The notes beneath the pieces are model-generated. The model did no database searches. It worked only from the letters and a program-made list of their open reading frames with translations, and was not told the origin of the DNA. A program made the translations under genes and the position numbers. DNA of 64,000 bases from Hyperoplus lanceolatus (taxonomy: Eukaryota > Chordata > Actinopteri > Uranoscopiformes > Ammodytidae): NCBI GenBank assembly GCA_026929865.2, contig CM049398.1, positions 23,107,501 to 23,171,500 on the forward strand. Direction: 5' to 3'. This document shows positions 1 to 64,000 of the stretch, piece by piece (the stretch's first letter is position 1; each line of letters starts with the position of its first letter).

Positions 1-3000
1 TTGTTCTGTCCATATTAACAATATATCTATTAGAGATGTCTTGATTGGAAATCAAATTAATGCAAAAAAAGAAATATATGTCTCCTTTCACATTAAACTG
101 ATTCTGAAGGGGTATGTTTCAAATTGGACTACAGTGTAAATGATGTAGTTATCTGTCGTTATACATGCTCAGTGCTCACAAAAACATCAGCTGTTGTTGT
201 TATTTTACACTTCAATGCAGAAGCCCTGTGCTATCCGCTATTTGTAAAGCTTATAATGGTAGGCTTTGGCTGAGACTTTGTCAGGTGCTGTTAAGTCAAC
301 TCAATGGATGTTCTAGTTTTCAGTATTGTGTCATGGGATTTGATTTTTTTAACTATATCTGTTATTTTGTCCACAGAGTATGTCTTTCATGGTTGTTGTA
401 TTTTATTGTATTCTATTTTGCCAGTGTGGAAACTGTAGACTATAGAGACACATTTCACAGTCCTAAAAATGTGTGCAGTAGACCCTTTTGTTGTTCCTTA
501 TCCCTAAATTCTTCCCTTGGTCACTGATGCATTTTACCAGAATAGAGGCGCCCTATTTGAATCCACTGTTTTTATTTTTATTATTTTTTTAATGGTGCAT
601 AATTGTATTTGTCATGTTTGCTTTTATGTCCTTGAGGCAGTTTTAATGCAGGCCATCAGTGATGATTGTATGAAAGGCAAAAGCAAATGTTGGTCTAGCC
701 AGGAGTAAAAGCAAAAATAGTTGCTTAGAAATGAATAATGGATGGAGGGTGTCAAACTTTTATTATAAATCACTCTTAGGGTTTTATATGTGCCTTATTG
801 TAGTGGGTGGAAACATCAACTATGGTTCAGACCATTCCAATATACTGCTTCTGTGAAGTTTTTTTAATATTCAGAGAGAAGTTGATATAAATTTGATGTA
901 GTTTTATAGGTATGGTTACTAGATGGCATTAGGTGCTCATGCAGTGACCACTTGAAGTGTCAAGATGAAGTTGACTCACCTGACTCATCTGATGCTCCAT
1001 AAAGCGCCACCCACTATAGTCTCCATAGTAACTATGAAAATGATAATATAATGTCTCACATCAGCCTGTGCAGAAGGACCCATCCCACTTAATATAACAG
1101 CCCATGCAATTTGAAGTCAGTCACATCTCGTCAAAACATGAAACGACTTTCAAAAGGTCACTGATGTAATATGGCTAATTATATTCACGCCTATATAGAC
1201 TGACCATCACTCCCCGATGAGAGGAGAAACAAGTACGCACACCGCAACTGGTGCCAATCAAAACAAATTACGGGCAAGGTAAGCCTGCAAGGGGGGAAAT
1301 TGAATAGAAGTGTGTTTTGATTGAATATGCCCGTCCCAATTACGCTGTACCTCTCAGGCATCCGAGTTCTCATTATTTCACCTTCCCATCAGAGTGAGTT
1401 TCTTCATCGAGGGAAGCAAGTCGAGTGTCGCAGTGAACCCTTGAATTTTATTAGGGGGCTTATTTTTTGTTGTGCAGTCTCCAAAATGGAAATGAAGTCA
1501 GGTAAGAGGGAGGTTTAGTTTACCAGGCTCATCGATCCTTTTCAGTTTGCTCGCAGCTGTGAATCTAGTCATGCAAAATCAGCACGTTAATTATTTTTTC
1601 CTTTATGGTATGGGATGAATTATTTATTCTGAGGGACTGGAGAGTGGCAAATTTGTTATACTCCATACTCTGCATCTGGAGTCCTGTTGGGTTTGAAAAT
1701 GTATTATTTAACACCCATCTTTTTTTTTAAGTGTAAATGTGTCACACCTATTGCTTTTTATTCTAAAATGAAGTGGAAAAAGTAATGAGATGTTGCACAC
1801 TGCCTGAAAAAAGTCTGAAATGTATCTTCAACAGTCTCGGTTGGTCCCATGGAAATGCTCAGGGAAGCAGCTGTGGGCTGCTACTCACATTTGTCAATCC
1901 AACCAAGTTGTCCTTTTCCTTGAAGTATTTTTGGGAATGGGCTCATTAATGCCCCTGGTGGTCGTTCGGGGGGGGGTAGATATCCACTGTACTTTTCACC
2001 AACAATCAAGGGCCAATGGGTGTGTTCGACCCACTGGACTTCTGGGGCTGTAATATGTCAGGGTATTTTTTTCAGTTACAAGAGATGAGACTTATAAGTC
2101 ACAGACTTACAGGTTGTTTAAGGAAATATATTAACCGTTAATATAACGTTAATATGGGCTTGTCTCCCACACACTGGATGCCATTCTTGAAAGAGGCAAA
2201 CTGATAAGTAGCCTTAGACATTTTGTGTTCACAGTGCTTATTACATTTATCTCCCATCACCATTAGGCATCACAATTAAATGAAGTAATTCAGATTTAAA
2301 TTCCCACACAAATGATTATAAAGATAAATGAAAAAGGAGCAGGTAAACTGTGAGAAGTAATTTGCATTAAAATATGCATATGGTTGACACTGTATGGCAG
2401 ATGATATTGGTTCTCTCAGCACCACTATAGTTCAACAGCAAACCCATCAGTGACACTTTTCTCAGAACTCCTTGAGGACACTTTGATATCTTAGGCTTGT
2501 TTTTCCTCATATTAAAAGGCAACAGACTCACTGTACTGTATACCGTATCAATCCTCAGATCGTTATCCCTTCAGAACATAATAAAAGGCCTCATTCAGAC
2601 CTCTGTGCTCTCCTTTCAGTACATTTCTCACAAAGGCTGCGCGTGAAGTCTCTTGCATTATCAAAGACCTCTCTCACCCTTCTCACTGCCTCTTTTTCTT
2701 TCAAGGCTATCTGGTCAGAGGATTTGCAACCAGGGTGAGCGACAGTTTCTTTTACTAGGCTGTTAAAGTCAAACCCCAAGAATCTTTGCTCTCTGCTTTG
2801 CTCTCTCTTGCTCCCCCCCATCCCCAATACCCATATCAATAATTTTTTAGTTTGTATTTTCAATTCAGTCGGTGACTCAGTGAGTAACACGGTATCATAA
2901 AAATGAAAATGTTACCCTATTTGGGCAAAAATCAACACCTTTAAATATTCTATATAATTTGAATATTGAATTAAAAAACAAAAATGATTACAAATTCCAA

Positions 3001-4217
3001 TTCCGTTGTGTTTTGTACCAGTTTTGCTTATGGTAAAGGACATGGAAGAGCCAGCTGTCGAGTGCAATGCTTTTTACATGCAGAGCCGATGACAAGGATT
3101 ATCTAATTGTAATTCACATTAAAGTACACAAATGCGGAAATGACAACAACAACGGAGATTCAATTATACATAGCGGTTTGAAGCCAGAAAGGCTTTTCCA
3201 GTAGGGCTGATCGAAGTAATGGAGTGGAACCAGCAAATGGTGTTCTACTAACTGGCCAAATTTGTCGTGCAGAGCTCCACATTTGTACATGTTGTGCGAT
3301 TACAACTGGCATGCTGCGACTTTAGGAACTAAAAAACAAACACATGTTCACATGTCCATGTCCTTCACATGATTTACATTGTACATAAGTATCAGTGGAA
3401 ACAAGCTGGTATGTCCTTTTTGTTTTTCAATGACAAAACCTTCGCAGTCTTGTTTGTATTACACTGTATGTTTGATGCATGGCTTTGTATGCGTCTGAAC
3501 AGAAAGTTCTTCTATGTGTCCTTCTAAATGGCATAGACCAACAAGGTGTTTTGTTGGAAAAACTCCATGTATTCAGATGGACATTAACCAGAAGCAATCC
3601 AATGGAAAGGAATTATATATCTTAACCTCTCAGCCCAGTATCACCATGGAATTACATTCATATAAGAAGATACTGCACATCACAATGTATGTGCATGTCC
3701 AATGTATGCCAGGCTCAGTATACAGTGCCAGTGTAGAAAGCAGCAGCTATGTGTGCAGTGAAGTGGAAAGTTAGAGTGTTGAGGTCAGGGTGGGTCATGG
3801 ACATATTGTACATCTGTCAGCATTTCCCATCACAGAGCCACATTTAATGTTATTTTTATAAAAGCAAACCCACCATCTTTCCTGAATCTTTAACTATACT
3901 GTAGAAACCATATGCAGGTACTATAGAAAGCAACATTTGTACAAACATAAAAAATACAAATGATTTTGCAGAACCTTCTTACATTAATATCCTTGTCTGC
4001 CAAATTTGGCTTAAAAACAACTGAATAAAGAGTGGTAGAAACATTTGTGTTTATTTATTTCTGATATGTTTGTGTGTGCTGTGTTTCTATTTGCTGTAAC
4101 CAGGTGCAACCCAACCAAATGAACATCCAAATACTTGTTGTGCCAGAAGACTCCACTGATTTGATTGTGGTTCAGTACATGTGCTCAAATCACTGTTCAT
4201 CTAAATTTAAACTGCTC
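1..4217. other. Gene-poor unique sequence
   Basis: No gene, transposon terminus or microsatellite of note was recognised. Open frames here (the longest about 120 codons, at 165-527 on the plus strand) have no recognisable motif and biased, low-complexity composition, so they are treated as chance. A short G run lies near 1968. The region is AT-rich and looks like ordinary intergenic or intronic fish DNA. Confidence 0.6.
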
Positions 4218-4345
4218 GTTATTTATTTTATTTCTTAGTTTAGTTGTCAGGGACCATGTACAGCAAGAACATTGATCTCAAAGAGAAAAGATGCTTTGTG
4301 CCAGAGAATAGCATTTTTTCTTATTTCTGTCTGCAGTCCCTGAAT
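4218..4345 (-). repeat. Relic of an L2/CR1-type LINE 3' end
   Basis: Read on the minus strand, this stretch has the same order of motifs as the 3' untranslated regions at 11001-11110 and 44545-44610: AGGGACTGCAGAC, an A-rich stretch, TCTGGCACA, a GTCCCTG block and an AAATAAAATAAATAA-like tail at the low-coordinate end. It is too diverged to define target duplications, and no coding sequence remains next to it. Homology was judged by eye, so the family assignment is tentative. Confidence 0.45.
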
Positions 4346-7300
4346 ACAGCATATACAATCCATAGAAATATGAATACATTTCAAATCCCGTGTATCATAC
4401 ATACACGCTAAAACCTAAGACTACATCCATACGCTACACATACAATTACCAATTGCATCTTCAAATACAAATAAAATTACAAAATGCTATTTACTTGGTT
4501 TTTCACTATACACAGCGTACAGTGTGCTTTTTGGATAATAGACAGCGGTTAGCAAATTCAACTACTGTACGTTTGCTAATACAATGAGGATGGCCAGAGG
4601 GGCAGACAGGCATATGGATGACCCTGATCCCGAGGGTGAGAATGACTGATGCCTCGCAAGGAGACAAATGCTGAACACATTGCATTCGCTCTCAACACGT
4701 TTCGTCATGCTTGTCCCCAAGTGGGTTCACGGGCAGCTGGCAGAGTCAATCTGTCATTTATCCTGGGTTTGGTTTTGTTAAAGCTCCATATAAAGACATG
4801 TACAAAATGTTAAACAATAATCTTTAAACATGTTAAATGTTAAACATATAAAGCAAAGTAAAGCAATACTTTTATTTTTTCAATCCCAGAGGAAAGAATG
4901 CCTGTTGAAGGTATGCAGGCATATTTCAGGCTCAAGCTCAATAGTCATAATAAAGAAAATAATGTGGTGCTGATTTAGGTGATCCATTGCTTTAAAGGTT
5001 ATTTACATTCAGGATAAAGATTTTCATTTATGTAATCTACTTAATCACATTGATAAATACCTTTTCCAGAGACATTGTGATTGATGCTGTGATGATCTTT
5101 TGCCACTCTCATCATTTTGAAAAATGCTGTTGAAGAAGACATTTTTCTTAGCCTGCACCATATGGTTGGTGTAAGGAGTTGCTTCCATCACCCTTTTTAT
5201 GCCCACATTTTGAATAACTCCAATTTACTTCCAGCAATGATCAAAAACGACACCTGTAGTGCAGACAAATAGCTTTTTTGAAAATGTTTATCCCTAACAA
5301 ACTGCAATGCCAGTGAACTGACATTGCCTTGCAGTCTGTCCGTTACATCTAAACCCATTGAAGGCAGCAATGTGGTCTGATATAATATTGCTTATTGGCT
5401 CATGTGCCATTCATTTGAACCACGATGCATTTCATTCCACTTTGCTAGTTTTATGTTGTTGGGCGGGGTTGAGGCTCATTGATTCGGAAGAATGAAGTCT
5501 CATCTAAATCAGAAATACCCCACAGTACCTTACTCTTACCAGAGGACAGGACATTAATATGGAGGTTGTTGGTCTCCAATGGCCAAAGACAAACATGCAT
5601 TACTTCAGGGTGTACGCAAAGTTGCAGTTTCATGATACAAAATTAATGGAGTGGGTGAACCACCTTGGTCTCCCATTGATTCCAATAAGACAAAGCAGCC
5701 AAGTGAGAATAGTAACACAGCTGGCTTTGTAGACACACTGAGGAAAGTGGTTCAGCCTCCTTACCTGAGGGATGTTCAGTGTTTCCCAAACGCGGCAATG
5801 GATTTACAATGAACTGATTCTAACGATGAAACCAAATAGGATTAAAAGCATGGTGAAAAAGGTGATTATCAACAGCAACCAAAGGACTCTCTTTCTTTAG
5901 ATATATATTGTGTTACTGTGAAACAGATGACGTTCCTTTCATGTTATTGCAAATGTGTAGTACGATTTAAAGTACCACTACACAGCCCACCACTTATTAA
6001 ATGTAATATCATTTCCAGAAAACAATGAAAGTCCGTTCACTACGCTATGTCTGACATAAACTTTTGATACAAATTAAAATAATGTGGCAAAGGAGTTTTG
6101 TAGATCAATAGGTTTAGTCAATGTAAAGGCAACCAGTGAAACAACTGATGCCAACTGGCAAGTGGTGTGCAAAGATATATATTTGAGAAGCACTGCCAGA
6201 CTCATCCTCATGTAGCTACGATGAACAGGAAGCCAAAATCTCTGTGCTCCACTGCTTGCGGCCCAGTGCTGTTTAGTGAACATGGGGCCCACGGCCAATG
6301 TTTCCCATTGTAGTCCTTTTATTTCTCAGTCTGTGTTTGAATGCTCAACACTGCAAATATCTGGCATCTGCAAAGCACTGTGAACATACATACATAGAAC
6401 ACAACATAAATGTCACACTGCCTCATAGGATCCAAATCGGGATCATCAACCTTTGCTCCTCTGTCTGTGTTTTTTCGAGGGGAACTGTTAAATAAAATGA
6501 ATACTGTGAAAACAGGTTTTAAAGGGGCACTACCCTGAACATGCTAAGGGCTTCAGGAGGGATACCCAGCTCCCCAAAGATAGTCCTTCACAAACTCATT
6601 GCTGATGGGATACAGTACCACATGGATGCAATGGCTAATACCAAAATGTATCATACTGAACTGTCTGAAAATCTGATCTGTTAATGAGGTTTGTTTCAAT
6701 CAGGCGTTTATCGGACAGAAATACAAAGGCAATCACAAATAAGCCCTTACTAATGAATGTGATTCAGATTCAGAGCACCGGTTGAAGAAAAACATGAAAT
6801 TGGTAAGTTTGTCGAATGTTGGATCGAGTGTAGAGGTTGACGCACAGTAGGGAATTTCTTTAGAACACAAGTGTGACTCCAGCCATCCACATACACAGCT
6901 AAGAGCAGCTTTCACAGTCATGAGAGACAAAATCAGGACCGTTCAATAGCTCAGCAGAGAGCTAAATGAAACACACAGAAAGTGTTTTTTCCCTCTAATT
7001 AGGCCCTTATCATTCCACATCGCCCTTTCAGCCACAGCCACTCAATCAATGCCACAAGGCTTAACTGAGCCGCTGAAGTCCTTGGGTATAGGGCAAAAAA
7101 ATATTTTGTTTACTGTACAGCCGCTTTTTATAGGCTTGGAATTGATTTAAACAACTGCTTATCTGCCTATATGTGTGTCTGACTGCCTCCATTTTTCTAG
7201 CTCCTCAGCACTTTGTCTTTTAAAGTCTCCTTTTACCGCTATAATTATCACATCAGTCATGCATAATCAGTATCTGTTTGTGAGATCTAACAAGAACATT

Positions 7301-7542
7301 ATGTTGTGTTCCAAAGCACTGTGGCTCCCATGGTAGAGTGGGCCACATGCAGATGCATTCAATAAATCTCAACTAATAAATAATTTCCACCCATACAGTC
7401 TAGAAGGCAAGATGCTGTGACAAGAGGAGGATATCAGCGGTGGGATGTTATATTTGTGTCAAGTTTTTTAAAAACATATCCGCAGCACTTCCAGGGCAAT
7501 TTGTTTGTTTTCCATATTACATTGTCTGAAAATGTGTGCGAT

Positions 7543-7565
7543 TGTGTGTGTGTGTGGGGGGGGGG
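7543..7565. repeat. Short (TG)n followed by a ten-G run
   Basis: Six and a half TG units pass directly into a run of ten G. It lies in gene-poor sequence and is likely length-polymorphic. Confidence 0.85.
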
Positions 7566-7953
7566 ATTGTTGAAGCCTTAAGATAGCTACAATACATGAT
7601 TTGAGCGCTGGTATTCTTTATTTTGACTCTGCTTGCCAACATAACAAAGATGTTTCTCGCAGATGTATCGTGCTCCTGGGAAAATGAGAGTGAGAAGTAA
7701 TCAAGCACATGATCCTTTTGTATCATGAATTCATGCTTGAAAAGTGTTGTGTTGCATGAAAAGCAGGGAAGTGTACATCGGTGGTCTGAAAAATTGTGAG
7801 GTCAAGACAGATCAATTATTTCATCGCAACATGACAGCATGCTCAATTAACAACACACCTAGCCAGTGAGGTGTGAGCATTTTTGCCTGTTTTTTTATTG
7901 AGCGTAAAATCCATCCAGGTAATCCATAGTTTAAGAATATCGTAAAACTTGTT

Positions 7954-7979
7954 CACACACACACACACACACACACACC
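7954..7979. repeat. (CA)13 microsatellite
   Basis: An uninterrupted CA dinucleotide tract in unique sequence. Confidence 0.9.
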
Positions 7980-10182
7980 ATTCTGTCCTGCTCCAAAGGA
8001 AGTCAAAAACGTTCTTTTTAGTGGCATTCATCGGTACATAATGGACAGCATCTTCACTACACGGTGCTAGAAGTTCAGTGGACTGAAATATACAGCCTGT
8101 AAAGCCACCGAGCACAAGTGCAGCGCATGAAATATGAATCACCAAAGGACACATCTACATGTGTTTTGTCTTAAAAAAAATCCGCCCATCTACTTTGATA
8201 GATTTGAGTCCTCATAAATATGTAGGGCAGCTTGTACAGGCTTTTACTTCCTCTGCCTGGCCCCATTGTTGTGTCCTAATAAATGAAAGTAATCTTGCTG
8301 AAGCACGAGAAAGCATCAGACATACCAGCACAACGCTGAATATTTCATTAAGCTTTCTAGTGTTAGCATGCGGCATCTAATGATGAACCCAGCTTCTTCT
8401 AAGCTTCTCCAATCCCTCCAAAAAACTAATTTTAGTTCAGATTCTCCTAAGGCGTCCGGGGAATAATAATAAAAAAAGGGGCATCATTACAGCCCAATGA
8501 GCTACAGCACCACTGCAATGCAATGCATGTGAACTAGATGTTAAGATTTTGGTGCATCATTAGAGTTCTGGTTTCATATTTGTTTCACTATGCAAAATGA
8601 TTTTTACATACAGAAGACGAAGTAAACTGATGAAAACAGCACTTACAATCTTGCAGCCTTAAAAAAAGCCTCTAGACGCAGACATTTGGACATCTAGAGC
8701 GATAGAGATAAAGACAGACAACTAACATAATAGGAATATCAATAGGCCTACATTTCTTTATTACATGTTTAAATAAAAGCTTTAAGTCTTCATGGTTCAA
8801 CATGTTTTCTAGTACAATGTTGAAAAGAATTCAATCTACAAACATCAGGCCACCATCTCTCAGGTTTTCCTTCAGCCTTGGGTTCTGTTTTCTTCGAGAA
8901 GTGATGGGACCTCTGGTTTTGTCCTCAGATGCCTGGTCTTGTCTTGTATGGTTTTGTCCCGAGGCCATTGAGCATTCACATCTATTTGGTTGGGAGATTT
9001 CTACGTTCCCATTTGCCTTGCTGTTCTTTTTTCTCTCTGCCACCCTCAGGGACAGTAATAATTCTCGGGGGGCTTGTGGTCCTTTTCGGAAACGATCCTC
9101 TTTCAAACGCCATTACTGCCACAGAGTTTCCACACTTTCTCCATCCAGCAGTAACACGCAAAGGGTTTCTGGTGCCACACTGACAAGGCTTGACCCTCGC
9201 CTACATGTTGCCAAGCTTCCTGGGCTCTAAACAGTACACGCAGTTCAAGGCGCTGCAAATCCTGCATTTCAAATGTATGCCAGAAAGATTAGGATCATTG
9301 AAGATGATGTTGCCACAAAATTGTTTTTGTGGCGGACTTAGCATATAAATGGGAAAAAGATTAAATCGCCAACAACTAAAGAGTCCATTGAAAGTGCCTG
9401 ATAAGCATAGGCTTCACAGCATGCACACGAGGAAATAAAGGCCTTTGCTAGTAAAACTGAGTTTTTCTTTAATGCCAATAGGCAATACAATAAAATCCTC
9501 CTGAAGCACGTTGGATGGAAATGTATTCACTTCCCTGTGTACCCTCTGTCGACCTCTCCATTCGTTGCAAGTTCCCAATTTGCAGTCTTCAAAAGCAAAG
9601 CTACTCTGGAAAGCTGAGTGCCCTACAGTCAAGTGTGAAATAAACTGTGTAAAAAGATTAAGAACCTAGGAAGCACTCAGGGAGCACATATACCTCCTAC
9701 AAGGCTGCACCATCCTCTGAATGTCTTACCTTTTAAATCTACATCTGAATCAGGCATCATGATCTGCATCCAATATGCTTTGCAATGGAAAACCATCAGG
9801 ATGTCTGTCATGGTAACAGCACAGCTTTGTTGCACATGCAACACAATAGTAGCTATGTTTGGAAAACCTGCAAAGTGGACCTGGGTTTAGATTAGTGGAC
9901 AAGAGTAGTATCATGTTGGACCTTTAAACAGGGCCTTAATGCCAAGTGAGTCATCTCAGGAAGCTGCCACTGTAGAATTGCGTATGTTGGCACTTTTTCA
10001 AGAATTATAGTATAATCATTCAAATCACAAAAGGGCAATAATGCAGGCCTTACATTTTCTCACCTTTTGTTTGATATTAGTGGGAAATTGATTAGTGCTT
10101 TAAAACAGCAGTAAGCAGGTCAACAGGTCTCTCTTTGATGTTCAGATAACGTATTTCACCTGCTCTCTCTTCACATATCTCT

Positions 10183-10185
<3 letters not shown>

Positions 10186-10214
<29 letters not shown>
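10186..10214. repeat. (TG)n microsatellite
   Basis: An uninterrupted TG tract of about 29 bp, about 140 bp from the larger compound tract at 10356-10440. Confidence 0.9.
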
Positions 10215-10216
<2 letters not shown>

Positions 10217-10355
10217 TGGCCAGAAGCAGTCACCAGAGGCTGTGCCCGAAACACTGTTGCCATGGTAACACACTCTCCGATTTGATGACAGGCATGAAAG
10301 GCATGTTAGGAGATTGAATGCTTCTGTAAGGGCAGAAACACACAATGTTCACCCC

Positions 10356-10371
10356 AGAGAGAGAGAGAGAG

Positions 10372-10436
<65 letters not shown>

Positions 10437-10440
10437 GTGT
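10356..10440. repeat. Compound (AG)n(TG)n microsatellite
   Basis: About ten AG units pass directly into about 33 GT units with one GC interruption near 10432. It is a compound repeat of a type common in fish. Confidence 0.92.
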
Positions 10441-11239
10441 GCATGTTTATTTATAAATGCAGGGATTGCTAGCCACGTCTATTTTTTCACATATTTTTAA
10501 AAATAGTATATGTTAGTCATTATACTATTTAGATTACTGAGATGTATAAACTATTATGATTGTTTTTTTCAGAAGGGAAGGGTAGAAGTACATTGAGATG
10601 GCGCAGTTACAGTAACATAATTAGGATATAATAAGGGTCTTGTTTTCTACTTTAATGTGAATTTGTAATCTTAGAAGTTCACCAGTAAGCTATATCATAA
10701 GGTGATTGATAATAGTGTGCAGTGTATGTGTAATGAGTGTCTGTACTAAAAAACTGCATGTTTCTCATGCATCACTTCTCAGCCAAACCATGTGGGTGTA
10801 TCCACGCTGAAATCAGATCAATGAGTCTTGACAGGTCATGAATTATTATTCACTTTGATTAAGGCTGAGTCATTACACATTTGCATTTCAGAGAGTCTCT
10901 GTGAGGCTCCCCAAACGTAACCAAATGCATTTTCATAACAATGCAAAATACATAAAAAGAATCATGCTCACACAATACAAGATATTACATAGATACATCT
11001 CATTTCATTTCATTTCATTTATTGTTTATTTAGCAGGGACAGTGCACAATATACAATTGAGCCAGATTATAGCCACATGGCTAATTTTCGTCTGTAGTCC
11101 CTGGACAGGAATTGGTGTTAAGCTAAAAACAAAAAGGATTAAAATGAATAATAATACAAGAATTTGATAATACAATTAAAAGGTGCCCAATGTGCAAATA
11201 TAGGCTCACAATATTGCATGACCAAGAAGGCATATCTAG

Positions 11240-11464
11240 TTAAAAGAATACAACAAAACAAGATGTATAATAAAGTAAACATAAAACACCAAACATGAGA
11301 TAAATGACTAAAAATTTCACACGCTGCCCTGATTTTAGCCATTTCTTGAGACCTGATTTAAAACTACTGAGTGTGTTGCTTTGCCTAATACCTACAGGAA
11401 TACTTTCCATAGCCCTTTTTTTTACAGAAAAGGCACTTTGACCAAAAGTGGTCCTTCTAAACAC
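11240..11464 (-). pseudogene. LINE ORF, C-terminal fragment
   Basis: The open frame starts RRTTFGQSAFSVK and continues into SIPVGIRQSNTLSSF and LKKWLKSG. This matches the C-terminus of the copy at 43.6-44.2 kb (SYFGQSAFSYRAAHTW, then ITSLKSLSKSIKNWL). After the end of the ORF comes the 3' UTR. A gap of about 80 bp separates it from the upstream fragment, with part of the ORF lost. Confidence 0.75.
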
Positions 11465-11546
11465 ACTTAATGAGCCCCTCTAGATGATCTCTTGTTTTTT
11501 TCTGCTCTACTCAGACTCACAAATTTCTTAAGAGGGGGGAGCAAGA

Positions 11547-12437
11547 TCATTTACAATTTAAAAAAATAAACAGTTGAAAAAGAAATAAAATTTCCAGACT
11601 AAATAAACCATACTTCTGTATGATGGGACAGTGATGGTATAAATTAGATTTTTTGTCCAGAATTTTAAGAGCCTTTTTATAGGATTTGCGAATCAGTGAC
11701 AGGGCAGTTGTATTTGCTTTTGTATTATTCTTAAACGAGGAGGAATCAAAACCATAAATATCTTGGGCCTTAGACCCTTTAAGATTAGTTAAAATTTTAT
11801 ATATCTCTTCTTCATTTACCTCTTGAAGATTAAAAACTGGATGTTCATAGTTAAGTGTGGAGATAAGTACATTCCGATGACCAAAAGTTTTTGCTAATTG
11901 CTCAACTGACTCCTTAAAGAAGGTGTTAAAAGCCAGTGCAATTTCTCTATCATCACTTGAGATACTTCCATTAATATTTAGCTCAAGTGCATGGTTTCCT
12001 TTTGGCTGTTTTCTGGCCATTGTATTAAGGTGTTTCCATATCTGTTGGCCATTACCTCTTGCCTGGTTAATAAGGCCAATGAAATAGTTTGCTTTAGATT
12101 TCCGGAGCATGCTTGTTACTTTATTCCTCAGCCCTTTAAATATCCTATAATCACTATTCAATTTACTTTTTAGGGCAGTTTTAAGTGCATGATCCCTTTT
12201 CCTCATTAGGCTCCATATCTCATCATTTAACCAAGGTAGATTAGCTTTTTTATGCCCATGTATACATTTCTTAACGAATGTATCCTTCACACCACTAATA
12301 ATGCTAGAGAAGAGTGTGCACTTGTCATTTAAAGAAATGTCATCATTTTTAAAATCACACCAATCTAATAGTTTTAACTGTCCCTCGAACAAGTGCATCC
12401 TTCCTAGGAATTTTGTATGAAATCTTTTTACTTTCAT
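11547..12437 (-). pseudogene. LINE ORF, linker and deleted reverse transcriptase
   Basis: A 296-codon frame. Residues 1-210 match the inter-domain linker of L2/CR1-type LINEs (LPWLNDEIWSLMRKRD, then RDHALKTAL and a long basic helix-like segment). The reverse transcriptase begins at about residue 215 with ILTNLKGSKAQDIYG. Instead of the fingers and palm, the frame passes after about 25 residues into ALKILDKKSNLYHHC, which in copy 2 (43834-43890) lies near the C-terminus. No F/Y-A-D-D box is present. It then ends in unrelated hydrophobic residues. The internal deletion is in frame. Confidence 0.8.
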
Positions 12438-12807
12438 GTTTGTAAATAAACCTTTTCTTTGTCAGTTTCCGACATACCAACACTAGATTATGGTCTGAAA
12501 TACCAGTAATGAAGTTATATGATACAGTGATCCTCTCTGGTCGATTGCAGAATATCAAGTCAATCTGTGTATTAGAACACTGTGTAATTCGAGTCGGCCC
12601 ATTAACCATTTGGGACAGATTATGTTTACCAGTGATATCCTTAAGTTTCCTCCTGTCTGGTTTGCTAGACCAGTTAATATTGAAATCACCAAGGATCACA
12701 AATTCCTTCCCAGTGTGTTCAAGGTTAGATACAAGTGATTTAAATTCATCATAAAAATAACTACTTGCTGACGGTGGTCGATATAAGCAGACAATTATAA
12801 AGGACAT
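12355..12807 (-). pseudogene. LINE ORF, second half of APE endonuclease
   Basis: A 150-codon frame that continues the endonuclease. It shows LYRPPS, then GDFNI with the catalytic Asp and Asn, then DLIFCN, and finally SDHNLV with the Asp-His pair that ends the domain. All the family landmarks that this half should carry are visible. The last ~20 residues overlap the next frame at 12437 out of register, marking a second frameshift near 12400. It forms one broken gene with the segments on either side. Confidence 0.8.
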
Positions 12808-13504
12808 GTTTCACTGTCAGTTCATATTGAGTGCTCCGAAAGCAGTCCTTAATGTATAAAAGTAGACCACCGCCTCGTCCAGTTTGTCTGTCCTGTCTAT
12901 AAATGTTATATCCTGGCACGGCAAAAACAGATTCTGGTGAATTCGCCGTTAGCCACGTTTCTGATAGTCCTAAAAAGTCGAGATTAGAATCTGACAGAAG
13001 CTTGCAAAGTTCATCAGTCTTGGATACAATACTACGAACATTCAGATGCCCTCCCAGGAGTCCCGGCGGCTTAGCGCGAGGATTCCAGAGGATTTTGGCA
13101 TGGTTTACGGTTTGGATAGAGAGATGGTCACGTCTCTGTTGCAACTTCAGATGGAAAGTATTGCAAGTTCCTACCTGTTTCGTTGGTCCAGTTTGTGTAT
13201 TCCATGCCGCTTGAACTGGAGAGGATATATCCACAGAAGTAGGCCCAGGGTTGAGCTGGATATCCCCAGCAAGGAGTAGCGTGAAGGCCAGGTAGGACAA
13301 TTGTTTGTATGGGTAATGTCGCTTCCGTCTGTGGTTTACGCACGTTGTTTTAGTTGATTTGGCTGACGGCATTACTGCGCGTGTATTGATGGCTGCGTAG
13401 ATTATATGATGTCCAAAAGTTATTGTCGTGGCAGAAGACGAGATAGATAGGCCCGAGTGTTCCCATTGTCGTGGACACCAGCAGGCACGAGTTGATAGCA
13501 CCAT
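12761..13504 (-). pseudogene. LINE ORF, N-terminal part: 2A-like peptide and first half of endonuclease
   Basis: A 247-codon open frame starting with ATG. A basic stretch near residues 59-63 and a hydrophobic stretch (about 70-79) precede GDIQLNPGP at residues 80-88, a 2A-like motif. From about residue 150 it enters the APE-type endonuclease: LNVRS carries the conserved Asn and LGLSETWL the catalytic Glu, followed by a Tyr-Arg-Gln-Asp and triple-Gly segment that fits the family. The frame leaves the domain near residue 225. The rest continues in another frame at 12807, so a frameshift lies around 12810-12840. In the intact family this would be the start of the single large ORF2-like polyprotein. 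Confidence 0.8.
13241..13267 (-). other. 2A-like ribosome-skipping motif in the LINE ORF
   Basis: Codons read GDIQLNPGP after a Leu-rich stretch. The 2A consensus is D-(V/I)-E-x-N-P-G-P, with the break before the last Pro. Here Gln replaces Glu. N-terminal 2A-like peptides are known from APE-type non-LTR retrotransposons. Whether the Gln variant is active cannot be told from the sequence. Confidence 0.7.
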
Positions 13505-13781
13505 ACAATGTCAATGTGTCAGACATCCATGTCACACACACTTTCAATGTCCCAAAATTCTCCTCATACAGGTTTATACTAGATTTTTACTCATTAAGTC
13601 CCTTAGTGACATATACTCAACATCCTGGTGTGGTTGTCACGTGACAGCCATGTGACTGTGTCAGGAAGTGACTTCCCAAAGATTGCAGGGTGACAGCTGC
13701 ACACAATTAGGGAAATTAGCAAATTTCAAAAGCTTGTTTTTTGTTACTAAAGGTGAGTTAAAACCCATTTAACACTTCTAA

Positions 13782-14705
13782 TGCTTTAAAGCAGCAACGA
13801 GTAACATTTAAATATCTTTTAAACAGCCTCATGTTTCCTCTCATAATCATAAATTACCTTTAACAGCAAACGAGACCATCTGTGCAAAGAAAGACTTTTT
13901 TATATAGTTTTTATTACTGCATTTGATCTGGTCGTACACCCAGTCCGATTTTCGGTTCACGCGTGCATGCTCTATGGTCACATATCCGTATTGGTCGCAG
14001 ATTTCAGTGCGGCGCAGGAACGCGATTTGAGAAGCCTATGGCTCCAGGTGAGGGAAGGGGAGCGGGAGCCTTGTTTGAGACAGTTGTTTGTTCATAATGA
14101 CTGATAACGGGCTGAACCATCAAAGAAAAAAAAGAAAATGCAATGAAGAAAAGCTAAAAGGGAGAGTGATAGGCGGGCGGGAGGGCGTTGCCAAGCAACG
14201 TATACACAATTTCACGCAGCGAACCTAGACTGCAGTGTTTACTCCTAAATGAATGAGCGGTAGCCTACTAAAACAAAGTTTACTTTGCCTCACCAGCATC
14301 ATCAGATGACCATTATTCATCTGAAATAGTCATTATTTACAACATAAACACATTACCTCATCGTGATCCATACTAACTAACTGCCATCTCTCGTTCATTC
14401 GCTTGGTGTGAGGACACGGACTCGTTCAGCTCCGTGAGAGGTGACAATGCATCAACTCATTGCAATCAGGTGTGTTTAGCACTTACTGCCATTAGTTGAT
14501 GCTGTGTCACCCATAGACTCACAGAGCCGAAAAGAGTCCGGTGCCCTCCACACTTTCAACACACGGACACGCACCATATTGCTTCCTGATTATTTGAATC
14601 TTGCACGAAAACAGCTTCACGACAGCTGGCGTCGTTAAAATACTACCGCTTTTGTTCAAAGGTGTCGCCAACGTGCCGACTTACTCGTAGTGGCTTTGAT
14701 AAGGT
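13782..14705. mobile_element. Possible short terminal-inverted-repeat element
   Basis: The left end contains AAAGCAGCAACGAGTAA and the right end, reverse-complemented, AAAGCCACTACGAGTAA. They share the 8-bp core ACGAGTAA plus partial flanks, about 900 bp apart. Between them lies a 44-codon lysine-rich plus-strand frame starting at 14097 (MTDNGLNHQRKKRKC) that could be a nuclear-localised N-terminus of a transposase exon. No target duplication was found and the match is short, so this is a weak call. Confidence 0.35.
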
Positions 14706-14723
14706 GTCCTGTATTACATTTAA

Positions 14724-15164
14724 CCCAGTCTGACCATATTTCATTAACAACTTTATATAGAACAAGTTAGGTAAATATCGCTGTGACGTATACGTCACAT
14801 CGGGCCGTTAGCCTCAAAATAGTCAAAAAAATTTGGAGTGACGTATTTGTCACAATAACAAAAATGGTAATAAGCTAATCAATTAATTTTAGTGTTTCAT
14901 TTATTTTGAATTAATATATGTTCTTTTGCTAAATTCAAAGTACATTTGAACAAATCTAAACTAAAATTAATGACTACACATTGTAATATTAGGGTTAAAA
15001 AAAAAAGTTTGGATAATATTTTGGATAAAAAAAAAATTTAAATTTCCAAAAAAAAAAAAAAAAAATGAGAAAACATCAGAAATGTGTTCTATGTGGTCTA
15101 CTTAGTCTGTGTTCCATCCCTCATATTTTTCCTATAAGTAGAACTGGGTGCGGGTTCTTATGGG
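14724..15164. mobile_element. Possible piggyBac-type MITE with TTAA duplication
   Basis: TTAA at 14720-14723 is followed by CCCAGTCTGACC. At the far end GGTTCTTATGGG is followed by TTAA at 15165-15168. piggyBac elements duplicate TTAA and have ends starting with CCC. Beyond CCCA the terminal match is weak, so chance is a real alternative. It contains a perfect palindrome (14783-14798) and several A-rich runs. No transposase is present. Confidence 0.35.
14783..14798. promoter_or_regulatory. Perfect CRE-like palindrome
   Basis: GTGACGTATACGTCAC is a perfect 16-bp palindrome with a TGACGT half-site on each side. A second TGACGTA lies at about 14839. CREB/ATF proteins bind TGACGTCA. Whether this spacing is bound is unknown, and it may simply be part of the surrounding repeat. 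Confidence 0.35.
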
Positions 15165-15174
15165 TTAAACGTGA

Positions 15175-15312
15175 CATAATTTACCGAATGAAACTTTATC
15201 ACAACAGTCATAACCATTCATAACCATTCATAATGTTCATGACAGGTGTCATGACAGTATAATGACAGTCTTATGACAGTGTTTTGTATACGCCTTCAAA
15301 TAAAGTGTTACC
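15175..15312 (-). mobile_element. One end of a GGTAACACTTTA-type MITE
   Basis: On the minus strand the sequence begins GGTAACACTTTATTTG and then runs through repeated TGTCATGACA-like and ATTATGAATGGTT-like words, a pattern common in teleost MITEs. The first 13 bases equal the terminus of the foldback element at 50874-51349. The opposite terminus was not found, so this is a truncated copy. Confidence 0.5.
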
Positions 15313-15447
15313 GATACTTTTATACTCCTGCTAAACTCCACATAATTAAACTATTGACGTTGTTGGCATTGATTTTAAGCAATTGGTTTGGTTCAGAAAT
15401 TCCTTTAAGCCCAGAGCTCTGTTTACTGGGGGATACATCTCAAATAC

Positions 15448-15702
15448 CTAATGTATCGAAGTGTGAGTTTCTGTAATCGTTGTGGGTATAATAACGGCAT
15501 GCCGAGTTATTTTAAGGCACTGGAAGACACCAAAGGCCCCACAAGTTGAAGAATGGGTCAATGCAATGACTGAAACTGTATCTAATGAATGCATGTTGAA
15601 CAGATTAAGTGACAATAGGGGGTATGGGACCACATAAAGGTGGACAGTTATTCCAACTAATACAGCTATACCTGCGAAAGCAGCCAACTTCACCAGTTCC
15701 AT
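15448..15702 (-). CDS. Unidentified 84-codon frame with a signal-anchor-like N-terminus
   Basis: A minus-strand frame starts with ATG in a good context (AAC before, G after). Residues 1-30 read as a basic-flanked hydrophobic segment (MELVKLAAFAGIAVLVGIT and onward) that would serve as a signal anchor or signal peptide. The rest is not recognised, and no splice donor could be assigned with confidence. It lies between repeats in otherwise gene-poor DNA. It may be a first exon, a pseudogene fragment or chance; no function is proposed. Confidence 0.2.
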   Translation of the reverse strand: MELVKLAAFAGIAVLVGITVHLYVVPYPLLSLNLFNMHSLDTVSVIALTHSSTCGAFGVFQCLKITRHAVIIPTTITETHTSIH

Positions 15703-17089
<1,387 letters not shown>

Positions 17090-17766
17090 TCATGCCCACA
17101 CACCGTGCACAGACATAGGGTCGGCTGAGCTCGTAAATTGACATTCTGACATTTGCGCCGCAGCTGACGGCGATGGGAGTCTGAGACAGCCTTGTTTCTG
17201 TCTCTGGGTTAATTCAAAGCCCTGTAAGTGCAGTGTTAAACAATGTTGCACGCAAATCAGACCCCAACCCCAGACCCACTGTGATGAAATGAATGTTCTT
17301 CAGAGACACTGTGCCCTGTGTCAAACTTAACTAAACGGAGGTCCTTCTCCTTCACTCGGTCGCGAACATGGAACAGCAAAGACCTTTTTAGTCCTTCAGC
17401 TTTTATGAAAATGGCCATTTGTATGAAAATTCACCCTTGGACGGCACAGGTTTTGTATTAGGCTATATTCCTATTTTGGAACTGTGCTAGACAGGGGCGC
17501 CGTATTGGGGTGAAAAGTTAGGCCGATTCTAAGGGCCCGTGACTGGCAGGGGCCCAAAAATATTAGAACTTAAGGATTCAAAAAAGAAATCAATACTTAA
17601 TCTTTAATCAATACTCTCCATTAATAAAGCATTGTATCTAACGTGAAACAAATAAAATTAATGGTTCATTTAAAAGTTTTCTGACAAAAAGTAACAATTT
17701 CAAAACTCTGTACACCCCCCTGTATTTAGAAGTAATGGTTTGGTCCGCTTTTCAAACAGCTCCGCA

Positions 17767-18753
17767 TAGTGTTGCCACCCGTCCCATTTTTCCCAGAATT
17801 GTTCTCTTTTTTCACCAGCACAATTTGTCCAGTTTTTTGGGGGGGAAATGCCAAAATCTCATTTGATTTCCTTCGTTCAGTAGTTAAGGCCGTTTCACAC
17901 GGGCCGAGGCGTTTGTTGTAACTAATTCTCAATGGAGAGGCGAGCGGGGCCGGGCAGAGAGAAGGCGTGTTCCGTTGTCAGGCGGCACGACAAGCGGGCA
18001 GGGGCGGTTTCAACGATCTCGGGGCCCGTTTCAAGTTCAAGACCCAGTGTGGGGGGCCCCCACTTTTTTTTTTTTTTTTTTTTAAATAAATAATGCTTGC
18101 TCCCCGCGAAAATAAAAACAAATATTGTGGAAACCATTTGGTTCATAGACGGATTATGAGATAATGGGCCCAGAGGGTGGATGGCTACTTTTTTATGAAC
18201 AGTAAAGAATTCACAGAAAGCTTATTACTGCATGTGTGAGGGTGCTTTCAAGGCCCCTCATGAAGCCCCTAAGAGCTAATACGTAATGCTTTTGTTTTGC
18301 ACTTGCTTTTCTATTTTTCACCCACTAGTTGAGGGGCCATGATGATTTATTTCCTTATTTTAGGCGATTCCTTTTTTTAGACCCGGTTATTGACATGAAT
18401 GACTGAGCTCTTTGACAATGCGACATTTAAAGTTATTATCAGTATTTCTGGCATAGGGCCCCCCTGAGCCCCTGGGACTGGTTGCATGCAATTTTCTTCT
18501 CAAAGTGCACCAGATTGATGAATTTTACTTTAAAAGGTTGCTTTTTTTCCTTCCGGGGGACTGCTCCCCCGGACCCCCCTACAAGGTCCAGGGTTCCCAC
18601 CTCAGTCTCCTTATATATCCTACTGTAAAAAGCACTGTAGGTGTTTATGGTTATTATAGGTCATTACACTGAACTGGTAGCCTATAATGGCCGAGCCCTC
18701 CGCCCCAAACATCAAGTGTCCATTTTTTTCCTAAATCCAAGGTGGCAACCCTA
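17767..18753. mobile_element. Element nested in the hAT, 6-bp duplication
   Basis: Ends TAGTGTTGCCACC and, reverse-complemented, TAGGGTTGCCACC are flanked by identical TCCGCA at 17761-17766 and 18754-18759. It contains a poly-T run (18063-18083) next to GGGGGGCCCCC, and near 18480-18595 a module that also occurs, inverted, in the element at 39937-40837. No coding sequence was found. The 6-bp duplication leaves the superfamily open. Confidence 0.65.
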
Positions 18754-18803
18754 TCCGCAACCCGTGCCACTATCGAGAGTGATTAACGGGGGATGATTGA
18801 ATC

Positions 18804-18896
18804 ATGTCTCAACGACAAAAGTCAGTATATCAAAAGCGACAAGAGAGGAAAGAAAGAAAGATAGATGAATTAAAGGGCGACAGTATGTCTTTTTGA
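18804..18896 (+). pseudogene. Exon-like transposase N-terminus in the hAT element
   Basis: ATG opens a 30-codon frame, MSQRQKSVYQKRQERKERK and onward, ending in TGA. Basic starts of this kind are seen in hAT transposases with TTF-type zinc fingers. Just before the stop, ACA|GTATGT could be a splice donor, which would make this a short first exon whose downstream exons were lost. The role is inferred from context only. Confidence 0.4.
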
Positions 18897-19176
18897 TATT
18901 CATGTAGATGACGCAATTTGTTAATTTAAAGAGTTATATTACGTACATTGACACCACAATTGATGTTGAGATTTTTTTCATTTGAGAATTGAAAAGATAA
19001 AATGTGATTTTCACCATAAGAGATGGCCTGTAGCAGATTTGTTTTCCAGAATATTAGCCTTGCATCGTATAGAGAATTGTCTGCAGAATGTTGAACATTT
19101 GCACAGTGTTGTATTTTAACAGCTCAGTGTCAGTGTATTGTAGGCCTTTAGTATTGGACTTTAACATAGGTGCACG

Positions 19177-19252
19177 CCTGTATGAATAGAGTTATAGGTA
19201 GTTTAGGCATCTCACCTGTATGAATAGAGTTATAGATAGTTTAGGTATCTTA
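19177..19252. repeat. 38-bp tandem duplication, two units
   Basis: Units 19177-19214 and 19215-19252 both begin CCTGTATGAATAGAG and differ at only a few positions. It lies within the hAT element. Confidence 0.85.
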
Positions 19253-19386
19253 AGCTTCAATGGGTCTGTTGGGTTCTGGACGTTCCGTTACAGAACATTG
19301 CATTTGCTTGGCGTGGCCTGGTTGGGGGCCCAGAGTGATAACTTTTCATGGGGCCCAAAATCTCTGGCGGCGCCCCTGGTGCTAGA

Positions 19387-21330
19387 CCTCTCAAGTGTAT
19401 TGACCTTCTACACATTACACATATCATTGGAAAAATACCTGGTGTAAAGTATTATCCAGCCAATATCCGCTGGTCCGAAAACAGTGGGAGCTGAAGACTG
19501 AAGGGAGGAATATTTTGCTGGATTTAGATTCTTTCAAGGGCATCTATTGAGTGTAGATGATGGCAACTGTAGGCATAATGCTTCAAGTAATGTTCTTATA
19601 ATAAGGTGTGAGTAAAGCGTCTTCATTGATCTGTTCTATGCCTCAGTGGCACATGGCTAAAACTGTCTTTGTACCCGACAGCTCTTCAAATATGGAGACT
19701 GTAAGATTGGACAACTCCTCAAAGGGGAAGGTTTGATAAACAGAGAATGAATAGAAAGCAATCAATGGGAAACGATAAATAGGTCATTAATATTAGGGGA
19801 CTTTTTTTTATTCTTGACTGCTGTTTTGCAATATAATGTAACATGATTCGTGTGTACACATACACTGAGGTAAAGCTGTGGGTTTTGAAAGAGTGAACCA
19901 TTCATCAGTGTCTGACCTCAGTGAGTCTGGCCACAGACAGACACTGTGATGTATGGAGCCCATCTGATGTTCCTCCCCGTTAAGGTGTAAAAGTTTGAAA
20001 CATTTAGTTGTGTTGTATCTCACTTTCTCCATCTATATCTGCCTGTTTTTTTGTTGCTGTCACAGGTCATGATTTCTGGCTTTCTCCAAAAGTTTATTTT
20101 TTTCCCCCTTTAGTGTTAATGCCTAATACAGTTCTAGTAAATGTCCCATCTAATTAACTGTCAGGACTTTGCCAGAGAGAAATGATGGATAATGTGGAAG
20201 GATTGCATTAATAAAGCCCAGCCCAGCAAAGTGGAGCGTAGGCATGGGAATATGGATGTGCGGGCTCTGGGGGGCTATATTGCTGGCACTGGGGCTTTAC
20301 AGATGGAGGCGTGTGTGTTTTCAAGTTTAAATGGAGTCAGCCGGGCAATGTGTGAGGAGGATATACGCATTCACTCCTCCTGGGGTGCCGCAGTGATTGG
20401 GTGAAGAGTCTGATAACAGCAGTGTGCAGTCACTGTCATGCTGCAGAGTCATCTGTGATTTACAGTGTAATTGGTGCATAATTTGCCAGCTGGTTCATGT
20501 TTAATTTGATAAATTATGTTTCTAACACAAGAAATGAAAGTTGAAGAAAATGGTCCCTTGTATTTGTTCTCCTCTCTCTGTCACTCAGTAGTTTTTTGGT
20601 CAAGTAAAAATCGGATCTGAATAAGACTTTAAAGCAGCCACATCAAATGGGCTCCGACTCTGATAACAGTATGCAATTTCCACACGCTCAATAGTGCACC
20701 CTTTCCAAGAACATTTAACCTCTTGTTTGGAACAGAGCAGTGCACTTGTTAGCAGTCCAAACAGGCCACTGATAACAGCTCAGTTATAAATCAGTTTTGG
20801 TGGTTGATCGGTTTATGGTGTAGGATATTCAGTTAGCAGCCCACCACGACCACCAGCTCTTCTAAAGGGGGGTTAACTGCTTCCTTGGAGCTGCAGATCC
20901 TTAATCCTTATGTTCCCACCCAACCGATCATAGACTTGAGAGTAGTTTTCTTTTGCTAACTGGGTGAAATCACACATTTTAATTGGCTTCCATATCCAAA
21001 AGTGATCCACCACCCATCTCACCAGCTGCTTCCAGTGATGGTCACAAGTTACTGTCTGTATTTAGGTTCACTCATTCATTTGTTTGCTAATATTTCCCCG
21101 GCCAGCTCTGTGTTTATAATTATTAATTTCCTTCTCTTCCTCATCACTGTGTATTTCTTTGTTTGTTTGTTTGTTTGTTGTAGTTATACATGTTTAGTAT
21201 AACCTTGTTGCCCTGGCTTCCCATAACTTACTTTCAGTCACTTCATGTATGCGATCACCTACTTGTTTTTACCTCAGTGATGTTACCTCTTCCCAAGGTT
21301 AATGCGTTATCACTATTGATTGATTGATTT
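19387..21330. other. Gene-poor sequence, possible conserved non-coding block
   Basis: No gene recognised. The stretch 20150-20530 is repeat-free, of balanced composition, and dense in short motifs (TAATTAA, GATAA, TGATAACAG, CAGCTG). This is what conserved enhancers often look like, but that is only an impression. Confidence 0.4.
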
Positions 21331-21616
21331 GGGGCGGCAGTGGCGAAGTGAGTAGGAAGTTCGCCTCTGGTGTGCAGGGTCGGAGGTTCGATCCCCCGTC
21401 TCCCCGCCACATGTCGAAGTGTCCCTGGGCAAGACACTGAACCCCGAATTGCTTCCTATAGTTAGCTTAGTTAGCCTACCCTGCGTGGTAGCTGCTGCTA
21501 TCGGTGTATGAATGTGTGTGTGACTGGGTGAATGTGTACATAAAACAATGTAAAGCGCTTTGAGTCTGTGATAAACGGAGATATAGCGCTATACAAGTCC
21601 ATTTACCATTTACCAT
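21331..21616 (+). mobile_element. tRNA-derived SINE (V-SINE-like), full length
   Basis: A Pol III promoter is visible: a box-A-like stretch near TGGCGAAGTGAG (21350) and box B GGTTCGATCCC at 21385-21395. The central part (GTGTCCCTGGGCAAGACACT) and the tail (TAAAGCGCTTTGAG, then GCGCTATACAAGTCC and ATTTACC repeats) match the V-SINE type found across fish. TTGATTGAT occurs on both sides (right copy at 21617-21625), consistent with a target duplication. A second copy lies inverted at 58828-59112. Confidence 0.85.
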
Positions 21617-21894
21617 TTGATTGATCACCAAGAGAAATAGGCCATTATGCTGAGACTGAGATTATATCACTTCAGGAATAATTAATGCAGTTCGCACAAG
21701 ACAAGTCTGTTTAATGCTAAACTTTTCCCCCACACTGAGGTATAGTTTCCTCAACAATGGCGCTAAATAATGCAGGAACAACAGAATGAGTGTACCTGTG
21801 GAGCTGTTTGAAATCAAAAGCTATTGACTTAAATACTGGAGCACACAGTCTAATCACAGTACAATAGCAAATCATTTCACTGCCCCAGCTGAGC

Positions 21895-21898
<4 letters not shown>

Positions 21899-21957
<59 letters not shown>

Positions 21958-21977
21958 GTGCGTGTGTGCGTGTGTGC

Positions 21978-22009
<32 letters not shown>
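21899..22009. repeat. (TG)n microsatellite with GC interruptions
   Basis: About 111 bp. The right half contains several TGCG interruptions, suggesting an older, imperfect part. Confidence 0.93.
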
Positions 22010-25000
22010 TCCTGCATGTGTGTGATGTATGTTTCCTTTGAGGAGAATTGGGTGCAGCTGGGTTTGATAACAGTGCAATGCATGCCCCCGGAGCTGTTCC
22101 AGACCCCGCTTTCATTTAACATGCCCTTCTCCGCCTGAATCAGAATGTCTCATGTCACTGAGCTCGAACGCCCACATAACTTCTTCTTCTCACCTTTTTC
22201 CCATTTCTCATGTCTTTTTTCTTTCTGCCCTTCTCCTCCTCATGCCACCATGTCTGATTCCCTGTTCCCGGTTCCATCTGTCACTCCCTCACCAACCATT
22301 CTGGGTATTCATAGCTCACAGCACCCCTTTTCACACACCAATGCATGTAAGGGTAATACAGTAATGTGGACAGACAAGGAGGTATAGGGCTGACTCCTGG
22401 AATTAATTGCCAGAAAAAAGATTGACAGCTGACAAATGTGACAGTGAGTGTGACTCACCAAAACCGAAAAGATCATGAAGTGTTACTGACTTGCCGAACA
22501 TTTCTCAAAGTGGATCCCCCCTTCGCTCAGGTTAAAGTTCTGAAAGTCTGTCGGAAAAGTTTAGTTGGCCAAAAACGGTGTGTATACACTAAGTGTGACA
22601 AAGATGCTGTAATGCAGCAAGATGTCTCATCCCCCATACAGTATCACGAGGGAAGATGGATAGGATAAGTCATGCTACGATGATTCAGAATTAAAAGTCA
22701 TGTCATCAGTCCTGGGGGTAATGAATAGTGAAATCCATTTCCACGATAGAGCTATAAATGTCTTCTCCTTCTCAAGCTCTGGGGACTGCTTCCCCATAAT
22801 TCATCTTTCATATAGGGATGTTTCCTTATGGGTTTATGATTGTCACGGACAAGCACATGTACATGCATGTGTGACATTACTTGAACTACTATGCTGTTAA
22901 ATTTATGGTAAATTCAGCTTAACATACTTTTCTACAACACTATTTCCATTAGCACATCAACAGTCATGCCATACTAAGTTGCCCTTTTTAGCAATACATG
23001 CATGCAGAGATTTGTTGTGATTGATTTTAAGCTATATTGACAATGAAATTAAATATGTTTTAAATTAAAAGCCTACTAGGAAAGAAAGGGATGATGCCCT
23101 TTGGCAATCTGGAAGGCTTTATATGCAGCATCATGCAGGCAGTTTGTAGGTTCATTTGACAGTAGCTTAAACTCAGTCAAAACAGCAGAAAACGGATGAG
23201 GTTGGAACCCATTAATGAATGAAAACTGTGTTTCTGTTAGAGAAGATAAACTCAAGCAAGCGAGTGGTTAATGAGACAAGATCATGTTGTTCTGATAAAG
23301 TAAGTGCTGTGGAAATGTAAATTGGCCTGAACACAAACCAATGAAACTCAGGAAGTAAGATTAAATCAGAAAATAGGGAGGCTTTTGAAATAACAACACA
23401 ACATACTCTGAGAGTAAAGATTATTGGTTAAGCTATAAGGTAAAGTTACAGTAAAGGACATAGACTGACAACATCACAATTAGGTATGTCCATGCAAAGT
23501 CCATTCAAAGAGCCAGCCTTGTCAATTTGTATCATGTCAGTCATGTACACATTCATAGAAACATGCAAGCGAACAAAAAGAGGACCCACTCATAAAGACA
23601 CTCCTGCATAGTGCTACTAGAGGCCAAACACCTCACAGTTAATCTTTGAGCTGGGTTTATAGTTGTGAATTTATAAGTCACGGGGCTATGCAGTGGCTGG
23701 CACTTCAGAAAGTTGGTTCTGGCGGCTATAGAGATACCACTTTGGGACCACAACAACTGTGATATATCAGCTTGGGCTGTTTGTTTTCGCTACAACACAT
23801 TTGTGATGCCGGTGGGGATCATTGAGATGAGGAAGTTGAAGACAGGTTAATAAAAGGCTACTCATTTAAAAAAATACACATCTAGCGAAGCAATTTCTAC
23901 CTCCTAATCAGAGTGAGCCCTGTTCTCTATCACAGCAGCTATTCAGGAATGAAAGAAGGCAGACTTCCTTCATGTATGTCTAGTATGTTTCACATTTTTA
24001 CTGTATATGCTCTTTGCAATTCTACAGCATTGTGCAAAAGAAAAATACACTTCAGTCACTCATTTAGAACAAACATGAAAAAACACCCTTTTGTTAGAGC
24101 TGTGCACAAATGTGAACAATATAACAGGACATGTTGTAACTGAACATATATAGGTACATCATTCTGGCACATCCAGATGTTCCTGTCTGTCTGGCCACAT
24201 ATTTTCATCTACATCACAACGGATATTATCACTTGCAATGCAGCGAGGAAAGTCATTGGTTACAACTAATACTTCACACACCTCCTCGTGAGTGAAAGCT
24301 GAATTCCACCTGAGAGCAATTGTTCAATTTAGGAGACATTTCCAGGAAAAAATTATAAAGAAAGGTATAAAATTTGCTTGACAGAATTTGATAACTAGTT
24401 CAACAATTTTCTATGTAATGACTCAAGCAATGAAATGAAGACTATTAGTTTTATTGGGAACGACTATTCAGCATCCATAAGTATAGTTCATTTTGACTGA
24501 CATGACATAAGCAAATGACAATGTTATAAAACAGCAGAGAATTGTATGAAAGCAACTGATACATGTCCAAAAGCATTTGCAATGTGTTCAGAGGAAGGAG
24601 AAATTGCTACTATGATGTGCTCAAATGACTAAATGTTGCGGAGGTTGAACTAATAGTTATGAGAATTTTCATTCTGATCTGAGAAAAGCACCAAAGCAAC
24701 TGAGAAAAACTGTAAATATAAACTCACAATGAGGATTCTAAATTCAGCAAATTAGAACCTATTCGTGGAATTGAAGTTACCTTAGTTGTCACATGACATC
24801 TGTCCAGTCGCCCCCCTTCACCCCCTCCCTGCCCCCCATATGCTGAGCCATATGTGTGTTATCACCAGGGCAGGGATAAAACATTGGGATTTTACAGTAT
24901 TAAACTTGTTTTATCTCAGCTTTGACAGGAGATTATGCTCCACTGAAGAAAACCTACCATCTGTTTGTCGGGGCCAAAACATAGAGGACATTTCCCCTAC

Positions 25001-26149
25001 CTCTTTATGGACGACCGCAACCCAAGAGCAAACAGTAGCTACGCATCACAAGTCAGATGTTCAGAAATAGCTGTGCAAGGCCTTGCTGGGGTAAATTAGA
25101 CATATTGAAGTCATGACTATAGATTGTTTCCTTCGATTGTTTCAATGAGAGATTACACAAGTCCCGACACAAAGAAGGATGTTTTAACCTTTACTGTTAC
25201 TCTTCTGTTCTGACTCATGTTGTTTTGAGGGCTGTGATATTTAAAAAATTCCGCAACGACTGCCTAAAAATGACAAGCAACGTTAAATATAATCCACACA
25301 AACTGCTCAACTTTCATTCTGCTGCGCTTGTAGAAATAGAATCCCGACTTGCAACTTAGCGAAAAAAGGATGCCATAGTGGATACCAATGAGGTAACGCT
25401 GTATTCATCCTGTTCCCTCAGATCTCCTGTATGGTACCATGCCAGCAGAAACAGCACTTGTAGGCCCAAAAAAAAGAAAGAAAAAAAACAGGTCCTTGAT
25501 ATATGTCCTTCCTAGCACTATTTTGATTCCCCTCCCGTATGTTCAGGCAGTAGTCATCACGTTATTTATTTTCACATACATTGTTACATGTGTTACGGCC
25601 CCTTGATCCCCCAGAATATTTGAAACTCTCAACATAGCATTGCTGCCTGTCCGACATAAGGAGTTGCTTTTATTCACTGAAGGTTTTTTCCATTCATCAC
25701 ACACCAGTGATATAGCTGTAAACGGCAGCCACATTAGCAAATCTTTTCCATCACGGGAGTTGCTGAATGATGAGTCTGTTTTGTATCTGGTGAACTTTGA
25801 TGGATGCTTGATGAGTGTTGCAGCTCCTACAGCGTTCAGTCCTGAAAATTCTCCTCTTTTTTTCAAGGATGCAAGGTTGAAGTGGCTAGTGAGCAGCAAA
25901 TGAGTTTTTATTTCATCACCTATATACTGTAACTCGTGCGTCACTGGCCGTTACCCGGTGAGAGCAAAGAGAGCTGGGAAGTCATGGACAGGGCAGAGGG
26001 AAGGGGCCAGATATATTTCTTATGTCATCCATCTTTCGTGGTGGATTCACACTCAGTCAGTAAATACTGCTTACATTGATGTGTAGCGAAAGGTTGCCGT
26101 GGAGAACATGCTGACAGTTTATATGGGCTTCTGTGGCTCCAATCACATT
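22010..26149. other. No gene recognised
   Basis: Unique sequence without identifiable transposon ends. Frames of up to about 130 codons (for example minus 25543-25944, overlapped by plus 25640-25903) show no family motifs. Confidence 0.5.
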
Positions 26150-26261
26150 GCTGACGATTTGATCCCCGCTCCTCTTGTCCAAATAGCGAAGTGTCCTTGG
26201 GCAAGTCACTGAACACAAAGTTGCTCCCGATACCACATGCCTGGCCGTTCCATCATTCTCG

Positions 26262-26262
<1 letters not shown>
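26150..26262 (+). mobile_element. Truncated V-SINE-like fragment
   Basis: A TTTGATCCCCGCTCC box-B-like block is followed by GAAGTGTCCTTGGGCAAGTC and GTTGCTCCCGAT, which line up with the central domain of the SINE at 21331. Where the intact SINE has its TGTGTGTGTGA segment, this one passes into a long (TG)n tract. Confidence 0.7.
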
Positions 26263-26324
<62 letters not shown>

Positions 26325-26341
26325 TGTGTCTGTGTGTGCGT

Positions 26342-26373
<32 letters not shown>
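26263..26373. repeat. (TG)n microsatellite grown from a SINE
   Basis: About 111 bp with TC and GC interruptions on the right. It starts where V-SINE tails carry a short TG run. Confidence 0.92.
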
Positions 26374-26606
26374 CTAAATGAGGGACAATTTGAGCACCAT
26401 TGCGTGCTGAAGTTAACATTTAGCACAGCCTCACAGAGCAGCTAGCATAAATGATTCTTGAGTTGTATTCATGCAGAAAGCGAAGCAAATTTTCGCCTCC
26501 TGTCATTCGTGCAAATTTGAACACTGGACTTTACACGCCCCCAAACAGCCAATGTTCAATCTGTAGAGACATTGGCTGTGAGCTAGCTAGAAATGGACAC
26601 ACCAAC

Positions 26607-26632
26607 CGTGTGTGTGTGTGTGTGTGTGTGTG
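26607..26632. repeat. (TG)13 microsatellite
   Basis: A short uninterrupted tract. Confidence 0.9.
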
Positions 26633-26639
26633 ACTGTGT

Positions 26640-28008
26640 GCAATTGTGTCATGCTCTGACTGAACTCAGAACTCACCAGAAACTATTTTTTCTTTTCATT
26701 TGTACATTCATTGAGCAGAATCAGCCTTGGGATTTGAGCAACTTCTTTTCAACATTTTAAACTTGTGTTTAGACTTATCGTGTCTTGACTTTAAACACAA
26801 TCTCATGAGTCTTCTATCTGATCACACGTTACTTTAGCAACTGTCCCATCTTGATGTTTGTCCTCCCTATCTCAATCATTCTTCCATATTGTGTTTTGAT
26901 AAGTGTCTAATCTAAAACATCAGCCCTGTGCTCCTCAAGATACTCGCTCCATCTTTAAGAGCAGACTGAAGTGCTGGAAGCAAAGCTCCCCTGACATCAA
27001 AACCCTTATGATAATTATCTCTATATCAAATTACTTAACAGAACACAGAAAATAACCCTTCTTTTCTATCGATTTTGTTGAGGTTTGGCTCTGGAACATG
27101 ACATCTACTGCAATTAGGAAAGAGATGGAAGAACATAGGCAGACATATGGTAAAGAAGGAGGTGAGAGAAGTCACTCAGCTCAGTTCCTTGGTGGGCATG
27201 AGGGCTATGGCTGACATCTTTCCACAATGTTTATTAATTCCTTTTTTTATATATGTTTTTCAATTGTATCGGTTTTATGATTATATTGCATTTTTTATGA
27301 TATATCAACCTGTTCTGCTAAAGTAGACTAAATACCCTCAAGCTTGTTTCTACACTTTTCTTTAACAGAATAGCCATGAGCTGTTGGGGAAGAGGAGGAA
27401 GCAATGCTGAGCTGTATTAGCGCTATCTAGGTGTCTCTCTGTGGGATGTGTGAATCTCATTTGCACTCTCGGGGCATATCTGATGGGGTGCAGAAATTAA
27501 ACATCTTGAACTCAGGCTTGAACTTTTGAATGGGATGCTCGGAGAGCTCAAAGACTAAATCCAATCTTTGCCATCCTTCCTGTATGCTTTCAAATGTGAG
27601 CGCTGAATTCATGGGCTAAAGCCCCTCAGAAACATGTAAATGAGACTGCACATACTCATATAATCTGATAAACATCCTCTATTGAATACCAAGTGCCTAA
27701 ACACAATTTCTGCAGGAAATTATAGTTCTGATGAGCGGGAGATATGTTGCTATAAATGGGGGGTATAAAAACCCATCAGGGATCTACAGTCACAGTCTTA
27801 TTGTCTTTGAAAAATATGCCCAGTGTGGCACATCCTTCTGTTGTGGAATTACAAAAAAAAACAATTTTACCCTTTAATTAGCCAAATATTCTGACCCAGA
27901 TCTAATCGACTGGATTTGTAAAGAGAAGACAATATGCTCGCAGGCAGCATGTCTCTGAGGGCTATCTTATCTCTGAAAGCAGAATCCCCATAGAGGCGAC
28001 CCACAATC

Positions 28009-28047
<39 letters not shown>

Positions 28048-29143
28048 ACCCAGACTGATCATAACCAAACTGTGCTGTCTGCTTAACAACACCAAAGTCC
28101 TTGAAAGCACAGAGAAAACCAGGAAAAGGAATTGAAGGCTAAAATATATGCTAACAGCGTTACATGATATGGTGGTAAATTGTAAAGGATGGAGAACAAT
28201 AATATTGCAAGGAATTTTTTTAAATTCAAATCTTGATGAAGCCCACATGTATTTACATTTAACTTCAATGTGGAGTCTGCAATTCTGGGGAATGCTTGTG
28301 GTCAATTTATTTTTGGTCCAAAAATGTGTGAATATCTCCTTACGATCCGCTACCTGTCTGTTTTTTGAAGCTGATGAAGGCTGATAAATTATTACTGTGT
28401 GTGGGCTGAAAACAAAAACTGCCTAGGCTCTGTAAACAGGAATGTTGCTAGCTACGGTGGGCCCCTTTGTTTACATAACAGTTTACAGATTACAGTATAT
28501 GATGTGTATTACCACCAGAATGTTTTCAGCAGTAGAGCCATTGCAAATATGTGGAGTAGCAAACTCTGCTTTCTATATATTCTTTCTATCGCCATTTTTC
28601 ACCTTGAAAGTGATGATGAGGAATTGTTCCTGTGGTATCGATCTGGTCAGAGATGCAGATCACATTTTGAGGGAGTGGCTGTTTGGATAAGGGCTGCGGG
28701 GCTGATAAGTGTGACTGTCGACTGACATTGGCTGTATGGACGGCAGCTGAACTCATTAGACTAATGAACAGGGGGGGGGGGCAGTGAAGGATGCTTTGGG
28801 AGGAGAGGCAAGGGCAGGATCGACTGACCTCTATGAAGATTGAGGGAAGTGAGATATGAGAGGCCCAGGTTAGCTGTGTCAGCGCTTCTACATCTGGCAA
28901 GCTGGAGTGTTGTGCCCGAAGGCGGATGACATTTTTTGAAGCTGATGAAGGCTGAAAAATTATTTTTAGGATACCGTTTCAGAACAATATGTGCATTAAT
29001 AATACTCGCTAGCTTAGTGCATGTACTATTTTAAAGATTCATCATTTACTCAGAGCTCCGCAAAGCAAGATTGACAAGACATGTCTAAAATTCCTTGTTC
29101 TCACAAAATTGTCTTTTCAGTATAATTGTATATTATATATACA

Positions 29144-29144
<1 letters not shown>
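26640..29144. other. No gene recognised
   Basis: Unique sequence with a (CT)n tract (28011-28045) and a 33-bp direct repeat (28361 and 28932). The stretch 27400-27800 is repeat-free and could be conserved non-coding DNA. No coding exon is supported. Confidence 0.45.
28011..28045. repeat. (CT)17 microsatellite
   Basis: An uninterrupted polypyrimidine CT tract; on the other strand it is GA. Confidence 0.92.

Positions 29145-29194
<50 letters not shown>
29145..29194. repeat. (TA)25 microsatellite
   Basis: A pure TA tract, self-complementary and able to form a cruciform. Confidence 0.93.
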
Positions 29195-29200
<6 letters not shown>

Positions 29201-30002
29201 GTCTCTGAAAATACATTATTATACTTTCTTTCAGTGACGCAAGTGAAGATATACGTGGAGACGGAAAGATCCTGTTTGCATGTGTACTGAAACTGCCAAA
29301 ACTCATTATAACACTGAACATCTGCACCTCCTTTAGTAATGAACAATTCTGCTATTCAGTCTGCTCCTTCTGTTCCCAGAGAGGACTTTACAGATGATTG
29401 ACTTACTTGAGTTTTTAAGGCTGGAGCTGTTTGAAAGTAGAGAGCTAATACGAAATGAGAAGCAAGTGCTGTGATGAGAGCTTGGCTGGCTGGTGCGTGA
29501 GGGGGAGATTAATATTATATCTATCCTAAAAGGTGTGGAACTTTAAAACGTAAGAGGGGAAACACTTATTTACTCTCTTACCAAGAATTAGATAAGTATA
29601 TTAATACCACTCTTAAGTCTGTAGGATAAACAGCAGGCGATAAGATTAGCTAAGCACAAGGACTGGAAACTGGACAAAACAGCTCGCCTGACTCTGAGGG
29701 AAACAAGATCTGAGTCTTTTCAACATTAACAAGTGGACACTAAAGGAAATTACAGATGTGCTGCCAAAAAATGGAGATAGTGATGGCCTAACATGAAAGT
29801 TGTATCAATATTATCATTTTACTCTTGTCAAGACACTGAAAAAGCCACTGTCTACTGATGATATTACCACATATGTTCTCATACATGTAAATGCACATCA
29901 TATGTGTACTCGCACACTGTACAAAGACACTTTGAGGCTTTGAACAAAGGTGAGGTAAGGGAGGTTTAACAGGCTGTCCTGTCAAATGCATTGCGCCCAT
30001 AG

Positions 30003-30200
30003 GTGGAAAATGAGAGTGAGCTTCCTCCTGTGGAAGGCATAACCTATACGTTGCCGGGGAGAAATGCAGCGACCCAAGGAGAAGTGAGAGAGATCATTGC
30101 AAAAGTTGTACGACCTTTTGTTCAGCCAAATAAATCTAAAATATTGGATGGAAGGATGTACAACTACAACGTGTGGGTTGCAATGGAACACCAGATATAA
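30003..30200 (+). other. Unidentified protein-like open frame
   Basis: A 65-codon open frame begins right after an AG (TAG at 30000-30002) and ends at TAA. Its composition is protein-like: an acidic start, PPVEGITYTLPGRN, a likely helix EVREIIAKVV, and aromatic DGRMYNYNVWVA near the end. There is no ATG at its start, so it would have to be a terminal exon using the AG as acceptor. An AATAAA lies downstream near 30306. It may be a fragment of a mobile-element gene, a pseudogene exon or chance. Confidence 0.25.
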
Positions 30201-30363
30201 CTCCATCTAATGCCAAAAAATGCATCAGTTTGATTCCTTCGCCTTCTTCCAAAATACATTTGTTTTCCTGTTTGCATGCTGACCAGTGTGCGCTCCTGTT
30301 TCCCAAATAAAAAAGCAGCCTCTCTGTCTTGACCTCTTGACCGTATTGCTGTAGGCCTACTTG

Positions 30364-31166
30364 TATGGAAGTAAATGAGTGTCATCGGATTTTGAAAATA
30401 AAAAGCCATTGAATTTTTAGCACTGAATATTTATGCATTGAAATAATGTATCTGATTTTTTTTCCGCATTGAAATAATGTATCTTAATTTTTTGCCTCTG
30501 AATTTAACTCATTACATTTTAAACAACTAATTTTCACCTTTATTTTACAATGTTCTCAAATTCAAAATCAAATATTTAACGTTAAAAAATTCAACGTGCC
30601 AAATTCAACTGCAAAATCCCATGTATGAAATTCAGAGTAAAACTTTGGGGAACCAAGGAAGAGCAATCGATCATAGATGCTAGATCGCTAGATATGCTAG
30701 CCATTATATTCTTCCCTATATAGAAACATGTTTATACTCACCCAAGCACCATCGTTACTTGCGTTGCCGTTTGACATGGCTAAAACCCGATTTGCCTTCC
30801 TGTATCAGTCAGGGGTATCCAAGGCAACAAGCTAATATTCCCACTGGCTCTCTTTGTTTGAACGCGATCGAGCATCTATGATCGATTGCTCTTCCTTGGT
30901 TGCCCAAAGTTTTACTCTGAATTTCATACATGGGATTTTGCAGTTGAATTTGGCACGTTGAATTTTTTAACGTTGAATATTTGATTTTGAATTTTAAAAC
31001 ATTGTAAAATAAAGGTGAAAATTAGTTGTTTAAAATTTAATGAGGCAAAAAATTCAGATACATTATTTCAATGCTGCAAAAAATTCAGATACGTTATTTC
31101 AATGCTTATATATTCATTCAATGGCTTTTTATTTTCAAAATCCGATGACAATCATTTACTTCCATA
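30364..31166 (-). mobile_element. Foldback DNA transposon with arms over 300 bp
   Basis: The left arm 30364-30688 and the right arm 30863-31166 are inverted copies, more than 90% alike by eye. Both start TATGGAAGTAAATGA outward and share GTCATCGGATTTTGAAAA, and each contains tandem words such as GCATTGAAATAATGTATC. TACTTG flanks it on both sides (30358-30363 and 31167-31172), a 6-bp target duplication. The unpaired centre (30689-30862) carries a minus-strand mini-exon at 30742-30777. A 6-bp duplication is known for Maverick/Polinton and Dada elements, but the termini do not clearly identify either. Confidence 0.8.
30742..30777 (-). pseudogene. Putative 12-codon first exon inside the foldback element
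   Basis: On the minus strand an ATG opens MSNGNASNDGAW, immediately followed by GTGAGT, a textbook splice donor (TTGG|GTGAGT). This would be the first exon of the parent transposon's gene, kept when the interior was lost. It is short enough that chance cannot be excluded. Confidence 0.35.
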
Positions 31167-31172
31167 TACTTG

Positions 31173-32992
31173 CATCAGTATAGTATATTTTATCCAGAAG
31201 CTTTGTAGAATATACAGGGTACATGTTGGTCTAAATGGAAAACAAATCGAGTTGTGGTTGCTCTATTCTACATGCATGACAAACATGGTATTTATGTCAG
31301 GAAAAACAAATTGAAAGTGTCAATTGGACAATGAGATGACAAATCACAGCAGCAGAGAATGGGATCCTTTCGAAAGTTGGAATGCAACAAGATGATTGAT
31401 TAAGAAGCAATTTGTTGCATGTTTAGAGAAACATCAATTTAGCATTATACCAACAAAAGATGCACATCGTTAAGAAACTCAGAGTTTAATTGAACAGAAA
31501 AATTATTTAAAAAAAACTGAGATAATAGATAATGGTTTATTGACGTTCCAAGATGACATTTGCGTTTACAGCATCCTTTAATTTCTTTTAACGGTGTTAC
31601 ATTGCCCAGTGTCTTGGAAAGCAGCTTGATGGATTTTAGCTTACTTGTCCATGCCAACAGTGAATAACTAAGGGAGGCAACTGAGGAGAACTTGTCGTGG
31701 GTGAATTTTTTTTATAGCACTAGTCACACATATCTGATCAACACCTTCAGAACATGCCTTACAGCCCTCTCCTTCTGCCTCTTTCAACACACAGACTATA
31801 TTTCATGGTGTCTGCTTAAATAGTTACAGAGTTAATAATGCTCTAAAACAATAAATGAACAAGACAGAGAACTGCATGGTGCTAGAAAGAGTTCTTACCT
31901 GAGCTTAGCCACGGCTTTCCCCGACACTAGCCTTACTGTGTACAGCGGTGTAGCTGTGTAAGAAGGTGGCTCTTCAGCTCCTGGTTTTGGCTGATGAAAA
32001 AGAAAGAAATCGGCCTACCATCCTCGAAAAAACTGCTCAAGAATCATCAACTCAGAAATGTATTTCACTGTGGAAGCCCCTGGTTTTAAACATGTAATTT
32101 AAATGAACATAGGGCTCCCGTGGTTCCACCCTGATTAATGTCCAAGGAATGAAGCCTTCGTCTGTAGCTGTCAGCTGTGATCTCATATTTAGCCAGAATA
32201 ACTTCTTTGAACTTCTTACATTATCCAGGATTGGAAAAAGTTCATGAGAAAATAGGCATTGAGTGGCTTACTTGTGAGCACAGGGACAAGTTAAATAGCC
32301 CACTCTTCTTTTTTGTGCCGACTGCAGACAGTGGTCATTTTCTCAAATTCTGCAAGATAATGTGTCTCTGTAGTGGTGGTGGAGTTAGCGGCTCATTCCA
32401 CTGCCTGGCTCGGCGGGCCATCATCATTATTGTTGTCACAGCCCTGTTCTCATATTCATCTGTAAATTCTCACACCTATGTTCGACTCTGTAGAAAGTGA
32501 CGCTGCATACTTCCACTACTGCTCATTGCGGGTCTCTGCTTCTCTATCAACACCTGTACCTGCAGTCTGCTTTTAATCTGGACCCAAACCTGCTTCACAC
32601 CAGTGCCTACCATTATGCTAGTATCATCAATAATTCACTAAAATTAACCCTGCTGCCTTATACTGTCTGCATTAAAGGGTTCAATCCCCATTACCCCCTC
32701 TCATTAGAGTGTGAAAATGTGTATCTTTTTTAACCTGTGTGTATATATATTTTTTTTTTCTGGGCATCAATTAGCGATTTCTGTCTAGCATTTGTGTATT
32801 TCCTGTTGTGTAGTGATCAGGTGGTGGTGATAGTGGAGAAACAATTTTCCTGTGAGGAAAGTTAGTGTATTCATTGTTGAGAAAATACCTTAGAAAATGT
32901 CCACTTCTCTGACCCACTGAATGTTACATAGTACATGTTTGAACTTAACACTTGCAGTAAGGAAAAAAAACCCAGGGCCAACCCCACAACAA
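31173..32992. other. No gene recognised
   Basis: Unique sequence; small open frames only. An AT-rich poly-T stretch lies near 32750. Confidence 0.5.
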
Positions 32993-33135
32993 CATGCATC
33001 AGATAGTATATCCCAACTGGTATCAGGATCCTGAGGCAGCAGCTAGAAAGAGGAATATCTGGACTACTTGCTCAGCCTGCTACCACAATGGCCTGAACCT
33101 GGTTAAAGGCTGAAAGACGGATGGATGAATGGATA
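32993..33135 (+). mobile_element. RTE/Rex3-like LINE 3' end
   Basis: The sequence follows the end of fish RTE-clade LINEs: CAGGATCCTGAGGCAGCAGCTAG, a GTCTGG-like block, TGCTCAGCCTGCTACC, CTGAACCTGG, then a tail of GGATGGATGAATGGAT. Only the last codons and the 3' UTR remain, so it is 5'-truncated as usual for this clade. The family is assigned from the tail. Confidence 0.65.
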
Positions 33136-34040
33136 TAGGAGTGGAAGTATTTAGTGTTGGGACTGTGTACTCACTGTACCTAATAACAGGCACTTCACAA
33201 CATTGTAAAAGTGTTGACATGTTTCACCATTGAGGAAAGGCCTGTAGGTTCAGCAGGACCTGATCAGTGGCAAACAAAGAAACAGAGAAATCAATGCAAC
33301 CGTAATACCCGTTTAATATCCTCCTTGACCAAATCAATGCCAGTCTCAGACGGTGTTTTTTCCCTCGATTTATTGAAGCAGTTCAACCACTTACAAGTGA
33401 GGAAATGCTCTTACAGGCCCACTCCATCCCTCAACACCTCTCCACCTGTATGCCAACAACACACAATCCCCACCATACTCATTTACTGTAGAGGGGTTTT
33501 AGCCTTTATATATCAAGAATATGGTGAACCCTAACCCTAGAGCAACTGCTTTATTACCCTCACAGTGTGATTTAGGCATCGCAGTGCTCGTTTTTTTTCC
33601 CATCATTTTCTAGCTTGACAATTTGAGCCAGCAATTGCTAGACCTCAAACTGGGTTCAGTGTTGTGTTCTGTTTGTCCTATACGGTCAGCCTTTATATTC
33701 TGGTTTCTCTGCCTCTGTCAATGACCCCTTGAGGTTTTGGATACACACTCAAAAAACTTCCACACAAACACACACACACACATATATACATGTAAGCATT
33801 TTTAATGCTTCAGTGACAGCATCACATAAGCAAAATCCTTTTCAGGAAACAGTCACACAGATGCAGTCAAAGTGTGATACAACAACATGATTTGTGGATA
33901 TGCATAAAGTTGCATACCTATTACATATTGAGATAGAAGTTCAAATATACTCTTTCAAGTAAAAAAAAAAGTACCACACCATTGTAGTTAAGTACTTTCT
34001 TAAGTTATGTATGGCTTGTGGCAACTTTACTGTTAATGCC
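33136..34040. other. No gene recognised
   Basis: A short CA tract (33768-33782) and unique sequence. A 107-codon frame at 33211-33534 has no recognisable motif. Confidence 0.45.
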
Positions 34041-34045
34041 CCATT

Positions 34046-34587
34046 TGTTGTGATAGCTCGAGGTTGGACCCAAAAGCAGAACAGATACCAGGTAGTCAGT
34101 TTAGAACAATGTTTATTAGGCAGGCAGGCAGGACACTGGACGGCTGAATGGCGTGGCGAGCAGCGGCAAGTGGATATCCGGAAACCCGCAGGCAGGCGAG
34201 CAGGAAAGGTTAACAGCGGAGGCAACTGGCACGGAAGGAAAGAGGAGCAGAGTTAGAACTCACTCCAACTGGAGACATGAAGAAAACAACAAACAAGATT
34301 TCCTGGTCTCGGGTAGTTACCGCTCTGGTACGTAGTATACTCCGGCGTTGAATGACTGGAGTCCACAGGTTTAAATAGGGAGCCCTGATTAGCCCAACGA
34401 TCCACACCTGGAAACAGCCTGCCCTGATTAGCCCAACAATCCACACCTGGAACAGCCTGCCCTGGAATGCCACCAAGCCCACATGCCAACAGGGAGGCCG
34501 ACACTTGGAACAACAAAACAAAGGAGAGACAGACGAGGGAAAACACACATAGGAGAAGGAGATACTGCCGAGCCGTGAGTCATGACA
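34046..34587 (-). mobile_element. Solo LTR (Ty3/Gypsy-type) with 5-bp target duplication
   Basis: On the minus strand the 542-bp unit starts TGTCATGACTCACGG and ends AGCTATCACAACA, so it has TG...CA ends. Plus-strand CCATT lies on each side (34041-34045, 34588-34592), a perfect 5-bp duplication. Inside, minus-strand CTATTTAAACC is a TATA-like box and CCTAATAAACATTG a polyadenylation signal, with the CTGCTTTTGGGTCC block near the end. No internal retrotransposon region is present, so recombination between two LTRs left this one. It contains a ~42-bp tandem duplication (34380-34462). Assignment to Gypsy rests on the 5-bp duplication and general layout. Confidence 0.82.
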
Positions 34588-34774
34588 CCATTGACATCAA
34601 ACTACAGGAGTTGATCGCAATCGATTGTTGCTGTAAAACGTCAGCTAGGGATAGTCCGGCGTTGAGTTGCATTATACTTGGAGGTCACCGTGGGAAAGCG
34701 GGCTTGTTGTCAGACGGAAACAACATTTTCTTCCTTGACTGCCTGCAGTTGAAAAGATAAATCCCTTAATGCAA

Positions 34775-34845
34775 TGCTGAGGTGCCCTTGAGTAAGACAT
34801 GAAACAGCCTTTCACTCCAGCTGCTGAGTGGTCCACAGTGGAAGA
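34775..34845 (+). repeat. Degenerate V-SINE-like core
   Basis: GAGGTGCCCTTGAGTAAGACAT followed by CCAGCTGCTGAGTGG resembles the central domain of V-SINEs. No box B or tail is clear. Confidence 0.35.
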
Positions 34846-36322
34846 CTGTGGCCGCACTGGGCAACCCCCAGACATGTCGTTGCCTTGAACACATGTCACT
34901 CTATGAATATGAAGCAGCGGATGGAGGCAGAAATGCACGCATGACCACATGACTTGGATAAAGGTCAAAAAGGAGGTGAAGAAATGCCTTATTTATTCAT
35001 GACTGTGCCATGCGTGTGTTATGAAATGATGTCACAAGCTTTTTCAAATGCTCCTGGGTGCGGAATTTCTGTCAGCATATTCGTATGCATCCTGTGTTTA
35101 AAACACAAACTGGCTCTCATCCGGAGAGATTTAAAGGTCCACCTTGCAGATAACTTAATGTGAAAACTGGCTAGATGTCAATGATGTATCGTATTTGAGG
35201 CACAATCAGTTGCATCATTTATTTAAGTGCTGAAACATGAATATCTCGCTCTGAACAATTGATCCTCACATCAATAAAGTGGATTGGATTACCTGTTTAA
35301 CCTTGGCACCCTTGCCCTAAGTAAACATACAGAAAAGGGAGCTCACTTGCAACACTTGCATTGATGCACATTTGCACACATTCTCTTCCTGTCAACTGGG
35401 AGCTCAACCACAATCTTGCAGTGCCAATCAACAAGATCAGGGTTTTCCTCGAATCAGTGAATTAAAAAAAGTACTCACTGAGGACCTATTCAAAGCTAGC
35501 ATAGATATTCAACCCAGCAACCTAAACAGTACTAACTAACAGCAAATTGAACAAAACCCACAAACAAAGTTCCAGCTGCCAAACTTATTATGCAATATTA
35601 CTGCATACATCCCAGACTATTCAGGGATGGCAGGGGATTAGTGTTGAGGTTTTGGAACCGAAATATAACTTATATTAGAGTACTTGACTCAGATGGGGAC
35701 AAGGCCATGCCCATAATTCCTTATCTGTCCACAGTGCATTTCCATCAAACTGCATTTATTAAGGATCTAAAGTGAGCTCGGCTTTGATCTTGCGATGAAA
35801 CAGAATTGCTGGCCTGATTCAATATTTCAAATAGCGTTTGTGCATCTATTTGTGTGTGTATACGTATATGAAAGGCCGGTGGGAGGAGAAGGAGAACATT
35901 CTGCCTTTGTTTGAAGCCAGCGCTTCATTGATTACCTGACCAGTTCCAAGGTAGCGGAGGATTTTTCCTTTCCTGCATTTTCTCACAGTGCTTTCTGCGG
36001 GCCCACTGAATGCACTCCACCAACCATGTCCATAAATTTGAAACAAACTGCCTTGCAAGCAAATGGTGGGCTCGCAGGGCAAAACTGCAAACGCCATTCC
36101 AATGCGGAGTTGTTTTTATGCTTGCTGTAGCTCTTAGCAATAATGAAAAAATAAACATTTATGTAGGGTGCTACATAGCGTACTTTACAAAGAGTACACT
36201 TATTGGAGACTAAAACATTTAAAGGTGATCAATCCATTACATACAAAAGCTTGCTTATGTTTATAGGTACAAAATCAATTTAGGCTAACCCTTACCAGAT
36301 GTATAACATTGTAACGGTAATA
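34846..36322. other. No gene recognised
   Basis: Unique sequence without identifiable genes or transposon ends. Confidence 0.5.
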
Positions 36323-37528
36323 GGGGAGACCGGGGTAAGTAGGCACACTTTTTACTCTAGTGAGAATTGCTCATCACCTAAACATCGTTCAATGGTCATT
36401 CCTACATTAAATTGAAGCTTAAGGTGTTGGCTTGAAATGTTTACTGCTCGCTTTTTCTAACTTATTGTAATAAAGAAGAAATTTACCATCAAAGACACTC
36501 TAACACATTGTGGGGTTGTTTGTCACAATGTTATCTTTTTGGGAAAAATCTTAAAAAGAAGGCAAGAAAGCAGAACTACATTTGGAAGTTTAATTTCATT
36601 GTCAAGTTGAAAAATAGGCCTACATGACTTTATGCATCTTAACACAAAATAAAATAACAACATAAAGAACAAAACAAATAGGTCTAACAATAATAGCCTA
36701 CTCAACTAGGATACACACATTCACTATCTGAGTTACAGTGATGGCAAATGTAGGGTCTGCTCACTCTAATTAAGCAGAGATTGTGTGCCCACTGGTTGCA
36801 CATACAACACTTCTCCCATACCTCCCCTGAACGGCTGTTGGAGAACGTTTCCATACAAACCAAACTATCCTCTTCATCTGATGAAGATTCCTCCTCCTGT
36901 CTCTTTCTCTTCTGTTTCTTCTTCCCCAGCTGGGGTGGAGTGCACTGGGGTGCAGTAGCCTTGGCAACTGGTCTAGTTTGGGATGCACTGGGTCGTTTTG
37001 ATTTTGTTGCCCTTTTTCTCTTTTGCATGCTAGCTGCCTTTCCTGCTCAATTCTCTCCTTCTCTGGGGTGTCAGTGAGGATACAGCTTGACATTTCATTT
37101 TGTTATTGGGTTCCTTTCCTGGCTGCACCCTTTGGATAACATGTGACAACCAACCCCCCAAAAAATGTGACGACCAACCCCAACTGGAATTTATTGCTAG
37201 CATCAAGGCCAACAACCATCTGACAACTAATTAGCTTGCTAAAAACAATCTAAACTATAGCTTACCCTTCACACTTTTTAGGGTAACAAGTGTTTTGTTA
37301 TAAACCCATTGTGTAAAAGCCTAGAAGAAAAATACTGAGGAGCTAAACATTTTAAATTTGACATGAAAAACACTAACAGTCCTCTCACCTCAAATTCAGA
37401 CTATGTAGGTGACCTCTGATCCCAGTTGTGGATATTTACATACCAAAATTTAACAGACAGCGCCTTCTGGTTCCGAGATATAACGATTGTGACAACCTAC
37501 CCGTGTGAGAAATTACCTCGTTCTCCCC
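36323..37528 (-). mobile_element. Pogo-type (Tc1/mariner) DNA transposon, transposase mostly deleted
   Basis: The left end is GGGGAGACCGGGGTAA and the right end reverse-complemented is GGGGAGAACGAGGTAA. TA lies on both sides, the duplication of Tc1/mariner elements. A transposase C-terminus is encoded at 36702-37093 on the minus strand. The word GTGACAACCAACCCC occurs at 37143 and, with one or two changes, at 37167 and 37489, and inverted at 36512, close to the terminal sequence itself. The catalytic core is missing. The termini resemble the three-copy family at 38.5, 49.7 and 61 kb. Confidence 0.75.
36702..37093 (-). pseudogene. Pogo/Jerky-like transposase C-terminus with PHD-like finger
   Basis: Two overlapping minus-strand frames make up the remnant. 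The upstream one gives ILTDTPEKERIEQERQLA, a segment found after the DDE domain of fish Tigger/pogo transposases. The downstream one (36702-37028, 108 codons) is Lys/Arg-rich, then acidic (EEESSSDEED), then a zinc-finger-like stretch: Cys, ETFSNSRSGEVWEKC, CMCNQWAHNLC, and YICHHC. The first ligand expected as Cys-x-x-Cys reads Ser-Leu-Val-Cys, so one cysteine is lost. The two frames differ by a frameshift near 37030. The DDE catalytic domain is absent, so the gene is dead. Confidence 0.7.
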
Positions 37529-37530
37529 TA

Positions 37531-38477
37531 TTATGTATATTATCAATCAGTGTATTGCTACCTTTTTTGCAGAAGTTAAACAACAGAATTCTCATCCAAT
37601 TATTGAATGAAGAGCAAACCTATTTAAACATTGATCCCCTAGCTTACTTTAAACTGCATGGTAGAACATTTTTATAAATAAAGAAGAGAATCTTGACATA
37701 TACAGTATTTATGGAAAATTAATCGTCAAAATCAGTAATGAGCTGACAGAAGCACCAGCATAAGGACACAACTGTTCACATGCTGCAATTTTTGTCATTT
37801 GTTTGGATGGATAGAAAGCATTCTAAATATGTTTGCTCGACGCCTACAAAAACACTGACACAATCAAACAGAAGACAGGTGCATCACACTTATGTATGAG
37901 TAGTAGGTAAAAAAAGGATACCAATGCGGATAAACTAGGGTGTAAAAGTGCTGCCTTTGGATTTCTCCTAATAGGTATGGAGGTTGTTATGTTGTGAAAA
38001 ATCGACACTGAAGAGATATTGGTTTCTGAAACAGAGTGGGGTGCGAGTGGATTTTTTTTTTCAGTTATGAAATGCAGGCCTGGGGGGGGGGTCACTGAAT
38101 AGAACATCTAATATATGCAGCAAATGTGTTAGTGAGTTCAGTTCTGAGTCATTCTGCCTGTTTACAGCTCCACTTCCAAACTGCCAGCCGTGGATGATCA
38201 TATTTTTCTTGGACTCTAACGATTTGCCAATGCATACTGATGAAACGACATTTCAGCGGGTGGAAACAACGTAATTCTGTCCTATATCATTACCGTAAAT
38301 CACACCTTTTGCCACTTCTGAACAAATCACACCTAAACCAGCATTTTCTAGGACATATGAATACAAAGTGAGGCATCATAACGCAGCACTGGCTGAGCAC
38401 AGTTGCAGTCAAACACAAATTTGTGTAGCCAGGCATAATTCCAGGAAGTGTAGTGTGTGAATCTGATATGATACAAA
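37531..38477. other. No gene recognised
   Basis: AT-rich sequence between two pogo-type elements; short poly-T and poly-G runs near 38050-38090. Confidence 0.5.
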
Positions 38478-39936
38478 TAGGGGAGAGTGGGGTGAGTTGT
38501 GCCAGTGGGGAAGTTGTGCCACCCCTTGTTTCTAGAAAACCATAGAAGAAATTGGAAATGTGACCACATATTTAAGAAGAGCCATCCATTTGACTTATCC
38601 TGTAAAGAAGGGAGAAACATGGAATAAGATATAAGCACATTTAAGCTCAAAAACCTTTTTTTTGCCTTTCAAAAATGTCCAATGATCAAGGTTTTTTGAT
38701 TATTGTGTCTGAACAATGATAAACACGTTCGAAAACATTTGACACATGTTTTAGTGCTTTAGTATGCTACACTTTGTGTCTATAGTTAGCACGATGTCAG
38801 CCCTAAACTGCTGCATCATGCTTATTATCCAAAATTCTTAGGTTGGGATGATTTGTGAAATAACAATAACCAAAATAAAAGACAGAAAGCCCAGACATCC
38901 ACACAGGGGCGTAGAACCAAATTCTGGGCCCCTATACAAAAAGTCCTGATGGGCCCCCTGAAAGGCGGTCTTACAATACACATGGCTCTCTGAGCCAGAT
39001 AACTCCACAATACATTTATTTGAGGAATGACCAAATCATTACTTTTACCGGTGTTTCTGCCAGAAAATGTCTTAGTCAAGGTGGTCACTGGCCACGGTCA
39101 CAGGAGGCGCGGCAAAAATGTTGGGGGTATTTTGCTCAAAGATGCCAATGCGCACTTTAGAAATAAACAACTGTTTATTTGAATACAAAAATACAACAGA
39201 CACTGACCTTATAGTTGTGCAATTTTGTTTGCTATGTGCAGGTAAAATTTTACGGACAGTACAAAACACAATTAAAGAAAACTTCTACTGCTTTGGTGCA
39301 ATGCTATGCAGACACACTAAATACAAATAATAGACCATACACTTGTGTATGCACAACAAGTGCAAATTCAACTTTTTAAAGTTCCTTTATGGATGGGGGG
39401 CTGTGATTATTGTGGACAATAGGCCTACTGTGATATGATAGCCTATAATTCATTAATGGTTATTTTGAGCCTACTTGCTTGATTTATTTTTAAATACAAA
39501 GGTTATTGGTCGTTTTGGAACATGTCTTTCCCAATTTAAAACATAAAAATAAAGAAGCATTGAAAATTCAGAAAATAAATCTTCTTGGCCTACACTAGCA
39601 TGCTGTTATACAAATAACTCAATAGTTGAAATAATACATACAATGTGTTTTCCCCTTAAAATGTCTAAATGCATTTCAAAGACAGTAACAGTGTGGCACT
39701 TCTTTAAACTTACTGAAACTTGCAGGGGCCATCACTCTCATGTATTTATCAGACTTTTCTCTGCGCTTTCTGAGCTGATAGATAGGTTGTGTTGCCACAG
39801 TGATGTGGAGTCTTAAACTGTTCTAGCTTTGCCAGCACTTATATCTGTACAGCTAAATTTCCCCATAGAAACATCGCTGCGTTTATTTTCGCCACAAGTT
39901 CAATTCAATGTCGGCTTGCTCCTGCTTACTCTCCCG

Positions 39937-40837
39937 CAGAGCCGGCCCAAGCCTTCAGGGGGCCCTAAGCGAAATATGATTAGGGGGCCCCTCTCCAATG
40001 TTAGCGCTGCTGAAACTATAGATCTTTCTTAAATATCATTCACACACCCAGTGTTTTCCGCTAGTGCCTCCACTGTGCGGCTGTGCGAAAATATTAGACA
40101 GCCGAGATTCAGACCCTCTTAGGGGGTCCGGGGGTATGCCCCCCCGGGAGATTTTTTGTAACCTTTTTAAAGTGAAATGCATGAATCTGGTGCACTTTGA
40201 GAGGAAAATTAAGAGGCTAAATCTGAGAAATCTTGTGTGAACAAATAATTTGGAGACACTGGGTCAGATGAATTAGAAGCTATTGAAGAAGGACACATGG
40301 ATTTTCCATAAAAATATTAATATAAAATAAAATATTATGGTTCGGGCTTGGAGCTCTTTTTCTTTTACGGGACATATTTCTCCATAATATAGTGAATGCA
40401 TTTAAATGCAGTGTGAGGGACGAAGCAGAAGAACTCTGTTATCCAGCTACTGTATCTTTTTTTCCACAGACAAGGCTGACATAGGCTATAAACTATACAC
40501 AGTGCATGGGCAACTGAGGGCAGCCCCATTTCCAATTGTTTTTAAATAAACTCAATACACACTGTGCATGGATGTGAACGTGACATGATCAGATAATTTC
40601 GGATTTCCTCCGAGATGAACTAATTACATTTTTAGGCTATTAATTATCTAGACCAAAACATTTTATTCCTTTTTTTGGATGATAACTCACATTTGCATAG
40701 TATGATGTTAATATCAAACACACAAACTAAAAAAAAAAAAAAAAAATTTTTTTTTTTTTTTTTTTTTTAGGGGGCCCCCCAGGCAGTCGGGGGCCCTAAG
40801 CGGCCGCTTAGTTCGCTTATGCCTCGGGCCGGCTCTG
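39937..40837. mobile_element. hAT element nested inside the hAT
   Basis: Ends CAGAGCCGGCCCAAG and, reverse-complemented, CAGAGCCGGCCCGAG. CTCTCCCG is duplicated exactly at 39929-39936 and 40838-40845. The 901-bp unit is non-coding. It carries an A18-T22 palindrome (40729-40768), GGGGGCCCCCC, a module shared with 17767-18753 (near 40095-40215) and a module shared with the centre of the foldback MITE at 50874 (40465-40655). Confidence 0.9.
40729..40768. repeat. A18-T22 homopolymer palindrome
   Basis: Eighteen A are followed directly by twenty-two T, a self-complementary block next to GGGGGCCCCCC in the nested hAT. Confidence 0.9.
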
Positions 40838-41082
40838 CTCTCCCGCACACATGCCTAAGGCATGGCCCCTGATCTCCTTGCAAGGGTCAGGGGCCTATCA
40901 TGAGCCAGTCAATTATTTCTTTTTTTGAAATGGCATTGTTCAGGGCCTTCGAAGATCGGGGCCCCACATTCAGCTTAAAAAAAAAAAAAAAAAAAAATTT
41001 TTTTCTGATGGGCCCCCCTCTGCCTTGGGCCCCCCCGTGACTGTCACACTATCCCCCGCAGTCCGTCAGCCCTGCATCCACA

Positions 41083-41202
41083 TATAAACAAAGATAGTAG
41101 TGCAGAAGTAAGATAGTTAATGGGGAGGAAAAACCAGGGTGTAGAGATGGGTTTTGAGCCTTGATTTAAAGGCAGAAATGGAGGGGGAATCACATATGCC
41201 AG
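41083..41202 (-). pseudogene. LINE ORF C-terminus captured in copy A
   Basis: On the minus strand the sequence reads CDSPSISAFKSRLKTHLYTLVFPP, shown here with its Ser/Phe and Lys/Thr/His/Leu pattern typical of a non-LTR retrotransposon C-terminus. It continues past the Harbinger insertion at 42410-42460 (YFALAAP-like, LPPD). The same segment lies in copies B and C. The long frame 41117-41428 joins it to Harbinger sequence only by accident. Confidence 0.7.
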
Positions 41203-42409
41203 AGGCCTGTTTCAGGTAGCTTGTTTTACATACTCTGAGTTTAATCCTGCGCTCTGAGTTGGTCAACTCAGAGAACAGTGGATCAGCGTTGGATAAATCA
41301 ACTCTGAGCGTGTTCACTCTGGGTTGATCGCGTGCATAAAAGCCATCGTCAATGGATCGCTGAAAACATGACTCACCATGGAAACAGAAGAAACAAATGC
41401 TTGATCCTCTCACTTCTCCACTTCTCAAAAAAGAAAAAAGAAATCTCCGCTCCTCCCACTAGAGTTAGAAATATTAACGAATGAGCTTATGGTATGGAGA
41501 AGAATTAACGGGTATATTGTCTCATAACTCTGATCTAATCTCCTCGGCAATTCAGAAAAAAACAGAGCAAACAATTTGTTGTCAAGAGAATAATTTTGCT
41601 GCCGTATGAGAAGCCACAGTCTATTTTAAAAAGTTACGCATATCAGCAGTAAAGTATAAAGCTGGCGCGGCACAGCATTACTGACAGTGTTTTATATTCA
41701 CTGTATAATATGTTGGCAAGCTATAGCCTAATACTGTGCAGTAAACAGACACATTAGGTGACAGTTTCCATTGAAGAGCCTGTTTGATTTATTACCAGAT
41801 CCATTTTCCTCAAGTGATCACAGTTTAAATTATTATATAATTTTTATATTCATATTAGGGTATTTAATGAGGCTCGTCTGTGACTTTAGGATCGCACAAG
41901 TGAACAGTAACGATCGCGTGCAGCCGCAGCGTTACATGAATCCACCTGACATAAATCTGTTCAGTGGCACAGACGTTAAAAAGCATACAATACAAATGGT
42001 TTATTAATCGGAATGTAGAGCATGTCACGATGTGTAAAGTGGCCGCCTATATGAACGGCTGAGAACAAGGCTACTGATCAGATAAATGATCAGTCAAAAG
42101 TAAGATCATCAGGAAATGATAAAAACATCCCGATGGAGATTTCTATGGAGTGATTTTGCTTCAAACTGTACAGGGACGCGTGTGATAGTGACACTCTTTC
42201 TTCATCGGAGCTGCAGCGTAAAGCGAGAACAAACTCAGGGTAGGTCTAACCACCTCCCGTGCAGGTTAGACCCATGGCGTATGTTGCCGCAGTAACTGAC
42301 TCTCGGTTGCGCTGAACCTGCTACCTGAAACGGAAAAACCCAGAGTTTCCACTAACTCATAGCGAACAAACTCTGGGTTGCCTCAAAACCAGCTACCTGA
42401 AACAGGCCT
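41203..42409. mobile_element. Harbinger-like DNA element with 3-bp duplication
   Basis: Ends AGGCCTGTTTCAGGTAGC and its exact inverse GCTACCTGAAACAGGCCT. CAG flanks it on both sides (41200-41202, 42410-42412). Copy B shows the empty site at about 50385 (TTGTCAGGTGGCAGG). Subterminal words around ACTCTGAGTT (left) and AACTCTGGGTT (right) are inverted copies. A 78-codon plus-strand frame at 41771-42007 was not recognised. 3-bp duplications and GGCCTGTTTCA-type ends fit PIF/Harbinger. Confidence 0.82.
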
Positions 42410-42480
42410 CAGGTGGCAGTTGGTTCTACAAGGGCGGAGCAGCTAGTGCAAAGTACATTTTTGAGAGTTGTGCCATTGGC

Positions 42481-42690
42481 ATGGCTGTATATGCTGGTCA
42501 CCAAAAGAAAGTAATTGTCTACAGTAGCTCAGAAGAGACTGACATCTCCATTCCACTTAACGAAACCACTGATGAGAGTTAAGATGGCCAGAAAGATGAT
42601 AATGGTGACTTTGTCATTGTGAGCTTTGCAGGTAAAACCATTAGATCTGCTAGGCCTTGTGTAAGAAAATTGTCCTTCAATCTTTGTAAA
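42481..42690 (+). pseudogene. Transposase C-terminal remnant, copy A
   Basis: The frame reads YAGHQKKVIVYSSSEETD, SIPLNETTDES, then TAA in frame, then DGQKDDNGDFVIVSFAGK. The acidic/Ser stretch followed by G-D-F-V-I-V-x-F-A-G-K resembles the C-terminal tail of fish pogo/Jerky-like transposases. An AATAAA follows near 42712. Copies B and C lack the stop. Confidence 0.6.
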
Positions 42691-43043
42691 ATATTTACTT
42701 TATTTACTTTAAATAAACCTTAAATAAGTGATTGTCTAATGGATTTGTCTTGCATTACAGTTTATGAGATATATATACAGTATCAATGGCACAATTTAAC
42801 CCATGGTATTCTCTCCAACGGCACAACTTTCACCACACCGGGGGCAAGTTGTGCCACAAGACAACTTTTATTCCGAAAGCTATATTTCTTAAACAGTTTA
42901 TTTCATATCCAAAGTTCTTGTTGCCGGGGATGCACAACACCCTGATATATATGTACATATTTGAGTTGGAGACTTTACTGTCAAGGCCTCACTTTAAAGT
43001 CACTTTGAGTAAAAAGTGGCACATCTAACCCCGCTCTCCCCTA

Positions 43044-43499
43044 CATATTTTTGTCTCTTATTAATGATGAAGTGTAAATTGGAGCTGTGGTAAAATAAAA
43101 TATGACATCATTTTAAGAAATGTACACAATCAATTCAAGTCAATCAGTGACGTTGGGGATTTTTTTTATTCTGCTCTTGTCATCTTTGTACAAAGACACA
43201 TACAGATCTGTAAAATAAATGCAATTTATGACAATTTTAGCTCTGATGATCTGATTTATATGCAAGGCACGCACACAAATCAAACTCGCACATAATGTTT
43301 AGAAGAACAATCTGTTCTGTGCTGAAGCATTATTGACCCTTCTCCGCTCACACTAGTAAGCTCTCTAGCGAGACCTCCGTTTACATTGGGATTTGGACTA
43401 TAGCAAAGAGCCTGATCGATCAATTCGCTAAATCGTTTTCCACTTTAAGTTGGAACTCTGTGACTAATGGCTGAGTGAATATTGTGATAAAACAGTGGC
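43044..43499. other. No gene recognised
   Basis: A short unique stretch between pogo-type copy A and the LINE at 43.5 kb. Confidence 0.5.
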
Positions 43500-44610
43500 G
43501 GTTCACTGCTTCACCAAGAGAAGTGGTGCAAACAGCGATCCAGATCCAGACGTGACAGTAGAAGGGAGAAGACTCTCAGTGGTCCAATAAATCAAGTACC
43601 TTGGAATAATGATAGATTCTAAGCTCACTTTCAAAACACAAGTTAAAAAAGTCATAAACAAAATCAAATTCAACTTATCAAATTTCAGACACATCAGGAA
43701 TAATTTAACTACAGAAGCCTCAGGGTTGTACCTTCATGCTATGATTTTCTCACATATTAATTACTGTCTTACCAGCTGGTCACAGGCAGGATGGACCACA
43801 TTAAGCTCAGTTGAAACACGTTTTTAACAGGCCTTGAAAACGCTAGATAAAAAATCAAATTCATATCACCATTGTAAAATCTTGATAAAATATGATTTGT
43901 TAAACTGGGAAAACATCATTAAGTTGGCACACATTCTACTAGTATATAAAATATTTCATGGTATGGCTCCCCCTCCGCTAAAGGAATTTGTTAAACAAAA
44001 TATAAACTCTTCCACCAGAGCATCAACAAGAGGGGATTGTAAAATACCATATAGAAAAAGTTATTTTGGGCAGTCAGCCTTTTCCTATCGAGCAGCACAT
44101 ACTTGGAATACCATAGCCACAGAACTAAGGAACATTACATCACTCAAATCCCTCTCAAAATCTATAAAAAACTGGTTACTGACAAATCAAATATGCATCC
44201 ATAATCATCTGGGATAGTGTGTTTGTCTTTGTGTTTACTAGTTGTGTTTGTGTCTGAGTTTTGTGCTCCTTGTCTGTATACCTTTGTTTGTGCTTATGTG
44301 TTTTGTCTGCATTCATGCCACTTGTATGCTCCTTGTCTGTGCTTTTTGTCTTTCTTTAAATAATCGTGCTATATGTTCATGCACTTTTATCTGTTTCTGT
44401 ATGCTTCATGTTTTTCACACATCGCCAACCTGTTATGGCCTGGAGAAATCATTGTGTCATTTTGTTTGTCTGTGCTTGTCATTTTGTTTTTGTGCTCATG
44501 TGTTGTATTTTTCTTCTTTTAATGTTTCTTTTTTTCTTTCTACCTGCCAGGGAGTACAGGTGAAAATGAGCCTGCATGGCTAAATCTGGCACATTTACAT
44601 GTTGAACTTT
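43500..44610 (+). mobile_element. L2/CR1-type LINE, 5'-truncated (copy 2)
   Basis: It begins within the reverse transcriptase and runs to the 3' UTR. The UTR is a TTTGTCTGTGCTT-like low-complexity stretch followed by CTGCCAGGGAGTACAGGTG, GCATGGCTAAATCTGGCACAT, the same block as in the 3' UTR of copy 1 (11040-11110, inverted). 5' truncation is the normal outcome of target-primed reverse transcription. No clear target duplication was found. Confidence 0.8.
43592..44217 (+). pseudogene. LINE reverse transcriptase C-terminal part
   Basis: The frame starts IKYLGIMIDSKLTFKTQ, the block after the catalytic palm in LINE reverse transcriptases, followed by LHAMIFSHINYCLTSW. One in-frame TAA follows (about 43825), then ALKTLDKKSNSYHHC, KIFHGMAPPPLKEFV and SYFGQSAFSYRAAHTWN up to the natural end. 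The YADD-type motif lies upstream of the truncation and is absent. Residues line up with the C-terminal blocks of copy 1. Non-functional. Confidence 0.85.
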
Positions 44611-44694
44611 GGTGCTCATGTCTATTAATGTGCGCTGTCCCAGCATTTTCATTATTAAGTGAAAGTCCGCTTTACAAAATGCATACTTTGGGAA

Positions 44695-44720
44695 CACACA
44701 CACACACACACACACACACA
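44695..44720. repeat. (CA)13 microsatellite
   Basis: An uninterrupted short tract. Confidence 0.9.
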
Positions 44721-45559
44721 TTGTGAAATATTCATGTGATTCATTTGTGAGGACCTGCAACCTGTCAGAGAAAACGGAAGGGTTAAGAATGTCCTCAAGG
44801 CAAGATGTCATCAGGGGTTAGAAACGTTGTTCTCCCTGAAACATCTTTTCTGTTGTGATTTTAGCGTGATTGTGATTATTTTTTTAGCATGTCATTCTGT
44901 TTGTTTTTACTGTAAACGTCTTTCTTGCACTCAAGTATTTTTCTTGCACTATTATGTTTAGGAGACTGGCAGCCTCAGAGGCTCATTTCACCAGTCATAA
45001 TGAGTCAACATGAAATGTGGCTGCAACTACAACACATTATCACCACCCCTTACTCGGTAGGTAAGGGCATTTCAGCTGTCTCCTGAATAACAGACATAAC
45101 TACAGGGTTTTTATTTGGGCTACATTGGGATACAGGAGTGTCAATCTGTGATTCGTAGCTGTCTAATTTTGCCCATGAATCACGGGCGTCAGACGGCCAT
45201 TTGTTGATCTGTCTGAGTCGCCTGTATGCCGAGGACCCTGTCCAACTGATGGCCTAATTCACTGTAAATACAGTCCCTCCCCAGCCTCCCTGCTGTTGCC
45301 AAAGACAGCTGTTCATCGGGCAGACTTGGCCTCTTGCCACTCCCTGCTGAGCTTTTGAAAATACTGTAAACTACTATTTCTCCTGTGGTTGAAATCATTA
45401 AAGGAGGATTATCAACATCAGTATTATTTCTGCATTAATTGTATTGCGGTCAAATGGGTTACATTGTTTGGCACATTAAACTACAATTGCAAGAACAAGA
45501 TGGACAAATAAATAAGCACATGTCATATTTATATATTTTTTTCTTTTTGTTGTTTATCA
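44721..45559. other. No gene recognised
   Basis: Unique sequence. 45160-45420 is repeat-free and compact and might be conserved non-coding DNA, but there is no direct support. Confidence 0.45.
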
Positions 45560-45805
45560 CTGTAATTGTACGAAACCAAAGAACACCAGTCATTTTAAAT
45601 ACAAAAGATTGAGAACCAAAGAAAACATAAATACATTAAGGAATAAATTACTGAAACAGAATTGGAGGGTAATGAGGTAGAAGATACTGACAAAGCATAT
45701 AATGGATTTCTTAACGTTTTTAAATCACTTTATGACAAACACTGTCCTGTGAAATAATACAATGATGGACATAAATAGACAACTAGTCCGTGGATCAATA
45801 AGGGT

Positions 45806-46303
45806 TTGAAAAATGCCTGCAAAAAGAAAAATACACTGTATAGAAAACGTATGAAAAATCCAACTGCAGAAGCGGAAAATAAGTATAAAAAGTATAGAAA
45901 TAAATTAACCAATATAATAAGGATATGTAAGAAAGAATACTATAATAAAATACTAGAGAATGACAAAAACAACATGAAAGGTTTATGGAATGTGCAAAAT
46001 AGTATTATTAGAAATGGATCAAAAAATACAGGTTACCCTGAGTATTTTATGGAGAAAGAAAAGACAATAGATAATATGGATGATGTGGTTGATGGTTTTA
46101 ACAGACTCTTCGTAAATGTGGGACCAAATTTGGCAGAAAAAAATTATGACCCAGGATCTGGGAGATCTGATGACAATAATTATGATTTAATAGACATTAA
46201 TCCAAAATCAATGTTTCTAAAAGCAGTGGAAGAGAGTGAAATTATAGAGATTGTTCATAATTGTAAAAACAAGACTTCCACCGACATAATGACATTGACA
46301 TGA
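45806..46303 (+). pseudogene. LINE reverse transcriptase, N-terminal part
   Basis: The frame contains GLKNACKKKNTLYRKRM, the pre-fingers block of this LINE type (preceded by SPWINK in the same frame), then EYYNKIL, FNRLFVNVGPNLAEKN and IIEIVHNCKNKTSTDI. The beginning of the domain upstream of 45806 continues with frame changes (TDKAYNGFLNVFKSLYDKHCP, about 45680-45760). It ends at a stop near 46303, and the gene continues in another frame. There is no functional start: this is internal to the original ORF. Confidence 0.8.
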
Positions 46304-46315
46304 GAATAGTTAAAC

Positions 46316-46649
46316 ATGTCATTGAAGGAATTGCAAAACCACCTACGCACATCTGTAACTTATCATTTCAAACTGGTAAATTCCCAAAAAAAATTAAAAT
46401 TGCAAAAGTCTTACCGCTGTAAAAAACTGGAGACAAACACCACTTCACAAACTACAGGCCTGTTTCACTGCTTCCTCAATTTTCTAATTTTTTTGAAAAA
46501 CTCTTTGCTGCCAGATTTAACAAATTCATCAATACGCACAATTTACTAACTGACAGCCAATACGGCTTCAGACCCAACCGATCCACTTCATTAGCAGTCA
46601 TTGAGCTAATTGAAAAGATAACAAATTCCCTGGACCAAAAGAATTACGC
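46316..46649 (+). pseudogene. LINE reverse transcriptase, fingers segment
   Basis: With frame changes the sequence gives TGKFPKKIKIAKVLPL, then NYRPVSLLPQFSNFFEKL and DSQYGFRPNRSTSLAVIEL, the conserved fingers blocks of non-LTR reverse transcriptases. It is cut off at DQKNYA by the hAT-like insertion. Confidence 0.8.
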
Positions 46650-47543
46650 GCCCCACACACATCCTACCTCTACTGCGCGTCTACCTCGCGTCTGCGTCTG
46701 ACTTTTTGAGGCACGTCTGCAGCGACACTCCCCTTCACCTCAGGAGGCTCGCCTATTTTTTTTCTGAGAGCAGCGCGTCTCTCTCGCGTCTCTGTGCTTT
46801 AACTGATAGAGAAATACTCTGCTGACAGTCATACCAGCAGCATTCACTCTAGTTACACGTTTACCCGGTGTGTTTATTTCAAAATAAAACATCCATCAGT
46901 CGTATACGCGAATAATCCCTTTATTTCACGATTTAATTGTGCAATCAAAATCCGAGGGATTTAAAACCTAATTTTCAATTAGTTCTGGCATTTCATTTTT
47001 GGATAAATGACACATATAGAGATCCAATATAGTGAAGAAATAAAAAAGATCATGATGAGCGCAACAGTTTTCCGTTGCTCTATCTGTGTCTACGGCCTTC
47101 TTCTTCCCTGACCACACCCCCCTCTCTCTCTCTCCCGTATAAATCAGTAAAGTGATTTTTGAAATACTCTGCTGAGAGTCATATTAACTTCATACTGGCA
47201 GCTTTCGCTGTAGTTTCACCATTTCCTGGTGTGTCCCCTTCAAAATAAAACTTCCAACAAGCGAAAACATGGCAAAAAAAAGGAAAAAAAATGGCAATGG
47301 GGCGCACGGATTACTGTCCAGACTCAATATAAATCATATGCATCATAGATGACATGAAATAACCTAATTTTTAATGGGAATTATCTATGAAAACTCTATG
47401 TAGAAAGATAGGGCTTTTAGAAGCAGCGCTGCAGCAGCAGCAGCTGCTGAGACGTTGCATGTGTGTCCGAGAAAAGTCCGAGAGAGGCAGCAGTAAGGTA
47501 AGGCGACGCGCTCCAGAGGTAGACGCAGGATGTGTGTGGAGGC
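46650..47543. mobile_element. hAT-like terminal-inverted-repeat element inserted in the LINE
   Basis: The left end is GCCCCACACACATCCT and the right end reverse-complemented is GCCTCCACACACATCCTGCG, both followed by a GCGTCTACCTC word. The flanks AATTACGC and CGTTATGC are similar but not identical, compatible with a decayed 8-bp duplication. The LINE frame resumes directly on the far side (VCIDLKKAF), which fixes the borders well. Inside, a ~100-bp segment occurs twice as a direct repeat (about 46809-46905 and 47160-47263). No coding sequence was found. Confidence 0.7.
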
Positions 47544-47551
47544 CGTTATGC

Positions 47552-47713
47552 AGCCTGTGTTTGTATTGATCTCAAAAAAGCATTTTATACCATAAATCAT
47601 GACAGATTAATCAATAAATTAGAACGGTATGGTATCAGGGGGGTTGTATTAAACTGGCTGAGGAGCTATTTACAGAACAAGCAACAGTTTGTGAAGATGG
47701 GTGAACACTTAAA
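47552..47713 (+). pseudogene. LINE reverse transcriptase, first palm segment
   Basis: The frame reads CIDLKKAFYTINHDRLINKL, then [15 protein letters not shown]. It holds the first catalytic block, where F/Y-x-D-x-x-K-A-F supplies an aspartate (here I-D-L-K-K-A-F). The usual Phe-Asp after KAF is replaced by Phe-Tyr. It is interrupted after GEHLN by the next insertion. Confidence 0.8.
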
Positions 47714-47769
47714 TTGACTGTGTATTGGACTGCAGATTCTTAAAAAAAAATAAAATGTATGGGTATATG

Positions 47770-47811
<42 letters not shown>

Positions 47812-47813
47812 TG

Positions 47814-47900
<87 letters not shown>

Positions 47901-48047
47901 GTATATATATAGCTATATAAATATAAAAAAATAAGCCTTTGGCTTCTTCCGTCTCCCTTCGGACAACACAAAGTATGATGTATGAATATTTGCAAGAGAA
48001 AATTGTGTATTGTGTGGAATTGTCCGAAAGAATAATAAATAAACATA
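47714..48047 (+). mobile_element. Insertion carrying a retroelement 3' tail and (TA)n
   Basis: It splits the LINE frame between GEHLN and SCLDIACG. It contains a long (TA)n tract, then GGCTTCTTCCGTCTCCC and AATTGTCCGAAAGAATAATAAATAAA, which resemble the 3' UTR and tail of this same LINE type (compare 49525-49700). It is therefore probably the 3' end of a related LINE inserted here. No target duplication is clear. Confidence 0.5.
47766..47911. repeat. (TA)n microsatellite
   Basis: About 145 bp of TA with occasional GTA interruptions. Confidence 0.93.
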
Positions 48048-48049
48048 TG

Positions 48050-49000
48050 TCATCTTGTTTGGACATTGCCTGTGGGGTCTCCCAGGGGTCAGTATTAGAG
48101 CCAATTATTTTTATTCTCTACATTAATGATATATGCAAAACATCAAAGATTTTACAATTTGTGTTATTTGCAGACGACACTAATATATTTTGTACGGGAG
48201 AGGACTTGCAGCAGCTTCTGGAGTTAATTACAACTGAAATTAGCAAATTAAAAAAGTGGTTTGACAATAATAAATTGTCATTAAATCTAAGTAAAACAAA
48301 AATCATGTTGTTTGGAAATTGTAATTTAAATAATGACGTAAATGTTAAGATTGACGGTGTGAATATTGAAAGAGTGTATGTAAATAAATTCCTTGGTGTG
48401 ACAATAGACCATGAGCTCAGCTGGAAACCTCACATAAAACATGTTAAATCTAAACTGTCACAAAGCATCTTAGTCCTGTGTAAAGCAAAGCATATATTGG
48501 ATCAAAAATCATTGCATATTCTTTACTGCTCAATGATCTTACCTTATTTAAATTACTGTGTGGAGGTCTGGGGGACCACTTACAAAAGCTCACTGCTACC
48601 ATTAGTGACAATACAAAAACGAGCCATAAGAATAATCAATAAAGCTGGATATTATGATCACACCAACCTCCTGTTTTTACATTCCCGGATCATAAAGTTC
48701 AAGGACCTGGTTGAATATCAAGTTGCACAAATCATGTTCAAAGCTAGAAATAAACTGCTACCAGGTAACATTCAAAAACTTTTTTTTGACCGAGAGTTGG
48801 GTTACAATTTGAGGGAACAGTTAAACTTTAAGACACTGGCTGTACGCATGACTTTAAAATGTCATTGCATCTCAATTGGGGGTGTGAAACTGTGGAATGG
48901 GATGAGCATGGAGCTAAAGCAATGTCCAAACATGATCCAGTTTAAAAAAAGGTTCAAAGCAATGATTTTCAAAAGGTACAGGGATGAGGGAGAGAAGTAA
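48050..49000 (+). pseudogene. LINE reverse transcriptase, palm to C-terminus
   Basis: An uninterrupted frame of about 315 codons. It holds [20 protein letters not shown], then FVLFADDTNIF with the catalytic Ala-Asp-Asp, then NKLSLNLSKTKIMLF and NKFLGVTIDHELSWKPHI, and a thumb/C-terminal region (LPYLNYCVEVWG, LFLHSRIIKFKDLVEYQ) to a natural stop. This is the best-preserved protein in the window. It lacks a proper start because its N-terminal half lies upstream behind two insertions. It may be only moderately old, given the intact frame. Confidence 0.88.
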
Positions 49001-49037
49001 GAAGGAAATTATAAATACATAAATAAATAATAATAAT

Positions 49038-49116
<79 letters not shown>

Positions 49117-49206
49117 ATATATGTGTGTGTGTTGTATTGATATATATGGATATATATATACTGAGGGAGAGAAGTAAGAAGGAAAATTATAAATACATAA
49201 ATAAAT

Positions 49207-49280
<74 letters not shown>

Positions 49281-49307
49281 TGTATTGATATATATGGATA
49301 TATATAC
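48985..49307. repeat. Tandem duplication of about 150-177 bp including (TA)n
   Basis: Unit 1 (48985-49161) and unit 2 (49162-49307) both start TGAGGGAGAGAAGTAAG, include ATAAATACATAAATAAATAA, a long TA tract and TGTGTTGTATTGATATATATGG. The duplication starts at the LINE's last codons, so the sequence of the ORF end is repeated. Confidence 0.85.
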
Positions 49308-50109
49308 TGATTGTATATAAATATAGATATATGCATTGTATAGATATATTTAAATTTTAAAAAATCATAGTATATTAAGTTGTATGTATGTATAGATCGT
49401 AAATGTCAAATATAGTATTGCCAATTGTATAGATAGATTGTATAGAGATTATATGGAATACAAGAAGCGAATATAATAAATATTTTTATTTTTTTTACTA
49501 TGGAAAAGGGGTAGGATTAAATAAGTGTATACTTCTTCCTGCTCCTTTTCAGGCAGATCACATCAATACAGATAATTTGTTTTCTTTTTTTCTTTTTGTG
49601 AAGTCATTTAAACATGCATTTTGTTTATTGTATTTTTATGCTTTTCATTTTGTTTTGTATTGTTTTTGATATGTCTGAAATAAAATAAAAAATTCAAATT
49701 CAAAAATTCATATAGGGGAGAGTGGCCTAAGTTGTGCATTTTGGAAGTTGTTCCACCCCTTGTTTCTAGAAAACCGTGGAAGAAATTGGAAATGTGACCA
49801 CATATTTAAGAAGAGCCATCCATTTGACTCCTGTAAAGAAGGGAGACACAAGGAATAAGATTAAAGCACATTTAAGCTAAAAAAAAATGTTTTTTGCCTT
49901 TCAAAGTAAAATTTCTATGATGAAGGTTTTTTTGATTATTGTGTCCGAACAATTATAGACAAGTTTGAAAACATTGACACATGTTTTAGTGCTTTGGTAT
50001 GCTACATTTTGAGTCTATACAGTTAGCACGATGTAAGCCCTAAACTGCTGCATCATGCTAATTATCCAAAATTCTGGGGATGGGGTGATTTGTGCCTAAG
50101 GGCCTGGGT

Positions 50110-50420
50110 GAGTTATAAGTATGTAAGTAAGTAAAATGTATTTATAAAAGCACATTTGTGACAGTTTGCACTGTCCAAAGTGCTGTACATAGTGCATTCA
50201 GTAGGTAAACAATGAAGGTAAAATAACAATAACAAAAATAAAAGACATAAAGCCCAGACATCCACAAATATAAACAAAGATAGTAGTACAGAGGTAAGAT
50301 AGTTAATGGGGAGGAAAAACCAGGGTGTACAGATGGGTTTTGAGCCTTGATTTAAGGCGGAAATGGAGGGGGAATCACATTTGTCAGGTGGCAGGTTCCA
50401 CAAGCAAGGAGAAACTAGAG
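50110..50420 (-). pseudogene. Captured LINE 3' end in copy B
   Basis: On the minus strand it reads from YFALVSPCLWN-like residues through DSPSISA, then the 3' UTR (AGCACTTTGGACAGTGC-like) to a (CTTA)n tail adjoining 50110. All three pogo-type copies share it, so the LINE end was present before the element multiplied. It lacks any catalytic part. Confidence 0.7.
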
Positions 50421-50451
50421 CAAAGTACATTTCTGAGAGTTGTGCCAGTGG

Positions 50452-50685
50452 CATGGCTGTATACGCTGGTCACCAAAAGAAAGTGATTGTCTACAGTAGC
50501 TCAGAAGAGAGTGACATCTCAATTCCACTTAACGAAACCACTGATGAGAGTTCAGATGGCCAGAAAGATGTTGATGGTGACTTTGTCATTGTGAGCTTTG
50601 CAGGTAAAACCATTAGATCTGCTAGGCCTTGTTTAAGAAAATTGTCCTTCAATCTTTGTCAACTATTTACTTTAAATAAACCTTA
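50452..50685 (+). pseudogene. Transposase C-terminal remnant, copy B
   Basis: A 78-codon frame from ATG: MAVYAGHQKKVIVYSSSE, SIPLNETTDESSDGQ, DGDFVIVSFAGKTIRS, ending after NLCQLFTLNKP, followed by AATAAA. It has no in-frame stop, unlike copy A. The ATG probably is not the original start; the catalytic domain that once preceded it has been replaced by the LINE fragment. Confidence 0.6.
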
Positions 50686-50873
50686 AATAAGTAATTGTCT
50701 AATGGATTTGTCTTACATTACAGTTTATAAGATATATAGCAATGTCACAATTCACCCCATGGTATTCTCTCCAACCGCACAACTTACACCACACCGGGGG
50801 CAAGTTGTGCATCAAGACAACTTTTTTTCCGAAAGCTAAATTTCTTCAACAGTTTATTCCAGATCTAAAGTTT

Positions 50874-51349
50874 GGTAACACTTTATAATAACTATCCGTT
50901 GTAACTTGTTAATAGATCATTAGTAAACTCTTAATTAATGATTATTAATGATTTGTTAAGTGTTTGTTAGCAGTTTGTTAAGGATTTATAACAATGGTAG
51001 ATAGTTAATAGCTTAATAATTGAATCAGTTTCATCTGGGAGGTAATCCGAGATTAATTGATCACGTCACGTTCAAGTCCATGGCATGCACAGTGTGTATT
51101 GAGTTTATTTAAAAATATTTGAAAATGGGGCTGCCCTCAGTTGCCCATGCACTGTGTATAGTCTATAGCCTATTTCAGCCTCGTCCCAGATGAACTGATT
51201 CAATTATTAAGCTATTAACTATCTACCATTGTTATAAATCCTTAACAAACTGCTAACAAACACTTAACAAATCATTAATAATCATTAATTAAGAGTTTAC
51301 TAATGATCTATTAACGAGTTACAACGGATAGTTATTATAAAGTGTTACC
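50874..51349. mobile_element. Foldback MITE with ~170-bp arms and 8-bp duplication
   Basis: The arms run inward from GGTAACACTTTATAATAAC and are inverted, nearly perfect copies (about 50874-51047 and 51187-51349). TAAAGTTT is duplicated at 50866-50873 and 51350-51357, and copies A and C have the unoccupied site. The unpaired centre (about 51048-51186) closely matches, inverted, part of the hAT at 39937-40837. GGTAACACTTTA-type MITEs are common in teleosts. It has no coding content. Confidence 0.88.
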
Positions 51350-51481
51350 TAAAGTTTGTATTGCCAGGGATGCACAACACCCTGAAATATATGTATATAT
51401 TTGAGTTGGAGACTTTACTGTCAAGGCCTTACTTTAACGTCACTTTGAGTGAAAAGTTGCACAATTTAGGCAACTCTCCCC

Positions 51482-51854
51482 TACAGTGTTTAGTGAGGCT
51501 AATGTACTAGTTTTGAAAAAAAAAAAATCTAAGAATTGTGCTGAAAGGTGATTTATTTTGGGATTCAGTTGTACTTGTTGTTTCTATCCACTGATTTGAC
51601 GTAATGAATAATGATGACAAAAACTAGGAAAACATCATTTGACAAAAGTTTCTTTATTCCTGCACATTTTGTTGGTTGAAGTGAGACAATGACTGCCACC
51701 AGCATGTCTTATCAGCCAGCTGAATAGGCAAACATTAACTCCATGAGTCAGCCTAGGAAAAAACATTTCAGTAGAAAATATTGGCAATTCTCTACATTCA
51801 TGCTAATGTTTGTTTAACCTCTAATAAAGGAAAATCCAGAATTGATTCCTACAC
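51482..51854. other. No gene recognised
   Basis: A short unique stretch; an A run near 51517. Confidence 0.5.
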
Positions 51855-51856
51855 AT

Positions 51857-52333
51857 TGGCCCTCATTTATCAAACTTGCGTGGAAACTGGTGCAGATTCT
51901 GGTGCAAATATCTCCCTACGCCAGGTATCGCGTGGGATTTATCAAACAGTCGTATCTCGCCAATCTCAGCGTACGCCAGGCCATTATTGATAAATGCGGC
52001 GGCTGAAAACAATCGTATCACGCCCCTATATTTTCTCAGTTTAGAGGCCTCGCCGAGAGGTTTTACAACATGGATACGCGCATTACGGCACAGAAGAGGA
52101 ACTTCTCTGAAGTAGAAATTGACAGAATAACAGCGAAAGTAGAAAACAAGAGTTTAATTTCGGAGCATTACAAGCGGCAATGCTGTTTACAAACTTGCGT
52201 ACACGAGCTGAGAGCTGGCGTGGGATTTGATCGTATCCTACGCTCACGTCCATATTGATAAATGCCGAGGTTTGCGTGGAAATGTGCGTTCACCCACTTT
52301 TCTGGTCTACGCACGGTTGATAAGTGAGGGCCA
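51857..52333 (+). mobile_element. Harbinger/ISL2EU-type MITE
   Basis: Ends TGGCCCTCATTTATCAA and, reverse-complemented, TGGCCCTCACTTATCAA. AT lies on both sides, compatible with a 2-bp duplication, though 3 bp cannot be excluded. GATAAATGC-type subterminal words occur at 51990 and 52256. The 52070-52160 frame starts MDTRITAQKRNFSEVEID, like the Myb/SANT-type DNA-binding protein that PIF/Harbinger elements encode. Thus an internally deleted derivative retaining the gene start. Confidence 0.78.
52070..52258 (+). pseudogene. Myb/SANT-like N-terminus left in the MITE
   Basis: ATG, then KRNFSEVEIDRITAKVENKS, which fits helix 1 of the Myb-like protein of Harbinger elements (K-R-N-F-S/T-x-x-E-(I/V)). 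After about residue 30 the frame runs into terminal-repeat sequence, so only the first part is genuine. Confidence 0.5.
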
Positions 52334-52335
52334 AT

Positions 52336-54195
52336 GGGAGCATACTATAAGAATGTGCTGGTGGTAACATGTTTTTTTGTTTTTGATGAAACCTGTAACC
52401 CCACAAAAAAAGAATGTAGTATGAAAGCTCCTCCTGGCTTTGACAGAAACACAGGGTTACGTAGAAGAAGGCTTAAGCTAATTAGCGGGACTTGATAACG
52501 GAGCTTACATTAGAGCAGAAAACACACTGTTTAATCCAATCCTACACTTTTGCTCTTGGGAAGGGTAAAAAAAAACAAGAACAGATGGGCCTATCCAAAG
52601 TGTGACAGTTTTAGTTAAGCAAACAATGAATTGGACTGCGTGGTTGTAGGAGTAATTTATGTTTTAAAAAAGATAATATAATTAATATAAAAATAGAACA
52701 CATGGCAACATTTTCTCATGTATTTGCCCCTCACTCATTCAGCTTATTCGACTGTTGCTAATAATGTGTTGCTTTTCAGTGATGCAGGTAATTATCTTGT
52801 CTTGAACCTATTGTAAGTCATTCATCTGGATAGGAGCATGTGATGTAGGCCTTTGCATGTTGACATGTGAAGTGTAAAATTGATTTATTGTGTATATAAC
52901 AAAGAAGAAACACACCTTTTGACCTGGCTTCAATTTAATTTTGACAACACAAATGATGCTATGCTTTATGACCTTAACAAAACCTGGTGTTTAAATGTTT
53001 CAATGACAACCTATGTTTGGGGAATTTGTGTCATCACCCAGAGCACAGTGAGTACACCCAAAGCTAATTCTGCCAAGGGACAATCTCATAACCACACACC
53101 CATTTGACATCATCTCTGTGAACTGTGAAGTCAATGATGTAATGACAACAACCACCCAACTGCCCACACAGATGCATCACGCCCGTCTGGAGAAAAACTC
53201 TCAGGAAGACTCAACAATTCCCCATCCAGCACAAAAGTAGAGTGCTAGAAATGTTTAATTTGTTTCATTAATATTCAGCTTTCCTGAGATGCCTATACTG
53301 AAACACAATATGGAGGTCAGAGCAGCTATTTCTCCCATGGACAATATTTTAGTCAAATGATATGGTTAACTCTCTTCTCCACAGCTGTTCTCTTATCTCT
53401 GCTCAAGGAAGGACACTTATTTATAATCAGGATATTGGGGCCAGTGCACCTTTACTACTGTATCTATCATTCTTGGGGACTACCTGTGGGGGTCACCTGG
53501 CATCGCATTCACCTCCAAGTAATGATACAACTCAAGGCTGTAGACACTGGGATGCTATAGGCTGTTATTGGGCCGGCCACCAGCCTATGTATCAGTTTAA
53601 TGTTGTTCATAACCATCACATATAAGCTAGAGCCATTCATCCACACCGGGGAGGGTTTGTTGAAGAGGTGTCTGGGTCACACACACACATGAATCAGACA
53701 TTTTGCAAAACGGTGACAAGCTGCCAAAGCCTGTGTACACTCACTGTTTCACTGGACATAAACATGCATATTTTGCACTCTCCTGTATGCCGCTCGGAGA
53801 AATCACATAATTGTGTATGACACAGGCCTGACACTAGCCTTTTCCATTCTCACTCTGTCGTTCCTCTTCCCCAGTACGTGCACGCCTCCAGGCAAACCTG
53901 GAAGACAAGGAAAACATAATTGTGCGAAAATGTTGAGCGCCGTGAACTGAATTAAAAAAAGCTTTTGAAAGCATTCACTTTTATTTATATGAAAAAATAT
54001 CTCTTAGATGTTGATCGCTGTTATGGTCCAGACATTATATGGAGAATTTATGTTCCTGAAACTCAGACATGAGACACTTTCCAAGTATGGCAAGTATGTT
54101 GGCAAGTTGTTGTTGGATGTAAGGATTTGCTTTGGACCAGCTAAGGAGAAGTAAAAAGGCAGAAAGTCATGGTAAATAAAAGCTTGTTTTTAATC
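52336..54195. other. No gene recognised
   Basis: Unique sequence. At 53840-53874 a long pyrimidine tract ends in CCCCAG, an excellent splice-acceptor look-alike, but the following frames are short and unrecognised. Confidence 0.45.
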
Positions 54196-54199
54196 ATGA

Positions 54200-54445
54200 A
54201 GCACAATATCTCATGAGGGATTTTTTTTCAAACTTTGCACAAATGCCGCTTCTATTTCGATTATATACTGTCCTTATTAGATGTTGGAGGTCAAAGGTTA
54301 AGGTCACTGTGACCTTGCATGGTGAACGCAATATCTTAAGAACGAGGGATTTTTTTCAAAGTTTACACAAATGTTGACCCTGACTCAAAGATTACCTGAA
54401 TAGATTTTGGATGTCAAAGGGTAAAGGTTACTGTGACCTTTTCAC
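54200..54445. repeat. Two units of a ~120-bp repeat with nuclear-receptor sites
   Basis: Unit 1 (about 54206-54325) and unit 2 (about 54326-54445) share AATATCT, GAGGGATTTTTTTCAAA, ACACAAATG and GTCAAAGG...AAGGT.ACTGTGACCTT. This is a dispersed, often tandem, vertebrate/fish repeat type. AGGTCACTGTGACCT at 54301-54315 is a perfect oestrogen-response-element palindrome. Unit 2 has one change (54425-54439). Confidence 0.7.
54288..54315. promoter_or_regulatory. Nuclear-receptor site cluster (DR1 plus perfect ERE)
   Basis: AGGTCA-A-AGGTTA (54288-54300) is a DR1 arrangement as bound by HNF4/RXR/PPAR. It directly abuts AGGTCA-CTG-TGACCT (54301-54315), identical to the classical vitellogenin-type oestrogen response element read on the other strand. 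Binding is predicted from consensus only. Confidence 0.5.
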
Positions 54446-55027
54446 CTTAACCACGTTTAAAGCGATCCCTACCACCACTGCACTTTCACAGTCCAGTTAT
54501 TGTATGCCTTTTGCAGGCATATCAACGCTTATTTCTAGCTAAACACTGCAATGTTTAATGGATTGCACTGTTTGCGCAAGGTGGGGGAAAAAACTTAAAC
54601 TATTTGATGGGAGGATGGAATACAAAACTGGGGATAATAGCATAGCAGCAGAAAGGTGCCAGATAAATTGCTGAAGCTGAGATTGTAGATAGCATCAGTA
54701 TCAGTATGTGTCTTGCACACTGATAAGACTTTATGAATGAAGCATGTATTTCAATACTGACTGATGACTATCTTTTTTTTTCAAAATTGGAATGGATGGA
54801 TGATAACTCCACTCATCATCCAGCAAAGATATGCATTAGTATAATAATGTCCAAATTGAGTCGAGTTTGAAAAGTAGAGATACACTTTATGGATGCAATT
54901 TTCCATTTCAAAGTCTGTCAGAACATTACATATCAATGGACCCCCAGTGAGGCCAGTGGGTCCTGCCTATCGGGCCTGGCTCCAACACCGGCAGCATATC
55001 GGGGCCTCTTCCATCTGTTGCCCTTGT

Positions 55028-55030
<3 letters not shown>
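54446..55030. other. No gene recognised
   Basis: Unique sequence up to the TG tract. Confidence 0.5.

Positions 55031-55122
<92 letters not shown>
55031..55122. repeat. (GT)46 microsatellite
   Basis: 92 bp uninterrupted; forms an inverted pair with the CA tract at 55310. Confidence 0.95.
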
Positions 55123-55125
<3 letters not shown>

Positions 55126-55309
55126 TGTATGTGTGTCACTATCATCTGCTGAACTCCAATGCCACTCTGTTTCCCTCTTATTAGGCCTGAAAAGACACAC
55201 CAGATGGCTGGTGGGGAAAAAAATCATACTCCACCAAAAGGGAACGGGGCACCACCCACAGCCATGGTAGAGCTCTTAAAGATTTAAGACAGGCACGGCA
55301 TACTTTTAC

Positions 55310-55498
<189 letters not shown>

Positions 55499-55703
55499 TT
55501 GACCCCACCCCCCCCACACACACACATAACTATCTCATTGGTTCACGCCTGAATCGTACAAACAGCTTGTACAACAGCCATTTCCCTAGAAAGGAAAGAC
55601 AGCAGCAGATAAATCAGAATACAAGTCTTTTCGATGGATTCTTGATATATATCCAACAACACATGACCTTGCCTCTGTGGCTACAAAGCGTGTCAGAGGA
55701 GGC

Positions 55704-55705
<2 letters not shown>

Positions 55706-55757
<52 letters not shown>
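55706..55757. repeat. (TG)n, left half of a split microsatellite
   Basis: An uninterrupted TG tract ending exactly where the LTR retrotransposon begins. Confidence 0.9.
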
Positions 55758-55762
<5 letters not shown>

Positions 55763-56180
55763 AAGGAATTATTTTATTAAACAACCCAAGTGTTTCAATA
55801 AAGAGAATTTGAGTCAGGCAGGCTTCAAAGCAGGTGAAGTTTTTACTTGCAACAGCAAATGCAAGGGAATCAACATGCATCACAAGTGTAGCTTACATGA
55901 TTGAGACCAAGAACTGAACAGTTGTACAGGATTATATGCATGAACATGGTGTGTGCGAAAACATCAAGTTTGTGTGTCCAGGACATTGAGTTCCTTGATG
56001 AGTTTTAATTGCGCAGATATTCTTATCTGAGAACGGAATGTGGGAGTCTCTCTACCCCTTTCTGCAAGGACATTCACAGTACCTCTCTTGTGAGGTCAAA
56101 CAAGGTTCATAGGAAAACAGTAGATGAATGTTTTACAGTACAATGTTATAATATATATAAGGAACAAAGTTTCATTAACA
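55758..56180 (-). repeat. 3' LTR (423 bp)
   Basis: Minus strand: starts TGTTAATGAAACTTTG, has TATATATAAGG-like AT sequence that could serve as a TATA box (near 56150), a polyadenylation signal AATAAAATAATTCC near the end, and ends CTTTAACA. Its last 250 bp match the 5' LTR closely. Confidence 0.8.
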
Positions 56181-56190
56181 TTTCCCTCCT
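56181..56190 (-). other. Polypurine tract
   Basis: Minus strand AGGAGGGAAA directly before the TGTT start of the 3' LTR; the primer for plus-strand DNA synthesis. Confidence 0.75.
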
Positions 56191-57114
56191 GTTTATAACA
56201 TTTAATGAAACATTCAGGTAACACTTCTAAGCAAAAAGGTAAAGCATATGAGTAAATACGTTTCATTCAAGCAGAAATAATATCAAGTACATTCAACATT
56301 ACAGTCTTGTGTACCGGTGCAACACGTCTTTGTACATTTTCAGAGAGAACAGTCTTTGCCATAGTCAGAGAACAGGAACTTCTTGATTGTCAATAAGGCC
56401 TTTTTGACATTCTGACGCAAAGTGTTCTTTTTTCTTCTTGTTTCTTGAAGTATGTCAGCTTTGGTTAATTCTGGTGATTATGACCTTCTCGTTTACCTGT
56501 TGCTGTCATTCCTCTTCACACTAGGTCTTGTATGTGGGCTTTAAACTCTGCCAGAATTGAGACAAGCATCTTTTAAAGCAAGGCACCTCCCTTTGTAGTC
56601 TGGACTTTGCAACCACACACTGGGAAAAATAAACACGGGTGCTTAATCTCCTCAGTGCATTACAAGGTTCAGAGACATGCAGCAACTGTGGCGTGAGTCC
56701 GTCACTAATCATTTAATTCTGAGCTGATAACAGAATTTTTCTCCAAATTGTCTGATGTGTAAGTGTCCACTATAGTCAGGACTGTTCATGACTCATGTGG
56801 AAGCGTCAGCTGTTGTTGGAATGTTCACGACTTCCTGTAGTAGGTGAATTGGATCCAGATATTTCTTTGGCTTTGGCTGTAGTTGGAAGATTTGTCAGTA
56901 GGACTTGACAGGGCCTCCAACGGAATCCAGTCACCCAGGACACGCGTCAACTGAACCGCTCCTCTCAGGCATTCTGAAAACAGAAATGAAAAAGGGAGCA
57001 GTATCATGTTTTTCAACACTTTTCCCTACATTTTGCTAGGGTTGTTTTTCTCTTTTCTCCTCGGACATTGTTTTTAGCACTAATTTTTTTAGACAAAAAC
57101 AGTAACAGCTATCA

Positions 57115-57507
57115 TCATATCATCCCACCACTCATTGCTTGCTCTAAGTCACAATGACGCATGGCAATGTACATTTTGGGTAGGATTGATTTAATTCTTG
57201 AGTTCCACATGTTTGTCTGTGTCGGGTAGCCCAAATAAAAATGTTTATCACTGAGGCATTTGCCCCTTCCCCTGTCTCCATGTACACAAAGCACACACAG
57301 GGCTCTCTCTTCCTCTTTGCACAGAGACTGAGTCTCATTTAGACACACACACATTTTTTTAGGCAGGCCCTCCCTTTCTCCTTGCATAGAGACTGGGTCT
57401 CCCACACACACATGTATTTCATTCATCACATACAGTTTGTGGCAAATAGGTTGCTCTTTTGTCTTTTCTTTATTTCCATCATAACAGCATAACAATTGTA
57501 TGCACAC
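57115..57507 (-). pseudogene. Open frame in the retrotransposon interior, unrecognised
   Basis: 130 codons, Cys-rich. It is dominated by a ~55-bp tandem duplication (57300-57415), which repeats the residues around SMQGEREGLPKK and SLCKEEERAL. No protease or polymerase motif is visible. It may be the decayed region downstream of gag. Confidence 0.3.
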
Positions 57508-57640
57508 TTACTAAAACCCTCTTTTATCTCTCTTCCCTTACATACTTTTTCTTTCTTTATAACATCCATCTATGAGCAAGATACTCACATCAATCTTTAC
57601 AAGGTTAATGCAGTTTGACATCTTGCCCTTACAATCTGTT

Positions 57641-58099
57641 TCAGTTCCAAACAATCTTTTTCCATATTTTCTCTTCAACTTTCAACAACATTCTCTTATT
57701 CATCTCCTTGGCCACCACCTTTCTCTTATTGGCTCTCTCCTTTTCTGGGGTGGGGACATTTGCAACGCCAGTGGTCATTCTGACCGCAATTGAAACACCC
57801 AGTTTGCGTCTTTTTTTTCTCTCTGGCACCTCTCTGTTACCCCTTCCCCATTGTTTCTTATTAAACTCTTTTTCTCTGCCTCTTTCAGCTGTCTGGAAAA
57901 GGTTCTCATTGTTGTTTACAATCTCCTCACAGGTTGTAACCAGCTTTAGGAGTTGAGCAGTTTGTTCCTCACTCTTCTTAAGGAGACTTTTCAGGAGATC
58001 GCAAATCTGTGACAGATAATTTTCAGCACTCTCCTGGATAAATTCCTGAAGCTCCTCTTTAAACTGTTCTTTGCTTATGTGTATCTTATCATTAACCAT
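57641..58099 (-). pseudogene. gag-like ORF with zinc knuckle in a shifted frame
   Basis: 152 codons from ATG. Residues 1-75 are predicted helical and charged, with a Leu-rich stretch; about residues 75-95 are Lys/Arg-rich. At 57756-57797 another frame reads a perfect C-x2-C-x4-H-x4-C zinc knuckle (Cys-Phe-Asn-Cys, then His-Trp-Arg-Cys-Lys-Cys), the nucleocapsid hallmark of gag. The knuckle lies out of frame with the first part, so a frameshift separates them. Spacing fits a short gag. Confidence 0.7.
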
Positions 58100-58827
58100 T
58101 TTACAAGTAATTTAATTTTTTAAAATACAAAATCAAACATTAAATTACCCAGTAATCAATTTAAAAGGGTGAATACCCCTTATTCCCTCCTGTTGTTTTA
58201 AAAAATTTACCAATTTAAAACTAGAACACTTCATGTGATGTATTCTAAACAAAACAAATAAGTCTACTCTGCAGTTGTAGACTATTGACAAACATAACAA
58301 AACAAAACAAATAAACAACCTGTCAAAGACTAACTCCCGGGATGAGAACCCGGCCGGAGTATATCCCCAGGCTAAATATAAACCTTTCAGAGCTCACAAT
58401 CAACTTGCTTCTATAAAAACCGTCCAAAATTGAGTCCAACTCACAGTTCTATAAAACAAATGATACCTGTCTGAAAAAACGGATTACTAAATGATCCGTT
58501 ACCATGATCATGTTTACGTGCACGGCAAGACCTTTTTTTGTGTATTTTCTCAAACACTACAAGTTGAGATATGTTTGTGCCTAGTGCATCTTCCCAAACA
58601 CTACGATCAGTTATTCTCCCACAGATGGTAAAAACCAAGATAGAAAATACTGCCCAATAAACTAGTTTATCTATCCAATATCCAAGATATCAGAAGTTCA
58701 ACAAAAACCATAAAACAAAACAAAACAAATCAGCTGTTTATATTCACCTGATTCGAAGAATGCATCGTCTCGCTCAGTTTTGGCTCTGGATTCTGTCACC
58801 CCTCCTCCGTCCAAGTCGAGTCTGGTA

Positions 58828-59112
58828 AATGGACTTGTATAGCGCTATATCTCCGTTTGTCCCAAAGCGCTTTACATTGTTTTTGTACACATTCACCCAG
58901 TCACACACACATTCATACACCGATAGCAGCAGCTACCACGTAGGGTAGGCTTAGCACTAGGGTGCTATGCTAACTAAGCTAACTATTGGGAGCAATTCGG
59001 GGTTCAGTGTCTTGCCCAGGGACACTTCGACATGTGGCGGGGAGACGGGGGATCGAACCTCCGACCCTGCACATCAGAGGCGAAATCCCTACCCACTTCG
59101 CCACTGCCGCCA
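58828..59112 (-). mobile_element. V-SINE-like SINE in the retrotransposon leader
   Basis: An inverted copy of the SINE at 21331-21616. Reverse-complemented it shows GGCGGCAGTGGCGAAGTG, box B GGTTCGATCCCC (59048-59060), GTGTCCCTGGGCAAGACACT and AAGCGCTTTGGGAC, ending GCGCTATACAAGTCCATTTACC. It has an extra ~35-bp segment near 58950-58985 relative to the first copy. Confidence 0.85.
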
Positions 59113-59220
59113 CTGCTGACAGCCTCTTTTGTAGCAATGTTCACTGGAGGTCTTTTGTCGAGAGTCGTGGACTCCCCCGTGCACGGTGCAGGCTCTTCTT
59201 GTTCAGAGGATCAGGATGTT

Positions 59221-59244
59221 GGATCCGGCTCACTTGAAGGACCA
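59221..59244 (-). other. Primer-binding site, tRNA-Tyr-like with 4-nt insertion
   Basis: Minus strand: TGGTCCTTC, then AAGT, then GAGCCGGATCC. Without the four bases it matches the complement of the 3' end of vertebrate tRNA-Tyr (…CCGGCTCGAAGGACCA). It lies two bases from the LTR end, as expected. Confidence 0.65.
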
Positions 59245-59246
59245 TA

Positions 59247-59892
<646 letters not shown>

Positions 59893-59894
59893 AG

Positions 59895-61051
59895 AAATTG
59901 TGTTCCGATTGCAAACTAAATATTCCAGTCAAGTTTATTTATAGCCCTTTACACAAGCATGTTTCTAAAGGATTCATATATCAAACACACTGCATGGAGC
60001 TCACACATACACTTCTGGGTCATTTGAAGTCTCCTGTACACCTGAACCCTACATTAGGGCCACCTATGACGACTCCACACGCAATCATTTCCATTTTTTT
60101 TCTTATTATGTGGCAGCAGTCTTTGAGGAGTGGTTGACATTTTATGTGCCCATTCACTTTATGCCAGATAGTCAGATGAGACGATCAAAGCCACCCTTGT
60201 GTCTTTTTGGACAGTAAATATGACGCTACAGCCAGCAGCTGGTTTGCTAAGCTCTGTAATAAATCCTGGAAACAAGAAGAGACAGCTAGGCCGGGTCTGT
60301 CCGAAAGGTTGAAAAACAAAATCAGCAACTCTTAAGCTCTGTTTGGGATGATTGGATTCTCTTTGGTGTCGAGGCATTTTACTTTTTTTCTGTAAATCCA
60401 GAACACCATGTCTACTAAAGGAATAGGAAAACACTGCTATTTTGTTCTGCTAAAACCATGTGAAAACAGAAAAATGCACTTGAATGGGCGTATAAATCTG
60501 AAGCCAATCCTCTCGAGATGCAGAAGTGCTTTTCTTACACTTCGATGAAAACAGTAATGACAGCTCACTGCCATCATGCACTGATTTTACCTTCAAAACA
60601 CACAAGCAGGGGGGATACAAAAAACATACACGCACAAAGGTCTACTTTTCAAATACAACCCCCTGATTAGATGTGATTCTAAACGCTCCCTGGATCCTGG
60701 AGCCTCTTTTTCTTATTATTTTCTGTTCTTCCTACCACACTATGAAGCCACTCATCTTTTCCTGTAAATTGTTGTGTCGAACACCCAGGTCACACTCTCA
60801 TGTTTTTTTGATTCAGCAACCGAAGTCATGAGAGGGCCAAGCTGGAGCGGCGGACTTGAAGCTCAAAATACCGAGTGACACTTTGCAGCGAAATGTAGCA
60901 CCCAGTAGCCAGATCATCTGATGTATTTGCTTCAGGTTATCCAGGCTTACAGCTAAATGCACACAATCTCATAATAGAGGCTGCGTTCTTAACAGCAATT
61001 TAATTGTTCTCCTGGCTGCTGGCTGTTTTGTACTGTAAGAGCAAAAGGAAA
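59895..61051. other. No gene recognised
   Basis: Unique sequence between the TG tract and pogo-type copy C. Confidence 0.5.
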
Positions 61052-61435
61052 TACGGGAGAGTGGCCTAAGTTGTACCACTTTTTACTCAAAGTGATTTTA
61101 AAGTGAGGCCTTGACAGTTATGTCTCCAACTCAAATACGTACATATATTTCAGGATGTTGTGCATCCCTGGCAATAAAAACTTTGGATCTGGAATAAACT
61201 GTTTAAGAAATATAGCTTTCGGAAAAAAAACTTGTCTTGTGGCACAACTTGCCCCCGGTGTGGTGTAAGTTGTGCCACAAGAGAGACTGCCATGGGGTAA
61301 ATTGTGCCATTGATATATAACTCATAAACTGTAATGCAAGACAAATCCTTAAGACAATGACTTATTTAAGGTTTATTTAAAGTAAATAAAGTAAATATTT
61401 TACAAAGATTGAAGGTCAATTTTCTTTAACAAGGC

Positions 61436-61620
61436 CTAGCAGATCTTGGTGGTTTTGCCTGCAAAGCTCACAATGACAAAGACACCATTATCATCTTTCT
61501 GGCCATCTGAACTCTCATCAGTGGTGTCGTTAAGTGGAATGGAGATGTCAGTCTCTTCTGAGCTACTGTAGACAATCACTTTCTTTTTGGTGACCAGCAT
61601 ATACAGCCATGCCACTGGCA
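61436..61620 (-). pseudogene. Transposase C-terminal remnant, copy C
   Basis: The frame reads KKKVIVYSSSEETD, SIPLNDTTDESSDGQ, VFVIVSFAGKT, ending at a stop. It parallels copies A and B; Gly-Asp before F-V-I-V is changed to Gly-Val. No catalytic core. Confidence 0.6.
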
Positions 61621-61639
61621 CAACTCTCAGAAATGTACT

Positions 61640-61948
61640 TTGCACTAGTTGCTCCGTGCTTGTGACTGCCACCTGACAAATGTGATTCCCCCTCCATTTC
61701 CGCCTTAAAATCAAGGCTCAAAACCCATCTGTACACCCTGGTTTTTCCTCCCCATTAACTATCTTACCTCTGCACTACTATCTTTGTTTATATTTGTGGA
61801 TGTCTGGGCTTTATGTCTTTTATTTTTGTTATTGTTATTTTACCTTCATTGTTTACCTACTGAATGCACTATGTACAGCCCTTTGGACAGTGCAAACTAT
61901 CACAAATGTGCTTTTATAAATACATTTTACTTACTTACTTACTTATAA
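61640..61948 (+). pseudogene. Captured LINE 3' end in copy C
   Basis: Here the LINE end reads on the plus strand, from the block before GTGATTCCCCCTCC through its 3' UTR to TACTTACTTACTTACTTATAA, the (CTTA)n tail, adjoining TCACC of the pogo-type sequence. This gives the intact junction that copy A has lost. Confidence 0.7.
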
Positions 61949-62330
61949 CTCACCTAGGCCCTTTGGCACAAATCACCCCAACCCCAGAATTTTGGATAAT
62001 AGGCATGATGCAGCAGTTTAGGGCTGACATCGTAGCATACTAAATCACTAAAACATGTGTCAAATGTTTTCAAACTTGTCTATAATTGTTCGGACACAAT
62101 AATCAAAAAACCTTGATCATGGAAATTTTACTTTGAAAGGCAAAAAACGTTTTTTTTTTTAGCTTAAATGTGCTTCAATCTTATTCCTTGTGTCTCCCTT
62201 CTTAACAGGATGAGTAAAATGGATGGCTCTTCTTAAATATGTGGTCACATTTTCAATTTCTTCCACGGTTTTCTAGAAACAAGGGGTGGCACAACTTCCC
62301 CACTGGCAAAACTTAGGCAACTCTCCCCTA

Positions 62331-63300
62331 TGGTCTGTGTGAGGTTTAAGACAAAAGACATAATTAAAAACACAAATGTGTAGAGTTGTCTGTATGAGTT
62401 GGCACTCATGGAAATAATGTTTTTTTAATAACTTCTTTTATTCATATATTATGGGGCCAAGCTCCCCCATAGGGCCAGGTCTCTGCTTCCCTTGGGCTCA
62501 GAGGAGGTGAGCTGGCCGAGGTGATGCTTTTTTGATCCACACACCAGACGCTGTCTCACCTCCGCAGCAGACAGGCTCTTTATTCAGTGACGCCTGAAAT
62601 TAGATGGTGCACTTTTTGGATGGAAATATGGTGGTGGTGATGGTGGTGGAAGTGGCATTTGGGGGGGGGGGAGTTATAGCCCCTGCCCATCATCATCTGG
62701 AGATGCACATATTCTGTCATCAACAACAACCACACAACTTTTCATCTTCTCCACGTGCAAAAGTTTTATTTTTTTCATTCCACCCAATTTCTGCAATATG
62801 CTTCTTCATTTGTGCAATTGTGCAGCCAGCCGGTCATGCATGGGGGAATGCTTTATCTGTGACACAATTGCAGCTCTTCCAGAATGAATTCAACGTTGCC
62901 AAAAAAAACAAAAAACATATAGCTTTTGCCTTACACTGTGATTCTGCATATGTCCATGCTGTTATCTTTAAACGTCTTTATCAGGGGTGAAAGAGCTGTG
63001 TAGGCTATACACTGAGGTCATGTGTGCATCAGCATCAGCAACCTGTAACTACACTTGCTTGATCACTTAACAGACTGTTCAGTTACCACACAATTAAACT
63101 GCACCCCTTCTCTCTCTTGCTTACTGTCTTTTTGAGCACATCTTCTTCTCAATAACCCTTTATACCCCCCTCCCCCCTCTCTCTCTCTCCTTTCAGTAGT
63201 TTGCTGCTGCAGCCCACCCTGCTCCGGGGCATTAATGGTACATGCCATTAGAAAGCCCATCTCTCTGTGATGGGAGGAGGAGGGGAGGGTGGTCTCAATC
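62331..63300. other. Probable upstream flank of the gene at the window's right edge
   Basis: No gene or transposon recognised. GC content rises toward the right; a polypyrimidine CTCTCTCTCTC run lies at 63177-63190. The repeat-free part 63195-63300 (GCATTAATGGTACATGCCATTAG and neighbours) may include promoter elements, without direct proof. Confidence 0.4.
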
Positions 63301-63560
63301 TCACACAGCAAGGAGGCTACTTTAGTCCCCCGACATAAGCACATTCGCAGATGTCTCTGCGCACGGTACACAGATCCGACGACGTCTCACCACCCATCAC
63401 GACGGAGAAGCCCGCAACCCGTGTGTGAAGCGACGAGAGGCGGATTGGCGAGAGAGAGAGAGAGAGAGACTGTACAAGGAGCATCGCTGCCACTCCGACG
63501 TCTCACCCTCATGCGTCTGTCTCGGCTGGTGTGAGCGCAAGAAGAGGAAGAAGAAGAAGA

Positions 63561-63561
63561 G

Positions 63562-63592
<31 letters not shown>
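63561..63592. repeat. (GA)n in the candidate 5' UTR
   Basis: AGAAGAAGAGGAGAGAGAG-type purine run, paired with a shorter one at 63451-63469; common in teleost 5' leaders and promoters. Confidence 0.85.
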
Positions 63593-63678
63593 CGGGGAAG
63601 GGAGGAAAACAAGTCCTAGAAGCGTGCGTCCTCTCCTATCCCATTTATTATTATTTTTACATCTTCATCATCCGAGGC

Positions 63679-63801
63679 ATGAAGGCGGGTGTCAGTTGGC
63701 GCGGCACAATAAAAGAAAGGGATGCTTTGACTGCTGCCTCTCTTTCGACAAGCAGCAGCAAGGGAGAGCAAGTGCATGGGGACAACGCGGAGCAGGGATA
63801 A
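63679..63801 (+). CDS. Upstream ORF, 40 codons
   Basis: ATG to TAA, starting MKAGVSWRGTIKERD. It overlaps the candidate main start at 63776 in another frame and would reduce its translation if used. A second one (63822-63869, 15 codons, MGILLPHALG) lies inside the main frame region. No conservation data. Confidence 0.3.
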   Translation: MKAGVSWRGTIKERDALTAASLSTSSSKGEQVHGDNAEQG

Positions 63802-63883
63802 TCGCAGGATTTCTGGAGTGAATGGGGATCCTTCTGCCGCATGCGCTGGGAATAGCAGTCCAACACTGAAGTCTCTGAACGAG
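63776..63883 (+). CDS. Candidate N-terminal coding exon, gene unidentified
   Basis: After an in-frame stop at 63728-63730, the first ATG in this frame (63776; G at +4) opens 36 codons that run without a stop to a donor GAG|GTAAAC, ending in phase 0. The peptide begins MGTTRSRDNRRISGVNG, then has a Ser/Ala/Asn-rich stretch and ends TLKSLNE; it looks like a disordered, basic cytoplasmic or nuclear N-terminus with no signal peptide. It overlaps the 40-codon upstream ORF. I do not recognise the protein. The alternative is that the exon is wholly untranslated. Confidence 0.45.
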
Positions 63884-64000
63884 GTAAACAGAAACAAAAT
63901 ATATAATGTGTATATAATAGCTTATTGATACCACTTTATCTTCCCATGTTCTCTCCGACTAGGCTATGCCTGGCCGGCGGGGTCAGATATAGTCTATCAA
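63884..64000 (+). other. Start of the presumed first intron
   Basis: GTAAAC followed by AT-rich sequence; the next exon is outside the window. Confidence 0.4.

Follow-up and report, generated by a model that had tools for sequence, protein, structure and literature searches.

Three elements in the stretch of Hyperoplus lanceolatus DNA that we analysed (64,000 nucleotides, hereafter the window) are copies of one non-autonomous DNA-transposon family of 1.2-1.3 kb. Our reading, to which we give a probability of roughly 0.83, is that this family is a high-copy, non-autonomous transposon, most likely of the pogo superfamily, in whose founder an antisense LINE 3' end stood where the catalytic part of the transposase would be. 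The junctions between the LINE-like piece and the transposon are common to copies at different places in the genome, and the C-terminal-side end of the family resembles that of a transposase-encoding pogo element elsewhere in the same genome.

Architecture of the Copies

Copies A (38480..43041, + strand), B (49715..51481, + strand) and C (61054..62328, - strand) lie where an earlier note on this DNA had placed them, with C inverted. When three mismatches were allowed, a search for TAGGGGAGAGTGGSSTRAGTTGTGC, the motif of the ends, returned six matches in the window, which are the six ends of A, B and C, and none in 100 shuffled sequences, which bears out the shared ends described before. In C, one base is changed at the low-coordinate end (CGGGAGAG). 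The inverted ends are 24-25 bp long, not counting the TA, and in B are identical at 22 of 24 positions. TA flanks each of the three copies on both sides, as the earlier note had reported (for B at 49713-49714 and 51482-51483). At positions 12-13 of the ends, A has GG and both B and C have CC, and the two ends of each copy agree. Since these ends are more than 1 kb apart, their agreement suggests matched evolution or homogenisation.

Without later insertions the copies measure 1,173 bp (A), 1,283 bp (B) and 1,275 bp (C). The great length of A is solely due to two such insertions. The first, of 2,171 bp (38904..41074), has CAGGG ends and an 8-bp duplication (CATCCACA), and the second, of 1,207 bp (41203..42409), has inverted ends AGGCCTGTTTCAGGTAGC and a 3-bp duplication, CAG. 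A palindromic insertion of 476 bp in B (50874..51349) is flanked by the 8-bp duplication TAAAGTTT. We take the 2,171-bp and the 476-bp insertions to be hAT-like, a name we assign provisionally. Part of the large insertion in A (40469-40650) resembles the middle of the insertion in B (188 bp, 86%).

The three copies have a common order: a left arm of about 400 bp, an antisense LINE-like piece of about 320 bp, a putative transposase remnant and the right arm. In the LINE-like piece, on the strand opposite to the remnant, the short end of an ORF is followed by a 3' UTR and then by a (TTAC)n stretch. In B it occupies 50119..50430 on the - strand (edges within a few bases), with the (TTAC)n tail at about 50119-50135; in C it occupies 61629..61948 on the + strand, with the tail at the high-coordinate side. 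The junction between the LINE-like piece and the remnant (the right junction) is present in all three copies and C has both junctions, but A has lost about 126 bp that comprise the LINE tail and the left, tail-side junction. The earlier statement that the three copies share the same junction thus stands for the right side and does not extend to the left junction and LINE tail of A.

Genome Copies and Shared Junctions

The genome searched comprises 806.7 Mb in 527 contigs. A 30-base motif from the remnant, with up to three mismatches, was found at 3,632 sites and its reversed control at none; these are sites of the remnant motif and do not give the share that bears the LINE piece. Both DNA queries contained the LINE piece. 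With B as query, the best 40 of 4,094 candidates gave 79 matching pieces. Besides B, 39 places were fetched, of which 34 had both ends and five were incomplete (L024, L037, L039, L041 and L047). The last of these (C18:3631300-3633600) holds two family copies that are inverted, head to head, each incomplete in the fetched stretch. TA directly abuts both ends in 29 of the 34 extracted copies.

These 34 copies were aligned with A, B and C. In this set of 37, chosen by similarity to B, the right junction is present in every copy and the left junction in 36, the exception being A. As copies at different places have these junctions in common, the LINE piece was already in the founder of the aligned copies. 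The claim of the earlier note that the LINE end was acquired before the family spread is thereby upheld, and the differing junctions that it had named as the mark of independent insertions did not appear when the genome copies were examined. LINEs do insert into transposons and A does differ on its tail side, so one might suppose that the LINE pieces arrived one by one in separate copies of a plain transposon. The shared junctions rule this out for the aligned copies and leave it an exceedingly small probability overall.

Divergence of the parts of the family agrees with this. From a 1,294-bp consensus, the left arm diverges on average by 3.0%, the LINE piece by 2.3% and the right arm by 3.1%; the divergence of the LINE piece does not exceed that of the arms, and the parts therefore have one history.

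Identity of the Middle Piece

The middle piece is probably a LINE 3' end. Read in A, its ORF ends with SISAFKSRLKTHLYTLVFPP and a stop. Each single copy is broken, and the peptide merged from A, B and C reads LWN, then SPSISAFKSRLKTHLYTLVFPP, then a stop. LWN together with SPSISAFKSRLKTHL is, as we assume, typical of the C-termini of LINE ORF2.

The alternative is that the middle piece is another repeat or a host fragment that ends in (TTAC)n by chance. Two observations lend it some weight. Firstly, the likeness of the merged peptide to two other LINE ends in the window is weak, with scores that were reached by 16 of 1,000 and 446 of 1,000 shuffles. Secondly, a query with the LINE piece alone revealed no free LINE parent among the best 40 of 1,212 candidates: of these 20 were fetched (nine at places met before, including B and C, and 11 at new ones), and all 20 carry sequence of both transposon arms, in part of them incompletely. 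Against it stands the layout of the piece, in which the close of an ORF (with LWN and SPSISAFKSRLKTHL), its stop, the 3' UTR and the tail with its 4-bp unit follow one another in the correct order and on the correct strand. We therefore regard a non-LINE origin as unlikely and keep the label of LINE 3' end given by the earlier note, which is supported by the short ORF motif and the microsatellite tail, but not by a free parent among the matches listed. A target-site duplication around the LINE-like piece was not detected beyond chance: the score obtained there was equalled or exceeded in 870 of 2,000 shuffles.

The window contains LINE sequence elsewhere as well. A LINE at 45779-49710 has an RVT_1 domain (47927-49000) followed by an AAATTC-rich, tail-like stretch, which stops just before the TA where B inserted. 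A second LINE on the - strand (11547-13510) has an Exo_endo_phos endonuclease domain, spread over several frames.

Relation to Pogo Elements

The genome contains a 2,675-bp element, L053 (C21:26752237), that is flanked by TA and has the ends GGGGAGAACGGGG. It encodes a 473-aa open frame of a pogo transposase with a DDE_1 domain (E 1.5e-20) and, in another frame, a PHD-like C-terminal ORF. L053 has GGGGAGA ends and TA in common with A, B and C, and its end on the C-terminal side is similar to that of the family over about 42 bp. It differs from them in its length and in its C-terminal module, which is PHD-like, and it has no match to the LINE piece. Over the C-terminal-side end, A scores 37 against L053 where the best of 1,000 shuffles scores 22, the old-subfamily consensus (see section "Subfamilies and Mosaic Copies") scores 32 against 24, and the young consensus passes narrowly (27 against 26). 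For the other, left end, the score against L053 was reached by 3 (A), 69 (old) and 53 (young) of 1,000 shuffles, so that for the old and the young consensus this similarity does not exceed chance.

The earlier note missed a fourth, related element, D (36323..37528, - strand), which lies about 1 kb from A, is TA-flanked, has GGGGAGA ends and is without the LINE piece. D matches L053 in two blocks with 83% identity, and about 1.4 kb of L053 is absent between the blocks. This indicates that D arose by internal deletion from a pogo element like L053, an origin that A, B and C do not share. D retains a PHD-like C-terminal ORF (36702-37046), the peptide of which also matches two further loci besides L053, L063 and L068 (E 1e-8 and 6e-6). 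Compared with the PDB, this peptide yielded weak matches alone (E 0.54 and worse), a PHD finger at E 1.1 among them. When the ends were compared with those of D, A and C passed and B failed. The ends of D and L053 have GG at positions 12-13.

On the similarity of its ends to those of L053, we consider with moderate confidence that the A/B/C family is pogo-like. The TA duplication and the short inverted ends of 24-25 bp are as in the pogo superfamily. Pogo families are reported to use TA and mostly to have ends shorter than 40 bp (PMC7386202), and in the Passer group most ends are shorter than 30 bp and ray-finned fish are among the hosts (PMC9976928, PMC7386202). Passer and other pogo elements thus resemble A, B and C in TA duplications, short ends and occurrence in ray-finned fish, a likeness drawn from their descriptions. 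The elements reported there are autonomous and have DDE domains, whereas B has none (PMC9976928, PMC7386202).

The earlier note had also called the ORF next to the LINE-like piece a transposase C-terminal remnant. In B this open stretch is indeed present in the list of ORFs (50435..50603, + strand), running from SGMAVYAGHQKKVIVYSSSEE to DGDFVIVSFAG and followed by a donor-like GTAAAA. Its peptide, though, matches the DDE_1 loci with E 0.36 at best when a broken family copy at one of them (L056) is set aside, and Pfam gave nothing convincing for it (RES at E 0.25, below the cut-off). We treat it as a putative transposase C-terminus. The six-frame Pfam scan, which covered B, found no DDE domain; the single match was DUF6219 in one frame at E 0.45, below the cut-off. 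Rfam gave no match, and relatives were not found in viral and bacterial contig collections.

The genome search for DDE_1 yielded 23 matches, one of them in L053, with all 27 candidates scored, and about 1.5 kb on either side of each match was examined. None of the 23 lies between arms of the family within that distance. L056 is the only DDE_1 locus with family arms, and these belong to the broken copy, which lies beside the match and not around it. An autonomous relative with a DDE domain and the same ends, which the earlier note had proposed to look for, is hence not among these loci.

The family might instead belong to mariner, Tc1 or another TA-targeting group. B has no remaining DDE domain, and none of the pogo transposases that our search revealed matches the peptide of the remnant, which would suit such an assignment. 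The similarity of about 42 bp to L053 on the C-terminal side argues against it, as do the TA and the ends below 40 bp, which are reported for most pogo families (PMC7386202). Membership of another group therefore seems rather improbable. The pogo label of the earlier note is retained on the strength of the ends, but not on a DDE domain of the family itself.

Subfamilies and Mosaic Copies

The genome copies were divided by eye, on identity to the consensus, into an old and a young group; 50 diagnostic columns were chosen after that, and the division is descriptive. The old group has 11 copies that diverge by 2.6% from their own consensus. The young group has 23 copies that diverge by 1.3%, a value that is not the mean of the family, since the genome copies are the best search matches and young copies are over-represented among them. 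The two consensus sequences differ by 4.0%. The existence of copies at about 1% from their consensus shows recent activity.

C belongs to the old group, and A cannot be placed cleanly in either. In B, which is a mosaic, the arms are young and the LINE tract (about 50234-50398) is of the old subfamily. L023 and L028 are mosaic as well, the former also with an old LINE tract, and the old copies L035 and L045 bear some columns of the young type. The mosaics B, L023 and L028 point to exchange among copies, by gene conversion or template switching.

The mosaic structure of B explains the unusually low divergence between B and C in the LINE part. There, 9 of 336 columns differ; for the right part the figure is 50 of 553 (Fisher p 1.4e-4), for the left arm 20 of 366 (p 0.09), and the lowest B-C divergence in a window of 280 columns was reached by 3 of 5,000 shuffles. 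This low divergence had at first suggested that the LINE piece arose separately, a reading that was dropped because the 50 diagnostic columns identify B as a mosaic.

Origin and Spread of the Chimera

In the founder, an internal deletion would have removed the catalytic part of the transposase, and the LINE end would have come to lie in the gap. D is a plain internal deletion without LINE and shows that such deletions occur in the pogo group of this genome. The LINE end could have arrived in two ways. Firstly, it may have inserted itself into the element by target-primed reverse transcription, 5'-truncated and with its tail kept. Secondly, it may have served as filler in an incomplete gap repair after excision. 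The reverse-transcription route is favoured by the tail at one edge together with the 5' truncation at the opposite edge; the absent flanking duplication lends this route no support, and age could have erased one. By either route, the capture of the LINE end was a single event for the copies seen and preceded the divergence of the old from the young subfamily.

Afterwards, a transposase acting in trans would cut at the GGGGAGAG ends and reinsert the element at TA. If the element moves in this way through its ends, the LINE piece would be passive cargo. LINE enzymes recognise a LINE 3' end with its tail, and one could imagine an element with two modes of movement, in which a pogo transposase acts via the ends and a LINE reverse transcriptase copies antisense RNA via the LINE tail. 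The good conservation of the LINE 3' end in young copies would fit this. The LINE part is just slightly less diverged than the arms, however, and the 34 extracted copies, which were picked as long matches to B, extend as far as the ends of the transposon, in most cases with TA; none of them stops at the LINE tail. A second mode of movement is for these reasons very improbable, and passive transport by a transposase remains our preferred explanation.

Precedents and Implications

Chimeras of this kind are already known, and the A/B/C family is a further example. A close precedent is MER6/MER6A of mammals, described as a Mariner-derived MITE with an Ac1-like V-SINE that spread as a chimera, for which the authors infer an internal deletion followed by retrotransposition into the MITE (PMC6887750). 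MER6, a non-autonomous MITE of the Tc1/Mariner group, resembles A, B and C in that it spread together with a retroelement piece and its tail (PMC6887750). MER6 has a V-SINE cargo and an autonomous relative in turtles, Mariner-2_CPB (PMC6887750), while A, B and C have a LINE-like 3' end and pogo-like ends. MER6 is reported to be no longer active (PMC6887750), whereas our family has copies about 1% from the consensus. One retroelement/transposon junction common to the copies, by which a MER6-type chimera is recognised, was also found here (all 37 copies for the right junction, 36 of them for the left). Pack-TIR elements of animals (Ssk-FB4) form a second precedent: there too a TIR transposon spreads foreign sequence, with the same chimera flanked by different duplications (PMC8277862). 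The cargo of Pack-TIR elements is host gene sequence (PMC8277862), and here it is a retrotransposon-like end. Among the papers listed in our literature searches, none describes a pogo MITE that carries the end of a LINE, and the family may be listed in Repbase.

The family is a clean, recent and numerous case of class I-like sequence that is carried by a class II element. Its two subfamilies of different age, its mosaics and the neighbouring element D, which has no LINE, would make it possible to reconstruct in what sequence deletion, capture and spread took place. For annotation it means that many of the LINE-like matches found in this genome could be cargo of a transposon and not LINE insertions.
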